From Pseudomonadota bacterium (GTDB lineage: Bacteria; Pseudomonadota; Gammaproteobacteria; Burkholderiales; Methylophilaceae), in contig JAGVMP010000011.1 of NCBI GenBank assembly GCA_020053735.1, forward strand, positions 434,001-498,000: DNA of 64,000 nucleotides, in the 5' to 3' direction. Each line of letters starts with the position of its first letter. Position 1 is the stretch's first letter. Shown here in pieces: positions 1 to 64,000 of the stretch. Made by a program: the position numbers and the translations under genes. The notes beneath the pieces were generated by a model, which searched no databases, was not told the origin of the DNA, and was given only the letters and a program-made list of their open reading frames with translations.

Positions 1-75
1 AAACAGCAACGCAGGAATAGTCCCCAAGAAAATGACTCTGGTTTTAATGCCTAGGTTTTTCAAGATTTTATTCAT
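1..75 (-). CDS. Partial N-terminus of an unidentified membrane (possibly sensor) protein
   Basis: Twenty-five codons stay open to the left edge. The ATG overlaps the TGA of the upstream binding-protein gene (ATGA), so translational coupling is likely. The visible peptide starts MNKILKNLGIKTRV and runs into a hydrophobic stretch, like the first membrane helix of sensor kinases or diguanylate cyclases. A sensor partner for the preceding periplasmic binding protein is plausible from position. The domain content lies outside the window, so function is an inference only. Confidence 0.55.
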   Translation of the reverse strand, partial: MNKILKNLGIKTRVIFLGTIPALLF

Positions 76-1043
76 GGCTGCCCTTCTAAAGCTAACATCT
101 TTTTGTTTATCACGTTTTCATCGGCAATTTGAATATTAAGAGAACGCGCCACTTGATAATTTAAAGCCACCGAAAAATATTTAGGGGCTTGTGGTGGTGG
201 CAGTATGCTAGACAATTGTTGTGATTTAATGGAAATTTCTGCCGCTTGCTTTGCCAATTGTTTGCTAGAACTATACACCGCAGCCAATGCACCTGCGCGC
301 ACATAAGATTGCGAAAAACCAAACACGGGTTTTTGATGGCGATAACTGGTGAGTAAAATTGGTTGCACAGTTTCTCGCGTATAGACAAGCGAATCTGGGA
401 CAGCCATCAGCGCGTCAGATACCCCCAGTAAAGTGGTCAGGTGTGGAATTAAATCTGTCTGCAGTTGTATGCTTTCTTGCAGAATATTAAACTGCGCGCT
501 TTCTCCCACCTCCCTTATATCATCCATGTCTGATGAAGAGTCTGGCCCCAACAGCACGCCTAAATTTTTAGCTTCTGGCAACACCGTTTTAATCAAAGAA
601 AAGCGCCTAGAATAGGGTTGATCTAGCACAATGGCACTAAAATTACCAAGCATACGCTTACTGTTGACAAGTAAGCTATTAAAAGTGGGTAAGGGTGTGA
701 ATACGCCTAGCACTGGGGTAGTCAACTTAAGTTTACTAGACGCCTCTAGCGCCCGAACGCCTAGCGCTATCACCAGTTCGCTATTTTCCGCTACTACCAG
801 TTTTTCCACTTCGCTTAAATCAATCACTTTAACGCGAAGGTTGGTGCTTCTGGCGTTCATCAGCTCTAACTTAAATGCTTCAACAAACTCTAAGTTGCTA
901 TCGGTAGGTGCGCTCATGACGATAGTGATACCAGTATAAGCTTGCGCAAAATAAGGCACAAACAACACCAGTGCCAGCGTAAAACTGGCTAGTAAGTTTG
1001 CAACCCATTTTTTTTGATGCTTCAACAAAATATACGATCTCAA
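72..1043 (-). CDS. ABC-type periplasmic substrate-binding-like protein (ABC_sub_bind family)
   Basis: This protein of up to 323 residues has an N-terminal signal segment (hydrophobic, ending near YFAQA around residue 36). It then continues in the style of the ABC_sub_bind family (ITIVMSAPTDSNLEFVEAFK; later PVLGVFTPLP and AVPDSLVY). No permease or ATPase gene accompanies it. It sits 19 nt after a TonB receptor gene and is coupled by ATGA to a putative sensor gene, so it may feed a signalling protein rather than a transporter; that is inference. The start is uncertain: the longest frame begins at TTG with no strong ribosome site, and other TTG codons lie a few residues inside. Confidence 0.75.
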   Translation of the reverse strand: MRSYILLKHQKKWVANLLASFTLALVLFVPYFAQAYTGITIVMSAPTDSNLEFVEAFKLELMNARSTNLRVKVIDLSEVEKLVVAENSELVIALGVRALEASSKLKLTTPVLGVFTPLPTFNSLLVNSKRMLGNFSAIVLDQPYSRRFSLIKTVLPEAKNLGVLLGPDSSSDMDDIREVGESAQFNILQESIQLQTDLIPHLTTLLGVSDALMAVPDSLVYTRETVQPILLTSYRHQKPVFGFSQSYVRAGALAAVYSSSKQLAKQAAEISIKSQQLSSILPPPQAPKYFSVALNYQVARSLNIQIADENVINKKMLALEGQP

Positions 1044-1062
1044 TTTTCTAAATAATTGATGA

Positions 1063-3138
1063 CTAAAAATCTAATCTTAAATTAACGCGCGCACGGCGAT
1101 TAAGTGTGTTGTAATCGGCAAATTCTTCATAGTGGGTGTTAAATAAGTTTTCCACGACAGCAGATACTTCGCCGTTCCATCGGCTGGTATTAAATTTACG
1201 CGCCACTCTAACATCACATCTTCTGGTTAAACCGACAGGGTCACCATCACCTAACTGGGTAGTCTCACTACTTTGATAATAGGCCAAGCTTGCATCCCAG
1301 CCATTTTTAAAGTCATGGGTAAGCATGGCACTTAATGTGTTGACAGGCATAGACTTGGTGAAGTTTCTTGATAAGCCATTTTGAGTTTCACGAATGCGCA
1401 TGTGTGAGTGATTAAGCAATAAATTAGTTCTAGTACCTATTTTCCAATTGGTTTGTAGCTCAAAGCCCTCCACTTTTGCCGAGCCGCTATTTAAACCTGT
1501 ATCGACATTAGTAGGATTCACCAATAGCACATCTGCTGGCACCGTAAAATCAGTACGCTCGTCAAGGCGAATGACTTCGGTAATTTCGTCACTGAAAATA
1601 CGCGCATCTAACTGCACGCCGCCCAGCTTGCCTACATAACCTAAATCTCGTGAAATAATTTGCTCTGGGTTGACATTACCTTTATTTGCCAAAACTTGCT
1701 GTAAAACTAGGCGTGGCACTACTAAAGTGGTCGCAATTGCATATTTTTGATTAAACTTTTCTTCCACATAATTGGGCGTGCGTAGCGCACTAGATATCCC
1801 TAAACGCAAAGCGTGGTTTGGATGTGGCTTAAAATTAAGGCTGGCGCGCGGCGATATATCAGTGCCAGTAAAATCATTGTGCTCCAGCATCGCACCTGTA
1901 TTCAACGTCCACATCGCATGTGGACGCCATTCCACATGTCCAAATAAACGCTGTAAATTAAATTTATCCGTTTTTTTATTCCCCAAATAATGTGGGGCGT
2001 AAGTAGTATCTTGCCGCACACTTGCTCCCCATACCGCGCGAATAGTGGCTCCTAAACCAAAGATATGCTGCGCCTCAATATCCGTGCGTTCTGTAATCAC
2101 TTCATTGTTGATATAGATACTATCGCTCACCAAACTTGCAGCAAGAATTGGACTTATTAAAGCGATAAGTGGGCGTAAATTAACGGATGTTGTTTCGTCA
2201 TCTGAACGATCATAGCTATGATAAGCTTGCAATTGAAAGTCGCTGGTTTCGCTTAATTGATGCTTCCAACGCGCCAAGCCGTAATAATTATTCATTTGCT
2301 TGGTACGCGGTAAAAATACGATATTATCTTCTTGTGCGTTGCCCTCACCGCGCGCGCCTTCGGTTAAACCAAACTCAAACTCTAAATAATTATTTAGATT
2401 GAGTTGATAATCGGCTTGCGCATTGGCAAAACGCGTACGCTTAAAATCATTACGGTCGTCCAAACCGTCATCTTGCCGATAGCCAGTCGTCACGCGATAG
2501 GCTAAATCGCCGGTTTTTCCGGCATGACGATAAAATGCCTCATTGCGGCCATTGCCGTGCGTAGCAAGCACTGTGTTGGCAGGCGTTTCTGAGGGGGTAG
2601 AAGTTAAAATATTCACTGTCGCTGCAAACGCATTGGCGCCATAGCTGGCTGCATTGGGGCCGCGTGTCACTTCTATGCGTTCAATGTCCATCAACGCAAT
2701 TGGCAGTTCGCTCCACTTTACGCCGCCAAATAAGGGCGTATAAACCGAGCGACCATTAATCAGCACCTGCATGTTGCCAGGGTAAGCAGTATTCATACCG
2801 TGATAGCTGACTGCATAATTAGTGTTGTATACGTAACCTGCGTTCGCGCCTACATACATACCTGGCACTAGCCTAAACAACTCAGGTATATCCACCGCAC
2901 CAGAGGCACGTATAGTGGCACGATCAATCACCGTGACTGCAGAAGGAGAATCGGCAATGGATTGTGATAACCTAGAAACTGTGAGCACTTTTGGCAACTC
3001 ACCCAAATAATCGTCTTCAGATAAATTATCAGCAAAGACAATAGGGTAAGCTTGTTGTGCATCTAGTTGTATATCTGCATGTGCAACAAAGCTTGCTAAA
3101 AGCAGCCCAAAACATACAACTTGTAATCGACTATCCAT
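1063..3138 (-). CDS. TonB-dependent outer-membrane receptor
   Basis: A 691-residue receptor with a signal peptide ending near FVAHA (about residue 21). A TonB-box-like segment (LPKVLTVS, about residue 48) follows, then a plug domain (SPSAVTVIDRATIRASGAVD, LFRLVPGMYVG, INGRSVYTPLFGG, IERIEVTRGPNAASYG), then a long beta-barrel ending in Phe (LRLDF), the usual outer-membrane C-terminal signature. The ligand cannot be told. It starts 7 nt after the end of the interrupted DUF4349 frame and precedes the periplasmic binding protein, suggesting one transcription unit of outer-membrane uptake, periplasmic binding and possible sensing. No strong Shine-Dalgarno is visible before the ATG. Confidence 0.93.
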   Translation of the reverse strand: MDSRLQVVCFGLLLASFVAHADIQLDAQQAYPIVFADNLSEDDYLGELPKVLTVSRLSQSIADSPSAVTVIDRATIRASGAVDIPELFRLVPGMYVGANAGYVYNTNYAVSYHGMNTAYPGNMQVLINGRSVYTPLFGGVKWSELPIALMDIERIEVTRGPNAASYGANAFAATVNILTSTPSETPANTVLATHGNGRNEAFYRHAGKTGDLAYRVTTGYRQDDGLDDRNDFKRTRFANAQADYQLNLNNYLEFEFGLTEGARGEGNAQEDNIVFLPRTKQMNNYYGLARWKHQLSETSDFQLQAYHSYDRSDDETTSVNLRPLIALISPILAASLVSDSIYINNEVITERTDIEAQHIFGLGATIRAVWGASVRQDTTYAPHYLGNKKTDKFNLQRLFGHVEWRPHAMWTLNTGAMLEHNDFTGTDISPRASLNFKPHPNHALRLGISSALRTPNYVEEKFNQKYAIATTLVVPRLVLQQVLANKGNVNPEQIISRDLGYVGKLGGVQLDARIFSDEITEVIRLDERTDFTVPADVLLVNPTNVDTGLNSGSAKVEGFELQTNWKIGTRTNLLLNHSHMRIRETQNGLSRNFTKSMPVNTLSAMLTHDFKNGWDASLAYYQSSETTQLGDGDPVGLTRRCDVRVARKFNTSRWNGEVSAVVENLFNTHYEEFADYNTLNRRARVNLRLDF

Positions 3139-3145
3139 GCTGTAT

Positions 3146-3322
3146 TCACATGAATTTAGTTTTAATTTTTACCCAATATTTGCGGACCAACCACAATACT
3201 GGAATACCAATCAACAGCCATGGAATGGCGCTCATCACAAAGATAATCACGCTAGCAAAACTTTCCATCATCACCCGGCCAGCGTCTTTAAGTGCGCGCG
3301 CCACTGGCGCAAAAAATCCTTG
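3146..3322 (-). pseudogene. Severed C-terminal membrane segment of the DUF4349 gene
   Basis: Directly after the TAG, the same frame stays open for 58 codons to a TGA at 3146-3148. It reads QGFFAPVARALKDAGRVMME and then a long hydrophobic helix (about residues 22-45 of this segment, containing IPWLLIGIPVLWLV) and a basic tail (RKYWVKIKTKF). This is the expected membrane-anchored end of a DUF4349 protein. There is no start codon and no frameshift, only the single stop. The open frame ends 7 nt before the TonB-receptor start. Either a nonsense mutation, a sequencing error, or a readthrough codon. Confidence 0.8.
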
Positions 3323-4048
3323 CTAAGTAATGCCTTGTGCAGCCGAAAAATTAATATTCACAGCCACTAAATCAGTTTCTTGTGACAATATTTTACGCAT
3401 ACTTAACATCGCATCCAGCTGACTTTGCGTATTGGATAACTCGCGCTCCACCTCAATAATATCTTTAAATTTTGCACTTTTGTCCGTGAGCATGAGACGC
3501 AACCTATCGCGCAATTCAGTTAAGTTTTTAATGCGCGCATCAGTATCCACCACCTGATTAGTCTTATCTTCACTGTCGCGACCATGCTGTAACACCTCAC
3601 CATTTTTGGCTAGGCCAGTTAAAAATATCTCGACATTTCTGGGTGGCACGCGCGCGCTCATACTTGCTGATGGCGGGTTGTAGGGCGTCTCTTTATTGTA
3701 ATTAGCACTTAGCAATTCACAGCTCAGCGCTTCGCAATGCTTTAAAGCAGCATCAAAACTGGCTTGCATCTGCTCACTTTTGGTTTCTATTTGCAAATGG
3801 TGGCGCAGCGCGATGTATTTTTTTAGCGCATTTGAATGACCATCCTTTGTTGGCTCAGAAAGCTCAGTTAGACTTTGCTCAGCACCACTTTGCTCAATAT
3901 CGGCCGACATCTTAGCCATGCCGCGCGCCTCTGGTGCCATAGGCGCAGGCGCCATGTTTGACGACGCTTCTGGCGCGCTACTGTCAGACTGTTGCCCGCA
4001 GGCTGCTATCAGCAATTGCAATACAAAAACTAAAAAATACCGCCTCAT
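3323..4048 (-). CDS. DUF4349 lipoprotein, truncated by an in-frame amber codon
   Basis: From the ATG at 4048 the product is 241 residues. It has a lipoprotein signal (MRRYFLVFVLQLLIAAC, lipobox LIAAC), a low-complexity Ala/Pro/Met/Glu linker, and a DUF4349-like domain with a coiled coil (RIKNLTELRDRLRLMLTD ... VERELSNTQSQLDAM). A TTG start 18 nt upstream is possible, but the ATG has GAGG about 10 nt before it. Family members normally end in a membrane helix. Here a TAG at 3323-3325 stops translation just before such a helix, which continues in the same frame (see next entry). The gene lies 8 nt after ruvA. Function of the family is unknown. Confidence 0.8.
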   Translation of the reverse strand: MRRYFLVFVLQLLIAACGQQSDSSAPEASSNMAPAPMAPEARGMAKMSADIEQSGAEQSLTELSEPTKDGHSNALKKYIALRHHLQIETKSEQMQASFDAALKHCEALSCELLSANYNKETPYNPPSASMSARVPPRNVEIFLTGLAKNGEVLQHGRDSEDKTNQVVDTDARIKNLTELRDRLRLMLTDKSAKFKDIIEVERELSNTQSQLDAMLSMRKILSQETDLVAVNINFSAAQGIT

Positions 4049-4074
4049 TTCTAGCCATCCTCGCAAATGATTAT

Positions 4075-4647
4075 TTATTTTGACAATAACTTGAGCGCCT
4101 GCTTGATACCATCCGCCACACCAATATCTGCTGGCAACTGTTTCGCAGCCAACAATGCCTCTCGGTCATTGTAGCCCAAAGCCACCAACGCATTTAAAAT
4201 ATCATGACTAGCAGATTTTATGCTTCCTGCAGAGGCTAACCCTGCTGCGCCAAATTTATCTTTTAGCTCAAGTAGCAAACGTTCAGCAGTTTTTTTACCA
4301 ATCCCTGGAATACGTGTCAGCATGCCCACTTCTTGCATGCTCACCGCTTGTATTAAATCTTCAATACTCACACCGCTTAAAATAGACAGGGCGGATTTTG
4401 CCCCTATACCATTTACTTTAAGCAATTGTTTAAACGTGCTTTTTTCTTGCTCGGTGCCAAATCCATATAATAATTGCGCGTCCTCGCGCACCACCATATA
4501 GGTCAGCAAATTCACTTTGGTACCTATCTCTGGCAAGTTGTAAAAGGTGCTCATCGGCACCTCAACTTCGTAGCCCACACCACCGCAGTCTAATACGATA
4601 AGGGGTGGTGATTTTTCTATCAATAGCCCGTTTAGGCGTGCAATCAT
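4075..4647 (-). CDS. ruvA: Holliday junction branch-migration protein RuvA
   Basis: A 190-residue protein of normal RuvA length. It starts [15 protein letters not shown] in the N-terminal OB fold, has the two helix-hairpin-helix motifs ([18 protein letters not shown] and [23 protein letters not shown], about residues 70-130), and ends in a domain III helix bundle ([19 protein letters not shown]) that contacts RuvB. RuvA tetramers bind four-way junctions and load the RuvB motor during recombination repair. It follows ruvC across a 160-nt gap holding a palindromic element. ruvB is not next to it here. Confidence 0.98.
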
Positions 4648-4686
4648 AAAGTTAGCTTTTCTAAAATTTTACCAAATGTGAATCTT

Positions 4687-4811
4687 TTAAAATCATTATA
4701 GCTAAACGAGACAAGGCGCGGATTCAATTTTACGAGAGCGCATACGGGGTTGTATGTAATCGAATAAAATTGAAGGTGCAACGCAGCATCGTAACGCTGG
4801 AATGATTTTAA
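4687..4811. repeat. Long imperfect palindrome, AAGGCGC/AACGC family, copy A
   Basis: Nested inverted arms: TTAAAATCATT (4687-4697) with AATGATTTTAA (4801-4811); TTCAATTTTA (4723-4732) with TAAAATTGAA (4765-4774); CATAC (4741-4745) with GTATG (4752-4756) around a GGGGTT loop. The core reads ACAAGGCGC ... GCAACGC. The right outer arm covers the ruvC stop codon (4808-4810). Confidence 0.8.
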
Positions 4812-5371
4812 ATAAGTCGGCCATTTTTAACGCGAAACCCTGCCGTGGCTAATTTGCCTAAGCCTTGACCACCGTGCGCATGGCAAATCGCACAGGCCAG
4901 CGCATCGGCAGAATCTGGGCTAGGCGTCGCTGGTAATTTTAACAACCTTTTCACCATTTCTTGCACTTGCTCTTTTTGCGCGTGGCCGTTGCCCACTACC
5001 GCTTGCTTCACTTGCAATGCGGTATATTCTGCCACAATTAAATTGCGAATCACTGCCGCACTAATGGCCGCACCACGCGCTTGACCAAGCAATAAAGTGG
5101 ATTGCGGATTGACGTTAACGAATACTTTTTCCACTGCAACTTGATTCGGCTGGTAGGTATCAATCACCTCAAATAGCCCGTCCAATATTACTTTTAGCCG
5201 CGCTGGCAATTCTTCACGATCATCTTCACCTTCTACAGGATTTTTTTTCGCTGAGGCTGTTTTAATGGTGCCACTCGTCACATAAGTGATCTTTTCACCT
5301 ATTTTTTCAATGACCCCAAAGCCAGTGAGGCGTAAACCGGGGTCGATTCCAAGAATACGGATATTTTCCAC
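4808..5371 (-). CDS. ruvC: Holliday junction resolvase RuvC
   Basis: A 187-residue endonuclease with the RNase H-like fold. Visible landmarks are the N-terminal catalytic Asp in [15 protein letters not shown], the acidic residue in [11 protein letters not shown] (about residue 80), and the C-terminal pair in [16 protein letters not shown]. It cleaves four-way junctions after RuvAB branch migration. The insert [20 protein letters not shown] (about residues 34-54) contains an extra acidic loop. It lies between yebC and ruvA, the common yebC-ruvC-ruvA order, though palindromes separate it on both sides. Confidence 0.98.
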
Positions 5372-5392
5372 TTTAGTAACCTACAACCTCAA

Positions 5393-5517
5393 AGAAAATT
5401 AAAAGCTTTAAGTGAGATAAGGCGCAAATAAAAAAAAGTGACGCCGCATATGGGGTATATGCTAGGAACAGTCTTTTTATTTGGCAACGCAATATCACGA
5501 CAAGGTTTTAGTTTTCT
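5393..5517. repeat. Long imperfect palindrome, AAGGCGC/AACGC family, copy B
   Basis: Outer arms AGAAAATTAAAAGCTT (5393-5408) and AAGGTTTTAGTTTTCT (5502-5517) pair at 14 of 16 positions. An inner A-rich/T-rich pair (AAATAAAAA with TTTTTATTT) and a GCATAT-GGGG-ATATGC hairpin (5446-5462) follow. Core AAGGCGC (5419-5425) and GCAACGC (5484-5490). The right outer arm covers the yebC stop codon (5508-5510). Confidence 0.8.
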
Positions 5518-6236
5518 TCTATGACAGCAGTTGTATAAACATCTTGCACATCATCTAGATCATCCAGCGCATCTAATATTTTTTGCATTTTTACTGCGTC
5601 ATCGCCAGTAAAAACTGTTTCCAGTGTGGGTTTCATCAGCACTTCTGCCACCACCGCTTTCAAACCTGCGTTTTCCAGCGCTTCTTTCACCGCCATAAAG
5701 TCATTGGGCGGGGTAATCACTTCAATACTGCCATCCTCGTCGGTGACAATATCTTCGGCGCCCGCTTCAAGCGCGACTTCCATCACTTTATCTTCACTTG
5801 TACCTGGCTCAAAAACCAAACTGCCGCAATGCTTAAACATAAACACCACACTGCCATCGGTACCTAAGTTGCCACCATATTTGCTCAATGCATGGCGCAC
5901 ATCCATCACTGCGCGCTGTTTGTTGTCGGTCAGACAATCAATAATAATGGCGGCGCCATTAATACCATAGCCTTCGTAACGAATTTCTTCGTAATTGACG
6001 CCCTCTAGCTCACCTGTGCCTTTTTTGATGGCTCGCATGATGTTGTCAGCGGGCATGTTTTCTTCTTTTGCCTCGGCCACAGCTGCACGCAAGCGCGGAT
6101 TCATATTGGCATCACCGCCGCCCAATCTTGCTGCAACAGTGATTTCTTTTATGATTTTGGTGAAGATTTTGCCGCGTTTAGCGTCTTGACGACCTTTGCG
6201 ATGTTGAATGTTTGCCCACTTGCTATGACCTGCCAT
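5508..6236 (-). CDS. yebC: YebC/PmpR-family protein (TACO1-like)
   Basis: A 242-residue full-length member. The hallmark start [20 protein letters not shown] is present, followed by the three-domain family pattern ([57 protein letters not shown]). YebC proteins have been described both as transcription factors and as translation factors that relieve ribosome stalling; the sequence does not decide between them. It is upstream of ruvC on the same strand, separated by copy B of the palindrome family. Confidence 0.97.
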
Positions 6237-6300
6237 TTGTTACCCTTTAACACTTAAATTGATTTAAAAACAATATTTTATCACAGGCAATTAGTCGATT

Positions 6301-6404
6301 TTGTCGATTGATAATCGAGTCTAGGCAAGGCGCGCGAGTGCAGACAGTACAACTAGTACGGCAAGCGAGTGTAACGTAGCATCGGCTTGATTAGCATTCG
6401 GCAA
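6301..6404. repeat. Long imperfect palindrome, AAGGCGC/AACGC family, copy C
   Basis: Arms TTGTCGATTG (6301-6310) with CATTCGGCAA (6395-6404), TAATCGAGTC (6312-6321) with GGCTTGATTA (6384-6393, pairing only if G-T wobbles are allowed), and an inner GTAC-AACTA-GTAC (6347-6359). Core CAAGGCGC at 6326-6333 and GTAACGT on the far side. It ends 3 nt before the stop codon of the EamA gene. Confidence 0.65.
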
Positions 6405-6406
6405 TT

Positions 6407-7318
6407 TTACTCTTGGCCTTGTGCGACGCCTACTTCAGCGTGTTTTTTAATAGTTACCGCTGAAATTGTCACCAAGGCTAGCGCAATCAACAGCATACCA
6501 ATAAGCTCAATGTGGCTAGGCCGCTCGCCTAGCTGAACCCATGCCGCGCCAACCCCTATCACCGGCGCTAACATGCTGGCCATGCTCGCCACACCGGCTG
6601 GTAAACGTTGTAAGGCATAAGTCCATAATACCCAAGCCAAGCTGCCACTTAAAAATATGCTATAGATAATTGTAAGGTAAAACGTGTTTGACCACACAAT
6701 AGGCGGCGCAGGCAATATCAGCGCCACGATAATAATAGGAATAGACCCCAACAGCGTTGGCCAAGCGGTGATGTTCAGTAAATCTAACTCTGGCCGACGT
6801 TTATGCAATTTTTTAGAAACAATCGCCGAAATCGCCCATGAGATACCAGAACTCAGTGCCATCAACATGCTGACACCATCCCCTTTAATATGTAGCGGGT
6901 CAAATATCAGCACGATGCCAAACAAGGCAAATGCCACCGCTAGCCATTGCCAGCCCTGCACTTTTTCACCCAGCATCGGCCAAGCAAACAACATCACCCA
7001 AAACGGCATGGTGTAAGACAGTACCGCAGTTTTGCCTGCGCCGCCTTCAACCAAAGCCCAAATAAGTAAGCCTGTAAAGCCGCAAGTTTGCAGAATTCCC
7101 AGCAACAACATGGTGGGAAACTCTTTCAAGGCTAGTGGCCGCTTAGTGGTAACTAGCACCAAAAACAACATGAGCGCGCCTAGAAATGTGCGTAATGCGG
7201 CAAACTGAAATGGGCTGGCATATTGCACCGCCAGCTTCATCACCACCCAGTTGTAACCCCAAATCAGGGTTAATATAAACAGTGCAGCAAAGGCTTTAAT
7301 AATGGATTTATTTTGCAT
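6407..7318 (-). CDS. EamA-family (DMT superfamily) transporter
   Basis: A 303-residue polytopic protein with about ten hydrophobic segments in two EamA repeats (roughly residues 10-145 and 155-290). Motifs typical of the family include LIWGYNWVVMKLAVQYASPFQFAALR in the first helix pair, and AGVASMASMLAPVIGVGAAWVQLGERP near the end of the second repeat. Such carriers usually export metabolites, but the substrate cannot be read from sequence. The gene stands alone between a palindrome and the divergent CBS gene. Confidence 0.92.
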   Translation of the reverse strand: MQNKSIIKAFAALFILTLIWGYNWVVMKLAVQYASPFQFAALRTFLGALMLFLVLVTTKRPLALKEFPTMLLLGILQTCGFTGLLIWALVEGGAGKTAVLSYTMPFWVMLFAWPMLGEKVQGWQWLAVAFALFGIVLIFDPLHIKGDGVSMLMALSSGISWAISAIVSKKLHKRRPELDLLNITAWPTLLGSIPIIIVALILPAPPIVWSNTFYLTIIYSIFLSGSLAWVLWTYALQRLPAGVASMASMLAPVIGVGAAWVQLGERPSHIELIGMLLIALALVTISAVTIKKHAEVGVAQGQE

Positions 7319-7440
7319 GGATTTACATTGCTATTTAAATTTTTTTATGTGGGCTTACAATGAGTCTTTAAATTGCGATTTATTTGCACTTGTCATTATA
7401 AGGTGTATATTTTTATTCATGCGCTAGTGGGGAGAACAAC

Positions 7441-7872
7441 ATGAAAACTTTACAACAAATATTAAACGATAAAAAACATAAAGAATTGATTAGCATTGCC
7501 CCTAACCGGCCTGTATTTGATGCGCTGGTCATTTTGGCAGAGTATAAAATTGGCGCGCTGGCGGTGATGGAGGGTGACAAGCTGGTCGGTATATTTTCAG
7601 AGCGCGATTATGCGAGGGAAGTTGTTCTGCAAGGTCGCTCATCTAAAACCACGCAAATACAAGAAGTGATGACTGCCAAAGTGATTGTGGGCAGGCCTGA
7701 TGATTTTGTCGATAGCGCCATGCGTATGATGAGTGAAAAAAAATTTCGCCATTTACCAGTAGTGGATGGTGGGAAAGTGCTCGGCATGCTTTCAATAGGC
7801 GACTTGGTGAAGGAAACGATTGATGACCAACAGCGCGCAATTCAAGCGCTAGAAAGCTATATTAAAGGCTAA
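7441..7872 (+). CDS. CBS-domain pair protein
   Basis: A 143-residue protein made almost wholly of two CBS domains (about residues 10-65 and 75-135). Examples are YKIGALAVMEGDKLVGIFSERDYAREV and MMSEKKFRHLPVVDGGKVLGMLSIGDLVKE. Stand-alone CBS pairs bind adenine nucleotides and act as energy sensors for partner proteins; the partner is not evident. GGGGAGAACAAC precedes the ATG and is a good ribosome site. A hairpin ending in a T-run follows the stop codon. Confidence 0.93.
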   Translation: MKTLQQILNDKKHKELISIAPNRPVFDALVILAEYKIGALAVMEGDKLVGIFSERDYAREVVLQGRSSKTTQIQEVMTAKVIVGRPDDFVDSAMRMMSEKKFRHLPVVDGGKVLGMLSIGDLVKETIDDQQRAIQALESYIKG

Positions 7873-7908
7873 TTTAGCTTATATATTTACAGCACATCAA
7901 ATTGATGT

Positions 7909-7951
7909 CCTGTAGGCCGCATGGATATTGGCCTGCAGGGCATTATTTTTT
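7909..7951 (+). terminator. Intrinsic terminator built from a GCATGGATATT-loop hairpin
   Basis: CCTGTAGGCC (7909-7918), loop GCATGGATATT (7919-7929), GGCCTGCAGG (7930-7939), then GCATTATTTTTT. It is downstream of the CBS gene. The same loop with different stems occurs at 19321-19349 and 41446-41480, so this terminator is also a member of a dispersed hairpin family. Confidence 0.75.
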
Positions 7952-7968
7952 GCTCGTGGAAATAATGC

Positions 7969-8391
7969 TTATTCGCCAATTATTTTTACCAGCACCCGTT
8001 TGTTGCGACGACCATCAAATTCACCATAAAAAATCTGTTCCCATGGGCCAAAATCTAAACGGCCTTCACTAATCGCCACCACCACCTCGCGCCCCATAAT
8101 CTGGCGTTTAATATGCGCGTCTGCGTTATCCTCGCCCGTATCATTATGCCTATAGCCACTCACTGGCTCATGCGGCGCCAATTTTTCTAGCCAAATTTTG
8201 TAATCGTGATGCAAGCCGCGCTCGTCATCATTGATAAACACGCTGGCAGAAATATGCATGGCGTTAATCAAGCACAAACCTTCTTTAACGCCACTTTCAC
8301 GCACACATTCCGCTACATCGTGCGTAATATTTTTAAAATCCATGCGCACGGGAATATTAAACCACAGCTCTTTACGAAAACTTTTCATCAT
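7969..8391 (-). CDS. yjbQ: YjbQ family protein (UPF0047)
   Basis: A 140-residue protein with the full UPF0047 pattern: [20 protein letters not shown] (about residues 40-60), the [21 protein letters not shown] segment with conserved His and Asp residues, and a C-terminal [17 protein letters not shown]. coli YjbQ has reported thiamine-phosphate-synthase-like activity, but the physiological role is unsettled. It stands alone; AGGAGA is placed well before the ATG at 8391. Confidence 0.93.
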
Positions 8392-8427
8392 GCTCTCCTA
8401 ATTGTGAGAATATTCTAGCACCATATT

Positions 8428-8495
8428 GTCATTCCGTGCTCGACACGGAATCCAGCGACTTGAAGCCACTAGATACCGACTTTCGTCGGTATGAC
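8428..8495. repeat. REP-like doublet (GTCATTCC / GGTATGAC)
   Basis: Two facing hairpins, TTCCGTG-CTCGA-CACGGAA (8432-8450) and ATACCGAC-TTTC-GTCGGTAT (8473-8492), lie between GTCATTCC and TATGAC ends. This is a widespread proteobacterial intergenic repeat type with variable stems. It lies upstream of yjbQ. Confidence 0.8.
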
Positions 8496-8531
8496 AACAA
8501 TGAAAATTAAAGAAGTTATTAGCAAACCAAT

Positions 8532-8555
8532 AAAAAAGGCCTCCAGTTGGAGGCC
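8532..8555 (-). terminator. Intrinsic terminator of the SoxYZ-like gene
   Basis: A perfect 7-bp stem, GGCCTCC-AGTT-GGAGGCC (8538-8555), is followed on the minus strand by TTTTTTA (8532-8537). It sits 18 nt past the stop codon at 8573. Confidence 0.92.
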
Positions 8556-8572
8556 CTGTCGAATGGCAAAAC

Positions 8573-9394
8573 TTAGCTTTTTACTTCAATTTCTTGGCTA
8601 AAGCTTTTACCTTCGTTGTCAGTCGCCAGCACCTCTAACTTGCCTGGCGCATCTGGCACAAAGTTGAATTTAAAGTAAGGGTCTTCTGCTGTGCCTACAT
8701 TCACATCGATTGCCATCACAGATTTACCATTAAATTTAAACTCGGTTTTGTTAATATAAAAGGCGGGGATAAAGCCTTGCGATACCAGCTCACGCTGCAA
8801 ACCAGTACGCATTGGGTGTTTAATATTGAAAGTGGTTGCGGTAACACCACCAATTTTTACAGGATCTTCTACTTTAAATTTAATTTTACCTGCAGACGCG
8901 CGAACCGTTGCCTCATCCGCATCGACTGTGCCGCCACAACCACCCGCCGCGCGAATCTCACGTGAGGCCAAATACAGTTTACCGCTAGCATCCTCACCCA
9001 CTAAACGCACAAAAGCGTCTGTCTCGAACCTGATACGCGTTGAAAGTTCAAAATCGCCCAAAGCATCGGTTAAGTGGTAAGTCGCGGTGAGCGGGATTGG
9101 GTTTGCATCTACAAACGAATACAATTTTACGATTTTTACCCCATTAGCCGCTTTTTGGTCAATCTTGTAGGTCACTGGCACTTGCGCGCCACTTTCGGCA
9201 CGGCGCGGCGCTTCAATCTTCATAAAATCCACCTCTGTCATAGCGCGTTTTTCAAAAAACGCTTCTTTCATCACAGGCCATAGTTTAGGATCGGATTCGG
9301 AAAAAGCAGGCAGGCTGCAAGCCAATAGAATAGCGCCTCCCAGAGCTGAGAGTAAACTTTGGCTTATCAACTTATTATTGAATAACTTGTTCAT
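8573..9394 (-). CDS. Quinoprotein dehydrogenase-associated SoxYZ-like carrier
   Basis: A 273-residue exported protein: a signal segment (MNKLFNNKLISQSLLSALGG, cleavage near PAFS or at the lipobox-like LLAC), then a SoxY-like domain ending in GGCGG (about 30 residues past mid-protein), then a SoxZ-like domain (MRTGLQRELVSQGFIPAFYI, ATDNEGKSFSQEIEVKS). In Sox proteins the Cys of GGCGG carries the substrate. Fused SoxYZ-like proteins are found beside PQQ-dependent dehydrogenases in methylotrophs, but no dehydrogenase gene lies in this window. The start is uncertain: in-frame ATGs occur at 9394, 9409 and 9421; I chose 9394 because GGGAAA lies before it. Confidence 0.85.
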   Translation of the reverse strand: MNKLFNNKLISQSLLSALGGAILLACSLPAFSESDPKLWPVMKEAFFEKRAMTEVDFMKIEAPRRAESGAQVPVTYKIDQKAANGVKIVKLYSFVDANPIPLTATYHLTDALGDFELSTRIRFETDAFVRLVGEDASGKLYLASREIRAAGGCGGTVDADEATVRASAGKIKFKVEDPVKIGGVTATTFNIKHPMRTGLQRELVSQGFIPAFYINKTEFKFNGKSVMAIDVNVGTAEDPYFKFNFVPDAPGKLEVLATDNEGKSFSQEIEVKS

Positions 9395-9480
9395 TTTTGT
9401 ATTTCCCATGACATTCCCCATATTTGCAATACTACTTGCGCACTACCATGATTAACAATAACGCTTAGTTTATTGTTTGG

Positions 9481-9510
9481 ATTACAAAACGTAATTTAAG
9501 TTTTATTCAA
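9481..9510 (-). promoter_or_regulatory. Possible sigma-70 promoter of the SoxYZ-like gene
   Basis: On the minus strand TTGAAT (9510-9505) and TGTAAT (9486-9481) are spaced by 18 nt, upstream of the SoxYZ-like gene and just downstream of a CRP-type palindrome. A plausible but unproven pair. Confidence 0.4.
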
Positions 9511-9519
9511 ACAACTGTA

Positions 9520-9535
9520 TGTGACGTATGTCACA
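9520..9535. promoter_or_regulatory. CRP-type operator (TGTGA-N6-TCACA)
   Basis: TGTGACGTATGTCACA is a perfect match to the CRP consensus TGTGA-N6-TCACA. It lies about 125 nt upstream of the chosen SoxYZ-like start (9394), and about 18 nt upstream of the -35 of the tentative promoter. A CRP/FNR-family regulator is the natural candidate; which one cannot be told. Confidence 0.6.
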
Positions 9536-9542
9536 CACAAGC

Positions 9543-9621
9543 TGTCATTGCGAGCCAAAGATTTATTTTGGCGTGGCAATCCATTTTTGCTATAGATTGC
9601 CACGCTACGCTCGCAATGACA
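9543..9621. repeat. REP-like doublet (TGTCATTGCGAG inverted pair)
   Basis: TGTCATTGCGAG (9543-9554) faces CTCGCAATGACA (9610-9621), with GGCGTGGCAATCC and GATTGCCACGC inside. The hairpin CCAAAGATTTATTTTGG within the left half is specific to this copy. It fills the gap downstream of the VOC gene. Confidence 0.85.
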
Positions 9622-9626
9622 CTAAT

Positions 9627-10055
9627 CTATATTTGAGTCGGGTCACCCGATGGTCGCATCACATAATCAGGACTCCAAAATTCCTCAAAATTCAGCTCCA
9701 CACCATTGCCGGCTGGGTCTTTTAAATTAATCTGCTGCACGCCGTTGGCTAAAATTCGCGTGGTATAGGCCACGTTATTTTTGGCTAAGTGCGCTTCCAT
9801 CGCAGGCATATCGGTGCAGGTAAATGACACATGATCATAAGTGCCATGCACATTGAGTTGCGGCGGTTCAGGCGTTTTATATTCCGCCAAATGCACCACA
9901 TCGTTACTGCCAATGTAAAGCCAGTAGCCATAAGTCGTACTCGCCACGCGCTTACCTACCGTTAAGCCGAGAATATCGCAATAAAAATCGCGTAGCTTGA
10001 GCATCGTGTCACGGTCAGTGCGAAAATTAACGTGGTTGATTTCGGTGAGTGGCAT
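9627..10055 (-). CDS. VOC-family (glyoxalase/bleomycin-resistance fold) protein
   Basis: A 142-residue protein with two beta-alpha-beta-beta-beta modules: INHVNFRTDRDTMLKLRDFYCDILGLTVGKRV at the N-terminus and DHVSFTCTDMPAMEAHLAKN in the middle, ending with LKDPAGNGVELNFE. Candidate metal ligands are His8, the His of YDHVSF and the Glu of GVELNFE. The substrate cannot be assigned. It starts 2 nt after the mrr stop codon, so it belongs to the aspS-mrr unit. Confidence 0.88.
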   Translation of the reverse strand: MPLTEINHVNFRTDRDTMLKLRDFYCDILGLTVGKRVASTTYGYWLYIGSNDVVHLAEYKTPEPPQLNVHGTYDHVSFTCTDMPAMEAHLAKNNVAYTTRILANGVQQINLKDPAGNGVELNFEEFWSPDYVMRPSGDPTQI

Positions 10056-10057
10056 TT

Positions 10058-10912
10058 TTAAATTCCTTCAAACCACTTTTCATCAACAATTACTTTTTCT
10101 ACTAATTCTCGCTTTAAACCCAATTCAAACTCTTTGAGTTTTTCAGCTAATTCATCCCCGTCCACTAAATCGATGGGAGGCGCACCATCTCTCGTTGCTT
10201 CTTTAACTGCTGCTGGAGTAAATGTGCCAGTGGTTATAAATAGTCCTTTATCAGCCCTACCAACCATAGCGCCACGAAAATCTCTTATTTCACTAGAGCC
10301 TACAGAGCCTTTATAACGCTTACACTGGAACAAAACATGAAAACTCATAAAACCATGAATTTTTGCTATCCCTTTACCATCTATGCCGCCATCACCAGTT
10401 CTTCCCGTAACTTCTACTTGAATAAAACCTGACTCTCTTAATAGTCTTTGCACCAATCTTTCAAATGCAGAAGGGTCGAGTTTTTGAGTAAGCACGGCAG
10501 ATAGCTTTTCTTTCCAATCTTGCTCATCAGCCATCTCTAAATCGGGACTGCCTTGTATGTCTAGGCTTTTGCTTGCTTGTGGTTTATCTAAAGCTCGAAC
10601 AAAATTTACTACTTCTTTTTGGTTAAAAGCTTCTGACGCTCTAGCTTTGTCGGTTAAAGCCCATATCCCTCTAGTGGAGTTTTCCAAAAAACCATATTTC
10701 TTTAAGTAAGTTCTTGCCCAAGCAAGTCTATAACCTACTTCAGTTAGGCTGCTTTTTTCTGGATCATGCAATTGCGCCAAAACATCATCTGTGAACCCTG
10801 TTTGCTCAACGACTTTAGTATATATTTCTTCAATAGAGCCTGAACCACCAAGCGCATTTAATGCATCAATCAAGGGAAGCATTAAATCATCGAATGATGG
10901 AAGTTTTTTCAT
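10058..10912 (-). CDS. mrr: Mrr-type restriction endonuclease (solitary)
   Basis: From the ATG at 10912, one base after the aspS stop (TAAAATG), the product is 284 residues. The N-terminal winged-helix Mrr_N domain (about 1-95: LPSFDDLMLPLIDALNALGG ... STRGIWALTDKA) precedes an Mrr_cat nuclease domain (about 150-270). That domain has the PD-(D/E)xK signature: RTGDGGIDGKG, then LFQCKRYKG with Gln-Cys-Lys, then RDFRGAMVGRADKGLFITTG. Mrr proteins cut modified DNA, and no methyltransferase gene is nearby, which fits a type IV role. Its place inside a housekeeping operon is unusual. Confidence 0.92.
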   Translation of the reverse strand: MKKLPSFDDLMLPLIDALNALGGSGSIEEIYTKVVEQTGFTDDVLAQLHDPEKSSLTEVGYRLAWARTYLKKYGFLENSTRGIWALTDKARASEAFNQKEVVNFVRALDKPQASKSLDIQGSPDLEMADEQDWKEKLSAVLTQKLDPSAFERLVQRLLRESGFIQVEVTGRTGDGGIDGKGIAKIHGFMSFHVLFQCKRYKGSVGSSEIRDFRGAMVGRADKGLFITTGTFTPAAVKEATRDGAPPIDLVDGDELAEKLKEFELGLKRELVEKVIVDEKWFEGI

Positions 10913-10913
10913 T

Positions 10914-12704
10914 TTAAGCGGCTGGCGTTTGCGTCCGAACGCGAATATGCAATTCGCGCAATTGTTTCTCATCCACTTCATTCGGCGCATTGGTCATTAA
11001 GCATTGCGCACGCTGGGTTTTTGGGAAGGCAATCACGTCACGAATCGATTCTGCACCTGCCATCAAAGTCACTAGTCTATCTAAACCGAACGCTAAGCCG
11101 CCGTGCGGAGGTGCGCCATATTGCAAGGCATCGAGCAAAAAGCCAAACTTTTCTTGCGCTTCTTCTTTACTGATTTTAAGCGCATCGAATACTTTAGATT
11201 GCACATCTTGTTTGTGGATACGCACTGAACCGCCGCCGACTTCCCAGCCGTTAAGCACCATATCGTAAGCTTTTGATAAACATGCGCCCGGATTAGAAAC
11301 CAGCATCTCTTCATGGCCATCTTTTGGTGCAGTGAACGGATGGTGCAAAGCTGCCCAACGGTCATTTTCTTCATCATGTTCGAACATTGGGAAATCCACT
11401 ACCCAAAGCGGCGCCCAAGCGCGGCCATCGACGTGACCTTTATCGTGGCCGACTTTCAAACGCAGTGCGCCTAAAGCTTCGTTCACTACTTTTAATTTAT
11501 CTGCGCCAAAGAATACGATGTCGCCATTCTGCGCACCGGTGCGGTCGATAATCGCTTGCAGCGCAGTCACATGAATATTCTTCACAATCGGGCTTTGCAG
11601 ACCTTCTTCATTCAATTTAGTGATGTCGTTGATTTTGATATATGCCAAACCTTTAGCACCGTAGATTTTCACAAACTCGGTGTACGCATCAATCTCGCTG
11701 CGTGAAATTGCCGCGCCATTAGGCACGCGCAACGCAGCGACACGGCCACCCGCCATATTGGCGGCACCTGAGAACACTTTGAAATCCACATCTTTCATCA
11801 CATCGCTTAGTTCTGTGATTTCTAACGTGACGCGCATATCTGGCTTATCAGAACCGTATTTGTTCATGGCCTCGTGAAATGACATTCTTGGAAAAGCCGC
11901 TGGCAAATCGACGTTCTGTACTTTTTTGAGCATCTGGCGAATCATCTCTTCGACAATGTCCATAATCTCGTTTTCGCCCATAAAGGATGTTTCAATATCC
12001 ACTTGGGTAAATTCTGGCTGGCGGTCTGCGCGTAAATCTTCATCACGGAAGCATTTGGTGATTTGGAAATAGCGGTCAAAGCCACTGACCATTAATAACT
12101 GCTTAAACAGCTGTGGCGATTGCGGCAATGCAAAGAATTGGCCTGCATGCACACGGCTTGGCACCAAGTAATCGCGCGCGCCTTCTGGCGTAGAGCGCGT
12201 TAGCATGGGCGTTTCAACCTCGATGAAGCCATTAACGTCTAAATAATCGCGCAAGGTTTTGGCTACACGATAGCGCAACATCATGTTTTTCTGCATGGCA
12301 GGACGGCGCAAATCGATGTAGCGGTGCTCAAGCCGCACGGTTTCAGTAAGATTCTCGTCATCCAACATAAAGGGGGGCGTCAGTGATGCGTTTAAAATCT
12401 CAATCTCAGTCGCCAGCATTTCCACTTCACCGGTTGGAATGTTTGCATTGACCGTGCCTTCAGGACGCGCACGCACTCTACACACTACTTTCAACACAAA
12501 TTCATTACGCACGGTTTCGGCGTTGGCAAACGCTTCCGGCGTATCTGGATCAATGACGATTTGCGCCATGCCTTCACGGTCACGCAAATCAATAAAAATC
12601 ACGCCGCCATGATCGCGGCGACGATGTGCCCAGCCGCATAAAGTTACAGTTTGGCCAATGTGGGTGCGGTTTAAGTGGCCGCAATAGTGTGTACGCATCA
12701 TCAT
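10914..12704 (-). CDS. aspS: Aspartyl-tRNA synthetase
   Basis: A 596-residue bacterial-type class II synthetase. The N-terminal OB-fold ([22 protein letters not shown], about residues 25-45) recognises the anticodon. Motif 2 lies in [25 protein letters not shown] (about 215-240). The GAD insertion occupies the middle, and motif 3 is [15 protein letters not shown] near the C-terminus. It charges tRNA with aspartate. It follows fmdB and DUF502 with a 9-nt gap, a common betaproteobacterial arrangement, and is followed directly by mrr. Confidence 0.98.
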
Positions 12705-12712
12705 AAAATTAT

Positions 12713-13345
12713 CTATAGTTGTTGTGTTTGTTGAAAACGAAGTTGTTGTGTGTGGGTATCTCTAGGTGTCACAGTGCCCATGCTAATAATGTACTTAAGG
12801 GCTTCGTCTACACTCATATCCAACTCGATCACGTCTTCTCTAGGTATCATCAGAAAAAAGCCTGAAGTAGGGTTGGGTGTAGTTGGCACATACACGCTGA
12901 TGTAATCACCAAACAGGTGCTCTTTAACATCACCTCCAGGAATACCGGTAATGAAGGCTATTGTCCAGCTGCCTTCGCGTGGATACTGCACCAGCACCGC
13001 CTTGCGGAAGGCATTACCTGTGTTGGAAAATAGCGTGTCTGACACTTGTTTGACGCTAGAGTAAATGGTTTTTACAAACGGTACGCGTGTTAAAAATGAC
13101 TCCCACAATATAATTAATTGTTGACCGAAAATATTGGTGGCTATCAATCCCGTGACAAAAATGATCAGCAAGGTAAGCAAGGCACCTAAGCCCGGCACAT
13201 TAAAACCAAGCAGTTTTTTTGGTTGCCATGCCTCTGGTAGCAAGAGCAAGCTCTGATCCATGGTGTTGATTAGTGTGCTTAGCACCCAAAGGGTGATAAA
13301 CAGGGGCACCAGTACTAGCAAACCCGTGATAAAGTATTTTTTCAT
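12713..13345 (-). CDS. DUF502 inner-membrane protein
   Basis: A 210-residue protein with two N-terminal membrane helices ([20 protein letters not shown] and [22 protein letters not shown]). A conserved soluble part follows ([55 protein letters not shown]). The family is common between fmdB and aspS, but its function is unknown. Co-transcription with both neighbours is likely from the 8-12 nt gaps. Confidence 0.93.
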
Positions 13346-13357
13346 GTTCGCTATCAG

Positions 13358-13642
13358 TTAATGGCAGGCGCAACCAGGGTTGCAGGCCACAGCTTTTGTG
13401 TCTGGTTCAGTTGTTTTAACATCTGTTTTTTCAGTAGCGTTATCGCTATTTTTAGGCTTCTTATCTTTAAAATCAGAGGCATACCAGCCTGTACCGTTCA
13501 ACTGAAAACTAGGCGCTGACAGCATCTTAGCAAAGGTTTCACTAGCACATTGTGGGCAGATAGTTTGGCTGGGCTCGCTCATTTTACGCATCAGCTCCGC
13601 TTTGTAGCCACAGCTCACACATTCAAAATCATAAATTGGCAT
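13358..13642 (-). CDS. FmdB-family zinc-ribbon protein
   Basis: A 94-residue protein. The first 45 residues form a zinc ribbon (MPIYDFECVSCGYKAELMRK ... TICPQCASETFAKML) with two CxxC pairs. The tail is charged and ends in CNPGCACH, an extra Cys cluster. FmdB-like proteins are proposed regulators; function is not established. It is the promoter-proximal gene of the fmdB-DUF502-aspS-mrr-VOC unit. Confidence 0.93.
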   Translation of the reverse strand: MPIYDFECVSCGYKAELMRKMSEPSQTICPQCASETFAKMLSAPSFQLNGTGWYASDFKDKKPKNSDNATEKTDVKTTEPDTKAVACNPGCACH

Positions 13643-13782
13643 AAATTCGCTTTATTCAACTTCAATAATATCTAAAAACTTCAAAGTGCGATTATAACTG
13701 ATGTCAACCAATTGGTTACTCTACAGAAAAAATTAACGGGGATAGTTAGCTGCAAATTGCCATTTTATAAGGCAATGATTCT

Positions 13783-13811
13783 AAAATAGAAAATGGCCAC
13801 ATTTGTGGCCA
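13783..13811 (-). terminator. Intrinsic terminator downstream of ssb
   Basis: A perfect TGGCCAC-ATTT-GTGGCCA hairpin (13794-13811), followed on the minus strand by TTTTCTATTTT. It lies 35 nt after the ssb stop codon. The rest of the 203-nt gap to fmdB holds only a weak ATTGCC/GGCAAT inverted pair. Confidence 0.85.
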
Positions 13812-13845
13812 CTCGCTTTACAAGCGTTATTGTAATTGGTAATCA

Positions 13846-14349
13846 CTAAAAGGGAATATCGTCCTCAAAATCATCAAAATTACCACCCGACTTAGCAGGC
13901 GCCTGCTGATTGGATGCTGGCGCTTGCGCAGATTGGCGAGGCTGTGATTGATTCATGTCATCAGGCGCGCCGCCTTGGTCCATGCCACCATCGTAACTTG
14001 CATTTGAACTACCACCGCCATCTTTGGTGCCTAGCATTTGCATTTGGTCACCAATAATTTCTGTGGTGTAGCGGGTAACGCCATCTTTCTCCCACTTGCG
14101 TGTTTGCAAGCGGCCCTCAATATACACTGGGCGTCCCTTTTTAAGGTATTCGCCCGCTATTTCTGCCAAGCGGCGATACATCACGATGTTATGCCACTCC
14201 GTTTTTTCTTGTTTAACACCACTTTTGTCTTTCCAATTTTCGGTGGTGGCAATACTAAAGTTTGCCACTGCTTCACCATTCGGCATGTAACGCACCTCAG
14301 GGTCACGCCCTAAATTACCCACTAAAATCACTTTATTTACCGATGCCAT
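13846..14349 (-). CDS. ssb: Single-stranded DNA-binding protein
   Basis: A 167-residue SSB. The OB fold covers about residues 1-110 ([53 protein letters not shown]). A Gly/Gln/Pro/Ser-rich linker follows, and the acidic tip DDFEDDIPF recruits repair and replication partners. It lies 12 nt after the MFS gene and is probably co-transcribed with it. The pair is divergent from uvrA, grouping two DNA-repair functions. Confidence 0.98.
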
Positions 14350-14361
14350 TTTTTGCTCCCA

Positions 14362-15750
14362 TTATTTATTCATCACTATATCTAAAATTTCTTGCTCGCC
14401 ATTTGTTGCTTGTTTGTTTTGTGTATTTATTTTAACAATTAACACGCCTTCTTTGGCAATCGCAATGGCCTCATGCACATAAGGCAGTGCAGATATTTTT
14501 TTAGTTAATGCACTTGCCTGCGCTTCCGTCGTCCGCTCTAAATGATACATCTTTGTGCGCACGGCTGGGGGAGTTTTCATGCTAAAAGTCAACAGCAACC
14601 AAATACTCATCAGCACTGCACAAAATACAAATACTGTCGGATAATCATAATGGTGCGCCAAGTAACCACCCACCAAACCACCCACCGCCACACCCAGCGA
14701 CTGGGCTGTATTGTAGACGCCCATCGCAGTGCCTTTAGCGGCGGCGGGTGCTAGTTTTGATATCAATGAAGGCAACGAAGCCTCTAAAATATTAAACGCG
14801 ACAAAATAGGTAAATAGCGAAAATATGATGCCCCAAAAGCTATGAATTAAGCCTGCAAAACAAAGCTGCGCAACTAGCATCAGCGCTACAGCCCCAATAA
14901 ATATAGGCCTTAGCAGACCACGTTTTTCACCCACTATAATCGCTGGTACCATCAATAAAAATGAGCCTAACAAAATGGGCAAGTACACTTGCCAATGATG
15001 GTTCACATCTAAGTTACTGGTATTTTGAATCGCTAGTGGCACCACAATAAACATGGCCATTTGGGCAGCATGCAGCGCAAAAATACCGTAATTTAACCGT
15101 AACAATTGCGTGTTTTTTAGCACATCTTTTAGTTTAGCGGGGGTAGCGCTGGCATCAGAATGGTAACTACTCAATACGGGGTTAGGTACGGCAAATTTAA
15201 CCACTAATATAGCCAAACAAGCCAATACTGCCGTTAACCAAAAAATTCCAGAGATACCCGCCCAGTGTGCCAACGCCGGGCCTAATACCAGTGATATCGC
15301 AAACGTGACGCCAATGGTTGCGCCTATCATGGCCATGGCTTTGGTACGATTTTCTTCGCGCGTTAAATCCGCCAGTAGGGCCGTAACAACAGCTGAAACA
15401 GCACCTGCGCCTTGCAGGGCGCGGCCAATGATTACCGTCGTAATATCTGTTGCTAAGGCCGCAATAATACTGCCAATCACCAGCATGATTAAACCCATAT
15501 AAATGAGTTTTTTGCGCCCAAATTTATCAGATGCCATGCCAAATGGTAATTGAAACAAGGCTTGCGTGAGGCCATAGGCACCTAAAGCGGCACCCACCAG
15601 CATGCTATTATTACCGCCTGTATATTGCGTGGCATAGATGGCAAAAATAGGCAAAATGAGGAACATGCCCAGCATGCGCAAGCCGTAAATTGAGGCCAAA
15701 CTGATGCTCGCCCTAAGCTCATTTTTGGGCATTTTTTCGACTAAAGTCAT
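14362..15750 (-). CDS. YajR-like MFS transporter with C-terminal YAM-type domain
   Basis: A 462-residue protein. Twelve hydrophobic segments span about residues 12-395, with MFS motif A in FGMASDKFGRKKLIYMG and the YajR-like opening LRMLGMFLILPIFAIYATQY. The last 60 residues (ASALTKKISALPYVHEAIAI ... EGVLIVKINTQ) form a ferredoxin-like beta-alpha-beta unit resembling the YAM domain of E. coli YajR. It is a proton-driven exporter of unknown substrate. It is transcribed divergently from uvrA across 79 nt and leads into ssb. Confidence 0.88.
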   Translation of the reverse strand: MTLVEKMPKNELRASISLASIYGLRMLGMFLILPIFAIYATQYTGGNNSMLVGAALGAYGLTQALFQLPFGMASDKFGRKKLIYMGLIMLVIGSIIAALATDITTVIIGRALQGAGAVSAVVTALLADLTREENRTKAMAMIGATIGVTFAISLVLGPALAHWAGISGIFWLTAVLACLAILVVKFAVPNPVLSSYHSDASATPAKLKDVLKNTQLLRLNYGIFALHAAQMAMFIVVPLAIQNTSNLDVNHHWQVYLPILLGSFLLMVPAIIVGEKRGLLRPIFIGAVALMLVAQLCFAGLIHSFWGIIFSLFTYFVAFNILEASLPSLISKLAPAAAKGTAMGVYNTAQSLGVAVGGLVGGYLAHHYDYPTVFVFCAVLMSIWLLLTFSMKTPPAVRTKMYHLERTTEAQASALTKKISALPYVHEAIAIAKEGVLIVKINTQNKQATNGEQEILDIVMNK

Positions 15751-15829
15751 TAAGTATCGTTAATTATTTGAAATTATTTTGCTAAAGGCGGTATATTATC
15801 AGGTTGCCTTAATGTTCGTTAAAAGATAA

Positions 15830-18646
15830 ATGGAATTTATTAAAATTCGCGGTGCGCGCACCCACAACTTAAAAAATATTTCGCTGGATTTACCTCGAAA
15901 CAAACTCATCGTCATCACTGGGCTGTCTGGCTCAGGCAAGTCTAGCTTAGCGTTTGATACGCTTTATGCCGAAGGCCAACGCCGCTATGTGGAAAGCCTT
16001 TCTGCTTATGCACGGCAATTTTTGGCGCGCATGGACAAACCCGATGTGGATTTAATTGAAGGCTTGTCACCTGCCATTTCCATTGAACAGAAATCCACTT
16101 CACATAATCCGCGTTCTACTGTGGGAACCGTCACGGAAATCCATGACTACTTGCGTCTGCTTTATGCCAGAGCTGGTGATCCAGAATGCCCTGAGCACAA
16201 CATTAAGTTAGAAGCTCAGACCGTAAGCCAGATGGTAGATGCGGTGCTAAAGTTGCCAGAAGACACCAAGCTGATGATTTTGGCGCCTGTGGTTGCCAAC
16301 CGCAAAGGCGAACAGCTGGATTTATTTGACGAATTAAAAGCTCAAGGTTTTGTGCGATTGCGCGTTGACGGCAAAATTTATGAAATGGATGAGCTGCCGC
16401 AGCTTGCAAAAACCACCAAACACAATGTCGATGTGGTGGTTGATCGGTTAAAAGTGAACGCAGAGTTAAAACAGCGCATTGCAGAGTCGCTAGAAACCGC
16501 ACTGCGCTTGGCCGATGGCAAAGCGGTTGCACTGGAGATGGATACTGATAAAGAGCATTTATTTTCGGCCAAATTCAGTTGTCCAGTGTGTGATTACTCA
16601 CTTGCTGAACTAGAGCCGCGTCTATTCAGTTTTAATAACCCGATGGGCGCCTGCCCAAAATGCGATGGTTTGGGAAATATCAGCTTTTTTGACCCCAAGC
16701 GCGTGGTGGCTTTCCCCACGTTATCATTGGCCAGTGGTGCTATTAAAGGCTGGGACAAGCGCAACCAGTTTTACTTTCAGATGCTGGCAAGTTTAGCGGC
16801 GCATTACAACTTTGACCTCGAAATGGCATTTGAAGATTTGCCGCCGCACATTCAAGACGTACTATTAAATGGCAGTGGTCGTGAAGTGATTGCGTTTAAA
16901 TATTTAAATGAGCGCGGTACATTTTTTGGCAAAACGCACACGTTTGAAGGCATTTTAAATAATCTGCAACGACGTTATCGCGAAAGCGATTCATCCGCTG
17001 TGCGTGAAGAGTTGGCGAAGTACCTTAATAACCAAAGCTGCCCCGAATGCGCGGGCACGCGTTTGCGCGTTGAAGCGCGCCATGTAAAAGTGGGTAATAA
17101 GAATATTCACCAAGTGTGCGAAATACCGCTAAAGCAAGCACTCACATTCTTTGAAAAACTCGAACTACAAGGCGCTAAACTAGCGATTGCCGATAAAATC
17201 GTCACCGAGATTCAAAATCGCCTGCGGTTTTTAACCAATGTCGGGCTCGAATATTTATCACTCTCCCGCTCGGCAGAAACGCTTTCTGGTGGCGAGGCGC
17301 AACGCATTCGCTTGGCATCACAAATTGGCAGCGGCCTCACTGGCGTGATGTATGTGTTGGATGAGCCTAGTATTGGCTTGCATCAACGCGATAACGATCG
17401 ACTTTTGGAAACGCTAAAACGCCTGCGTGATATTGGCAACACCGTCATCGTGGTAGAACATGATCACGACGCGATTTTAGCTGCCGATTATGTGGTAGAC
17501 ATTGGCCCTGGCGCAGGTGAGCACGGTGGCCAAATTGTGGCAGAAGGCACGCCAACGGAAATTCAGGCCAACACAAAATCGCTGACTGGCCAATATTTAA
17601 GCGGCAAAAAACAAATTCAATATAGAAAAGCACGCACCAAAGCCGACCCTGCACGCTGGCTAAAGCTCAGTAACACCACTGGCAATAATTTAAAAAACGT
17701 GTCCATAGAAATTCCCGTCGGTTTGCTCACCTGCATTACCGGTGTTTCGGGTAGTGGTAAATCCACACTGATTAACGACACCTTATATCGCGCTGTCGCA
17801 CAACATCTGTACGGTAGCAACGCAGAACCTGCGCCATTTGGCGAGATAGAGGGCTTGGCATTTTTCGATAAAGTAGTCGATGTAGACCAAAGCCCCATTG
17901 GGCGTACGCCACGTTCTAACCCTGCCACTTATACTGGCTTATTCACGCCAATTCGCGATTTATTCTCTGCGGTACCAGAAAGCCGTGCGCGCGGCTACGG
18001 GCCAGGCCGTTACTCGTTTAACGTAAAAGGCGGTCGCTGTGAAGCCTGCCAAGGCGATGGCGTGATTCGTGTAGAAATGCACTTTTTGCCTGACGTTTAT
18101 GTGCCGTGCGATGTGTGTAAAGGCCAACGCTACAATCGCGAGACTTTGGAAATTAACTTTAAGGGCAAAAATATCCGTGAAGTATTAGAGATGACGGTGG
18201 AACAAGCCTACACATTTTTTAGTGCGCAGCCAGTCATCTCACGCAAGCTAAAAACCTTGCTGGACGTGGGCTTGGGCTACATTACGCTTGGTCAAAGTGC
18301 GACTACGTTGAGTGGTGGCGAGGCACAACGCGTGAAGCTGTCGTTAGAATTAAGCAAGCGCGATACGGGTAGAACGTTGTATATCCTTGACGAGCCAACG
18401 ACCGGTTTACACTTTGCCGATATTCAATTGTTATTAGACGTGATTCATCGCTTAAGGGATGCTGGTAATACCGTCATTATTATTGAGCATAATCTTGACG
18501 TGATTAAAACCTCGGATTGGATTATTGACATGGGGCCAGAGGGTGGCGATGGTGGCGGCAAGGTGATTGCGGAAGGCACACCTGAACAAGTGGCAGAAAA
18601 TAAAGCGAGTTATACAGGTAAATATCTAAAACCGCTTTTGAATTGA
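15830..18646 (+). CDS. uvrA: UvrABC excinuclease subunit A
   Basis: A 938-residue UvrA with two ABC ATPase halves. Walker A motifs are [20 protein letters not shown] (about residue 32) and [13 protein letters not shown] (about residue 640). The signature/Walker B blocks are [12 protein letters not shown] ... [14 protein letters not shown] and [12 protein letters not shown] ... [14 protein letters not shown]. Zinc-binding pairs are CPVCDYS ... CPKCDGLG and CEACQGDG ... CDVCKGQR. It recognises DNA damage and loads UvrB in nucleotide excision repair. No SOS box was recognised in the 79-nt intergenic region. Confidence 0.99.
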
Positions 18647-18661
18647 TGCGAGAACAAACTA

Positions 18662-18757
18662 ATGCTCTGCAAGCCTTATGGATATTGGCTTTCACGCATG
18701 AATAACCAGCTTTAGCTGGTATATTCTGTGGGGACAACCCTTGCGGTTGCAGAGCAT
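18662..18757. repeat. Composite three-hairpin repeat, copy 1
   Basis: Outer arms ATGCTCTGCAA (18662-18672) and TTGCAGAGCAT (18747-18757) match perfectly. Inside are AAGCC-TTATGGATATT-GGCTT (18671-18691), CCAGC-TTTA-GCTGG (18706-18719) and CAACC-CTTGC-GGTTG (18735-18749). The same three loops on different stems appear at 41383-41480. It lies between uvrA and the convergent DUF456 gene. Confidence 0.75.
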
Positions 18758-18778
18758 CGAAATGATTAGTAGTAAAAA

Positions 18779-19270
18779 CTACTTGTAATAAGCATAAGCA
18801 AACACCGCCAGCATCGTTAGCACTAGCACAATTTTTATTGCCAGCGCCAACACGAAACCTAAGCCAGCGGCAATGCCCACTGCGGTTGCTTTGGTAGTAG
18901 CTTCTTTAGAAGTGTTTTTATGCGTAATCAGTTCACCAATAATGGCGCCGATGGCAGGCCCAATAATCAAACCAACAATGCCACCCGCAATACCCACCAA
19001 AGCACCTATGCCAGCACCCCATAGCGCATATTTGCTGGCGCCCGCTTTTTTGGCAGTAACCACTGAGGCGAAAAAATCCACCGCCCAAGCCATACCAGCA
19101 ATAGCACCTATGATGACCATGGTTAAAATACCCACCTGATCAAACCCACCATGCCAAGCGGCCAGCAACAAGCCCGCAAACACTAATGGCACACCTGGCA
19201 GCATGGGCAGTACCGTGCCTGCTATGCCAATCACAACCAATAAAACCGCAACGATTATTTGCCAATCCAT
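18779..19270 (-). CDS. DUF456 family membrane protein
   Basis: A 163-residue hydrophobic protein with a helix near the N-terminus (MDWQIIVAVLLVVIGIAGTVLPMLPGVPLVFAGLLLAAW), Gly/Ala-rich middle helices (GAGIGALVGIAGGIVGLIIGPAIGAIIGEL, with glycine-zipper spacing) and a C-terminal helix (IKIVLVLTMLAVFAYAYYK). The family is widespread and uncharacterised. It stands alone, convergent with uvrA and separated from mtgA by repeats. Confidence 0.9.
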   Translation of the reverse strand: MDWQIIVAVLLVVIGIAGTVLPMLPGVPLVFAGLLLAAWHGGFDQVGILTMVIIGAIAGMAWAVDFFASVVTAKKAGASKYALWGAGIGALVGIAGGIVGLIIGPAIGAIIGELITHKNTSKEATTKATAVGIAAGLGFVLALAIKIVLVLTMLAVFAYAYYK

Positions 19271-19320
19271 CTAGATTCCCCTTAACTTGATAGTATAAAA
19301 ACAATGCTTAAACGATAGGC

Positions 19321-19349
19321 CTGTAACCCGCATGGATGTTGGCTTACAG
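19321..19349. repeat. GCATGGATATT-loop hairpin, copy with GCATGGATGTT loop
   Basis: CTGTAACCC (19321-19329), loop GCATGGATGTT, GGCTTACAG (19341-19349); the stem pairs at 8 of 9 positions and differs from the stems of the other copies. Upstream of the DUF456 gene. Confidence 0.7.
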
Positions 19350-19356
19350 AGCATAT

Positions 19357-19507
19357 AAAAAAACACGTAAATAAGTTTGATTTCTGCGATGTAGTGCAAG
19401 GCGCACAGCGCGCAAAAACCGGAATGTACACGTTAGTACATGAGGATTTTGAGCACTGCGTAACGCCGCAATACGCGCAGAAATCGAATTTAGAACGTGC
19501 TTTTTAA
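19357..19507. repeat. Long imperfect palindrome, AAGGCGC/AACGC family, copy D (longest arms)
   Basis: Outer arms of about 32 nt (19357-19388 and 19476-19507) pair almost throughout with a one-base bulge. They share CGCAGAAATC, then ACGTG, then a T-run. Inside are CAAAAACC ... GGATTTTG and TGTAC ... GTACA. Core GCAAGGCGC and GTAACGC. The right arm covers the mtgA stop codon (19504-19506). Confidence 0.85.
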
Positions 19508-20238
19508 GGGAGTTCGGCAAAGCGCATCCTCGCCTGTATCGTCGCCGTTCGGCGATTCAAATAGCGCGTGCTGCGATGTTTATCGTAAAACCTTGGGTTA
19601 GGCACCATGGCTGCTAATTTTGCTGATTGCGTTTTGCCCAAACCGCCTGCGCTGGTTTTAAAATAATGCCGTGCCGCCGCCTCGGCACCAAACACACCGT
19701 TACCCCACTCAATCATATTCAAATAAAGCTCCAAAATGCGGCGTTTAGTTAGCATTTTTTCCAACATCAGCGTAATCACCACCTCTTCTGCTTTGCGCCA
19801 GGGTGTACGACTGGCCGATAAAAATAAATTCTTGGCCAACTGCTGACTAATGGTAGAGCCGCCTGCAACTAATTTACCTTTTTTAAGATTTTTCTCGTAA
19901 GCTTTCTCGATGCCTTCCCAATCAAAACCTTCATGGTGCTTAAATTTGCTGTCTTCACTCGCCACTACCGCGCGCTTTAGATGATTGGATATTTTGTCGT
20001 AATCTACCCATTTATGTTTCAGCTTGGCATCAGGATTGGTTTCTTGCATCACCTCTAAGCGATCATTCATAAAGCTGGTTGAGCTTGGATTAAATTTAAT
20101 CCACCAACAAATATGCAAAAACACCCATAGTTGATACAAAATCAAATAGGTAAAGAATAAGACAATGAGTCTTTTAAGCAATCCGCCAAAGCCCATGGGG
20201 GCTGCTTTTGGCTTGGTGTTAAATAGCCAGCGAATCAT
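19504..20238 (-). CDS. mtgA: Monofunctional peptidoglycan transglycosylase
   Basis: A 244-residue protein: one N-terminal membrane helix (LIVLFFTYLILYQLWVFLHI, about residues 26-46) followed by a glycosyltransferase 51 domain. The catalytic Glu lies in VVASEDSKFKHHEGFDWEGI; further GT51 motifs are GGSTISQQLAKNLFLS, RKAEEVVITLMLEKMLTKRR and ILELYLNMIEWGNGVFG. It polymerises lipid II outside the inner membrane. Its ATG overlaps the aroE stop (ATGA), so the two are coupled. Confidence 0.97.
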   Translation of the reverse strand: MIRWLFNTKPKAAPMGFGGLLKRLIVLFFTYLILYQLWVFLHICWWIKFNPSSTSFMNDRLEVMQETNPDAKLKHKWVDYDKISNHLKRAVVASEDSKFKHHEGFDWEGIEKAYEKNLKKGKLVAGGSTISQQLAKNLFLSASRTPWRKAEEVVITLMLEKMLTKRRILELYLNMIEWGNGVFGAEAAARHYFKTSAGGLGKTQSAKLAAMVPNPRFYDKHRSTRYLNRRTATIQARMRFAELP

Positions 20239-21071
20239 GCGTTGCGTAACTGTGCGATGACAGGAGCGGTTTGGGGTCGTACACCGCGCCAGATATAAAA
20301 CGCCTCTGCCGCTTGCTCTACTAACATGCCGAGACCATCTGCCACTTGCGCACCATTTGCCCGCGCTTGTGTCATAAACGGCGTTTCGCGACCGTACATC
20401 ATTTCGTAAGCAAGACTACTTTTTGAAAATATGATGTCAGGAACAGGTAATGCAGTATCTGTTAAACCTGCTGACGTTGCATTGACGATTAAATCGTAAG
20501 GCTTCTCAAGCGACTCGAAAGTGCTTGCTCTGGCCTCACAATCTTGTATTCCCATCACGAGTTCTAAGGCTCTTTCATGCGTGCGGTTAGCAATCACAAT
20601 ACTTGACGCACCCACTAATGAATTTAAAATTCCATGGGCGGCTCCACCTGCGCCTAAAATTAATATATGTTTATTCACAATCGAAAAACCAAGATTTTGC
20701 ACAATATCATTGCGCAAACCCACTCCGTCAGTGTTATCTCCGTGAATTTTGCCATTATTAAGAAATGTTAGTGTATTCACTGCGCCAGAACCTGAACTTA
20801 CTACTCTAGCACTCAGGCTATCGCAAATCTTGTAGGCTTCAAATTTAAAAGGCACCGTCACATTCGCACCTTTGTAGCCTTGTTTAATTAAGTCTCGTAC
20901 AGTGGCCTCAAAACCGTCCAATGGCGCTAATACTGCTTCGTAGGTTATATTTTGATTGGTTTGTTTGGCAAACTCTGCATGAATTAATGGCGACTTGCTG
21001 TGTGCAATTGGGTTGCCCAGTACAGCATAGCGGTCAACACCAATTAAAGGTTCGGCATATTTTTCTGTCAT
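20235..21071 (-). CDS. aroE: Shikimate dehydrogenase
   Basis: A 278-residue NADP-dependent enzyme of aromatic amino-acid synthesis. The N-terminal substrate domain contains YAVLGNPIAHSKSPLIHAEF (the SKS shikimate loop) and the catalytic Lys in GANVTVPFKFEA. The cofactor domain has the glycine-rich loop ILGAGGAAHGIL, and conserved NATSAGL and DGLGMLVEQAAEAF segments follow. It starts 4 nt after the rhodanese gene and overlaps mtgA. aroB and aroK lie 10 kb away in this window. Confidence 0.97.
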   Translation of the reverse strand: MTEKYAEPLIGVDRYAVLGNPIAHSKSPLIHAEFAKQTNQNITYEAVLAPLDGFEATVRDLIKQGYKGANVTVPFKFEAYKICDSLSARVVSSGSGAVNTLTFLNNGKIHGDNTDGVGLRNDIVQNLGFSIVNKHILILGAGGAAHGILNSLVGASSIVIANRTHERALELVMGIQDCEARASTFESLEKPYDLIVNATSAGLTDTALPVPDIIFSKSSLAYEMMYGRETPFMTQARANGAQVADGLGMLVEQAAEAFYIWRGVRPQTAPVIAQLRNA

Positions 21072-21074
21072 CCG

Positions 21075-21518
21075 TTAGTTAGTCCAAGGCAAGCCAGCAT
21101 GCTTCCAGCCATTAATCAAGGTCCGCTGTTTTTCAGCATTCGCTTCGCCTTCAAAGCCTTCCAGCATGTTAAACGCCTTGTAACCCAAGCCGCTCGCCAC
21201 TACAGCGGCATTGTGGCTACGGCCACCCGTGCGACACATAAATACGATTGCTTGGTTTTTATCTATTTGCGCTTGCAGCTGCGAGGCGAACTCTGGGTTC
21301 GCCACCATGCCTGGGTAAAACGCCCACTCGATATGTATGGCGTTTGGAATACGCCCCACCAAATCCAGCTCTGCCTTGCTGCGCACATCCACCAAAACAT
21401 ACTCCTGTTGTTGTAGCACCTCAAACGCCTCTTGCGGCGCAAGCTCACCAGCGTATGGCAAATTTTTTGCAGCAGCTCGCGCGGCGGCAATATTTAAAAC
21501 ATCGTTGAATTTTGTCAT
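21075..21518 (-). CDS. Rhodanese-domain protein
   Basis: A 147-residue single-domain rhodanese. The fold begins at ELAPQEAFEVLQQQEYVLVDVRSKAELDLVG and the active-site loop is CRTGGRS, with the nucleophilic Cys near residue 107. The end resembles GlpE/YgaP-type proteins (FNMLEGFEGEAN ... GWKHAGLPW). It may transfer sulfane sulfur to an unidentified acceptor. First gene of the rhodanese-aroE-mtgA unit, divergent from glnA. Confidence 0.92.
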   Translation of the reverse strand: MTKFNDVLNIAAARAAAKNLPYAGELAPQEAFEVLQQQEYVLVDVRSKAELDLVGRIPNAIHIEWAFYPGMVANPEFASQLQAQIDKNQAIVFMCRTGGRSHNAAVVASGLGYKAFNMLEGFEGEANAEKQRTLINGWKHAGLPWTN

Positions 21519-21610
21519 GACAAACTTCTCTGTAAAATTTCAATAAATTATAACGTGAATTTAATCTTAGCACTGCCAAGTGTCAGCAAAGTAACTGCGC
21601 ACTATAATAG

Positions 21611-21627
21611 TGCATTTTTTTGGTGCA
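21611..21627. promoter_or_regulatory. NtrC-type enhancer site upstream of glnA
   Basis: TGCATTTTTTTGGTGCA matches the NtrC consensus TGCACC-N5-GGTGCA at 10 of 12 defined positions. A weaker ATGCA ... TGCAT dyad lies 33 bp downstream (21644-21659), about three helical turns, the usual spacing of paired NtrC sites. The main site is centred about 110 nt upstream of the expected start of transcription. Confidence 0.72.
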
Positions 21628-21704
21628 CGCACATTAATTGCGCATGCAATATTGTGCATATTTGCTAAGTGAATGACTAAATAACGTTTTTTACTATTTT
21701 TTGC

Positions 21705-21720
21705 TGGCATGGTTCCTGCT
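21705..21720 (+). promoter_or_regulatory. glnA: Sigma-54 promoter of glnA
   Basis: TGGCATGGTTCCTGCT fits the -24/-12 pattern TGGCACG-N4-TTGCW with two mismatches and exact spacing of the GG and GC doublets. It lies 100 nt before the glnA start codon and downstream of NtrC-type sites, matching the nitrogen control expected from the ntrBC genes that follow. Confidence 0.75.
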
Positions 21721-21819
21721 AAAATAACGAAGCTAAAGTTTGTAGTAATAGTTTCAATTAACTTTTTTACTAACACTAAGTTTTATCTAATTTTGTCTAA
21801 TCGTCTAGGAGATTTTTTG

Positions 21820-23229
21820 ATGTCAGTGGCTAAAGTAATGAAAATGGTAAAAGATAACGACATTAAATTTGTCGATTTTCGTTTTACCGATACGCGCGGT
21901 AAAGAACAGCACGTGACAGTGCCTGTTTCTGCGTTTAATGAAGAAAAATTTACCGAAGGCCACGCATTTGATGGCTCTTCTATCGCAGGCTGGAAAGGCA
22001 TTCAAGCCTCTGATATGCAATTGATGCCAGATGCATCAACTGCGAATATCGACCCGTTTATGGACGAGCCTACCTTAATTTTAACCTGCGATGTAGTTGA
22101 CCCAACTGATGGCAAAGGTTATGACCGTGACCCACGTAGCTTGGCAAAACGTGCCGAAGCGTACTTAAAAGCCAGTGGCCTTGGTGATACTGCATACTTT
22201 GGCCCTGAGCCAGAATTTTTCATTTTCGATTCAATCAATTGGTCTGTAGATATGAGCGGTAGCTCAGTCAAAATCAACTCAGAAGAAGCTGCTTGGTCAT
22301 CTGCAGAAAAATTTGAAGGTGGTAATACAGGTCATCGCCCAGGCATCAAAGGCGGCTATTTCCCAGTACCTCCAGTCGATTCATTGCAAGATGTGCGCTC
22401 TGCCATGTGTATGACATTAGAAGCGATGGGCGTGCCTGTGGAAGTGCACCACCATGAAGTGGCTACAGCTGGCCAATGTGAAATTGGTACTAAATTCGCC
22501 ACATTGACGCAACGTGCTGACTGGACCCAATTGCTCAAGTATGTGGTATTGAATACCGCGCATGCTTACGGCAAAACAGCTACATTTATGCCGAAACCAA
22601 TGTTTGGCGATAACGGCAGCGGCATGCATGTACACCAATCTGTATGGAAAGATGGCAAAAACTTATTTGCAGGTAACGGTTATGCTGGCTTAAGCGATTT
22701 CGCTTTATTCTACATTGGCGGCATTATTAAACATGCGCGTGCTTTAAACGCCATTACTAACCCAGGCACCAACTCTTACAAACGCTTAGTGCCACACTAT
22801 GAAGCACCGGTAAAATTAGCTTATTCAGCTAAAAATCGTTCTGCAGCTATTCGTATTCCGTTTGTACATGGTGAAAAAGCACGCCGTGTTGAAGCACGTT
22901 TCCCAGACCCTATTGCAAACCCATACTTGGCTTTCTCTGCCTTGTTAATGGCGGGTTTAGATGGCGTACAAAACAAAATTCACCCAGGCGAGCCAGCAAC
23001 GAAAGACCTATACCATCTACCACCAGAAGAAGATGCATTGATTCCAACAGTCTGTTCTTCTTTAGAACAAGCGCTGGAATATTTGGATAATGATCGCGAG
23101 TTCTTAACCCGTGGCGGCGTGTTTACGGATGATTGGATTGACTCTTACATTGCATTGAAAATGGAAGAAGTTACCAAAATTCGCCAAACACCGCACCCAG
23201 TTGAGTTCAGCATGTACTATAGCTGCTAA
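21820..23229 (+). CDS. glnA: Glutamine synthetase type I
   Basis: From the ATG at 21820, preceded by AGGAG at good distance, the product is 469 residues, the usual GSI length. An upstream in-frame extension to 21709 has no family match and overlaps the sigma-54 promoter. Landmarks: [10 protein letters not shown] and [10 protein letters not shown] (metal/ATP site), [28 protein letters not shown], and the adenylylation Tyr in [10 protein letters not shown] (about residue 398). It makes glutamine from glutamate and ammonia and is the chief ammonia-assimilation enzyme. ntrB and ntrC lie downstream on the same strand. Confidence 0.98.
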
Positions 23230-23282
23230 ACCTAGTTATGGTAATGCACTAAAAAGGGGCGGCGCGAGCTGTCCCATTTGAG

Positions 23283-23307
23283 AAAAGACAGCTTAGGCTG
23301 TCTTTTT
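23283..23307 (+). terminator. Intrinsic terminator of glnA
   Basis: AAAAGACAGC-TTAG-GCTGTCTTTT (23283-23306) followed by more T. It stands about 50 nt after the glnA stop codon and separates it from the DUF4124 gene. Confidence 0.9.
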
Positions 23308-23423
23308 TTATCTGGCTTGCGCTTGTTGCAACTTTTACACATATTCCTTTTCAAACAATTTCAGTCAACCATAATAGCTAATACTTCGTTGCATACTATA
23401 ACAGTCTCATCTAAACTATTGCC

Positions 23424-23960
23424 ATGACTACGAATTTTTTTACTAAAACCAGTTTTACTTTTTTAAGCATTTTATTTGCGGCATTTTTATTGCCACAATT
23501 TGCGCTTGCTGAAATTTATAAACATGTCGATGCAGACGGTCGTATTACCTACTCCAACGTCAAAATTAAGGGCGCTAAAAAACTGGACTTAGAGCCTGCA
23601 GACACTAGCTTCGGCACAGGGGGCAAAACTGATGGCGGTGAAGCTAAGCGCGCACCAGCCACACGTACAGCCACACCAGCAGGCTTTCCCAAGGTAGATG
23701 CTAACACGCAGAGCCAGCGTGATAGTAAACGCAAGGATATTTTACAAAGTGAACTAGATACAGAAAGAAAAGCGCTAGAAGATGCTAAAAAAGCTTATGC
23801 AGAAGGTGAGTCGAAGCCTGAAGTTTATAGAACAAAAGACGGGAAAACTCTAAGAAATGTACCTAAATTCGAAGAGAAAATGAAGAGCCTACAAGCGGAA
23901 GTAGATGCGCACCAACGCAATATTGAGCTTTTAGAAAGGGAAATTAGCAATATTAATTAG
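23424..23960 (+). CDS. DUF4124 periplasmic protein
   Basis: A 178-residue protein: signal peptide (about residues 1-29, ending FALA), then a DUF4124 domain (EIYKHVDADGRITYSN, common in exported proteobacterial proteins), a basic/Thr/Pro linker and a C-terminal coiled coil (KRKDILQSELDTERKALEDAK ... AHQRNIELLEREISNI). The role is unknown. It lies between glnA and ntrB with its own downstream hairpin, so it need not be part of the nitrogen regulon. Confidence 0.88.
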   Translation: MTTNFFTKTSFTFLSILFAAFLLPQFALAEIYKHVDADGRITYSNVKIKGAKKLDLEPADTSFGTGGKTDGGEAKRAPATRTATPAGFPKVDANTQSQRDSKRKDILQSELDTERKALEDAKKAYAEGESKPEVYRTKDGKTLRNVPKFEEKMKSLQAEVDAHQRNIELLEREISNIN

Positions 23961-23984
23961 CTGATTTTTTGGTATTACGACGTT

Positions 23985-24016
23985 GATAGCCAGCCTAAAA
24001 AGCTGGCTTATCTTTT
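23985..24016 (+). terminator. Intrinsic terminator after the DUF4124 gene
   Basis: GATAGCCAGC-CTAAAAA-GCTGGCTTATC (23985-24012) followed by TTTT. It lies between the DUF4124 stop codon and ntrB. Confidence 0.75.
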
Positions 24017-24073
24017 GCTTAAGCATTTAGTATACAAACAAGCAAAATGTCAATTGCTATACAATCTTAAGCT

Positions 24074-25168
24074 ATGGTTCAAAATATTCCATCTGGTTAT
24101 ACTGGTTTAGAGTACCTTGCCACTACGGTGATACTGCTAAATAAATCACATCAAGTGATTTATGCCAATCCCAGCGCAGAGATTTTATTTGCGCTAAGTG
24201 CCACACAAATTCATAACAGCCATATTTCAGAAGTTTTTTTACATTGCGAAATTTTGCAAATGGCTATTGATAACGCGGTTAAAAATGATAGCCCATATCG
24301 CGAACATGAATTTGCCATTACCACCGTACGCCAGCAATCGTTTGCTGTCACTTGCACGGTTACACCAGTTAGTATGGGTGATGCCGCGTTATTGCTCGAG
24401 TTTCAGCAAATGGATCAACAACTGCGTATTGCACGTGAGGAACGCATGCTGATTCAACAACAGGCCAACTCTGAACTGTTGAGGAACTTAGCACACGAAA
24501 TTCGCAACCCATTAGGCGGCTTGCGTGGTGCAGCGCAATTACTCGAACACGAACTACCACAACCTAATTTGCGCGAATATACACAAGTAATTATCAAAGA
24601 GGCTGACCGACTACAAAGCCTAATGGATAGACTACTCGTGCCGCACCGTGTGCCAAAATATGAGCCCACAAATATCCACGAGGTATTAGAACGTGTGCGC
24701 AGCTTGCTGTTAGCCGAATCACCCAATAATATTAAAGTGCGACGTGATTATGATACTAGTTTACCCGAGTTAATTGGTGACCGCGAAAAACTGATACAAA
24801 CTGTGCTGAACATTGCGCGCAACGCAGTGCAAGCCATGCAGTCTAACGGAACTGCAAATGCAGAAGTTATTCTAAGAACGCGTGCTGAGCGGCAAGTAAC
24901 ACTCGCCAAAAAACGCTATCGGGTAGCAATTAAATTGCAAATTAGTGATAACGGCCCAGGCATTCCAGTAGATATCCGCGATAAAATATTTTATCCGCTG
25001 GTGTCTGGTCGCGAAGGTGGTAGCGGCTTAGGGCTTGCCTTGGCACAAACCTTTATAACGCAGCACCATGGCATGATAGATTGCGAAAGCCAGCCTGGTA
25101 ACACCACGTTTACCATCTTGCTGCCTGTAGAAAGTACCGTTTTTAAACATGCCATTATTCAACAGTAA
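24074..25168 (+). CDS. ntrB: Nitrogen-regulation sensor kinase NtrB
   Basis: A 364-residue cytoplasmic kinase (also called GlnL). A PAS domain occupies about residues 10-115 (LNKSHQVIYANPSAEILFAL). The HisKA domain carries LLRNLAHEIRNPLGGLRGAA with the phospho-accepting His near residue 141. The ATPase domain has the N box (LIQTVLNIARNAVQAM) and G boxes (ISDNGPGIP, GREGGSGLGLALAQ). It phosphorylates NtrC under nitrogen limitation, normally under PII control. ntrC follows 43 nt downstream. Confidence 0.96.
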   Translation: MVQNIPSGYTGLEYLATTVILLNKSHQVIYANPSAEILFALSATQIHNSHISEVFLHCEILQMAIDNAVKNDSPYREHEFAITTVRQQSFAVTCTVTPVSMGDAALLLEFQQMDQQLRIAREERMLIQQQANSELLRNLAHEIRNPLGGLRGAAQLLEHELPQPNLREYTQVIIKEADRLQSLMDRLLVPHRVPKYEPTNIHEVLERVRSLLLAESPNNIKVRRDYDTSLPELIGDREKLIQTVLNIARNAVQAMQSNGTANAEVILRTRAERQVTLAKKRYRVAIKLQISDNGPGIPVDIRDKIFYPLVSGREGGSGLGLALAQTFITQHHGMIDCESQPGNTTFTILLPVESTVFKHAIIQQ

Positions 25169-25211
25169 CCCAGATATTTATAAATATTACGCACATACTT
25201 AAGAGAGCACG

Positions 25212-26600
25212 ATGAAACCAATTTGGATTTTAGACGACGATAAATCAATTCGCTGGGTGTTTGAAAAAGCACTAGCTCGCACCGATTTAGAATTTAAAAC
25301 GTTTTCATCTGTGGCTGAGGCGCTTAATGCCTTAAATCGCGAACAACCACAAGTGGTAGTAAGCGACATTCGCATGCCTAACGGCTCTGGGCTTGATTTT
25401 TTGGCAGAAATTAAACAAAAATATCCTGATATCCCTGTAATTATCATGACTGCGTATTCCGATCTTGAAAGCGCTGTAGCAGCGTTTCAAGGTGGTGCAT
25501 TTGAGTATTTAGCTAAACCATTTGATGTCGATCAGGCAATTGACGTCATTAAGCGTGCGGTTGAAGAAAGTATGCGTCAGGCCGTGGATAATGTGACGCT
25601 GGAGGAGACTCCAGAAATCATCGGCCAAGCACCCGCCATGCAAGAAGTTTTCCGTGCCATTGGCCGCTTAAGCCGCTCACATGCCACTGTGTTGATTAAC
25701 GGTGAATCGGGTAGTGGTAAGGAACTGGTCGCGAGCGCTTTGCATAGGCACAGCCCTCGCGCTGAAAAACCGTTTATTGCCATCAATACTGCAGCGATTC
25801 CTAAAGATTTATTAGAGTCTGAATTGTTTGGCCATGAGCGTGGTGCGTTTACTGGTGCAGCTGCCGCACGGCGTGGTCGTTTTGAACAAGCTGATAATGG
25901 AACACTTTTTTTAGATGAGATAGGCGACATGCCCGCAGATTTGCAGACGCGACTTTTAAGGGTGTTGAGTGATGGTCAATTTTATCGCGTTGGTGGTCAC
26001 CAACCTCTTAAAGTGAATGTACGTGTGATTGCTGCCACACATCAGGATCTAGAAGAGCGCGTGAAACTGGGATTATTTCGAGAAGACTTATTTCATAGGC
26101 TTAACGTCATCAGGCTGCGCTTACCGCCACTGCGTGAACGCCGCGAGGATATTCCACACCTCACCAAACACTTTCTTGCGCACAGCGCGCTGGAACTGGG
26201 CGTAGAGCCTAAACAGCTCTCAGCAGCGGCATTACGCTATTTAACAGCAGTCAACTGGAGTGGTAATGTACGCCAGCTAGAAAATGTATGCCATTGGCTG
26301 ACAGTGATGGCACCAGGGCAAAGTGTGGATGTAGCCGATTTGCCACCTGAGCTAAAAGAAGACACTGCAAAAGCATCCAGTGCACAATCTTGGCAGGAGG
26401 CCCTAGCTGCAGAAGTTGCTGATGCCCTAAATCGGGGTGAACAGAATGTATTAGATGCACGCGCTAAAGATTTTGAACGCGTGATGATAATGAAGGCCTT
26501 ACAACACACAGATGGCAGACGCATAGAAGCGGCTAACCAACTAGGCATGGGACGCAATACGCTGACGCGTAAAATTCAGGAGCTAAAGATAGAGGAGTAG
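25212..26600 (+). CDS. ntrC: Sigma-54-dependent response regulator NtrC
   Basis: A 462-residue activator (also called GlnG). The receiver domain has the phospho-Asp in VVVSDIRMPNGSG (about residue 54) and Lys in LAKPFD. The AAA+ domain has Walker A GESGSGKE (about 165-172), the sigma-54-contacting GAFTGA loop (about 211-216) and Walker B TLFLDEIGDMP. A Fis-type helix-turn-helix ends the protein (RRIEAANQLGMGRNTLTRKIQEL). It should act on the enhancer sites upstream of glnA 3.5 kb away. GAGAGCACG precedes the ATG. Confidence 0.97.
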   Translation: MKPIWILDDDKSIRWVFEKALARTDLEFKTFSSVAEALNALNREQPQVVVSDIRMPNGSGLDFLAEIKQKYPDIPVIIMTAYSDLESAVAAFQGGAFEYLAKPFDVDQAIDVIKRAVEESMRQAVDNVTLEETPEIIGQAPAMQEVFRAIGRLSRSHATVLINGESGSGKELVASALHRHSPRAEKPFIAINTAAIPKDLLESELFGHERGAFTGAAAARRGRFEQADNGTLFLDEIGDMPADLQTRLLRVLSDGQFYRVGGHQPLKVNVRVIAATHQDLEERVKLGLFREDLFHRLNVIRLRLPPLRERREDIPHLTKHFLAHSALELGVEPKQLSAAALRYLTAVNWSGNVRQLENVCHWLTVMAPGQSVDVADLPPELKEDTAKASSAQSWQEALAAEVADALNRGEQNVLDARAKDFERVMIMKALQHTDGRRIEAANQLGMGRNTLTRKIQELKIEE

Positions 26601-26601
26601 T

Positions 26602-26710
26602 TGTCTTTGCGAGAAATGCAATAACAAAGCAATCCAAAACATCATCACTAAAACTACTAGTTTTGCAAACAACTTAAAACCATGGATTGCCGCGCTGCGC
26701 TCGCAATGAC
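26602..26710. repeat. REP-like doublet downstream of ntrC
   Basis: GTCTTTGCGAG ... AAGCAATCC at the left faces GGATTGCCGC ... CTCGCAATGAC at the right. This is the same family as 9543-9621, found at both ends of the GIY-YIG gene island. Confidence 0.8.
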
Positions 26711-26803
26711 GCATGGTTGTCATTGCGAGGAATGAAATGACGCATGGTTGTCATTGCGAGGAATGAAATGGCGCATGGTTGTCATTGCGAGGAATGAAAT
26801 GAC
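26711..26803. repeat. Three tandem 31-bp copies of a half REP unit
   Basis: The unit GCATGGTTGTCATTGCGAGG plus AATGAAATGAC is repeated three times (starts 26711, 26742, 26773) with one change (GAC to GGC at the second junction). The last copy runs on into GAAGCAATCC. There are no spacers. Confidence 0.9.
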
Positions 26804-26817
26804 GAAGCAATCCAAAC

Positions 26818-26856
26818 ACTCACTCACTCACTCACTCAATTAATTAATTAATTAAA
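26818..26856. repeat. Two adjoining tetranucleotide microsatellites
   Basis: A run of ACTC units (to about 26838) is followed directly by AATT units (about 26839-26856). The AATT run overlaps the 3' end and stop codon (26852-26854) of the GIY-YIG gene. Such runs are prone to length change by slippage. Confidence 0.9.
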
Positions 26857-27139
26857 CAATAGTTGCATACAAATCCAACCAGTCTACGTTGTTTGATTCT
26901 ATTAACAATATTTTATTCTTACGCGAACCAGCTTTAATTTGTTTTTCTCGGGCTATTGCACTTAGCATATCATTACACAACTCATAATAAACAAGAGTGT
27001 GCACTTGATAGCGCTTAGTAAAACCATCAGCCAAATCTTCTTTATGTTGCCAAACACGCTTTACTAAATCAGACGTCACCCCTGTATAAAGCGTACCGTT
27101 TTTGCCACTAGCTAAAATGTATACTGCTGGTTGCTTCAT
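26852..27139 (-). CDS. Small GIY-YIG nuclease-domain protein (copy 1)
   Basis: A 95-residue protein that is nearly all GIY-YIG domain: AVYILASGKNGTLYTGVTSD supplies the paired Tyr motifs, with the conserved Arg/His in LVKRVWQHKEDLADGFTKRY and Lys/Glu-rich helices AIAREKQIKAGSRKNKILLIE. Members resemble the UPF0213/YhbQ group, small predicted endonucleases of uncertain role. A paralogue lies at 41536-41838. The gene is flanked on both sides by REP-like repeats, and its stop codon is inside a microsatellite. Confidence 0.93.
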   Translation of the reverse strand: MKQPAVYILASGKNGTLYTGVTSDLVKRVWQHKEDLADGFTKRYQVHTLVYYELCNDMLSAIAREKQIKAGSRKNKILLIESNNVDWLDLYATIV

Positions 27140-27172
27140 TATATTTTCATTGAGTAGTTTATTAGCACCAAG

Positions 27173-27306
27173 CTAGATTGCCGCCCTACGCTCGATATTT
27201 GTATTTGCGAGGAACAAAGTGACGAAGCAATCCATCCTTTCAACATGTTTAAGCATCTTATGCTTTATTAAGTTCACTAGATTGCCGCGCTACGCTCGCA
27301 ATGACA
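27173..27306. repeat. REP-like cluster upstream of the GIY-YIG gene
   Basis: GATTGCCGCCCTACGCTCG, then TTTGCGAGGAACAAAGTGAC and GAAGCAATCC, then GATTGCCGCGCTACGCTCGC ending AATGAC. It closes the repeat bracket around the GIY-YIG gene. Confidence 0.85.
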
Positions 27307-27308
27307 GG

Positions 27309-27983
27309 CTATACCTTAATCGCTTTTACTCGGCTAATCGGAAATACACTCTGTTTTTGCGCATCAATTTTATTAATAAAGAACACCTGTGCCAACCTTG
27401 AATCTTTTAACGTGTTGCCAAAAAACTGATTTGCGGCATGATAGTGTCGGCCTTCATAAATAATCAGCGTGTTATACACGTTATTCACTCGCACAATTTC
27501 GTCAAACATGCTGTGATAGCTAGTATCCATTGCAATTTCACCCGCTCTAAAGCGCCTGTCATTGTCGTTTAAAGCGTGCTGATATTTCGCTTCATCAAAG
27601 GTTTTGTTCTTTTTAAATAGTGATGTTCCACTATCTAATGGTGCATCTGGTGTTAAATATAATACGCCAGCAAACACCGTATTATGGTCGCTGTGAATGA
27701 CGCCCTGGCTATATTCTTCAGAAACGCTTTGAAAGCTGGTGGTAATCAACCATCGCATCACATCATGCTCTGCATTGTGAAATACAGATACTAGTTTTGT
27801 ACAAATTTTGTCATATAGTGCTTTATCAAGATTCGATAAATCTTGCGTTCTGCATCCAGGGTAAACGTACTCTATATTGGGAACTTCTTTGCAGTAGGTG
27901 AATTTTTGGCCTAGCGCAAACTTTCTAACTGCATCTGGGTTTTGATAAAAATTTTCGATGATGGTGACTGGATATAAATTCAT
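27309..27983 (-). CDS. 2OG-Fe(II) oxygenase-like protein (DUF6445-like)
   Basis: From the ATG at 27983 the product is 224 residues; the frame extends 8 codons further to a TTG without support. The N-terminus (YPVTIIENFYQNPDAVRKFALGQ) resembles prolyl-hydroxylase-type proteins. The candidate iron ligands are the HxD in QGVIHSDHNTVFAGVLYL, with a later His in YEGRHYHAANQFFG and Arg in DSRLAQVFFINK. DUF6445-type proteins are related to phage and secondary-metabolism hydroxylases. The substrate is unknown. It stands alone between repeat clusters, which may indicate acquisition. Confidence 0.65.
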   Translation of the reverse strand: MNLYPVTIIENFYQNPDAVRKFALGQKFTYCKEVPNIEYVYPGCRTQDLSNLDKALYDKICTKLVSVFHNAEHDVMRWLITTSFQSVSEEYSQGVIHSDHNTVFAGVLYLTPDAPLDSGTSLFKKNKTFDEAKYQHALNDNDRRFRAGEIAMDTSYHSMFDEIVRVNNVYNTLIIYEGRHYHAANQFFGNTLKDSRLAQVFFINKIDAQKQSVFPISRVKAIKV

Positions 27984-28033
27984 GGTGTACTTTTCAATGA
28001 GAGCCAAAATTATTTATACAGATTATATCAAAC

Positions 28034-28164
28034 GTCATTGCGAGAAGTGAAACGACGAAGCAATCCATGCAATATTTATTAGTGCTACAAATTTAACTTA
28101 CTTATAACTTTGTTTTAGCGCATAGATTGCCGCGCCTAAGTTAAAACCTTAGGCGCGCAATGAC
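28034..28164. repeat. REP-like doublet
   Basis: GTCATTGCGAGAAGTGAAAC at the left faces GCGCGCAATGAC at the right. The right half contains CCTAAG-TTAAAA-CCTTAGG, a stem-loop shared in variant form with 58919-58945. Confidence 0.85.
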
Positions 28165-28167
28165 AAT

Positions 28168-28197
28168 AAAAAACGGCAACCGAAGTTGCCGTTTTTT
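28168..28197 (-). terminator. Strong intrinsic terminator (bidirectional)
   Basis: AAAAAACGGCAAC-CGAA-GTTGCCGTTTTTT is a perfect 13-bp stem with T-runs on both strands. It lies downstream of the porin gene and can also stop transcription from the other side. Confidence 0.92.
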
Positions 28198-28221
28198 ATT
28201 TGTTTTTCTTTACTCTGTTAT

Positions 28222-28280
28222 GCTGAACTTGATTCAGCATCTAGAGTTAGACGAGATTGCGGGTCAAGCCCGCAATGACA
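28222..28280. repeat. Short intergenic repeats after the porin gene
   Basis: ATGCTGAA-CTTGA-TTCAGCAT (a common proteobacterial repeat) and GCGGG-TCAAG-CCCGC followed by AATGAC. Both are variable-stem hairpins just past the porin stop codon. Confidence 0.75.
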
Positions 28281-28282
28281 TC

Positions 28283-29536
28283 TTAGAAGAACATAATTGC
28301 GCCCAATGAAATGGTTTTTGCTTTCGCCTTTGCATTACCTGCACCAACTAAATCAACGTCACGCTCAACATTTGAGTACTCAGCAACTAAATTCAAATGT
28401 TTTGTGAGTGGGTGATAAGCACCCACTGTCCACATTGAATCTTTGATATCATTAAATGTATCAATACTATTACCATCCAATGTAGATTCACCATATGAAA
28501 CACCTAATTTAGTGCCTACACCTGGAAGCGTGTAGGTACCTTGTACGTACCATTGGTCTGAATCACGACCTTTACCATCAACAGAGAAACCGTCATTGAA
28601 CTGTACAGTTTGGCCAATACCATCACCTTTACCATAGTAACCAGTTAAACCAAAACCAGCTAAATTAACGGTCGCACCAATATCGTAAGCAGTTGCACGG
28701 TCATCACTGACACCACTAGCTGATGTAATATCTTGAAGGTTATCTAATTTTTGAGTGATTGCAGACACCCATACTTTACCACCCACATCGCCAGCCCACT
28801 CGTAGCTTGCTTTACCTTCAAACGCTGGTGAAGAGCCGCCACGACTTCCGCCGAACGCGTTAGGGTTTTGTGGTGTATTTAAACTTGTAGAAGCGTTAAA
28901 AGCTTGAGTTACGCCTGCTGTAAAACTGAAGCCGTTCCAGTTTGGTGATGAGTAAGCAATTTGTGATTTCCAGTCAGCATACATAAAACCTGTACCAATA
29001 CGACCCAATGTAGTAGTGTTACCAGCCAATGAACCAGCGCCAGAACCCACACCTAACAAGGTCATGTCGTTTAAGATAGCATCAGAAGCGTAAATACCTA
29101 AATCTTTACCAACTTTGATAGAACCCCATGATTTGTCGCCAAATGTTAAAAATGCTTGACGATTTTCTTGGTTACCAGTGCGGCCATTAACGTTACCGTT
29201 TTGCTGACCAGCTGCTGTAGTTGATGAACCTGGGTTAATGCTGATAGTAAAACCGACATCTAAATCGTTTTGACGTGTTTTGCCAGAAACGCTTAAATAA
29301 TTAGGTAACAAACCAGTCGTAATGTTATTTGAGCTATCAGCATCACCTTGGCCTAGACCTAGTGGACTTGAGCCAGCACCAGTGTCGCCACTGAATGTTG
29401 TGTATGTGTAATATGTGTTAACAATACCACCGATGTCCAATGTCCAATCGCCTGCTGGAATCATGATGCCAGCGTTAGCGCTTGAAGCACCAGCCAATAA
29501 AGCTGCTGCAACTGCTAAATTTAATTTCGTTTTCAT
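28283..29536 (-). CDS. Outer-membrane porin
   Basis: From the ATG at 29536, with GGAG 8 nt before it, the product is 417 residues; the frame opens further upstream without support. A signal peptide (MKTKLNLAVAAALLAGASSANA) precedes a Gly/Asn/Thr-rich beta-barrel (GDWTLDIGGIVNTYYTYT, GSIKVGKDLGIYASDAI, DIGATVNLAGFGLTGYYGKG), ending in Phe (LGAIMFF). It resembles general diffusion porins abundant in methylotrophs. The long AT-rich upstream region holds an 18-bp perfect palindrome that may be an operator. Confidence 0.9.
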   Translation of the reverse strand: MKTKLNLAVAAALLAGASSANAGIMIPAGDWTLDIGGIVNTYYTYTTFSGDTGAGSSPLGLGQGDADSSNNITTGLLPNYLSVSGKTRQNDLDVGFTISINPGSSTTAAGQQNGNVNGRTGNQENRQAFLTFGDKSWGSIKVGKDLGIYASDAILNDMTLLGVGSGAGSLAGNTTTLGRIGTGFMYADWKSQIAYSSPNWNGFSFTAGVTQAFNASTSLNTPQNPNAFGGSRGGSSPAFEGKASYEWAGDVGGKVWVSAITQKLDNLQDITSASGVSDDRATAYDIGATVNLAGFGLTGYYGKGDGIGQTVQFNDGFSVDGKGRDSDQWYVQGTYTLPGVGTKLGVSYGESTLDGNSIDTFNDIKDSMWTVGAYHPLTKHLNLVAEYSNVERDVDLVGAGNAKAKAKTISLGAIMFF

Positions 29537-29682
29537 ATAAATCTCCATAGTTTTAATTCTAAAGTTTATTTCTAAAGTTTTAATTACAAAATTACTACTG
29601 TAAAAATACACTACTAATTTACTACTAAAATACCCTCATTTTTGAAACCTTAATTATGATTAACTAAAGCCTACAAAAACGA

Positions 29683-29700
29683 GAAAGTTCGCGAACTTTC
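29683..29700. promoter_or_regulatory. 18-bp perfect palindrome upstream of the porin gene
   Basis: GAAAGTTCGCGAACTTTC is perfectly self-complementary and lies 147 nt before the porin ATG in an otherwise AT-rich leader. No T-run follows it, and its symmetric compact form suits a dimeric repressor site. The regulator is unknown. The rest of 29537-29875 shows no other feature I can support. Confidence 0.5.
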
Positions 29701-29875
29701 CCAGACTTCATTTATAAATTATTGATAAAACAATTTACATTTATTTACTAAGAAGGTGTAGTTAGTATGCCAAAAACCGACTTGATGGGGCAAGTAATAT
29801 GTGGCTTTCTTGCGCTAGATATAAGCAAATGTTGTAATGGCGCAACAATGTGGGGCGGCTAATTATATGTTTGCT

Positions 29876-30063
29876 TGGATTGCCGCGCCGTCATTGCGAG
29901 GGCAAAGCCCGTGGCAATCGCAATGACGAGAAATTTGCAATAGCGGCGAAATGTCATTGCGAGGAGCGAAACGACGAAGCAATCCATGCAGCTTTTTTAG
30001 CGAACAGTGTAACTTTTTGATGATGCTAAGGCGTTTGGATTGCTTCACTGCGTTCGCAATGAC
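29876..30063. repeat. REP-like cluster (three units)
   Basis: Unit 1 (29876-29927): GATTGCCGCGCC, GTCATTGCGAGGGCAAAGCC, GCAATGAC. Unit 2 (29952-29987): GTCATTGCGAGGAGCGAAAC, GAAGCAATCC. Unit 3 (30037-30063): GGATTGCTTCACTGCG, TTCGCAATGAC. It fills the space between the porin and dgt genes. Confidence 0.85.
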
Positions 30064-30068
30064 AGGGT

Positions 30069-31211
30069 TTAAAGATAATCTTCCACTGCAAATAACCGCC
30101 TGTGCTCACGAATGGCAAACCTGTCGGTCATCCCCGCAATATAATCTGCAACGGCACGCGCTTTATCAATTTTTGCGTATGCTTGAAACTCATGTGGCAT
30201 CAGGCCAATATCTGCCAAAAATACCGCAAACAAATCACGCACAATGCGCTCAGCTTTAGCGCTCATGCGGTTGACTTTGTAGTGCTGATATAAATTTTTG
30301 CGTAAAAATTGTTTCAACGCTAAATTCTGCTTGTCTATCTTGTTGCTAAAGCTCACCAAATAAGGTGCTTGGCGAATATCCTGACTATTTTGGGGGCTAA
30401 TTTTATTAATATTATCGGTACTTTGCGTGCATAAATCGACCACTAACACGTTGATCATGCGGCGTATGGTTTCGTGGATCAAACGTTTTTGTTCCAGCTT
30501 TGGATATTTGCTTTTTACCAAATCGAGCTGCGAAGCAAATAACTCAACACTTTGCAATTGTTCAATACTGATTAAGCCAGAGCGTAAGCCATCATCAACA
30601 TCGTGATTATTGTAGGCAATTTCATCAGCAAAATTGGTGACTTGCGCCTCTAAACTTGGGCTGGTCTTATTGATAAACCGCTCGCCAACATCACCTAATT
30701 GCTTGGCATTTTTGATTGAGCAATGCTTGAGAATACCTTCGCGTAGTTCAAAGGTAAGATTCAAACCATCAAACTCAGCATAACGCTGTTCAAGCTTATC
30801 CACCACGCGTAATGACTGCAGATTGTGCTCGAAACCGCCGTAATCTTTCATACAGTCGTTTAGCGCATCTTGCCCCGCATGACCAAATGGCGTGTGTCCC
30901 AGGTCGTGCGCCAGCGCAATCGCTTCGGTTAAGTCTTCATGTAGATTTAGCGTACGCGCAATACCGCGCGCCAGTTGGGCAACTTCTAGGCTATGTGTTA
31001 AGCGTGTACGAAATAAATCACCTTCGTGATTTACAAACACTTGCGTCTTATATTCTAAGCGACGAAACGCAGTGGAATGAATAATGCGATCGCGATCACG
31101 TTGAAAGGCATTTCTTAATGGCGAGGGCAGTTCATCATGCTGGCGTCCGAGTGAGTTATCAGGATTGGCGGCAAAAGGGGCTAATATTAAGCCTGCAAGC
31201 ATAGGCTGCAT
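30069..31211 (-). CDS. dgt: Deoxyguanosinetriphosphate triphosphohydrolase-like protein
   Basis: A 380-residue HD-domain protein. The metal site is shown by [20 protein letters not shown] (His), then [21 protein letters not shown] (HD), then [14 protein letters not shown]. Other conserved parts are [21 protein letters not shown] and the C-terminal [18 protein letters not shown]. The family hydrolyses dNTPs to deoxynucleosides and triphosphate; this is the type-2 subfamily typical of aroB-linked genes. Its ATG overlaps the aroB stop by one base (TAATG). Confidence 0.96.
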
Positions 31212-32293
31212 TATGAAATCGACTCCAGCGTTTGTTTCAGCTTATCAGCATCGTAATCGCTGGTAATAACTGCTTTACCAATACCTTGTTGCAACACCAG
31301 CCTAATTTTACCGTCAGCTACTTTTTTGTCGGATTGCATTAGATCAAGATACTTTTTTACCCCTAAATTGGGTGCCTTGAGAGGCAAGCTGGATGCGGTT
31401 AGTAGGGCATGCATTCTTTTTACTTCTGCATCATTCAGCCAACCCATGCGATGCGATAAATCGGCCGCCAACATGGTGCCCGCAGCCACTGCCTCACCAT
31501 GCAACCAAACACCGTAGCCCATGGCATTTTCAATGGCATGACCAAATGTATGACCTAAATTTAGTAATGCGCGCTCGCCTGCCTCGTGCTCGTCCACTGC
31601 TACTACCTCAGCTTTATTTTTACAAGAGCGGTAAATCGCATAACTAACTATCGCTTCATCTAGTCCCATAAGCCCATGGATATTGGTCTCTAGCCAATCA
31701 AAAAAATCTACGTCACGAATTAAGCCATATTTAATCACCTCAGCAACGCCAGCAGATAACTCACGTTTGGGCAAAGTTTGTAGCGTATTAATATCGGCCA
31801 GCACCAGCTTTGGTTGGTAAAACGCGCCTATCATGTTCTTACCTAAGGGATGATTAATGCCTGTTTTGCCACCAACGCTAGAATCCACTTGCGAAAGTAA
31901 GGTAGTAGGAATTTGTATAAATGGCACACCGCGCAAGTAGGTAGCGGCCGCATAACCAGTTAAATCGCCAATCACCCCGCCGCCAAGCGCTATCAAAGTG
32001 GTACTGCGCTCGCAGCGGTTTTGTAAGAGTGCATCGTATATCGTGTTGAGCGTCTCGCTATTCTTGTAAGCTTCGCCATCAGGCAGAATAATCTCTATCA
32101 CGCCCACACCAGCTTCACGCAAAGGCTTGGCAAGTCTTTCCAAATAAAGCGGTGCAACCGTAGTGTTGGTAACAATCGCCACTTGCTTGCGCTGTAAATG
32201 CGGAAGAATGAGCTCGGCTTGTTGGATTAAACCGCTCCCAATATGAATAGGATAAGCACGGTCGCCAAGTGCTACATTTAAGGTTTGCATCAT
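31211..32293 (-). CDS. aroB: 3-Dehydroquinate synthase
   Basis: About 360 residues. The family start [20 protein letters not shown] fits the ATGATG at 32293/32290; a frame extension to 32311 would overlap aroK and looks unlikely. Landmarks: [53 protein letters not shown], the metal-binding Glu in AEVIKYGLI, and His in [13 protein letters not shown] and [13 protein letters not shown]. It is an NAD- and metal-dependent shikimate-pathway enzyme. It follows aroK and overlaps dgt. Confidence 0.97.
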
Positions 32294-32297
32294 GCCG

Positions 32298-32843
32298 TTA
32301 TATTGGCCCATTTAAAGACTTTTCAATTTGGTTTAGTGACTTTTCTATTTGATACAGAATATTGGCCACAGGCTGATTACCTGTGTCAAAAATTAACGCT
32401 GCTGTTTCTGTATATAACGGATTTCGTTCAGCATAAAGCTGCTCTAACTTAGCGCGTACATCTACATTTTGCAACAAGGGCCGGTGTTTGTCGTTGCGCA
32501 TCCTGTGCCATAGTTCGTTTACATTAGCGCGCAAGTAAATGACTGTGCCATTAGCTTTTAACAACCGCCTGTTTTCATCTGCAAGTATAGCGCCGCCACC
32601 TGTGGCCATAATGATATTGCTTAACTGGCTAAGCTCCTGAATAATGGCCGTTTCACGCTTACGGAATCCTGCTTCACCTTCAAGCTCAAATATGGTTGAG
32701 ATTTTTACGCCCGTGCGTTTTTCTATTTCATGGTCAGTATCATAAAATGCTTTGCCTAAATGCTTGGCTAACAATTTACCTATGGTGGTTTTTCCTGCCC
32801 CCATTAAGCCTATAAAAAAAATATTATTTGCAGCTATAACCAC
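32298..32843 (-). CDS. aroK: Shikimate kinase
   Basis: A 181-residue kinase starting at GTG. The P-loop is [12 protein letters not shown] (about residues 12-23), followed by [12 protein letters not shown], the shikimate-binding [16 protein letters not shown], and the lid region [12 protein letters not shown]. It phosphorylates shikimate for chorismate synthesis. The C-terminus carries a heptad repeated twice ([14 protein letters not shown]) that ordinary AroK proteins lack. The start codon lies only 6 nt after the terminator hairpin of pilQ. Confidence 0.96.
32310..32351 (-). repeat. Tandem 21-bp duplication at the 3' end of aroK
   Basis: Two adjacent diverged 21-bp units (32310-32330 and 32331-32351) each encode QIEKSLN. 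The differences fall at a few silent positions, so the duplication is not recent. Confidence 0.85.
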
Positions 32844-32880
32844 AATAAAAAATGCCTATCACATGAATGATAGGCATTTT
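32842..32880 (-). terminator. Intrinsic terminator after pilQ, abutting the aroK start
   Basis: AAAATGCCTATCA (32849-32861), loop CATGAA, TGATAGGCATTTT (32868-32880): a perfect 13-bp stem followed on the minus strand by TTTTTTATTG. The aroK GTG is at 32843-32841, so the T-run ends at the start codon and overlaps any ribosome site. Confidence 0.85.
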
Positions 32881-32922
32881 AAGGCAAAGCGTGTGTTCTG
32901 TCAGCGTACGCTAAAATTTAAA

Positions 32923-35061
32923 TTATCTTAGCCCTAAACTTTCATCCATAATTTTTGGGGTAACAAAGATAAGTAGCTCTGTCTTGTCATCTTGCTTAAC
33001 TCTGCGTTTGAACACATTGCCAATAATTGGTATATCACCAAAGAACGGTACTTTATCTACATCATTACGCTCTGTTTGCTCATAAATGCCGCCTAGCACT
33101 GCCGTCTCACCATTGGCGACCAACACTTGCGTCACTACATTTTGCGTATCAATTGAAGGTACGCCAGCAAATATTGTCCCGACCTTCTCTTTTTTCACTT
33201 CTAAGTCCATGATAATCTTATCATCTGGTGTAATTTGTGGTGTCACTTCCAAGCTCAACACCGCCTCTTTAAATGCTACATTAGCGGCTCCGCTACTAGA
33301 AGCTTGTAAATATGGAATCTCTGTCCCCGAGGCGATTTTTGCTTTTTGCTGATTCGCTGTAGTGACACGTGGGCTAGACACAACTTTGCCACGTTGATCT
33401 CTCTCTAAAGCAGTTAACTCTAAATTAAGTAACAAGCCTGCAGGAAGCCTAAATAAGCTAAAAGCGATACTGCCAAATGAGTTAGCTACTGGTAAATTGG
33501 AGTTTAAGCCACCAGTGCTTGCCGTTGCAGTGCCTGTACTGCCTATCGTAGTTGGAAGTGTTCCGCCTATGCTTAAGTTATTATCACCAGGTGTGGTTGC
33601 ACTTTGCACACCAAACCTTGCACCTAAGCTCTTGCCAAACTTGTCGTCTGCCAATACTAAACGTGACTCAATCATCACCTGTCTCACAGCAACGTCAGTT
33701 TTGTTAATAATCTCTTGGATTTCTTCCAGCTTCTTAGCGGTATCTTGTATAAACAAAGTGTTAGTACGTGGATCTACCACCGCACTACCGCGTTTCGAAA
33801 GTATGCTCTTATTTGCGCTACCAGCAGAACCACTAGATGAGCCTGCTGCCGTTGAACCTGTTAAGATACTTCTAAAGGCTTCAGCCTTTTGGTAACGCAG
33901 CACAAAAACCTCAGTACGTAATGGCTCCAAATCTTCTATCGCATTGACTGCTTCTAGTTGTGCTTTTTCTTTAGCAGTCACTTCTTCCGCAGGCGCCACC
34001 ATAATCACGTTGCCAGATTTACGCATCGTCAACCCTTTATTTTGCATGATAATATCCATGGCTTGATCCCAAGGCACGTCTTTTAACCGCAAGGTTAAGT
34101 TGCCTGTCACAGTATCACTGGTAATAATATTTAGGCCAGTGAAGTCTGCAATTACTTGCAACACTGAGCGCACCTCTATATTTTGGAAATTCAGCGAGAG
34201 CTTCTCGCCGGAGTAGCCAGGTTTATTGCCTTTTACCAATTTATTCGGGTCTTCTATCACCTGACGCACATCAATAATAAATTTATTGTCTGCCTGATAT
34301 GCCGATTGCTCCCAATTACCTTTAGGCTCAATCACCATGCGACCGTTTTTACCTTGTTTCATCGTGTCAACATATAGTACTGGTGTATTAAAATTAATCA
34401 CATTCAAACGACGTTGCAATTCAGCAGGTACATCGGTATTAATGAAATCAACAGTCAGCAACTTACCTTTTTGCTTAATGTTAATTCCAGTATTTGCATC
34501 AGATAGATCGACAATAATACGACCTTCTCCATTTTTACCCCGCGCAAAATCTACGTTTGTAATAGCATGCGCTTGATTACTGATGGCACGCGATTCTGCA
34601 AAACGCGTTTCTGTGTTGGTGCTGGCAGTTGCTGCCTCATTTCCTTGCAAGGTAATAATCACATCATTACCACTTAAAACAGTGTTGTACCCTACATTAC
34701 GAGATAAATTTAGTACCATGCGCGTGCGGTCTTTTGCTTGTGCTAGAGAAACACTTTTTAGCGCTCCTTGTTCACTTGGGATATTGCTTTTTGATAAGCC
34801 ATTTCCAACATTAGGGAAATCCAAAGCAATTCTAGAAGGGTTGTTAAGCGTAAAGCCAGCAGGGGGGTTAGCAAGCGGTTCTTTTAATTTCACACGGATG
34901 CTGACACGCCCGCCAGACAAAGCAGAAAAATCGATATTCTCAATTTTATTGCTAAATTGATCTTCATCTGCCGCGAAGGCGTTACCCAGCAGGCCCGTGC
35001 TTATCAACAACATCAAAGCAAATAATTTAGTCATTATATTAGTCATGTTCATTCCAGTCAT
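32923..35061 (-). CDS. pilQ: Type IV pilus secretin PilQ
   Basis: A 712-residue outer-membrane secretin. A signal peptide (ending NAFA, about residue 30) is followed by two AMIN domains (about 37-125 and 160-260) that bind peptidoglycan. Next come the STN/N0 domain (LSLNFQNIEVRSVLQVIADF), an N1 domain (TEVFVLRYQKAEAF), and the secretin core (QVMIESRLVLADDKFGKSLG, GKVVSSPRVTTANQQKAKI ... PQITPDDKIIMDLEV, VPFFGDIPIIGNVFKRR). It forms the pilus exit channel. A Ser/Gly-rich loop lies near residue 410. Coupled to pilP by TAATG. Confidence 0.97.
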   Translation of the reverse strand: MTGMNMTNIMTKLFALMLLISTGLLGNAFAADEDQFSNKIENIDFSALSGGRVSIRVKLKEPLANPPAGFTLNNPSRIALDFPNVGNGLSKSNIPSEQGALKSVSLAQAKDRTRMVLNLSRNVGYNTVLSGNDVIITLQGNEAATASTNTETRFAESRAISNQAHAITNVDFARGKNGEGRIIVDLSDANTGINIKQKGKLLTVDFINTDVPAELQRRLNVINFNTPVLYVDTMKQGKNGRMVIEPKGNWEQSAYQADNKFIIDVRQVIEDPNKLVKGNKPGYSGEKLSLNFQNIEVRSVLQVIADFTGLNIITSDTVTGNLTLRLKDVPWDQAMDIIMQNKGLTMRKSGNVIMVAPAEEVTAKEKAQLEAVNAIEDLEPLRTEVFVLRYQKAEAFRSILTGSTAAGSSSGSAGSANKSILSKRGSAVVDPRTNTLFIQDTAKKLEEIQEIINKTDVAVRQVMIESRLVLADDKFGKSLGARFGVQSATTPGDNNLSIGGTLPTTIGSTGTATASTGGLNSNLPVANSFGSIAFSLFRLPAGLLLNLELTALERDQRGKVVSSPRVTTANQQKAKIASGTEIPYLQASSSGAANVAFKEAVLSLEVTPQITPDDKIIMDLEVKKEKVGTIFAGVPSIDTQNVVTQVLVANGETAVLGGIYEQTERNDVDKVPFFGDIPIIGNVFKRRVKQDDKTELLIFVTPKIMDESLGLR

Positions 35062-35597
35062 TATTCTTGCAGATTAATACTTGCAATACGTTCTACCCAA
35101 TCGCCTGTCAGGTCGTCTTGGACAATTTCTTTTACCACAATCTCACTCTCATTAATTTGCGTGACCAAACCGAAATTAGGGCCCACATAGTTACCCACCT
35201 TCACTTGTTGTATGGTGTTATCTGGGGTTTTAATCAGCGCAAAAATAGATTTTCTTTTGCTTAACGAGCCTACATATATCAAACTCTCTAACGGAAAAGC
35301 TTCTAGTGCCTCTTTAGGACGATTGGTATTTGGCTGCAACGAGCCAGCTTTACTCAGTGCCTTGCGCGCTTTAAATGGGTCGGACAAAGTACCATCTGCA
35401 TTATATTGCAAGGGTGAATAAGGCAAAACTTCTGGTAGTGGTTCTACACCTTTACTCATGTCATTGGCAGCAGTTGCCATAAATTTGTCAAGGTCATCAC
35501 CCTCACCACTGCCACAAGCCGCTAGCAAGCCGACTAGCGCCGCAATGAGTAACACTTTCGTAAGCGAATTAGAATGCATTAAATTGGGCATCATCAT
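35061..35597 (-). CDS. pilP: Type IV pilus assembly lipoprotein PilP
   Basis: A 178-residue lipoprotein. The signal ends in the lipobox LLAAC (Cys about residue 28), then a disordered stretch, then the PilP beta domain (GSLSKRKSIFALIKTPDNTI, VKVGNYVGPNFGLVTQINES, GDWVERIASINLQE) that contacts the N0 domain of PilQ. It links the inner-membrane PilMNO platform to the secretin. It overlaps pilO by 4 nt and pilQ by 1 nt. Confidence 0.95.
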   Translation of the reverse strand: MMMPNLMHSNSLTKVLLIAALVGLLAACGSGEGDDLDKFMATAANDMSKGVEPLPEVLPYSPLQYNADGTLSDPFKARKALSKAGSLQPNTNRPKEALEAFPLESLIYVGSLSKRKSIFALIKTPDNTIQQVKVGNYVGPNFGLVTQINESEIVVKEIVQDDLTGDWVERIASINLQE

Positions 35598-36229
35598 TTT
35601 TTCTTAGCCTGCAATTCTGCCGCCTTTTTTGCTGCGACTTCTGAAGAGTCTAAATAGCGATAAGTTTTTGCAGTCGCTTCCATAGTCAGAATGCTATCCT
35701 TAGTATCTTTATTTAGCGGCGCAATATTTAAGTCGTTCAACGTTACAATTCTTGAGAGCTTAGAAATATCCGTGGCAAATGCGCCCACATCATGATAATT
35801 GCCTTTAATCTTGATTTGAATTGGCATTTCAGCATAAAAATCTGCCACAGTTTCTTGGCCAGGTTTGAATAAATCAAACTCTAAACCACGTCCTAAACCT
35901 GCTTGGTTAATGTCGGTAAGCAATCCATCCATTTGCGATTTATCCGGTAATTGCTTTAATAAGGCACCAAAGGTTTTTTCAATGTCAATCATTTGCTGTT
36001 TATAAGCATCTACCTTGATTGCTTGTGCCTTTTTGGTTACAAATGTTTGACGTAATTCTTGCTCTTTAGCCTTGGCTTGATTAAGATCATCAATCGCTGG
36101 ACTCCATAGAAACCAATAACCCAGCCCGATTAATACGATGGCTAAAATGCCTAACAACACCAGTTTTACTGGCATGGGCAAGCTTCCAGCATTTTTAAAA
36201 TCTATATTATTAAAATCATCTAATTTCAT
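35594..36229 (-). CDS. pilO: Type IV pilus alignment protein PilO
   Basis: A 211-residue inner-membrane protein: one N-terminal helix (LVLLGILAIVLIGLGYWFLW), a coiled coil (DLNQAKAKEQELRQTFVTKKAQAIKVDAYK) and a ferredoxin-like domain (PIQIKIKGNYHDVGAFATDI). PilO pairs with PilN and carries PilP. Its start overlaps the pilN stop by one base and its stop overlaps pilP by four. Confidence 0.96.
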   Translation of the reverse strand: MKLDDFNNIDFKNAGSLPMPVKLVLLGILAIVLIGLGYWFLWSPAIDDLNQAKAKEQELRQTFVTKKAQAIKVDAYKQQMIDIEKTFGALLKQLPDKSQMDGLLTDINQAGLGRGLEFDLFKPGQETVADFYAEMPIQIKIKGNYHDVGAFATDISKLSRIVTLNDLNIAPLNKDTKDSILTMEATAKTYRYLDSSEVAAKKAAELQAKKK

Positions 36230-36807
36230 TATTTAGCCCCGACTTTTTTGGGTGCTTCTTCTGCTTTTTGAACCTTAAGACTTACATTTAATGTGAATTC
36301 ATTTTGTTTAATGTTGTTCACTGTTAGCGATTTAATTTCCACTAAGTTTGGCGATTCCATCCAATTTGATACGCTTAAATTTCTTACCAATGTGGCCACG
36401 CGGGCATTGGTGTCTGCCACACCTTCTAAAGTAATCAAGTTGCCAGTTTGTTTAATGCTTTTTAGATATAAGCCTTCAGGTAATTGGCGGGTGAGCTCAT
36501 CTAAAATCACCACCGCTTGACTACGGTTAGTTTGTAAATTTTCTACAATTTGCTTGCGCTCAAGCACATTATTAATTTGGTCTTTTAAATCTTTAATGTC
36601 AGCGATTTCTTTATCTAGTGCTGCAATGGCAGTTTCTAATCGAGTATTTCGCTCGACTTGAGCGTCTCTTTGAGCACCTAAAAATTGCCATCCTAAAAAT
36701 ATCACAGCACAAGCCGCACCTGCTGCCATAACCGCCATCAGCCCGAATTCGCGTTGACGCTCTGCACGTTTAATTTGACGATGTGGTAATAAGTTAATAC
36801 GCAACAT
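36229..36807 (-). CDS. pilN: Type IV pilus alignment protein PilN
   Basis: From the ATG at 36807, one base after the pilM stop (TAATATG), the product is 192 residues. The family start MLRINLLPHRQIKRAERQREF contains the INLLP motif that docks into PilM. One membrane helix (GLMAVMAAGAACAVIFLGWQF), a coiled coil and a periplasmic ferredoxin-like domain follow (ELTRQLPEGLYLKSIKQTGNLITLEGVA). The frame extends five codons upstream without support. Confidence 0.96.
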   Translation of the reverse strand: MLRINLLPHRQIKRAERQREFGLMAVMAAGAACAVIFLGWQFLGAQRDAQVERNTRLETAIAALDKEIADIKDLKDQINNVLERKQIVENLQTNRSQAVVILDELTRQLPEGLYLKSIKQTGNLITLEGVADTNARVATLVRNLSVSNWMESPNLVEIKSLTVNNIKQNEFTLNVSLKVQKAEEAPKKVGAK

Positions 36808-36808
36808 A

Positions 36809-37897
36809 TTAGTCCACTCCACGCATCGCTAAACCACACGCAATAATCAGCGCGGGGGCATCTATATTTGCTTGTTGCTGTTTGACTTTTGTTCCCACAG
36901 ACATCGCTTGAAAGGGGTTGGCAACAATCGTGTTTACTTGCGTGCGATCTTGCACCATCACATCCACCGCTGGAATCGCTGCGCAGCCGCCTGCCAACAC
37001 AATATGATCAACACGGTTATATTGGGTAGAGCTGGTAAAAAACTGTAGGGCACGCGCAACTTCTGTTGAAAGCGATTGCGTAAAAGGTTGCAGCACTTCA
37101 TTCTCGTAACTCTCAGGCAAGCCGCCTTTACGTTTAGCAATTTCGGCCTCTTCAACTGACAGACCAAAACGACGTTGAATTTCCTGCGTTAATTGCGCGC
37201 CACCAAATGCTTGCTCTCGCACATAGATTGATTTGTTGTCATGCAGTACATTTATATGCATCATCACTGCACCAATATCAACCACCATCACGGTCTGCTC
37301 TTTACCGCCATTGGGCAATTGATTGGCCACCAAACTATAGGCTGCCTCTGTAGCATAAGTATCTACGTCCATCACCGTGACTTTTAAGCCGGCATCTTCT
37401 GCGGCAGCGACACGGTCTTCAATTTTTTCTTTTCTAGCCGCAGCAATTAACACTTCTACTTCATCAGGACTATTGGGCGCTGGGCCAATAATTTGAAAGT
37501 CAATGTTGACTTCCTCCAGTGGGAAAGGAATGTATTGGTTGGCTTCAGCTTCTACCTGTGCCTCCATATCCACTTCGCGCAAATCTGCCGACATCAGCAC
37601 TTTTTTAGTGATAACTGCTGCCGAGGGTAACGCCAAAGCGGCACGTTTTTCACGTGAGCCTAGTAACTTCCACGCCAGCTTGACCGCATCTGACACTTGC
37701 TCCAAACCAACCACATTGCCATCAGTAATGGCGTCCTTAGGAATAGCAGCAATAGAATAAGCTTCAAGCCGATATGCGCCCCTGCCAACAGCAGAAAGCT
37801 CTACCATTTTGACTGCTGAAGTACTGATGTCTACCCCAATTAATGGGGGTGTACTTTCATTAAAAAAATCGAATTTCAAATTAAAATTCTCTTTCAA
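36809..37897 (-). CDS. pilM: Type IV pilus ATPase-fold protein PilM
   Basis: About 362 residues with an actin/FtsA-like fold: PPLIGVDISTSAVKMVELS (phosphate 1), TVMVVDIGAVMMHINVLHDN (phosphate 2) and HIVLAGGCAAIPAVDVMV (adenosine). Other family markers are EVNIDFQIIGPAPNSPDEVEVLIAAARKE and EEAEIAKRKGGLPE. It is the cytoplasmic anchor of the PilMNOPQ machine. The start is uncertain: only TTG codons are available (37897, 37879). It heads the pilM-pilQ operon and is divergent from the PBP1A gene. Confidence 0.95.
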   Translation of the reverse strand: MKENFNLKFDFFNESTPPLIGVDISTSAVKMVELSAVGRGAYRLEAYSIAAIPKDAITDGNVVGLEQVSDAVKLAWKLLGSREKRAALALPSAAVITKKVLMSADLREVDMEAQVEAEANQYIPFPLEEVNIDFQIIGPAPNSPDEVEVLIAAARKEKIEDRVAAAEDAGLKVTVMDVDTYATEAAYSLVANQLPNGGKEQTVMVVDIGAVMMHINVLHDNKSIYVREQAFGGAQLTQEIQRRFGLSVEEAEIAKRKGGLPESYENEVLQPFTQSLSTEVARALQFFTSSTQYNRVDHIVLAGGCAAIPAVDVMVQDRTQVNTIVANPFQAMSVGTKVKQQQANIDAPALIIACGLAMRGVD

Positions 37898-38158
37898 TAT
37901 TCGTTAGTTACGCACAATAGCGATAATTTACATTAAATCCTAGCAACAACTTATCACACTGTAAAGCAAATTTTTATTTTAAATTTGCACATACACCACA
38001 TTTGTTGCAGATGTACCATTTTCAACACAGTCCATATAATCATTATTACACTTGTAACCGGTGTATATAATTACTAGATTGTTATTTGTTGATAGTTAAT
38101 TGGCTAGCTTAATATGCTGTTAAAATACCAAGTCATTGCATAAATTAATCGTAAATAT

Positions 38159-40720
38159 ATGACCCCAAAAAAATGGTGGCATTTTCTTATATTGTTTGTT
38201 GTTGTGGGGGTTATCACCTTAACAGCTTTAACTGCGCTGGCTGTAACCCTTATCTACCCCACGTTGCCTTCACTTGAGGCGCTCACCAATTACCAGCCCA
38301 AATTGCCACTGCGTGTGTACTCTGCAGACGGTGCTTTAATTAGTGAGTTTGGTGAGGAGCGGCGGGCGTTTGTAAAAATTGAAAAAGTACCCCAAAACTT
38401 AAAAGACGCGGTATTGGCGATTGAGGATAGACGCTTTTACACACACGGCGGTGTAGATACTAAAGGTGTATTACGCGCCATTAAAAACAATATCACGGGC
38501 AAAAGCCACGAAGGTGCCAGCACCATCACCATGCAAGTGGCAAAAAACTTTTTCACCGTGCCAGGTGGGCGGCGTACCATTGTCACTAAAGTAAAAGAGG
38601 CTTTACTGGCGTTAAAAATTGAGAGAGCCCTCAGCAAAGATCAAATTTTAGAGCTCTACTTAAATCAAATTTATTTGGGCCAGCGTTCTTACGGTTTTGC
38701 TGCAGCTTCGCAAGTGTATTTTGGTAAATCATTATCTAAACTCACACTAGCCGAATCTGCACTATTGGCGGGCTTACCCAAGGCTCCGACCGGATATAAT
38801 CCATACGTTAACCCCAAGCGTGCCATTAATCGCCAGCATGAAGTCTTGCGTGACATGAAGCGTTACGGCTTTATCGATGAGGCTAAATTTAACGAGGCGA
38901 TGAAGCAAACTTTAAAGTTTAAATCTTCCAAGCTCTCAAAAGACTTGGATGCAGATTATGTAGCAGAGATTGTGCGGCAAATGCTTTATGAGCGCTATCA
39001 AGATGCGATATACAGCAGCGGCTTGAAAGTATATACCACCATTAAAAAAGCTAACCAAGAAGCAGCTAACAGTGCAGTTTTGCTGGGCATTTTGGAATAC
39101 CAGCGCCGCCAAGGCTATGGCAAACCAGAAAAGCAACTTAATCTAAGTGAGTTGAACGCAACCTCGCTGGAAGAAGGCATGCAAAACGTTTTGGCAGATA
39201 TTGAAGAATATGGCGGCTTTATGCCGGCCATCGTGACCAGCGTTTCGCCCAAACTGGTCAAAGTATTCACCAAAAAAACTGAGCAGTTAGATATTTCGGA
39301 CGCGGGCTTGAGTTTGTTGCAAAAAAACCTAGCCGATAAAGACCCAAAAAATCACAAAATTAAAGTGGGCTCGGTGGTGCGGCTGATTAAAAGCAATGGC
39401 CAATGGCATATTGTAGAACTACCGAAAGTAGAATCTGCGCTGATTGCCATGAATCCAGAAGATGGCGCAGTGACGGCGTTGGTCGGTGGGTTTGATTACA
39501 AAAAAAATAAATTTAATCATGTGACGCAAGCTTGGCGTCAACCTGGTTCCAGCTTTAAACCGTTTGTGTATTCAGCGGCACTTGAAAAAGGCCTCACTCC
39601 CGCTAGTATTTTTGATGACTCACCTTTTAGCATGTCTGCAGAGGAGAACGGTAGTAATAAAAATTGGGAACCAAAAAACTTTGATAGGCAATACGATGGG
39701 CCAATTCGTATGAGATCGGCTTTAGTAAAATCTAAAAACATGGTATCAATACGTCTACTGCAGCAAATTGGTCCGCGCTATGCTCAGGATTACATCACCA
39801 AGTTTGGCTTTTCACGTAAAGATCACCCTGCTTATTTAACCATGGCACTTGGTGCTGGCAACGCCACGCCTTGGGGCATGGCCACTGGCTACGCGGTGTT
39901 TGCCAATGGTGGCTACCGCGTTACGCCGCACATTATTACCAAAATTACCGATAGCAACGGCAATATCATCGAGCAAAAACATTATCCGCAAGCCAGAAAA
40001 GATGCACCGCGTGTGATAGATAGCCGCAATGCATTTATCATGACCTCCATGATGCAGGACGTGGTTGCAAGAGGCACTGCTACCAGAGCCAAACAACTTG
40101 GTCGCCAAGACTTAGCCGGCAAAACGGGCACCACCAATAACCAAATCGATGCTTGGTTTGCCGGTTACTCACCCAAACAAGTCGCAGTTACTTGGATTGG
40201 ATACGACCAGCCACGCACGCTAGGTAGAAATGAAACTGGCGGAATGGCCGCATTACCAATTTGGATACGCTATATGGCCACCGCTCTACGCGGCGTACCA
40301 GACGTACCTTACAGCCAGCCTGATGGCGTCATGCAACTTAAAATTGACCCACTGCTTGGCATTATGATTGGTGAAGATGAAGAGGGGGAATACGAATATT
40401 TTTACCAAGAAAATCCGCCGCCAGAAGTCGAAATCATATTACCACCACTGGAAGACCCTACGGCTGACGACTTCCCGCAACACATACCTGACAACATGTT
40501 AGATAACCCACTACAACCAAAACCGCCTGAGCATGCACCACAGCCACTACCAGAGCTGCAAGGTGAAAGTGTCAAAACAGAACCACAACTAATCCCGCAA
40601 ACAACTACCAAATCGGTTGGCGCTCCAAGCAACGCCAATTCAGTAGCGCGGCCCAAAAAATCTGGCACCCCAAGCAGCACCAATGCTGCAAAACGTATCA
40701 TGAACCCCTCTGGCTATTAA
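38159..40720 (+). CDS. mrcA: Class A penicillin-binding protein 1A
   Basis: An 853-residue bifunctional peptidoglycan synthase. A membrane helix (about residues 6-30) is followed by a GT51 domain (LAIEDRRFYTHGGVDTKGVL with the catalytic Glu, GASTITMQVAKNFF, ILELYLNQIYLGQRSYGFAA). An OB-like insert and the transpeptidase follow, with SxxK in PGSSFKPFVYSAALEKG (Ser about 464), SKN in ALVKSKNMVSI and KTGT in LAGKTGTTNNQIDAWFAGY. The last 100 residues are Pro-rich and disordered. Divergent pilM/mrcA pairing is common in proteobacteria. The 261-nt divergent region holds AT-rich sequence but no promoter I can assign firmly. Confidence 0.96.
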   Translation: MTPKKWWHFLILFVVVGVITLTALTALAVTLIYPTLPSLEALTNYQPKLPLRVYSADGALISEFGEERRAFVKIEKVPQNLKDAVLAIEDRRFYTHGGVDTKGVLRAIKNNITGKSHEGASTITMQVAKNFFTVPGGRRTIVTKVKEALLALKIERALSKDQILELYLNQIYLGQRSYGFAAASQVYFGKSLSKLTLAESALLAGLPKAPTGYNPYVNPKRAINRQHEVLRDMKRYGFIDEAKFNEAMKQTLKFKSSKLSKDLDADYVAEIVRQMLYERYQDAIYSSGLKVYTTIKKANQEAANSAVLLGILEYQRRQGYGKPEKQLNLSELNATSLEEGMQNVLADIEEYGGFMPAIVTSVSPKLVKVFTKKTEQLDISDAGLSLLQKNLADKDPKNHKIKVGSVVRLIKSNGQWHIVELPKVESALIAMNPEDGAVTALVGGFDYKKNKFNHVTQAWRQPGSSFKPFVYSAALEKGLTPASIFDDSPFSMSAEENGSNKNWEPKNFDRQYDGPIRMRSALVKSKNMVSIRLLQQIGPRYAQDYITKFGFSRKDHPAYLTMALGAGNATPWGMATGYAVFANGGYRVTPHIITKITDSNGNIIEQKHYPQARKDAPRVIDSRNAFIMTSMMQDVVARGTATRAKQLGRQDLAGKTGTTNNQIDAWFAGYSPKQVAVTWIGYDQPRTLGRNETGGMAALPIWIRYMATALRGVPDVPYSQPDGVMQLKIDPLLGIMIGEDEEGEYEYFYQENPPPEVEIILPPLEDPTADDFPQHIPDNMLDNPLQPKPPEHAPQPLPELQGESVKTEPQLIPQTTTKSVGAPSNANSVARPKKSGTPSSTNAAKRIMNPSGY

Positions 40721-40756
40721 GCTCGTATAAAAAGTTAAATTTTTAGAAGTTGAATC

Positions 40757-41383
40757 ATGTCACGAGAAAATCTAGACCATATTCGGCAAATGATTGCCCA
40801 GCAAGCCGCGCGTATGATGGCGGAAGATGGCATTCACGACTTTGCCTATGCCAAGAAAAAGGCAGGCAGGCAGTTAGGCGTAAGTCAAAATAGCGTGCTC
40901 CCTACCAACGCCGAGATTGAAGAAGAAATCAGGCTATATCACAACATTTACAATGCCGATGAACAACCCTTAGAATTAGCAAAACTACGTAAGGCCGCGC
41001 TGATGACCATGCAACTGTTCGAGCGCTTTAACCCGCACCTCACAGGCAGCGTGTTAGATGGCACCGCAGGCAAGTTCTCACAAACCAATATTCACCTATT
41101 TGCTGATAGCGCAAAAGATGTGGAAATATTTTTGCTTAGCCAACAAATTCCGTTTGATAGCAGCGAAAAATCGTATCGCGTTTCTGATAAACCCAGCAAA
41201 GATAAAAAAGAAAAAGTCCGCAAAACCGTGCCGGTGTTTACGTTAGAAACCGAACTTGGCTTGCAAAAAATCAGCGTATTTGATGTAGATGATATGCGGG
41301 TTGCAGTAAAAAGAACTGTCGATGGCAGCAATGCAGAACGTGCAGATATTAGCGATTTACAAGCGCTATTGGCGTGTGAATAA
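40757..41383 (+). CDS. Conserved protein of unknown function (possibly nucleotidyltransferase-like)
   Basis: A 208-residue protein. The N-terminal third is helical (HIRQMIAQQAARMMAEDG, FAYAKKKAGRQLGVSQ). The middle contains FNPHLTGSVLDGTAGKFSQTNIHLFADSAKDVEIFLL, which recalls the GS ... D-x-D/N core of nucleotidyltransferases; that link is tentative. A Lys-rich loop (about 140-155) and a mixed alpha/beta end follow. It starts 36 nt after mrcA and is probably co-transcribed. The stop codon is the first stem base-pair of a repeat hairpin. Confidence 0.75.
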   Translation: MSRENLDHIRQMIAQQAARMMAEDGIHDFAYAKKKAGRQLGVSQNSVLPTNAEIEEEIRLYHNIYNADEQPLELAKLRKAALMTMQLFERFNPHLTGSVLDGTAGKFSQTNIHLFADSAKDVEIFLLSQQIPFDSSEKSYRVSDKPSKDKKEKVRKTVPVFTLETELGLQKISVFDVDDMRVAVKRTVDGSNAERADISDLQALLACE

Positions 41384-41480
41384 TGCGCTTTAGCGCATAT
41401 ATTGCACGGACAAGACCCTTGCGGTCTTAAACGCATAAAATCGGTGCCCTGCAAGGCGCATGGATATTGGCTTGCAGGGC
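41383..41480. repeat. Composite three-hairpin repeat, copy 2
   Basis: ATGCGC-TTTA-GCGCAT (41383-41398), AAGACC-CTTGC-GGTCTT (41412-41428) and GCCCTGCAAGGC-GCATGGATATT-GGCTTGCAGGGC (41446-41480). Loops are the same as in the 18662-18757 copy, but every stem is different. The first stem begins on the stop codon of the preceding gene. Confidence 0.78.
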
Positions 41481-41491
41481 ATCTACTATTT

Positions 41492-41531
41492 GTCATTCTG
41501 AGCCTAATATTTTATTTAGGCGAAGAATCCA
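41492..41531. repeat. GTCATTCTGAG...GAAGAATCC repeat unit
   Basis: GTCATTCTGA, then the stem-loop GCCTAA ... TTAGGC, then GAAGAATCC. It ends 5 nt before the stop codon of the second GIY-YIG gene. Confidence 0.8.
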
Positions 41532-41535
41532 GTTT

Positions 41536-41838
41536 TTAAGGTTTAAGTAATTCCAGTTTCATAACCAAATCTTCCCAATCAGGGTTTGCTGCTTCTATCA
41601 AAGCAATTTTCTTGGCTCTCATAATGCCTTTAAGCGACTTTTCTCGTGCAATCGCACTCCTGATGTCTTCACATATTTCAAAATATACCAACATTTTAAT
41701 ACTATATTTTTTGCTAAAACCTTCAACCATTTCTTCTCGATGTTGAACCATACGTTGTGGCAAATTGCTGGTAACGCCAATGTATAAAGTACCGTTGTAT
41801 TTGCTCGCAAGAATATAAACGGCTGGTTGTTTAGGCAT
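41536..41838 (-). CDS. Small GIY-YIG nuclease-domain protein (copy 2)
   Basis: A 100-residue paralogue of the protein at 26852-27139. The shared pattern includes QPAVYILAS, NGTLY(I/T)GVTS, the H-x-E helix (MVQHREEMVEGFSKKY), VYFE and AIAREKSLKGIMRAKKIALIE. It is a predicted small endonuclease of the UPF0213/YhbQ-like group. It too is bracketed by palindromic repeats, here of the ATTCTGAG/GAAGAATC type. No clear ribosome site decides the start. Confidence 0.93.
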   Translation of the reverse strand: MPKQPAVYILASKYNGTLYIGVTSNLPQRMVQHREEMVEGFSKKYSIKMLVYFEICEDIRSAIAREKSLKGIMRAKKIALIEAANPDWEDLVMKLELLKP

Positions 41839-41907
41839 GGGAGCGAGAAATAAAAAATGTAATTCAACGCATTATAATCCCACCACCGCCAATAATTCCA
41901 CCACTGC

Positions 41908-41982
41908 CATTCTGAGCATAGCGAAGAATCTATACTTTTTAGCTATATTCAAACTACTGGATTCTTCGCTATGCTCAGAATG
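41908..41982. repeat. Perfect 23-bp inverted repeat (CATTCTGAG family)
   Basis: Arms 41908-41930 and 41960-41982 are exact reverse complements, beginning CATTCTGAGCATAGCGAAG, around a 29-nt spacer. Right-hand bracket of the second GIY-YIG gene. Confidence 0.92.
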
Positions 41983-42099
41983 ACGAAGTTTGGGAGATTT
42001 GTTAATTAGACAATCCATATCCGCATTCGCATGGTTTTGACTTTATTCCCCTAAAGTAGCAAGCAAAGTGTGAAGGCAGCGGGGTAGCCTTTTCTTTGG

Positions 42100-42145
42100 T
42101 TTCTTTCTTTTGACTAAGCAAAAGAAAGAAACTCGCCTAAAGGCG
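42100..42145. repeat. Pyrimidine/purine hairpin repeat
   Basis: TTTCTTTCTTTTG (42100-42112), loop ACTAAG, CAAAAGAAAGAAA (42119-42131): perfect 13-bp stem, followed by CGCC-TAAA-GGCG. This type recurs between genes in many proteobacteria. With the 41908-41982 repeat it accounts for most of the 336-nt gap at 41839-42174. Confidence 0.8.
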
Positions 42146-42174
42146 AAAAGAATCTTACGATAACAAACTATTTA

Positions 42175-44451
<2,277 letters not shown>

Positions 44452-44470
44452 AATTTTCGTCTGTTTATTT

Positions 44471-44526
44471 ACCGTTCTTGGTGAGCTTGTCGAACCACCA
44501 CCCTTCGACTAGCTCAGGGCGAGCGG
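44471..44526. repeat. GAGCTTGTCGAAC / TTCGACTAGCTCAGG repeat pair
   Basis: GGTGAGCTTGTCGAACCACC and CCCTTCGACTAGCTCAGGGC lie side by side. This is a widespread proteobacterial intergenic repeat, here inside the trp operon between the DUF3465 gene and trpC. Confidence 0.8.
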
Positions 44527-44530
44527 TACG

Positions 44531-45004
44531 TTATTCGTATGTTTTTCCGTTGTGTTTGATCCAGCCACCTTGCTGTTTGCCATCAGGATCATGATGCGTC
44601 CAGTGCATCACACCGCCTTTTGGGTTGTACACGTATTCGCCTTTAAATACCACGGCATCACCAATTTGCAGATTTTCTACGCGTGGTGCCAAATCGATAT
44701 TATGTGCAAATAATAGAGTTTGCTCAGGCGAAATGCTGACCAAGAATTTTTGGTGACGCGAACCTTTATTATCATCAGCTAGCAGCTTTTTTACCACTCC
44801 CGCACCCTCAACAAAGATGTCACTTTTTTTATGCTTAAACGCTTCTATTAGCGCGCTATTATCAAATTGTGCAACCTCACTTGTGACTGTATCACTAGCG
44901 ATTACCTCATTTGCCGCAAAAGATTCTGGCGCACTTTGCTTGCACGCCACCAGTAAGCATAAAATAAATACTAATGGGAATGTGAGCTTCACGTTATATT
45001 TCAA
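44531..45004 (-). CDS. DUF3465 lipoprotein
   Basis: A 157-residue protein with lipoprotein signal (MKYNVKLTFPLVFILCLLVAC) and a C-terminal DUF3465 domain: GSRHQKFLVSISPEQTLLFAHNIDLAPRVENLQIGDAVVFKGEYVYN, then KGGVMHWTHHDPDGK and GWIKHNGKTY. The His/Trp-rich motif is the family hallmark; function is unknown. The TTG start overlaps the trpD stop (TTGA); a GTG four codons later is an alternative. It sits inside the trp operon with no known link to tryptophan. Confidence 0.85.
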   Translation of the reverse strand: MKYNVKLTFPLVFILCLLVACKQSAPESFAANEVIASDTVTSEVAQFDNSALIEAFKHKKSDIFVEGAGVVKKLLADDNKGSRHQKFLVSISPEQTLLFAHNIDLAPRVENLQIGDAVVFKGEYVYNPKGGVMHWTHHDPDGKQQGGWIKHNGKTYE

Positions 45005-46032
45005 GCGGCGCTTAAATTGACGAGTGCTTCTAATTTTGCCAATGCCGCGCCGCTATCAATGACTTTTGCAGCATGCTCAATACCCGCTTGGATATTGGCT
45101 TGCAGGCCTGCTGTATAGATAGCCGCACCTGCGTTTAGCAACACAATGTCGCGCGCGGCACTACTTTTACCCACGCTAGATTTGCCGTTTAATACGTCCA
45201 AAATCATCACTTTCGATTGCTCGGCATTTTCTACCCGAATGCTTTTTAAAGCGTGTAATTTCAAGCCAAATTGTGCTGGGTTAAGCGTGTATTCGCGTAC
45301 TTTGCCGTCTTTTAACTCCGCCACAAAGGTATCACCCGTAAACGAGATTTCATCCATGCCATCAGCACCATGCACCACTAACACATGCTCGGAGCCTAAA
45401 TTCTTTAATACTTTTGCCAGCTTTAAAGTGAGGTCTTTGCTAAATACACCCATCACTTGTCTTTTGGCTGAAGCAGGGTTAGTCAACGGACCTAGCAGAT
45501 TGAAAATAGTACGCACCCCTAACTCACGCCGCACAGGCGCAGCATGCTTCATGGCGCTGTGATGATTGGGCGCAAACATAAAACCAATGCCAATTTGATT
45601 CACGCAGTTCGCCACTTGTGCTGGTGTTAAGTTGACATTCACCCCAAGTGCCTCTAATACATCCGCACTGCCACAGGTAGAAGATACTGAGCGCCCGCCG
45701 TGCTTGGCAACTTTAGCGCCCGCAGCAGCAGCCACAAAGGCGGATACAGTGGATACATTAAAGGTTTGAATGCCGTCACCCCCAGTGCCACAAGTGTCAA
45801 TTAAATGCGTGTTATCACTAATGTCTACTTTGGTTGAGAGCTGGCGCATCACGGTTGCAGCTGCGGCAATCTCATCGACACTTTCACCTTTAACGCGCAA
45901 CGCCACTACCAAACCTGCAATTTGTGCTGGTGTCAGTTCACCACCCATCACTTGCTGCATGATGGCCAGCATATCGGCATGGTTTAAATCATTGCTTGCT
46001 AATAAATGTTCAAGTATTTGTTTGTAGTTCAT
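45001..46032 (-). CDS. trpD: Anthranilate phosphoribosyltransferase
   Basis: A 343-residue enzyme. Landmarks: helical N-terminal domain (ELTPAQIAGLVVALRVKGESVDEIAAA), the PRPP loop LIDTCGTGGDGIQTFNVST (about residues 77-95), AKHGGRSVSSTCGSADVLE, FAPNHHSAMKHAAPVRRELGVRTIFNLLGPLTNPA and VVHGADGMDE. It attaches phosphoribose to anthranilate. The gap to trpG holds a short CCCTCTCCC repeat. It overlaps the DUF3465 start. Confidence 0.97.
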   Translation of the reverse strand: MNYKQILEHLLASNDLNHADMLAIMQQVMGGELTPAQIAGLVVALRVKGESVDEIAAAATVMRQLSTKVDISDNTHLIDTCGTGGDGIQTFNVSTVSAFVAAAAGAKVAKHGGRSVSSTCGSADVLEALGVNVNLTPAQVANCVNQIGIGFMFAPNHHSAMKHAAPVRRELGVRTIFNLLGPLTNPASAKRQVMGVFSKDLTLKLAKVLKNLGSEHVLVVHGADGMDEISFTGDTFVAELKDGKVREYTLNPAQFGLKLHALKSIRVENAEQSKVMILDVLNGKSSVGKSSAARDIVLLNAGAAIYTAGLQANIQAGIEHAAKVIDSGAALAKLEALVNLSAA

Positions 46033-46035
46033 TTT

Positions 46036-46072
46036 TACCCTCTCCCTAACCCTCTCCCTTAAAGGGCGAGGG
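46036..46072. repeat. CCCTCTCCCTAACCCTCTCCC-type repeat
   Basis: Direct CCCTCTCCCT/CCCTCTCCCT units followed by AAAGGGCGAGGG can fold into a hairpin. This is a repeat common in proteobacterial genomes, located between trpG and trpD. Confidence 0.8.
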
Positions 46073-46077
46073 AATAG

Positions 46078-46644
46078 TTAGTAGGCTTTCAAAAAATTAT
46101 CTAAAAGCGCGTGGCCGTGTTCGGTGAGAATAGACTCTGGGTGAAACTGTACACCTTCTACCGCCAAGGTTTTATGCTTCACACCCATAATTTCGCCATC
46201 GTCAGTCCAAGCCGTAATCTCTAAACAATCGGGGATGGTATCGCGCTCTATCACCAGTGAGTGATAGCGAGTGGCGGTGTAGGGATTAGGCAAATCTTTG
46301 AACACACCTTGATTAGTGTGGTGAATGAGTGAAGTTTTACCATGCATTAATGTTTTGGCCTTAATAATGTGTCCGCCAAAGGCTTGGCCAATGCTTTGAT
46401 GCCCCAAGCAGACGCCGAGCAACGGGATTTTGCCAGCAAATTCGTTAATCAGCTCCAAGCTAATCCCTGCTTCGTTAGGCGTACATGGCCCTGGAGAGAT
46501 GACAATTTTTTCTGGTTTTAACGCAGCAATTTTTTTCAGGTCAATTTCATCATTTCTATACACCTGTACATCTTGACCCAACTCGCCTAGGTACTGGACC
46601 AAGTTGTAGGTGAAAGAATCATAGTTATCTATCATCAGTAGCAT
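46078..46644 (-). CDS. trpG: Anthranilate synthase glutamine amidotransferase subunit
   Basis: A 188-residue class I amidotransferase. The oxyanion motif [12 protein letters not shown], the nucleophile in [13 protein letters not shown] (Cys about 79) and the His-Glu pair in [13 protein letters not shown] are all present. It supplies ammonia to TrpE (and often to PabB). trpE is about 5.5 kb upstream, beyond two unrelated genes. The 347-nt region upstream (46645-46991) shows no attenuator, leader peptide or clear promoter; it is AT-rich and I see nothing else in it. Confidence 0.97.
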
Positions 46645-46991
46645 ATTAGTTTATCTATATTGATTTTGAAATCGTGTTAAAAGACATCACCTTAAGTTTT
46701 AATTCTTGAAGCTCTATTTCATGTAAAAGCGCATTACAAAAAAACCTGCTTATTATCCCATATAGTTGATTCGCGTTAAAATCGAAACTTAATGGGCACT
46801 CATATAATCTGGTTGGCGCTTCTAATCAACGCCTGCAACCCAGCATAAACTTCCATTTATCAAAATATTATATAGAGATTTAAACAGCCCATAGGTATTA
46901 AAAATGTGCGCATTAAGATTGTAAAGTATAGGTAATAAGACTATAAAGTTGTATGCACGCCAATTGATGTAAATAATAGAAAGTTGGTAAT

Positions 46992-49445
46992 ATGAATAAA
47001 GTTGCTTTCGAATGGCCAACACCTCCGTACTTTAGCTTTATACATAATCGCGATACAACAAAATCTGAAACCTGTCTGATTTATATGCGAGACGGGATTA
47101 AAGTTCTAGGTGAGCTAATTCAATTTCTAGCAGAAGAATCAAGCATCGTATTTTTAGCCACCCATAACGATGCCAGCCATACCATTCATCTTGATGAAAT
47201 CAAAAGCATTCGTCTGGTTAAAGCGCTACATTTAGATAAACAATCCACCTCACTTGAATCTCGCGCTGAAGAGTTGTTCCCTGCATCAGAGCGTCAACCA
47301 TACCATGTTGAGTTTACTGACAAAGAAATTATCGATGGCGAAACCATTGGCTTTTCTAACTCGACGATAGGTCTCTATCTGTTTTTGCCTAGCACCGATG
47401 AAAGAATTGTACGTTGCTTTATTCCGCATCAGGCCATTGCGAATTATCAGATTGGCTTGAAGATTGGCGAGATCCTCATTGATGAAAAATTAGCCACTAG
47501 GGCAGACGTAGACGCCGCCTTATCTCATCAGCAGCAATTACGTAGACAAAAAATCGGGGATTATCTTGCTCAACATCAGATCATTTCAAGTGAGCAACTT
47601 GATGATGCAATTAAATATCAAGAGAGCCAGCCAATACTAAAACTGGGCGAGGCCTTACTACAGCTTAATTTGATTACTCAAACACAGCTTGAAGAGGCGC
47701 TAGCCAAGCAGAAAGAAAATCGGAATGTTCAGCTTGGTCAGATATTGGTCAAAATGAATGTGATTGACGAACGTACACTGAAGGGTGTGCTGGCAAAAAA
47801 AATGGGCATCCCCTTTGTTGGGCTTACCCAATTCAACTTCGATATCAATGCAATCAGGGTAGTAAACGAGCCGATTGCGCGCAAATACATGCTGATGCCG
47901 CTTTGCTTGCATGAAACTACCTTGATTGTTGCATTGGAGGATCCGCTTGATATAAAAGCATTAGAGTATTTGCGCTTTACTACTCAGAAAAAAATTGTTC
48001 CCGCAATGGCCTCGCGTGAGGATATTCAATCTGCCATTGGTAAATATTACGCCAAAAATGACCTTGGAATCCCTATGGAGTTTACTGGCCGGCGTTCAAA
48101 AGGTGATGATTATGCCTTCCATCAAAGTGCAAGCGGCAGCCTGGATGCAGGCGCACTCAACGAGAAATTATTTGGCGAGAGCGTTGAAATGGATTTACCC
48201 AAGGAGACTATCGCAGAATCGGATAACACCCTTGTGCAATTGATTAACAAAATGATTATGGATGCGCATGAAGATGGCGTCTCGGATATTCATATCGAAA
48301 GTTATCCTGGCAAACAGAACACACGGGTACGATTTCGCAAAGACGGAACTTTAATTCCCTATTTTGAGATTCCCGCTAATGCCCGCAATGCCATGATCTC
48401 ACGCATCAAAATCATGGCGCAGTTAGATATCTCGGAACGTCGCAAACCCCAAGATGGCAAGATTAACTTTCAGCTTTTTGGGCCAGCTAAAATCGAATTG
48501 CGTGTCGCTACTATTCCCACAAATAACAGTTTAGAAGATATTGTCATGCGCTTGCTGGCATCTACTAAACCGCTGCCTATTGAAAAGCTTGGTTTAGCGC
48601 AGAATATATTGGCCGATTTGCAAAAGCTGATGCAACGTCCTTATGGACTCATCTTGGTCTGCGGTCCCACAGGTTCCGGTAAAACCACGACGCTGCATTC
48701 TTTACTTGGCTATATCAACTCCCCAGAGCGTAAGATTTGGACTGCGGAAGACCCCGTTGAGATTACTCAAGAAGGCTTACGCCAAGTACAAGTAAACACC
48801 AAGATAGGCTGGACCTTTGCTACGGCTATGCGCAGTTTTCTACGCGCTGATCCTGATGTCATTATGGTGGGAGAAATGCGCGATGAAGAGACCACCAAAG
48901 TAGCTATCGAAGCATCACTGACGGGACATTTGGTATTGTCTACCTTGCATACGAATAGCGCAGCAGAGAGTGTGGTGCGGTTGTTAGATTTAGGGATGGA
49001 TCCATTTAACTTCGCGGATGCGCTACAAGCCGTTCTAGCACAGCGCTTAGTGAAAGCACTTTGTCCCCAATGCAAGGAAGCCTACGATGCCGAAATGTCA
49101 GAGATTGAGGATTTGGCGCATGAGTATTGTCACGACACCAGCCTTGTGCATACTGAGATATTAGATCAGTGGCAATCTCAGTATTCCACTAAAAATACAT
49201 TTAAATTATATCGAGCTACAGGCTGTGATGCTTGTAATCAAACAGGATACCGTGGTCGTATCGGCTTGCATGAGTTAATGGTTGTTACCCCATCCATCAA
49301 ACGACTGATTCAAACACGCGCACTAGTGAGCGAATTGTTAGACGGCGCACTCAATGCGGGGATGAGAACTCTGAAGCAAGACGGGATTGCTAAAATACTA
49401 CAAGGCCATACAGATATCGCACAAGTGCGGTCAGTCTCAATTTAA
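46992..49445 (+). CDS. GspE/PilB-type secretion ATPase with N-terminal MshEN-like repeats
   Basis: An 817-residue ATPase. Residues 1-150 form a domain I do not recognise. From Lys157, four 24-residue repeats follow, each beginning (K/Q)(I/L)G: KIGEIL (157), KIGDYL (186), KLGEAL (216) and QLGQIL (246). They match the c-di-GMP-binding MshEN motif pattern. The motor has Walker A GPTGSGKTTTLHSLLG, the Asp box, Walker B VIMVGEMRDEET, a His box (LVLSTLHTN) and a Cys4 zinc site (CPQC, CDAC). It should power pilus or type II secretion assembly. Its stop overlaps the convergent GGDEF-EAL gene. Confidence 0.93.
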   Translation: MNKVAFEWPTPPYFSFIHNRDTTKSETCLIYMRDGIKVLGELIQFLAEESSIVFLATHNDASHTIHLDEIKSIRLVKALHLDKQSTSLESRAEELFPASERQPYHVEFTDKEIIDGETIGFSNSTIGLYLFLPSTDERIVRCFIPHQAIANYQIGLKIGEILIDEKLATRADVDAALSHQQQLRRQKIGDYLAQHQIISSEQLDDAIKYQESQPILKLGEALLQLNLITQTQLEEALAKQKENRNVQLGQILVKMNVIDERTLKGVLAKKMGIPFVGLTQFNFDINAIRVVNEPIARKYMLMPLCLHETTLIVALEDPLDIKALEYLRFTTQKKIVPAMASREDIQSAIGKYYAKNDLGIPMEFTGRRSKGDDYAFHQSASGSLDAGALNEKLFGESVEMDLPKETIAESDNTLVQLINKMIMDAHEDGVSDIHIESYPGKQNTRVRFRKDGTLIPYFEIPANARNAMISRIKIMAQLDISERRKPQDGKINFQLFGPAKIELRVATIPTNNSLEDIVMRLLASTKPLPIEKLGLAQNILADLQKLMQRPYGLILVCGPTGSGKTTTLHSLLGYINSPERKIWTAEDPVEITQEGLRQVQVNTKIGWTFATAMRSFLRADPDVIMVGEMRDEETTKVAIEASLTGHLVLSTLHTNSAAESVVRLLDLGMDPFNFADALQAVLAQRLVKALCPQCKEAYDAEMSEIEDLAHEYCHDTSLVHTEILDQWQSQYSTKNTFKLYRATGCDACNQTGYRGRIGLHELMVVTPSIKRLIQTRALVSELLDGALNAGMRTLKQDGIAKILQGHTDIAQVRSVSI

Positions 49446-52054
49446 TCTTGACTTAGAGTTGTGGATTTTACTAAGTTTTCAAACTCTTCGAGACCCAGTG
49501 GATGACTAAAGTAAAAGCCTTGGAAAAATCGACAGCCAAGTTTTTTCAAAAGCTCAAACTGCTCTAATCGCTCTACGCCCTCTGCCACAATATTGCATTG
49601 TATGGTCTTACCAATCGCTAATATCATTTGTATGATGGCGGCATCATTCGAATCTGTCAGCACATCATTCACAAACGATCGATCAATCTTAATTTGCGTG
49701 ACCGGCAACTTTTTAAGATACACCAACGCAGAATTTCCTGTACCAAAATCATCTAGGGCGATTCTTACCCCGATTTCTCTTAAAATATTAAACTTATTAA
49801 TCACATCTTCAATGTTATCTATCACTGCCGTTTCTGTTAGCTCTAGCTTCAAAAAATCAGGATTTATCCTAGTTTCAGTAATAATATCGCGCACCTCTTG
49901 AATAAAGTGAATATACAAAAACTGCTTGGCGCTGATATTGACCGAAAGCCTGATTTTGCTTAATTCAGGCGAGCTTTCCCATGCTTTAAGCTGCCGACAC
50001 GCTTGGCGCAATACCCAATGCCCTATTTTGATAATTTGATTGTTCTTTTCAGCAATCGGGATAAACTCATCCGGCCCAATGTTGCCCAACACAGGATGGG
50101 TCCATCTTAGTAAAGTTTCAGCAGCAACGATTTTTTGGTCATCATTAACAATGCCCTGAAAATTTAGATAAAACGCATGGTTTCTGAGTGCGTCATGTAA
50201 AGCCGATTCAATCGCAAAGCTTCTTTCAATATTACTTTGCGTGACCTGGTCATAAAAGCGATATGTATTGCGGCCAGCTTGCTTGGATTGATACATCGCT
50301 GTATCGGCGTGCCTGAGATGGTCTTCAAAACTGAATTCATCACTATTAAATAAAACCAGGCCTAGACTAGCGGCCGCTTGGAATTCAAACATCTCTAGCT
50401 GACAAGGCTCATTGAGTGACAGCAATATTTTTTTTGCAACTTCAGTCGCCTGCTTGTAGGCCATGTTTTGGTCTACATCAAGGTCTTCAATAATCATGAT
50501 AAATTCATCACCACTCAAGCGCGCTACAGTATCACCTGCTCTTATCGTGCGCTGAATTCTATGTGCAACCTCAATCAGCACTTGATCACCTGAATCATGT
50601 CCTTTAGTATCATTAAGCAGCTTGAAATTGTCTAAGTCCAGAAAAATAAGTGCACAGTAAGCTTTGGAACGTTTACTGGTGGCTATTGCATGTTGAAAAC
50701 GGTCGATGAGTAGACGTCGATTTGGCAGGCCTGTCAGTGCATCGTAATAAGCAAAATTTTCTATTTCCTGCTGTGCTTTTTTCTGTGCTGATATATCACG
50801 TATAAAACCAGTGACCAATCTTTTACCATCGCCCTCTAGCGAGGTAAGTGTGAGTTCTACTGGAAACTCTGTGCCATCTGCGCGCATACCAGTGAGTTCT
50901 ACGCGTCGATCAAAAATATGCTTTTTACCTGTCAGCACAAACTCGCGATGTTTTGTCTCATGCGCTTTACGCAAGGCGGGAGGGATCATCACTTCAGATA
51001 ACTTCTCACCCATGACCTCGTCTTTGGTGTATCCAAAAATACGCTCAGCAGCAGGGTTAAATTCAACCAAAGCGCCTGTTTCGTCAATAGTCACAATGCC
51101 ATCTAAAGCGCCATTAATCACTGAGCGTAATTTAGTATCATTGTTCAACAATGCCACCTCTGCCTGATTTCTTTTAGACTGCATGACGGATATCAGCAAC
51201 ATCATCACAACCAATGTCACCATAAACATCCATAACGAGAAGATGCCTTCGCGCACATCGATGCTATAAAACGCACCGAAACCCTGCGAGGTGGCCCATA
51301 CCGCAATTGCCGATAGCATGATGACAACCAGTGAACCACCGACAATACCGAAATTCATCGATGCCCAAATCAATATCGGCAGAATGAGAAATATGGAAAG
51401 CATGAATTGTTTGTTCAAGCTGGTCATAAAAGCGGTAATCACCAATTCGCACAAAATAAACACCACTAACCAAGCCAATAACTGATAGATTTGATGTGCA
51501 TTGATACGCAGCTTTTGTTTAGATATATTGAGCACCAAAGGTAATGCCAACAATACACCCACAGTATCGCCTACCCACCAGATAAACCAAATTCTTGCCA
51601 TGTTATCGGTGATTAGACCGCTGTAATATAGGGCAACAACCCCGCCTGTCGCTGAAATCAGCATACCAACCAAAGCTGCGCCTATCATCAGGGCAATATC
51701 TCTTTGCTGAATCAGACTATGATTAAATCGCAATTTTTTAAGCAAATAAGCAGTCAAGTATGGCGCTGCCGTATTGGTGATGGCAATTGCTAGTGAGGTG
51801 AGTATTGGTAAGCCTACGGAATACTCAACCATGACAACAGCAAGGTAAATAGCGGGCAGGCTGATATTGCCCCAACGCATGATTGCACCTACCGCGATAC
51901 CAGTGGGTAGCCACATCATGGTGGCAACCGATTCCATGTAAGGCACCATCAGCCCAAGTTTAGCCGTAATAAAGTAGGCTAATACGATGATTACAAACTT
52001 CACCATAGTCAAATAGTGGCTCGAATTTTGGATTGAATTGTATGGAGTGAGCAT
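49442..52054 (-). CDS. MASE1-PAS-GGDEF-EAL c-di-GMP signalling protein
   Basis: An 870-residue membrane protein. A MASE1 sensor of about eight helices spans residues 15-290. It is followed by a PAS domain (about 310-425, DGIVTIDETGALVEFNPAAERIFGY), a GGDEF domain with active site SGDEF and inhibitory site RAGD five residues before it, and an EAL domain (ETLLRW in place of EALLRW; DDFGTGNSALVYLKKLPV intact). It may make and/or degrade c-di-GMP. It is convergent with the MshEN-type ATPase gene, with which it shares a 4-bp stop overlap. Confidence 0.93.
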   Translation of the reverse strand: MLTPYNSIQNSSHYLTMVKFVIIVLAYFITAKLGLMVPYMESVATMMWLPTGIAVGAIMRWGNISLPAIYLAVVMVEYSVGLPILTSLAIAITNTAAPYLTAYLLKKLRFNHSLIQQRDIALMIGAALVGMLISATGGVVALYYSGLITDNMARIWFIWWVGDTVGVLLALPLVLNISKQKLRINAHQIYQLLAWLVVFILCELVITAFMTSLNKQFMLSIFLILPILIWASMNFGIVGGSLVVIMLSAIAVWATSQGFGAFYSIDVREGIFSLWMFMVTLVVMMLLISVMQSKRNQAEVALLNNDTKLRSVINGALDGIVTIDETGALVEFNPAAERIFGYTKDEVMGEKLSEVMIPPALRKAHETKHREFVLTGKKHIFDRRVELTGMRADGTEFPVELTLTSLEGDGKRLVTGFIRDISAQKKAQQEIENFAYYDALTGLPNRRLLIDRFQHAIATSKRSKAYCALIFLDLDNFKLLNDTKGHDSGDQVLIEVAHRIQRTIRAGDTVARLSGDEFIMIIEDLDVDQNMAYKQATEVAKKILLSLNEPCQLEMFEFQAAASLGLVLFNSDEFSFEDHLRHADTAMYQSKQAGRNTYRFYDQVTQSNIERSFAIESALHDALRNHAFYLNFQGIVNDDQKIVAAETLLRWTHPVLGNIGPDEFIPIAEKNNQIIKIGHWVLRQACRQLKAWESSPELSKIRLSVNISAKQFLYIHFIQEVRDIITETRINPDFLKLELTETAVIDNIEDVINKFNILREIGVRIALDDFGTGNSALVYLKKLPVTQIKIDRSFVNDVLTDSNDAAIIQMILAIGKTIQCNIVAEGVERLEQFELLKKLGCRFFQGFYFSHPLGLEEFENLVKSTTLSQD

Positions 52055-52115
52055 GTTAATAATTGCGGGGCGTTAATAGGTGTACATGGATACTATCTTG
52101 GATTCTGGCTTGGCA

Positions 52116-53606
52116 TTACTGATTGACATCAAGCCCTGCCTGCACAATTTCTGCTGCACGTAGCACCGCCTTGGCTTTGTTTTGCGTTTCATCCCATTCA
52201 GATTGTGGTACAGAATCAGCCACAATGCCAGCCCCGGCTTGCACATAAAGCATATTATCTTTAATCACACCAGTTCTAATGGCAATTGCCACATCCATAT
52301 CACCATCGAACCCTAAATAGCCCACCGCGCCAGCGTAAATACCACGTTTACTTGGCTCTAACTCGTCAATAATTTCCATGGCACGTACTTTTGGTGCGCC
52401 AGAAACTGTGCCGGCAGGGAATGTCGCTTTTAACACATCAATCGCGTCCAGTCCAGATTTAAGCTGACCTTCTACGTTACTCACAATATGCATCACATGC
52501 GAATAACGCTCTATCATCATATTGTCAGTTACTTTAACTGTACCCGTTTGCGCCACGCGTCCCACATCATTGCGACCTAAATCCATTAATTGCACATGTT
52601 CAGCGCGCTCTTTCGGATCTGCTAATAATTCGTCAGCTAAAGCTAAATCTTGTTCACGCGTTTTACCTCGTGGGCGTGTACCTGCAATGGGGCGCGATGT
52701 CACGACGCCATCGTCTAAGCGCACTAGAATTTCTGGTGAAGCACCTACCACATGGTGATCGCCCATATCGTAATAAAACATATACGGTGAAGGATTTAAG
52801 CTACGCAATGCGCGATACAGCGATAAAGGCGACGCACTAAATGGCTGGCTCATACGCTGGCTTAATACCACTTGCATGATGTCACCTTCTAAAATATAGT
52901 TTTGCGCTTGCTTAACGGCGGCTTTGAAATTATCTTCGCCGAATTCTGATGTTGCTTGGGTTTTGGCCGCAGGCAATGATTGCGGAATCGCCACTGTTTT
53001 GCGCAGCATTTGCAACAGTTCGTTTAAACGTTGCTGTGCATTTTCGTAGGCATTGGCCTCGCTTGGGTTGGCGTATACAATAAAATACAACTTACCACTT
53101 AGGTTATCCACCACCGCAATTTCTTCAGAAACCATCAACAGTACATCTGGCGTGTTGATATCATCTGGTTTGCCGGTATCTGCCAAACGCTTTTCAATAT
53201 AGCGAATAGTTTCATAGCCAAAATAGCCGGCTAGTCCGCCAGTAAATCGCGGCAGGCTTGCGTTGTTTGCGGGTGGTATTTTAAAACGTGCTTGAAATTG
53301 TTTTACAAAATCTAAGGCATTGGTATTTTGGTGGGTTTCGATTGTTTTATTATTTTCAATCACTTCTACTTTAAACCCATGCGCCAGAATACGCGTTTTG
53401 GCGGGCAAACCAATCATGGAGTAGCGGCCAAAGCGCTCGCCACCTTGCACGCTCTCTAATAAATAAGAAAACGGTGCATTGGCAAGTTTTAAGTAAAGTG
53501 AAAGTGGCGTATCGAGGTCGGCAAACGTCTCTAGCACCAGCGGAATACGGTTATAGCCCTGTTTAGCGAGCACGCTAAACTCAGTGTGTGTTAATGGTGA
53601 CAACAT
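52116..53606 (-). CDS. trpE: Anthranilate synthase component I
   Basis: A 496-residue chorismate-utilising enzyme. The N-terminal feedback domain carries the LLES element ([20 protein letters not shown], tryptophan site). The catalytic part has [59 protein letters not shown] and [23 protein letters not shown]. It makes anthranilate with TrpG. It is downstream of rpe and separated from trpG by the ATPase and c-di-GMP genes. Confidence 0.98.
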
Positions 53607-53636
53607 AAAAAATCCTCAAATATTTTGGTTATTACT

Positions 53637-53714
53637 TTTAGTTTAAATGGCGAAGCAAATTTGGGCGTTAATGCATTAACGCCAACTGTTTTGCCATCGC
53701 CAACTTAAGCTAAA
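53637..53714. repeat. Nested palindrome between rpe and trpE with a 20-bp perfect centre
   Basis: The centre GGCGTTAATGCATTAACGCC (53664-53683) is perfectly palindromic. GCAAA/TTTTGC and TTTAG-TTTAA-ATGGCGA (53637-53653) with TCGCCAACTTAAGCTAAA (about 53697-53714) form outer arms with one bulge. It lacks a T-run, so it is not a standard terminator. Confidence 0.8.
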
Positions 53715-53743
53715 TTTCATCTTGAGAATTTCTATTTAAATTT

Positions 53744-54451
53744 CTAAACTGCTGCAAGTGATGCGCGCAGCTCGCTCACAATCGTATTGTAGCGATTTTT
53801 GTCCGTATCTTTGCCTTGGGTAAATATCGCGTTACCAGCCACAAATGTATCTGCACCCGCTTTGGCAATTTCGGCAATATTTTGTGCATTCACACCACCA
53901 TCTACCTCTAGCCAAATTTCACGGCCCGTTTCTTTGGTGTAAGCATCAATACGTGCACGGGCTTGTTTGAGTTTTTGTAAAGTAGATGGAATGAATTTTT
54001 GCCCACCAAAACCTGGGTTCACCGACATCAACAAAATCATGTCCACTTTATCCATCACATAATCTAAATAATGCAATGGCGTAGCTGGGTTAAATACCAA
54101 GCCAGATTTACAGCCCAAATCGCGCACCATGCTTAGGCTTCGGTCAATGTGTTTTGAAGCTTCTGGGTGAAACGTAATAATATTGGCGCCCGCTTTGGCA
54201 AAGTCAGGAATAATGCGGTCTACAGGCTCTACCATTAAATGCACATCGATAATGCCGCCCACTTTACCTGCAATTTCACGAATCGATTCACAAACCAGCG
54301 GGCCTATGGTCAGGTTTGGTACGAAATGGTTATCCATCACATCAAAATGCACAAGATCGGTACCCGATGAAATGACATCGTCAATTTCTTGGCCAAGTTT
54401 GGCAAAGTTGGCTGATAAAATACTGGGGGCAATTCTGTATGTTTTACTCAT
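53744..54451 (-). CDS. rpe: Ribulose-phosphate 3-epimerase
   Basis: A 235-residue TIM-barrel enzyme. Signatures: [72 protein letters not shown] and [12 protein letters not shown]. It interconverts ribulose 5-phosphate and xylulose 5-phosphate. In ribulose-monophosphate methylotrophs it also serves regeneration of the formaldehyde acceptor; that role here is inferred. It precedes trpE across 137 nt that contain a nested palindrome. Confidence 0.97.
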
Positions 54452-54682
54452 GGCTATAATTCCTAATCCGTCATCTAAATTAATGGCTAAAGCGTTATTT
54501 TAACGCCATTTTGCTGTTTTTAGAAATCTGCCTTGTTTAACATTAAGCTATTTATCAAAAATGACTTACCGCAACTTCACCAACTCACTATTACCGATTG
54601 TTTATTCATTATCTAGCAACATCTATGCAACAAATTATCGTTTATTTATCTAACAACATCAAAGAGTTGGTAAAATAGTCGG

Positions 54683-55927
54683 ATGCAACTTTATACGATT
54701 GGTGTAAATCACACCACCGCACCTATTTCAATTCGCGAGAATGTAGCGTTTTCTGATGCCAATTTGCGCCACGCGCTAAACGATTTAACCACCAATAATG
54801 CGGTGGAAGCGGCTATTTTATCCACCTGTAACCGCACCGAAATTTATGTGCAATCGCAACAAGCCGAACCCATTGTTGGCTGGTTGGCAAGTTATCACAA
54901 ACTCACCCTGAATCAAGTACAGCCTTATACCTACACACTGACCAATCAAGATGCTGTTAAGCACGCTTTTCGCGTCGCCAGTGGCCTAGACAGCATGGTA
55001 TTGGGCGAGCCGCAAATTTTGGGGCAATTTAAGCAGTCGGTCAAAATTGCTCAAGATGCAGGCACGCTGGGCACTTTACTGCACAAGCTGTTTCAGCGCA
55101 CGTTTGAAGTGGCGAAAGAAGTACGCACCAATACTGACATTGGTGGCAGCAGTATCAGCATGGCGGCGGCGGCAGTAAAATTAGCGCAACGTATTTTTGG
55201 CGATATTAACAATCAGCGCGTCTTATTTATAGGCGCTGGCGAAATGATTGCGCTGTGCGCAGACCACTTTGCCGCACAAAAACCAAAAAGTATGACGGTG
55301 GCCAACCGCACTTTAGAGCGTGGTGAAAATTTAGCCGATAAAATAGGCGCGCAAGCCATTTTGCTGCAAGATTTGCCAGCACATTTTGCTGAGTTTGATA
55401 TTGTCATCACCAGCACCGCCAGCCAGCTGCCAATTGTAGGCTTGGGCATGGTAGAGCGTGCCATTAAAGAGCGTCGCCATCGCCCTGTTTTTATGGTCGA
55501 TTTAGCCGTGCCGCGTGATATTGAGCCAGAAGTGGCCAACTTGGATGACGTATTTCTATATACGGTGGATGACCTTGCGCAAGTGGTATCGGATGGCATG
55601 TTGAACCGCCAAGAATCTGCCGTTAATGCAGAAATGATTGTGCAAGCGCGTGTAGAAAGTTTTATGCAATGGTTAAAAAAACGCGATGCCGTGCCCACCA
55701 TCAAAGCGCTGCGCAACCAAGCAGAGGCGATGCGCCAAGCAGAATTAGACAAAGCACTTAAGCTGATTCAAAAAGGCGAATCGCCCGAAAAAGCGCTGGA
55801 AGCCCTAAGCAACGCGCTCACCAACAAGTTTTTACACGCGCCCAGCCATGCCTTGAATCTTGCCCATGGCGATGAGCATGCCAAGCTAGAAAATATCCTA
55901 AAACAGCTCTATCAGATAAAGATTTAA
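54683..55927 (+). CDS. hemA: Glutamyl-tRNA reductase
   Basis: A 414-residue enzyme. The catalytic Cys lies in [13 protein letters not shown] (about residue 50), with the conserved N-terminal [15 protein letters not shown] and [22 protein letters not shown]. The NADPH domain has [17 protein letters not shown] and VTIANRT-like [10 protein letters not shown], and a C-terminal dimerisation helix follows. It makes glutamate semialdehyde for the C5 route to heme. TAAAAT lies just before the start, possibly as a -10 box. A palindrome fills the gap to prfA. Confidence 0.97.
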
Positions 55928-55929
55928 GA

Positions 55930-56073
55930 GGAAATTTCTAAAAATGCTAATTGTGGGATGTAGTACAAGGCGCACGGAGCGCAGAAACCGAGATAGTACG
56001 GGGTTGTACAGCGAGGTTGCGAGCACCGCGCAACGCTGTAATACGCCCAGAATTTGATTTTTTAGAGATTTCC
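55930..56073. repeat. Long imperfect palindrome, AAGGCGC/AACGC family, copy E
   Basis: Outer arms GGAAATTTCTAAAAA (55930-55944) and TTTTTAGAGATTTCC (56059-56073) pair at 14 of 15 positions. Inside lie the core ACAAGGCGC, GTAC-GGGGTT-GTAC and CGCAACGC, plus TGTAGTAC ... GTAATACG. The element spans the hemA-prfA gap from 3 nt after the hemA stop to 2 nt before the prfA ATG. Confidence 0.85.
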
Positions 56074-56075
56074 AA

Positions 56076-57158
56076 ATGAAACCCAGCATGTTAAAAAAAC
56101 TCGCCACCCTCAGCGAGCGCCTAGAAGAATTAAACCGTCTGATGAGTAGTGAAGGCGTCACCAACAACATGGATAATTATCGGAAAATTACCCAAGAGCA
56201 CGCTGAAATTACACCGATTGTTGAGCAATACCACGTGTTTGAGCAAGCCGAAAAAGATATCGCCGAAGCGCAAAGCATGTTGAGCGACCCTGACATGAAA
56301 GAATTTGCACAAGAAGAAATTGATGCAGGCAAAGCTAAATTGGAGCAGGTAGAAGCGACTTTACAATTGCTGCTGCTACCCAAAGACCCCAATGACGACA
56401 AAAACATCTTTTTAGAAATCCGCGCAGGCACCGGTGGTGATGAATCTGGCTTATTTTGTGGCGACTTATTTAGAATGTATTCAAGATACGCTGAGCGTCA
56501 AAAATGGAAAGTCGAAGTGATGTCAGCCAATGAGTCAGAAGTCGGCGGCTACAAAGAAATTATCGCCAAAATTGAGGGTTACGGCGCGTATTCAAAACTC
56601 AAATTCGAATCTGGTGGCCACCGCGTGCAGCGTGTACCCGATACCGAAACGCAAGGACGCATTCACACCTCCGCCTGTACAGTCGCTATTTTGCCCGAGG
56701 CTGACGAAGTGAGTGACGTGGTCATCAACCCCGCGGATATTCGTATTGACACTTACCGCGCCAGTGGCGCTGGCGGCCAGCACATTAACAAAACCGATTC
56801 TGCCGTACGTATTACCCATGCACCCACGGGCATTGTGGTGGAATGCCAAGAAGGGCGGAGCCAGCACGCCAACAAAGCGCAAGCCATGCAAGTGCTAGCC
56901 GCGCGCATTAAAGCCAAACAAGTAGATGCGCAAAATAGCGCGATTGCTAGCGAGCGCAAAAGTTTGATTGGCAGTGGCGACCGTAGCGAGAGAATTAGAA
57001 CCTACAACTACCCACAAGGCCGCATTACCGACCACCGCATCAACCTGACGCTATACAAAATTGACGCGATTACTGAAGGTGATATGGACGAACTGATTGG
57101 CGCACTGATGGCTGAACATCAAGCTGATTTGCTGGCGAGTTTGAGTGATGATAATTAA
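56076..57158 (+). CDS. prfA: Peptide chain release factor 1
   Basis: A 360-residue RF1. The stop-codon-reading tripeptide is PDT in [18 protein letters not shown] (usually PAT or PVT). The GGQ loop is [18 protein letters not shown] (about residues 226-243), whose Gln is methylated by PrmC. It ends translation at UAA and UAG. The likely ribosome site (TAGAGAT) falls in the right arm of palindrome copy E. Downstream are an unknown membrane-protein gene and prmC. Confidence 0.98.
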
Positions 57159-57189
57159 ACTAGCCACGAACTTATAATTAGGAGGCTGT

Positions 57190-57879
57190 ATGAGAAGAAA
57201 TGTTGAACGTGAAAGTAAGCTTCCAGCTTTTTCAGTTAATGTTGCCGAATTAGAGGTTCTTTGGAATAGGCTCTTAAAGCTATTTGAAGATAGTGATAGT
57301 GACCGCTACTACAGTCGTTTAAGTGTCACCCTCCCTTCAGAAGAGCTAGTTTTTGATAACATAGAAGAGCTAAGACAATACTCAGAACTAAAAGGCAAGA
57401 CTTCTAATTTCTCGCTAACTCTATCGGAATACTCTAGCTCAAGGCGTATCTCTATCAGATCTGGCTACATCCTTAGCTCTCATGCATTAGTAAGAGTTTC
57501 TGGAGATAATGAGGCTTGGTGCGCTGGAGCAATCGAAGTGGTTTTGTCATTTCTGCAAAACCACAAAATATGGTACAGCTGGCTCGTTTCTGCTCCATTA
57601 GGATGGTACCTTTTTTTGCTGACTTGGGTTCCAAATATCATTTTCGCATTACTCCCAAAAGATATAAAAATTAACAAGCTCTTCGTGGCGGCTTGGTTAG
57701 CAATTACCATCACTCTAGCAATTATATATATTGGAAGAGCGAAGCTTCTTCCATCATCGATTATTCGCTTTAGCGATGAGGAAAGCTTCATTAAAAAGTA
57801 TGGTGTAGAACTGAGTTTAATAATTGCTGTAATTTCAGCAGTACTAACCATTATTGGCTGGTTTGTTTCTGTAAAGTAA
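57190..57879 (+). CDS. Unknown membrane protein inserted between prfA and prmC
   Basis: A 229-residue protein that I cannot place in a family. The first 125 residues are soluble and charged (VAELEVLWNRLLKLFEDSDSD, LPSEELVFDNIEELRQYSEL). Three hydrophobic helices follow (WYSWLVSAPLGWYLFLLTWVPNIIF, LFVAAWLAITITLAIIYIG and, at the end, LSLIIAVISAVLTIIGWFV). AGGAGG lies 4 nt before the ATG, so it is well translated. It is more AT-rich in codon use than prfA and interrupts an arrangement (hemA-prfA-prmC) that is usually contiguous. Confidence 0.75.
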   Translation: MRRNVERESKLPAFSVNVAELEVLWNRLLKLFEDSDSDRYYSRLSVTLPSEELVFDNIEELRQYSELKGKTSNFSLTLSEYSSSRRISIRSGYILSSHALVRVSGDNEAWCAGAIEVVLSFLQNHKIWYSWLVSAPLGWYLFLLTWVPNIIFALLPKDIKINKLFVAAWLAITITLAIIYIGRAKLLPSSIIRFSDEESFIKKYGVELSLIIAVISAVLTIIGWFVSVK

Positions 57880-57924
57880 TCAAACTGACAGTTGCAGAAA
57901 AAACTGCTCTCTTAGCACAATTAA

Positions 57925-58899
57925 ATGACCAACTCCCAATCCATCCAAACTACTCTTTCACTTGCCGCCACTCAACTAAAAACGCAAGGCATTGAAACAG
58001 AAACTGCAAAACTAGAAGCACAATTGCTACTGCAACATGTACTAAATGTAAATCGTGCGTGGTTAATATCACATCAAAACGATCCTCTGGAATCCAATAT
58101 CCATGCGGCCTACAGAGCACTGATTAATCGTCGTTTAAATGGCGAGCCAATTGCGTATATTTTGGGTGTGCGTGAATTTTACGGATTAAACCTTAAAGTC
58201 GCTCCTGCTACGCTGATACCGCGGCCCGATACTGAAACTTTGGTAGAGGCTGCTTTAGCAAAGATTCCTCAAAACGTCACTTTTTCCGAACCGTCATTCC
58301 CGCGTAGGCGGGAATCCAATTTGAATTTAAACCAGGAGTTGAATTTAAACCAAAAAATGGATTCCCGCCTACGCGGGAATGACGAAATTAAAGTGCTAGA
58401 TTTAGGCACAGGCTCAGGTGCGATTGCATTAGCCATTGCCAAACATCGCCCACAAGCCTGTGTATTGGCGCTTGACGCTTCACAAGCCGCGCTGGATGTT
58501 GCTATTGAGAACGCGCAAAGCTTAAAAATATCTAACGTAGATTTTGTGTTGAGTGATTGGTTTTCAGCATTAGGCGAGCAAAATAACACACAAAAATTCG
58601 ATCTTATCGTCAGCAACCCGCCCTATATAGAAGCCAATGACGCGCATTTAAGCCAAGGCGATTTACGCTTTGAGCCAATCTCTGCGCTGGCGTCAGGGCA
58701 AGATGGTTTAGACGATATTCGCCGCATCATCCGCCAAGCGCCGCAATATCTTTACTTACATGGTTGGCTGCTGCTGGAGCATGGCTATAATCAAGCCGAA
58801 CTAGTCGCAGCATTATTCAAGCAAGCTGGGTTTAATGAGATTAGTCATGCCCGAGATTTAGCGGGAATTAACCGCGTGACGTTAGGAAGGCTTTGCTAA
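57925..58899 (+). CDS. prmC: Release factor glutamine methyltransferase PrmC, with an in-frame repeat insertion
   Basis: 324 residues versus about 280-290 for the family. The N-terminal helical domain (LEAQLLLQHVLNVNRAWLISH) is followed by RRLNGEPIAYILGVREFYGLNLKVAPATLIPRPDTETLVEAAL, the SAM-binding VLDLGTGSGAIALAIA and the catalytic NPPY in DLIVSNPPYIE. Between about residues 123 and 153 an inverted REP pair is translated (FPRRRESN ... DSRLRGND), placed just before the SAM-binding strand. It methylates the GGQ Gln of release factors. A piece of another repeat coincides with residues 57-64. Confidence 0.95.
   Translation: MTNSQSIQTTLSLAATQLKTQGIETETAKLEAQLLLQHVLNVNRAWLISHQNDPLESNIHAAYRALINRRLNGEPIAYILGVREFYGLNLKVAPATLIPRPDTETLVEAALAKIPQNVTFSEPSFPRRRESNLNLNQELNLNQKMDSRLRGNDEIKVLDLGTGSGAIALAIAKHRPQACVLALDASQAALDVAIENAQSLKISNVDFVLSDWFSALGEQNNTQKFDLIVSNPPYIEANDAHLSQGDLRFEPISALASGQDGLDDIRRIIRQAPQYLYLHGWLLLEHGYNQAELVAALFKQAGFNEISHARDLAGINRVTLGRLC
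58094..58115 (-). repeat. GCATGGATATT-family repeat segment inside prmC
   Basis: The minus strand of this 22-nt segment is identical to 7910-7931 (stem and loop of the CBS-gene terminator). It encodes NIHAAYR in an otherwise normal stretch of PrmC, without adding length. Confidence 0.7.
58293..58383. repeat. Inverted REP pair translated within prmC
   Basis: Two 26-bp copies (58293-58318 and 58358-58383), exact reverse complements, each with the CCCGC-GTAG-GCGGG hairpin, surround a 39-nt spacer. The spacer holds a direct repeat TTGAATTTAAACCA. The whole is in frame with no stop codon. Confidence 0.95.
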
Positions 58900-58907
58900 C
58901 AAATGCA

Positions 58908-58990
58908 CTGGATTGCTTCGCCCAAGTTAAAACCTTAGGCTCGCAAAGACAAGCATTGTCATTGCGAGCCTTTAGGCCGACGCAATCCAT
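58908..58990. repeat. REP-like doublet between prmC and metX
   Basis: GGATTGCTTCGCCCAAGTTA ... CTCGCAAAGAC faces GTCATTGCGAGCCTTTAGGC ... GCAATCC. The CCAAG-TTAAAA-CCTTAGG loop resembles that at 28130-28150. Confidence 0.85.
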
Positions 58991-59019
58991 AGGCTCAAAA
59001 GGCATAGTATAATTGACGT

Positions 59020-60153
59020 ATGAGTGAAAATTCCTTGAATTCCGTTGGTATCGTCGCACCGCAAACTGCACATTTTAGCGAACCGCTCACCCTAAAAAAC
59101 GGTGAAGTATTACCGCAATTTGATTTGGTGTATGAAACCTACGGCACACTGAATGCCAGCAAAAGCAATGCCGTGCTCATCTGTCATGCGCTATCAGGCA
59201 ATCACCACGCAGCCGGCAAATACGCCGAAACGGACAAAAATGCAGGTTGGTGGGATAACTTGATTGGCCCTAATAAAGCGCTGGATACCAATAAGTTTTT
59301 TGTGATTGGCTTAAACAACCTGGCTGGTTGCCATGGCAGTAGCGGCCCTTCGAGTATTAATCCAGAATCTAAGAAGCCTTATGGCGCGAGCTTTCCCATT
59401 GTGACGGTAGAAGATTGGGTGAACTCGCAAGCGCGTTTGCTGGATTATCTGGGCATTAAAACACTGGCCGCTGTCATCGGTGGCAGTTTGGGCGGCATGC
59501 AAGCATTGCAATGGACGATTGCTTATCCAGATAGAGTTAAGCATGCCTTGGTCATTGCCAGCGCACCCAATTTAACCGCACAGAATATGGCGTTTAACGA
59601 AGTTGCACGCCAGGCCATTATTACCGACCCTGAATTTTACGAGGGCGATTATTACGCGCATAGCGCGGTGCCCCGCCGTGGCTTGCGTATTGCGCGCATG
59701 CTAGGACACATAACCTATTTATCTGACGATGCCATGGGCGAAAAATTTGGCCGTAAGGTAAAAGATAAAATCAAATATAGCTTTGATGTCGAGTTTGAAA
59801 TGGAATCATACTTGCGCTATCAAGGCGATAAATTTGCTGGCGAGTTTGATGCCAACACTTATTTACGCATGACGCGTGCACTGGATTATTATGACCCAGC
59901 TTTAGAATTTGGCGGCGATTTAACTGCAGCCTTAAGTAAGGTAAAAGCACAATTTTTAGTAGTTTCTTTTACCAGCGATTGGCGTTTTTCGCCCGACCGC
60001 TCGCGCGAAATCGTTAAAGCGCTACTTGATAACGAGCTAACGGTGAGCTATGCCGAGGTGACTGCACTCCATGGTCATGATGCGTTTTTAATGCCCGATG
60101 CGCATTATCACACCATTTTACGTTCATATTTACAAAAAATTGAGATCCAATAG
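59020..60153 (+). CDS. metX: Homoserine O-acyltransferase
   Basis: A 377-residue alpha/beta hydrolase-fold enzyme. Landmarks: [44 protein letters not shown], the nucleophile elbow [14 protein letters not shown] (Ser about 157), the Asp in [16 protein letters not shown] and the His in [11 protein letters not shown]. It acylates homoserine in methionine synthesis; whether acetyl- or succinyl-CoA is used cannot be settled here. No ribosome site precedes the ATG. TATAAT lies 6 nt upstream of it, so a leaderless or very short 5' end is possible. Confidence 0.96.
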
Positions 60154-60162
60154 ACTTGAATC

Positions 60163-60780
60163 ATGAAAAATAATGTATATATTACAAATTCAACTACCTA
60201 CCGTCAAGATTTTGCAATCATTGCAGGATGGGTAGGCTTTGGAAGTAAAGTGCTAGATTTGGGTTGTGGCGATGGCGAACTGCTGACGTATTTGCGCACC
60301 TCGCTAGAAATAAAAGGTTACGGTGTAGAGAAAGATGATACAAACTGGCTGGCCTGTTTGCAAAATGGTACCAATGTCATCCAAATGGACTTAGAAGACG
60401 GTTTATCCGGCTTTGAGAATCAATCGTTCGATACCGTTGTTCTGTCACAAACCTTACAAGCGATGCATAATACGGAAGAAATCGTAAAAGAAATGCTGCG
60501 TGTAGGGCGTGAGGTAATCGTCACTTTCCCTAATTTTGGTTATTGGCGCAACCGTGTGCAAATTGCCAGTGGTGGGCATATGCCAGTGTCAAAAGACTTA
60601 CCTTACCAGTGGTACGATACACCCAACGTGCATTTATGCACTATTAACGATTTTGATAAATTTTGTAATAATTACAAAATTAGCGTCATAGAGCGCAAAG
60701 TGATTACCGATGGCATTGAGGTGAGTTTTATGCCCAACCTGTTGGGTAATTTAGCGATGTATCGATTGAAAGCTAGCTAA
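60163..60780 (+). CDS. metW: MetW, methyltransferase-fold methionine biosynthesis protein
   Basis: A 205-residue protein with a SAM-binding-type fold: KVLDLGCGDGELLTYL (motif I), NVIQMDLEDGLSGFENQSFDTVVLSQTLQAM and EIVKEMLRVGREVIVTFPNFGYWRNRVQI. metX-metW pairs are typical of proteobacteria, and MetW has been found to support MetX activity. It starts 9 nt after metX. Confidence 0.96.
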   Translation: MKNNVYITNSTTYRQDFAIIAGWVGFGSKVLDLGCGDGELLTYLRTSLEIKGYGVEKDDTNWLACLQNGTNVIQMDLEDGLSGFENQSFDTVVLSQTLQAMHNTEEIVKEMLRVGREVIVTFPNFGYWRNRVQIASGGHMPVSKDLPYQWYDTPNVHLCTINDFDKFCNNYKISVIERKVITDGIEVSFMPNLLGNLAMYRLKAS

Positions 60781-60791
60781 TTAAAAAATGG

Positions 60792-62285
60792 TTAAGTAGT
60801 CTTGTTTAACTGGCTAATAGGCTGGCGCATCCACCACAGCATCACAACGCTTGGCACCGCCATCACCACCGAGAATAAAAAGAAGTTCGGCCAACCCAAG
60901 CTTTCAGATAAAACGCCTGCCACTGGGCTGACATAAATGCGCCCCACCGCAGCCAAAGCAGAAAGTAGCGCATAATGCGTGGCACTAAACTGGTTGTTGC
61001 ACAAACTCATCAGCAAGGCCACAAACGCTGCCGTCCCCATGCCGCTGGTGATGTTTTCTAATGCAATCGCACTCATTAATAGTCGATCGATTTGCGTAGG
61101 CTCCAACACCGAAACAAAACCTAAATCAAACGGCATCAATATAAAGCTGCCCCATGCGCCTTTGCCCAAAACAGCCAGCGCGTAAAAGCCAAAGTTAGAT
61201 AACAATTGTAATATGCCAAAACTCATTAAAGCTTGAAATAAAGTGAGCCGAATCATCAGCAAGCCTGCTAAGAACGCACCAATAATGGTGAGCCAAATGC
61301 CAATGATTTTATTGACGATGCCTACCTCAATTTGGCTAAACGCCATGCCTTTTAGCAGAAATGGTGTAAACAGACTGCCAGCAAATGCATCGCCCAATTT
61401 GTATAAAATAATTAATATTAAAAACGCCCACGCCCCTTGCTGGCTAAAATAGCTAGCCAGTGATTGATTCAGTGTGGCAAAACCAGCTTTTTGTGCAGCC
61501 TTTAACCCCAGTGGCAGCGCCACAGCCAGGCTTGTCATCACATACGCTAATTGCACCCATTTGTTGGCTTCCTGCAAATTGACGCCAACTAGAACAAAGG
61601 CGAGACGTACTAGATATACACCTGCCAGCACGCCCAACAACATAGCCAAAAAGCCGACTAACTCTTGTTTAGGACTACTATTCAAGGGTTTAACATCACT
61701 TTTTACACTGGGCAAAAATAGCAACGAAAACACTGCTACGCCCAGCATAATGGCCGCCATCGCTGCATACACCTTGCCCCAACTTTGCCACTGTTCCGCC
61801 CAAATTAGCGCGATGCCGCCTGAGGCAATCATGCCAATGCGGTAACCCAGCACCGACATCGAGGCGCCAATGCCACGCTCATCCGCACACAATAAATCGG
61901 TGCGATAGGCATCAACCACAATATCTTGCGAGGCTGATAAAAAGGCAATCAGCAACGCAACTGCAGCAAACACACCTGGTTTTAGTGCAAACGAAACGGT
62001 GGATAAATAATAAATGCTGGCGGCAAGGATTAATTGTGTAAGCACGAGCCAACCGCGCCTGCGTCCAAACAAAGGCAGTTCGAAGCGATCCATCAGCGGT
62101 GCCCACAAGAACTTAAAGGTGTAAGGCACGCCAACTAGAGCTAAAAAACCAATAGTGGCAATCGCAATGCCATCGGTAGTTAGCCACGCCTGCATGGCCT
62201 GACCAGTGAGCGCCAGCGGCAAACCTGAGGCGAAGCCAAGCAACAATATGGCCACTAGCCGATGTATTCGCTGTAATTGTTGCAT
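60792..62285 (-). CDS. ampG: AmpG-like MFS permease
   Basis: A 497-residue carrier with 12-14 hydrophobic helices. The start IHRLVAILLLGFASGLPLALTGQAMQAWL and VPYTFKFLWAPLMDRFELPLFGRRRGWLVLTQL are typical of AmpG. SASQDIVVDAYRTDLL and ALENITSGMGTAAFVALLMSLCN agree. AmpG imports cell-wall anhydromuropeptides for recycling. It is convergent with metW, with only 11 nt between the stop codons. Confidence 0.92.
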   Translation of the reverse strand: MQQLQRIHRLVAILLLGFASGLPLALTGQAMQAWLTTDGIAIATIGFLALVGVPYTFKFLWAPLMDRFELPLFGRRRGWLVLTQLILAASIYYLSTVSFALKPGVFAAVALLIAFLSASQDIVVDAYRTDLLCADERGIGASMSVLGYRIGMIASGGIALIWAEQWQSWGKVYAAMAAIMLGVAVFSLLFLPSVKSDVKPLNSSPKQELVGFLAMLLGVLAGVYLVRLAFVLVGVNLQEANKWVQLAYVMTSLAVALPLGLKAAQKAGFATLNQSLASYFSQQGAWAFLILIILYKLGDAFAGSLFTPFLLKGMAFSQIEVGIVNKIIGIWLTIIGAFLAGLLMIRLTLFQALMSFGILQLLSNFGFYALAVLGKGAWGSFILMPFDLGFVSVLEPTQIDRLLMSAIALENITSGMGTAAFVALLMSLCNNQFSATHYALLSALAAVGRIYVSPVAGVLSESLGWPNFFLFSVVMAVPSVVMLWWMRQPISQLNKTT

Positions 62286-62435
62286 GTGATTGCTTTAATT
62301 AATTTTTAAAGTCACATTCTAACCAAAGCACACCTCTGTGGTGAAAATATGTAGTAAATAAGTGATGTATATAAACTGTAAGCTTTTAACAAATGCAGCG
62401 ACTAATCAATAATTATTTGGTCTTGGAAATTTATT

Positions 62436-63242
62436 ATGCTGCAAGGTAACGCAATGTTGTTCGGGTTTGGTTTGTTATTCAGCGTTTCTCAACATGCTAT
62501 CGCAGCAGAATGTTCTGCCAAAAGCGGCGCTACCACCGTGCCATTATTAGAGCTTTATACCAGTGAAGGCTGTAGTAGCTGCCCGCCTGCCGATAAATGG
62601 CTAAGCGGCATTATCACTGACAAAGTCACGCCGCTGGCATTTCATGTAGATTATTGGGACTATATTGGTTGGAAAGACAAATTTTCCAAAGCCGAATACA
62701 GTGACCGCCAACGCAAAATTGCCGCATTTGGCGGCGCTGGTTTTGTGTATACGCCACAATTCGTGATAAATGGACGCGATTTTAAAGGCTGGGATAACTC
62801 GCGCCTAAACCAAAGTGTCACGGCCTCTCAAAAAATAGCTTCACGCGCCAATTTAAGCTTAGATGCAGTGCAAGAGAACGGCAAAATCATACTAAAAACC
62901 ACTGCGCAACTTACCAACTCTGCAGATGCCCAGAATAAAATTAAAGATACAGATGTATTTGTGGCAATTTATGAAAATAAATTAGTCAGCCAAGTAAAAG
63001 CGGGGGAGAACAGTGGCCGTGAGTTGAAGCATGATTATGTGGTGCGCGAATTATTTGGTGCCTACCAAATCAATAATCAAAACGAATTTAGCAAAAACTT
63101 CACCTTAAGTCCTGAATGGGCAAAACGTGGCTATAAGTTTGAAAACATGGGCGCAGTGATGTTTGTGCAAAACAGCCAAACAGGGGAGATTTTACAAAGC
63201 TTAGCGTTAAAGTTTTGTGCCGCAGCCCTTGGTCAGCACTAA
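62436..63242 (+). CDS. DUF1223 exported thioredoxin-like protein
   Basis: A 268-residue protein with a signal peptide ending near AIAAE (about residue 24). The DUF1223 domain follows: PLLELYTSEGCSSCPPADKWL with a CxxC-type pair (Cys-Ser-Ser-Cys), LAFHVDYWDYIGWKDKFS, YSDRQRKIAAFGGAGFVYTPQFVINGRDF. The fold resembles thioredoxin, suggesting a periplasmic redox role, but the family is uncharacterised. It stands alone. Confidence 0.9.
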   Translation: MLQGNAMLFGFGLLFSVSQHAIAAECSAKSGATTVPLLELYTSEGCSSCPPADKWLSGIITDKVTPLAFHVDYWDYIGWKDKFSKAEYSDRQRKIAAFGGAGFVYTPQFVINGRDFKGWDNSRLNQSVTASQKIASRANLSLDAVQENGKIILKTTAQLTNSADAQNKIKDTDVFVAIYENKLVSQVKAGENSGRELKHDYVVRELFGAYQINNQNEFSKNFTLSPEWAKRGYKFENMGAVMFVQNSQTGEILQSLALKFCAAALGQH

Positions 63243-63304
63243 GAAATAATCCCTACAAGAATTTTTAAATTTACAGCATAAGAGTTTTAAAGCGGGCACA
63301 AGCT

Positions 63305-64000
63305 TTATTCTGTGGCAGCTTCATACAGCGGCAATATGCTTACGTCAGCATCAGTGTCGAGACTTATTTCATCACTAGCTTCTACAGCATTGATAGCAAC
63401 TTCTTGTGTTAAATCTATATCTTCATCTGCTAAAAGTACAACTTCAGCATCTTCCTTTTCAATCATGGCCTGCAAAGTATAGCGACTTGCTTGTAGGTCA
63501 AGCATCCATGCGCCTTGTGGCGGCTCATCTTGCGTTAGAACACTTTCTACTGAACGCATATCCCACTCGGCCTTCTCCATGATGGTACGCGCGATCTCAT
63601 CGGCTTGACTAAGTTGCGTTGGTTTCATTTTAGCCATCACCACTTCACTGCCCACCATCGAAGTTGCTGTCGAAGCAGCGCTAGTAAGCAGCGTAGTGGC
63701 AGTACTGGCCTGCGCAGCCGCGCTAGAGGCGCCAATAATCGCCACTGCGGGGAACAGCACGCTAACCAGTGCAGAAATAATAAGTTTAGTAGAAGTATTA
63801 GTAGCGTGATGGCCTGCCATGACATGCGCCATTTCACGTGCAACCACAAAACCCAGCGCGTCATCACTCAAATGTAAGTCTTGCACACCACGCAACACGA
63901 CAATCTGGCCTTTATTGTTTGATGCGGTACCCGCCTCTTGCTTATCTGCCACTGAAAACACCATGCGCCGAATCAATTTTTCTTGTTGCGGATATAACTG
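63305..64000 (-). CDS. M48-type metalloprotease homologue, 5' end missing, HExxH altered to RExxH
   Basis: The frame is open to the right edge, so only the C-terminal part (232 codons) is visible. LIRRMVFSVADKQ, GQIVVLRGVQDLHLSDDALGFVVAREMAHVMAGHH matches the zinc-site region of M48 peptidases, but the first zinc-binding His is Arg (CGT). An Ala/Ser-rich hydrophobic segment follows (IISALVSVLFPAVAIIGASS), then VVMAKMKPTQLSQADEIARTIMEKAEWD, which retains the downstream ADEI/D part (ADEIA). The tail is acidic. It may be an inactive homologue or a variant subfamily. Confidence 0.78.
   Translation of the reverse strand, partial: QLYPQQEKLIRRMVFSVADKQEAGTASNNKGQIVVLRGVQDLHLSDDALGFVVAREMAHVMAGHHATNTSTKLIISALVSVLFPAVAIIGASSAAAQASTATTLLTSAASTATSMVGSEVVMAKMKPTQLSQADEIARTIMEKAEWDMRSVESVLTQDEPPQGAWMLDLQASRYTLQAMIEKEDAEVVLLADEDIDLTQEVAINAVEASDEISLDTDADVSILPLYEAATE

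Follow-up and report, generated by a model that had tools for sequence, protein, structure and literature searches.

A probable MITE-like hairpin family with a constant core and paired, variable arms in intergenic gaps of a Methylophilaceae genome and other bacteria

Five palindromes in the window, the whole stretch of 64,000 nucleotides analysed here, are likely copies of a gene-less, MITE-like hairpin element, a new family of a known kind that occurs in many bacterial genomes. This reading is based on inverted-repeat ends and target-site duplication in copies from other genera, empty orthologous sites, a large number of copies without genes, and patchy presence. A search of the window against Rfam 15 gave no match at the gathering score. 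The five copies, named c1 to c5, are as follows.

c1: 4687..4812, plus strand, CATATG-like subfamily; model match 4689-4809, 76 bits; fold z -5.8
c2: 5393..5517, plus strand, CATATG subfamily; model match 5394-5515, 81 bits; fold z -4.7
c3: 6295..6406, plus strand, decayed, with a short inner stem; model match 6305-6400, 27.4 bits; fold z -2.4
c4: 19357..19507, plus strand, GTAC subfamily; model match 19373-19491, 113.6 bits; fold z -8.1
c5: 55930..56073, plus strand, GTAC subfamily; model match 55942-56061, 110.7 bits; fold z -5.8

The plan of outer arm, AAGGCGC, inner arm, small hairpin, inner arm, AACGC and outer arm, as put forward in the original prediction, was recovered in all five stretches, c3 being short and decayed. 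Each copy folds into a single long hairpin that encloses a conserved, asymmetric internal loop, AAGGCGC / AACGC, although for c3 the fold is weak (5 of 200 shuffles fold equally well when single strands are compared with shuffles) and the model match has an E-value of 0.0011 in the window search and 0.011 genome-wide. The spacing pattern of the core matches five times in the window compared with 0.58 times per shuffle, and none of 100 shuffles reaches five. Four of these matches are copies, while the fifth (15360-15413, minus strand) has no covariance-model match; c3, which is short and ends in AACGT, is missed by the pattern.

The core lies on the plus strand in all five cases, with c1 to c4 between minus-strand genes and c5 between plus-strand genes. 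According to Pfam, c1 is flanked by ruvA (4075-4647, minus) and ruvC (4808-5371, minus), overlapping the 3' end of the latter by a few bases, and c2 by ruvC and yebC (5508-6236, minus), whose stop codon falls inside the right arm of c2. The neighbours of c3 are yebC and an EamA-family gene (6407-7318, minus), those of c4 a DUF456 gene (18779-19270, minus) and a transglycosylase gene (19504-20238, minus), and those of c5 the genes of glutamyl-tRNA reductase (54683-55927, plus) and release factor 1 (56076-57158, plus). Integron attC sites, which offer an analogy as folded sites with variable arms, lie beside an integrase and cassettes, whereas the five window copies sit between ordinary housekeeping genes.

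In the 2.44 Mb genome from which the window comes (hereafter the source genome), a covariance model, R1, gave 55 matches at E ≤ 0.01 and 62 at E ≤ 1, so that the element, at approximately 120-146 bp and without genes, is both short and numerous. The simpler core pattern matched 28 + 14 times genome-wide against 7 + 3 for a reversed control; therefore, some of these pattern matches are due to chance. For the analyses below, a set of 55 copies was used, consisting of 53 of the 55 model matches (two weak ones were left out), c3, and a copy at L094:2885-2987 which the genome-wide model search did not list. Two copies of opposite orientation and different inner types lie only 36 bp apart (L171:2006-2277). 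Another copy, L172:2898-3017, abuts a gene start. In relatives, the gene apparently starts with an ATG at this position; judged by eye, the source genome seems to have lost this ATG and may use a TTG as start codon. The search of genome and relatives with a covariance model, suggested in the original prediction, found matches in 41 of 61 genomes, the source genome included, and all 14 genus mates are among them. The same search listed 50 matches in the source genome and 5-20 in each of the genus mates. This excess may reflect an expansion in this lineage; incomplete genomes partly confound the comparison, as does a model built from the source genome's own copies.

Pairing of the arms is far above controls, and a constant core, self-complementary arms, and a structural constraint are supported; that the arms might be no more complementary than expected by chance was examined and does not hold. 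Fifteen copies align in a single register with 85.7% of cells paired, compared with 64.2% after shuffling and no more than 46.9% after sliding, and change on both sides is seen at each of the 21 outer pairs, the structure behind these figures being partly derived from the same alignment. Across the 55 copies, the modelled ends read AAA/TTT (39-49 copies per position and side). Within these ends, 11 positions have a weak consensus base or none at all; Watson-Crick pairing there amounts to 64-84% within a copy versus 25-37% across copies, and here the model, built from 15 of the 55 copies with the outer pairs assumed, favours pairing. In the three unmodelled bases beyond, pairing is 55-65% versus 31-39% across copies, and it is at control level from the fourth base outward. 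A slight excess is seen again at some bases 10-14 outside the model, where decayed ends may lie; by eye, the outermost ends are mostly decayed in the source genome.

The arms were originally described as unrelated in sequence from copy to copy, which is not borne out: the inner arms fall into two main subfamilies with a GTAC and a CATATG hairpin, respectively, and the outer arms constitute diverged types that recur in non-orthologous copies and in other genera. Recurrent types at unrelated loci are AAAATGCAAAGTTCTAAGTNAGAC-like (CATATG type) and AAATGCAGAATTTGGGATGCAGTAC-like (GTAC type). The expectation that copies elsewhere would not share arm sequence fails in part, as such types recur at unrelated loci and in other genera, and the locus-specificity of the arms is therefore apparent, not absolute. 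Simple transposition of a fixed sequence, disfavoured in the original prediction, is not quite the right description either, as paired changes distinguish the copies found in a single genome. Among ten strictly defined GTAC-type copies of the source genome, 11 of the 45 pairs share a core identity of at least 85%, and the median identity of their variable zone is 0.32, near chance; GTAC-type variable zones pair with their own partner at 0.71 versus 0.33 across copies.

At sites shared within the genus, 36 copy pairs with matching flanks on both sides were compared, the flanks mostly being 70-88% identical. The arms are at least 80% identical in 21 of these pairs and less than 65% identical in 12, while random copy pairs have a median arm identity of 53%; one pair (O34/O80), which falls into neither counted class, joins neighbouring sites. 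At a given site, then, one finds either the same element with its arms retained or an element that is different or heavily altered. A side observation concerns the site C1:40960, where different species harbour different elements and where a third, GAGATGAAGTGCTAGGAGCCGCGGAGCGAATGA-like subfamily is found in G002, G007, and G003 (L245:3140-3258, L248:3345-3463, and L251).

How the arms change in place was followed in 13 pairs judged by eye to represent the same element. In 12 of them, two-sided changes number 3 among 192 arm positions, one of these being paired in both species, and one-sided changes number 28. The exception is c1 and its diverged counterpart at the same site in the close relative G001 (L112:819-937), with several paired arm changes, the count in this tally (10 of 16) being inflated by a one-base offset between the two matches. 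Rapid compensatory drift in place was rejected as a general source of arm variety, since 21 of the 36 pairs keep their arms and changes are mainly one-sided. A related explanation, to which we assign a rather low probability, is that the arms are rewritten in concert within the hairpin, by template switching or hairpin mismatch repair, and so drift as a pair. Such a process would account for the paired changes of c1, which occurred despite flanks that are 87-92% identical, and for two adjacent base pairs swapped on both arms between G013 and G005 (O63/O64), whose arms are otherwise mostly the same. It fits poorly with the preponderance of one-sided changes in the other same-element pairs and with conserved mismatches in the core and the arms, which have not been erased.

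The insertion itself can be studied at orthologous sites. Two regions and two genes of the source genome, taking in twelve copies, were compared with relatives, above all with G001, which is 82-92% identical in most compared stretches and 69% beside c3. Clean empty sites with a gap of 5-33 nt were found in G001 for seven of the twelve copies: c2, c5 (33 nt from stop to start), C1:40960, C1:42112, C1:42827, C14:143897, and C14:145715. Four are not clean, namely c3, C14:142482, and the pair C1:39505/39659, in place of which G001 has other sequence. A very similar copy of c2 occupies the same site in the more distant G013 (L181:2620-2741), and its absence from G001 is therefore probably a loss. 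No copy was seen at C1:42112 in any of the eight relatives in which both flanks could be aligned, so this copy is probably a gain.

These empty sites bear on two explanations that place the origin of the arms at the insertion point. The original prediction favoured copying of the flank at this point into an inverted arm, as the arms vary between loci and adjoin stop codons, the right arm of c2 even holding the end of the yebC frame. When empty orthologous gaps were compared with the arms as proposed there, however, the arms did not equal the pre-insertion flank: none of the seven empty sites in G001 contains arm sequence, and the arms of a copy fit its own empty site about as well as those of the other six copies do. 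One arm of C14:145715 fits slightly better (12/18 versus at most 11 for others). Together with the recurrence of arm types at unrelated loci and in other genera, this leaves flank copying highly improbable. Hardly more credible is the idea that the core was inserted into the loop of a terminator hairpin already present, the stem of which would have become the outer arms. Like a two-way terminator, the modelled arms terminate in tracts of A and T, but the same seven clean sites, with their gaps of 5-33 nt, contain no arm sequence to supply such a stem, and convergent genes flank only 3 of 51 copies, for which reason a convergent-gene terminator reading was rejected. Taken as a whole, the observations of the original prediction largely hold and are partly confirmed, whereas its interpretation, partly supported, mostly does not.

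Beyond the genus, the exact core pattern was found in at least 118 stretches of species-level genomes. These include Halomonas, Billgrantia, Litchfieldella, Salinicola, Marinobacterium, and Pseudomonas peli, among others, and also Gallionella, Sideroxydans, Tepidiphilus, Rhodocyclaceae, Methylotenera, and Trichlorobacter thiogenes; many entries are metagenome bins, whose taxon labels may be wrong. Of 80 extracted copies, 75 were used to study ends and direct repeats (five with odd cores were dropped), the core of this set being fixed in part by the search pattern. Pairing in the 75 copies reaches about 38 bases beyond the core and ends near GG/CC. In these genera the element measures about 146 bp, is bounded by inverted repeats, and is flanked by short direct repeats. 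Three-base direct repeats directly outside the ends occur in 28 of 75 copies, compared with 2.4 expected from mismatched flanks, at a setting among the best in a scan of 64 end positions and four lengths; they correspond to the target-site duplication of a MITE.

The ends, which may resemble those of IS5-type insertion sequences, differ by lineage: they are GGAAACGCTGAATAAATC-like in halomonads, GGGCACCTCGAAAAACC-like in several Betaproteobacteria, and CAGGCTGTTGAAAAACG-like in Gallionella and Geobacter. On contig L373, two end types are found on closely similar cores. Shared terminal inverted repeats were detected in eight other genomes, with 9-67 matches of an inverted-end motif each and none in the reversed control; among the matches listed for five of the eight genomes, inverted pairs of the motif span approximately 140-280 bp. 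In one Litchfieldella (halomonad) genome, 17 copies that were selected for the core plus one or more end motifs vary by paired changes within a short stretch that separates the ends from the core. An inverted pair of otherwise unpaired ends at the length of an insertion sequence, as expected for an autonomous partner, was not found among the 100 matches listed, out of 116, to a single end motif in a single genome. Carriage by phages or plasmids was rejected, as a single query retrieved the element from 1 of 72,556 plasmid records and from none of 50,697 phage records.

The usual definition of a MITE rests on conserved ends flanking an interior that varies. In the family described here, the arms covary, and the interior seems to be better preserved than the ends, which counts against the MITE reading. 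No named family with this rule was found in the open-access literature, as the original prediction had supposed, which is weak support because subscription papers are mostly outside this coverage; the enterobacterial element ERIC, however, shares the plan. ERIC (RU-1) is a 127-bp MITE of enterobacteria and Vibrio with a consensus printed in PMC2759123, and like the present family it is a gene-less, intergenic palindrome over its full length and of the same size class. The other strand of the printed E. coli consensus (PMC2759123) reads CAAGGCG-N60-CAACGC, with 26 and 28 bases outside, and thus has the core motif pair of the present family at a similar spacing. Such an arrangement arose in 3 of 60,000 shuffles of the consensus, for a motif pair that was chosen after the consensus had been seen. 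An E. coli ERIC copy that has lost CAACGC scored 10.4 bits (E 0.49) with R1 and 7.9 bits (E 1.5) with R2, another model of the family, neither score being significant, and a sequence profile of the family did not match the ERIC consensus. ERIC ends in TA with TA duplications, as described in PMC2759123, whereas GG/CC ends with three-base repeats are seen here in other genera; the ends in the source genome are too decayed for this comparison. Eroded ends are also reported for Vibrio cholerae ERICs (PMC2267715). From the sequences, kinship with ERIC is suggestive but unproven.

Three other kinds of known repeat invite comparison. BRE, compared by description only, is likewise a chromosomal and usually intergenic repeat of Betaproteobacteria with up to 29 copies in Polaromonas sp. 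JS666, but it is described as 75-91 bp long, with 69% G+C in Bordetella and some tandem arrays (PMC3110155). NEMIS/Correia, RUP, and other bacterial MITEs are small and share inverted-repeat ends, target duplication, and stem-loop transcripts (as presented in PMC2229807 and PMC10969869); their terminal repeats are characteristic of each family, whereas in the present one a shared core is surrounded by ends that vary and covary. REPs, also intergenic palindromes in many copies, are given as 20-40 bp in PMC3733652 in contrast to approximately 146 bp here.

The gene context of the hairpins bears on a different explanation. Apart from 4 of the 55 copies without two callable neighbours, 46 of 51 copies in the source genome lie between co-directional genes, three between convergent, and two between divergent genes (simple ORF calls). 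In the window, 42 of 56 gene pairs are tandem, and the excess of tandem contexts among the copies (binomial p 0.006, Fisher p 0.03) is modest. The rule that every copy begins or ends at a stop codon was found to be a tendency: copies do lie near gene 3' ends, at a median of 9.5 bp between the 3'-facing gene end and the modelled element (n=52, six of them at 87-292 bp), but 5'-facing gene ends are close as well, with a median of 27 bp (n=50, simple ORF calls). This tendency may arise because the gaps are short and coding sequence is protected.

It is conceivable, though we would not expect it, that the element is in the first place a functional RNA, an intercistronic hairpin of whatever origin that processes or stabilizes polycistronic mRNA and is kept by structural selection. 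Beside the tandem contexts, the 21 of 36 flank-matched pairs with at least 80% identical arms speak for this explanation; with flanks mostly 70-88% identical, this is more conservation than a dead insertion should show, and it counts against the MITE reading. The nearest precedent for such a putative function would be ERIC in Yersinia, where hairpins in mRNAs alter transcript stability according to the accounts in PMC2229807 and PMC10969869. Against it, no preference for one strand was found: in tandem contexts, 19 copies lie on the strand of the genes and 27 on the opposite one. Counts of G-T versus A-C (53 versus 32 in the source genome copies; 101 versus 56 in the 75-copy set, a hand sum over i=21-38) were set aside as a sign of strand-specific RNA, for two of these G-T positions are nearly fixed in the ends of the one halomonad genome. 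Further points against it are the mostly one-sided changes of the arms in place, the many orthologous gaps without an element, the lack of an Rfam match in the window, and the modest size of the tandem excess.

For the MITE-like element that we prefer, the following picture can be drawn. From the outside in, it would be composed of inverted-repeat ends of about 20 bp, a short variable and self-complementary spacer, the core (CAAGGCGC...GCAACGC), an inner stem, and a small hairpin. A transposase supplied in trans would bind both ends and insert the element with a short target duplication. Surviving copies would be those in short intergenic gaps, mostly between co-directional genes and often at a stop codon. 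The arms would covary because both must pair, either as a DNA or RNA hairpin or as matching ends bound by the transposase; the paired change shows that pairing matters at some step, be it transposition or RNA. Between lineages, the core would have been retained as the ends split into several diverged types, and many copies in the source genome have decayed ends and therefore look locus-specific. More speculatively, and in our view improbably, ERIC could be one branch of a larger superfamily of hairpin MITEs in Pseudomonadota and some Desulfobacterota, with a conserved recognized core, exchangeable ends rewritten as pairs and served by different transposases, and copies between co-directional genes often kept as mRNA-processing hairpins.

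Palindromes of other types were also noticed. In the window, a different, near-perfect palindrome with 31-nt arms at 97%, CGTCATTCCCGCGTAGGCGGGAATCC / reverse, is located at 58292-58384, a perfect 23-nt inverted repeat, CATTCTGAGCATAGCGAAGAATC, at 41908-41982, and a third palindrome type, AGGCTCGCAAAGACAA/TTGTCATTGCGAGCCT, at 58937-58971. In G005, the ruvC-yebC gap (L114), the place of c2 in the source genome, is filled by a CATTCCCGC palindrome resembling the one at 58292-58384, and an intergenic gap (L247) holds a CATTCTGAGC...GAAGAATC palindrome resembling the repeat at 41908-41982. GTCATTGCGAGC palindromes are found in G005 gaps (L114, L247) corresponding to copies of the source genome. 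It may be that palindromic repeats of several unrelated kinds are drawn to the same gene gaps.

The family explains a recurring intergenic feature of many environmental Proteobacteria for which Rfam has no match in the window, and the covariance models now serve to annotate the element. The paired change of transposon ends becomes traceable across orthologous sites, and pairs of sister species with and without a copy are natural material on what intercistronic hairpins do. If the link to ERIC is true, a well-known enterobacterial repeat would gain relatives in many more lineages.
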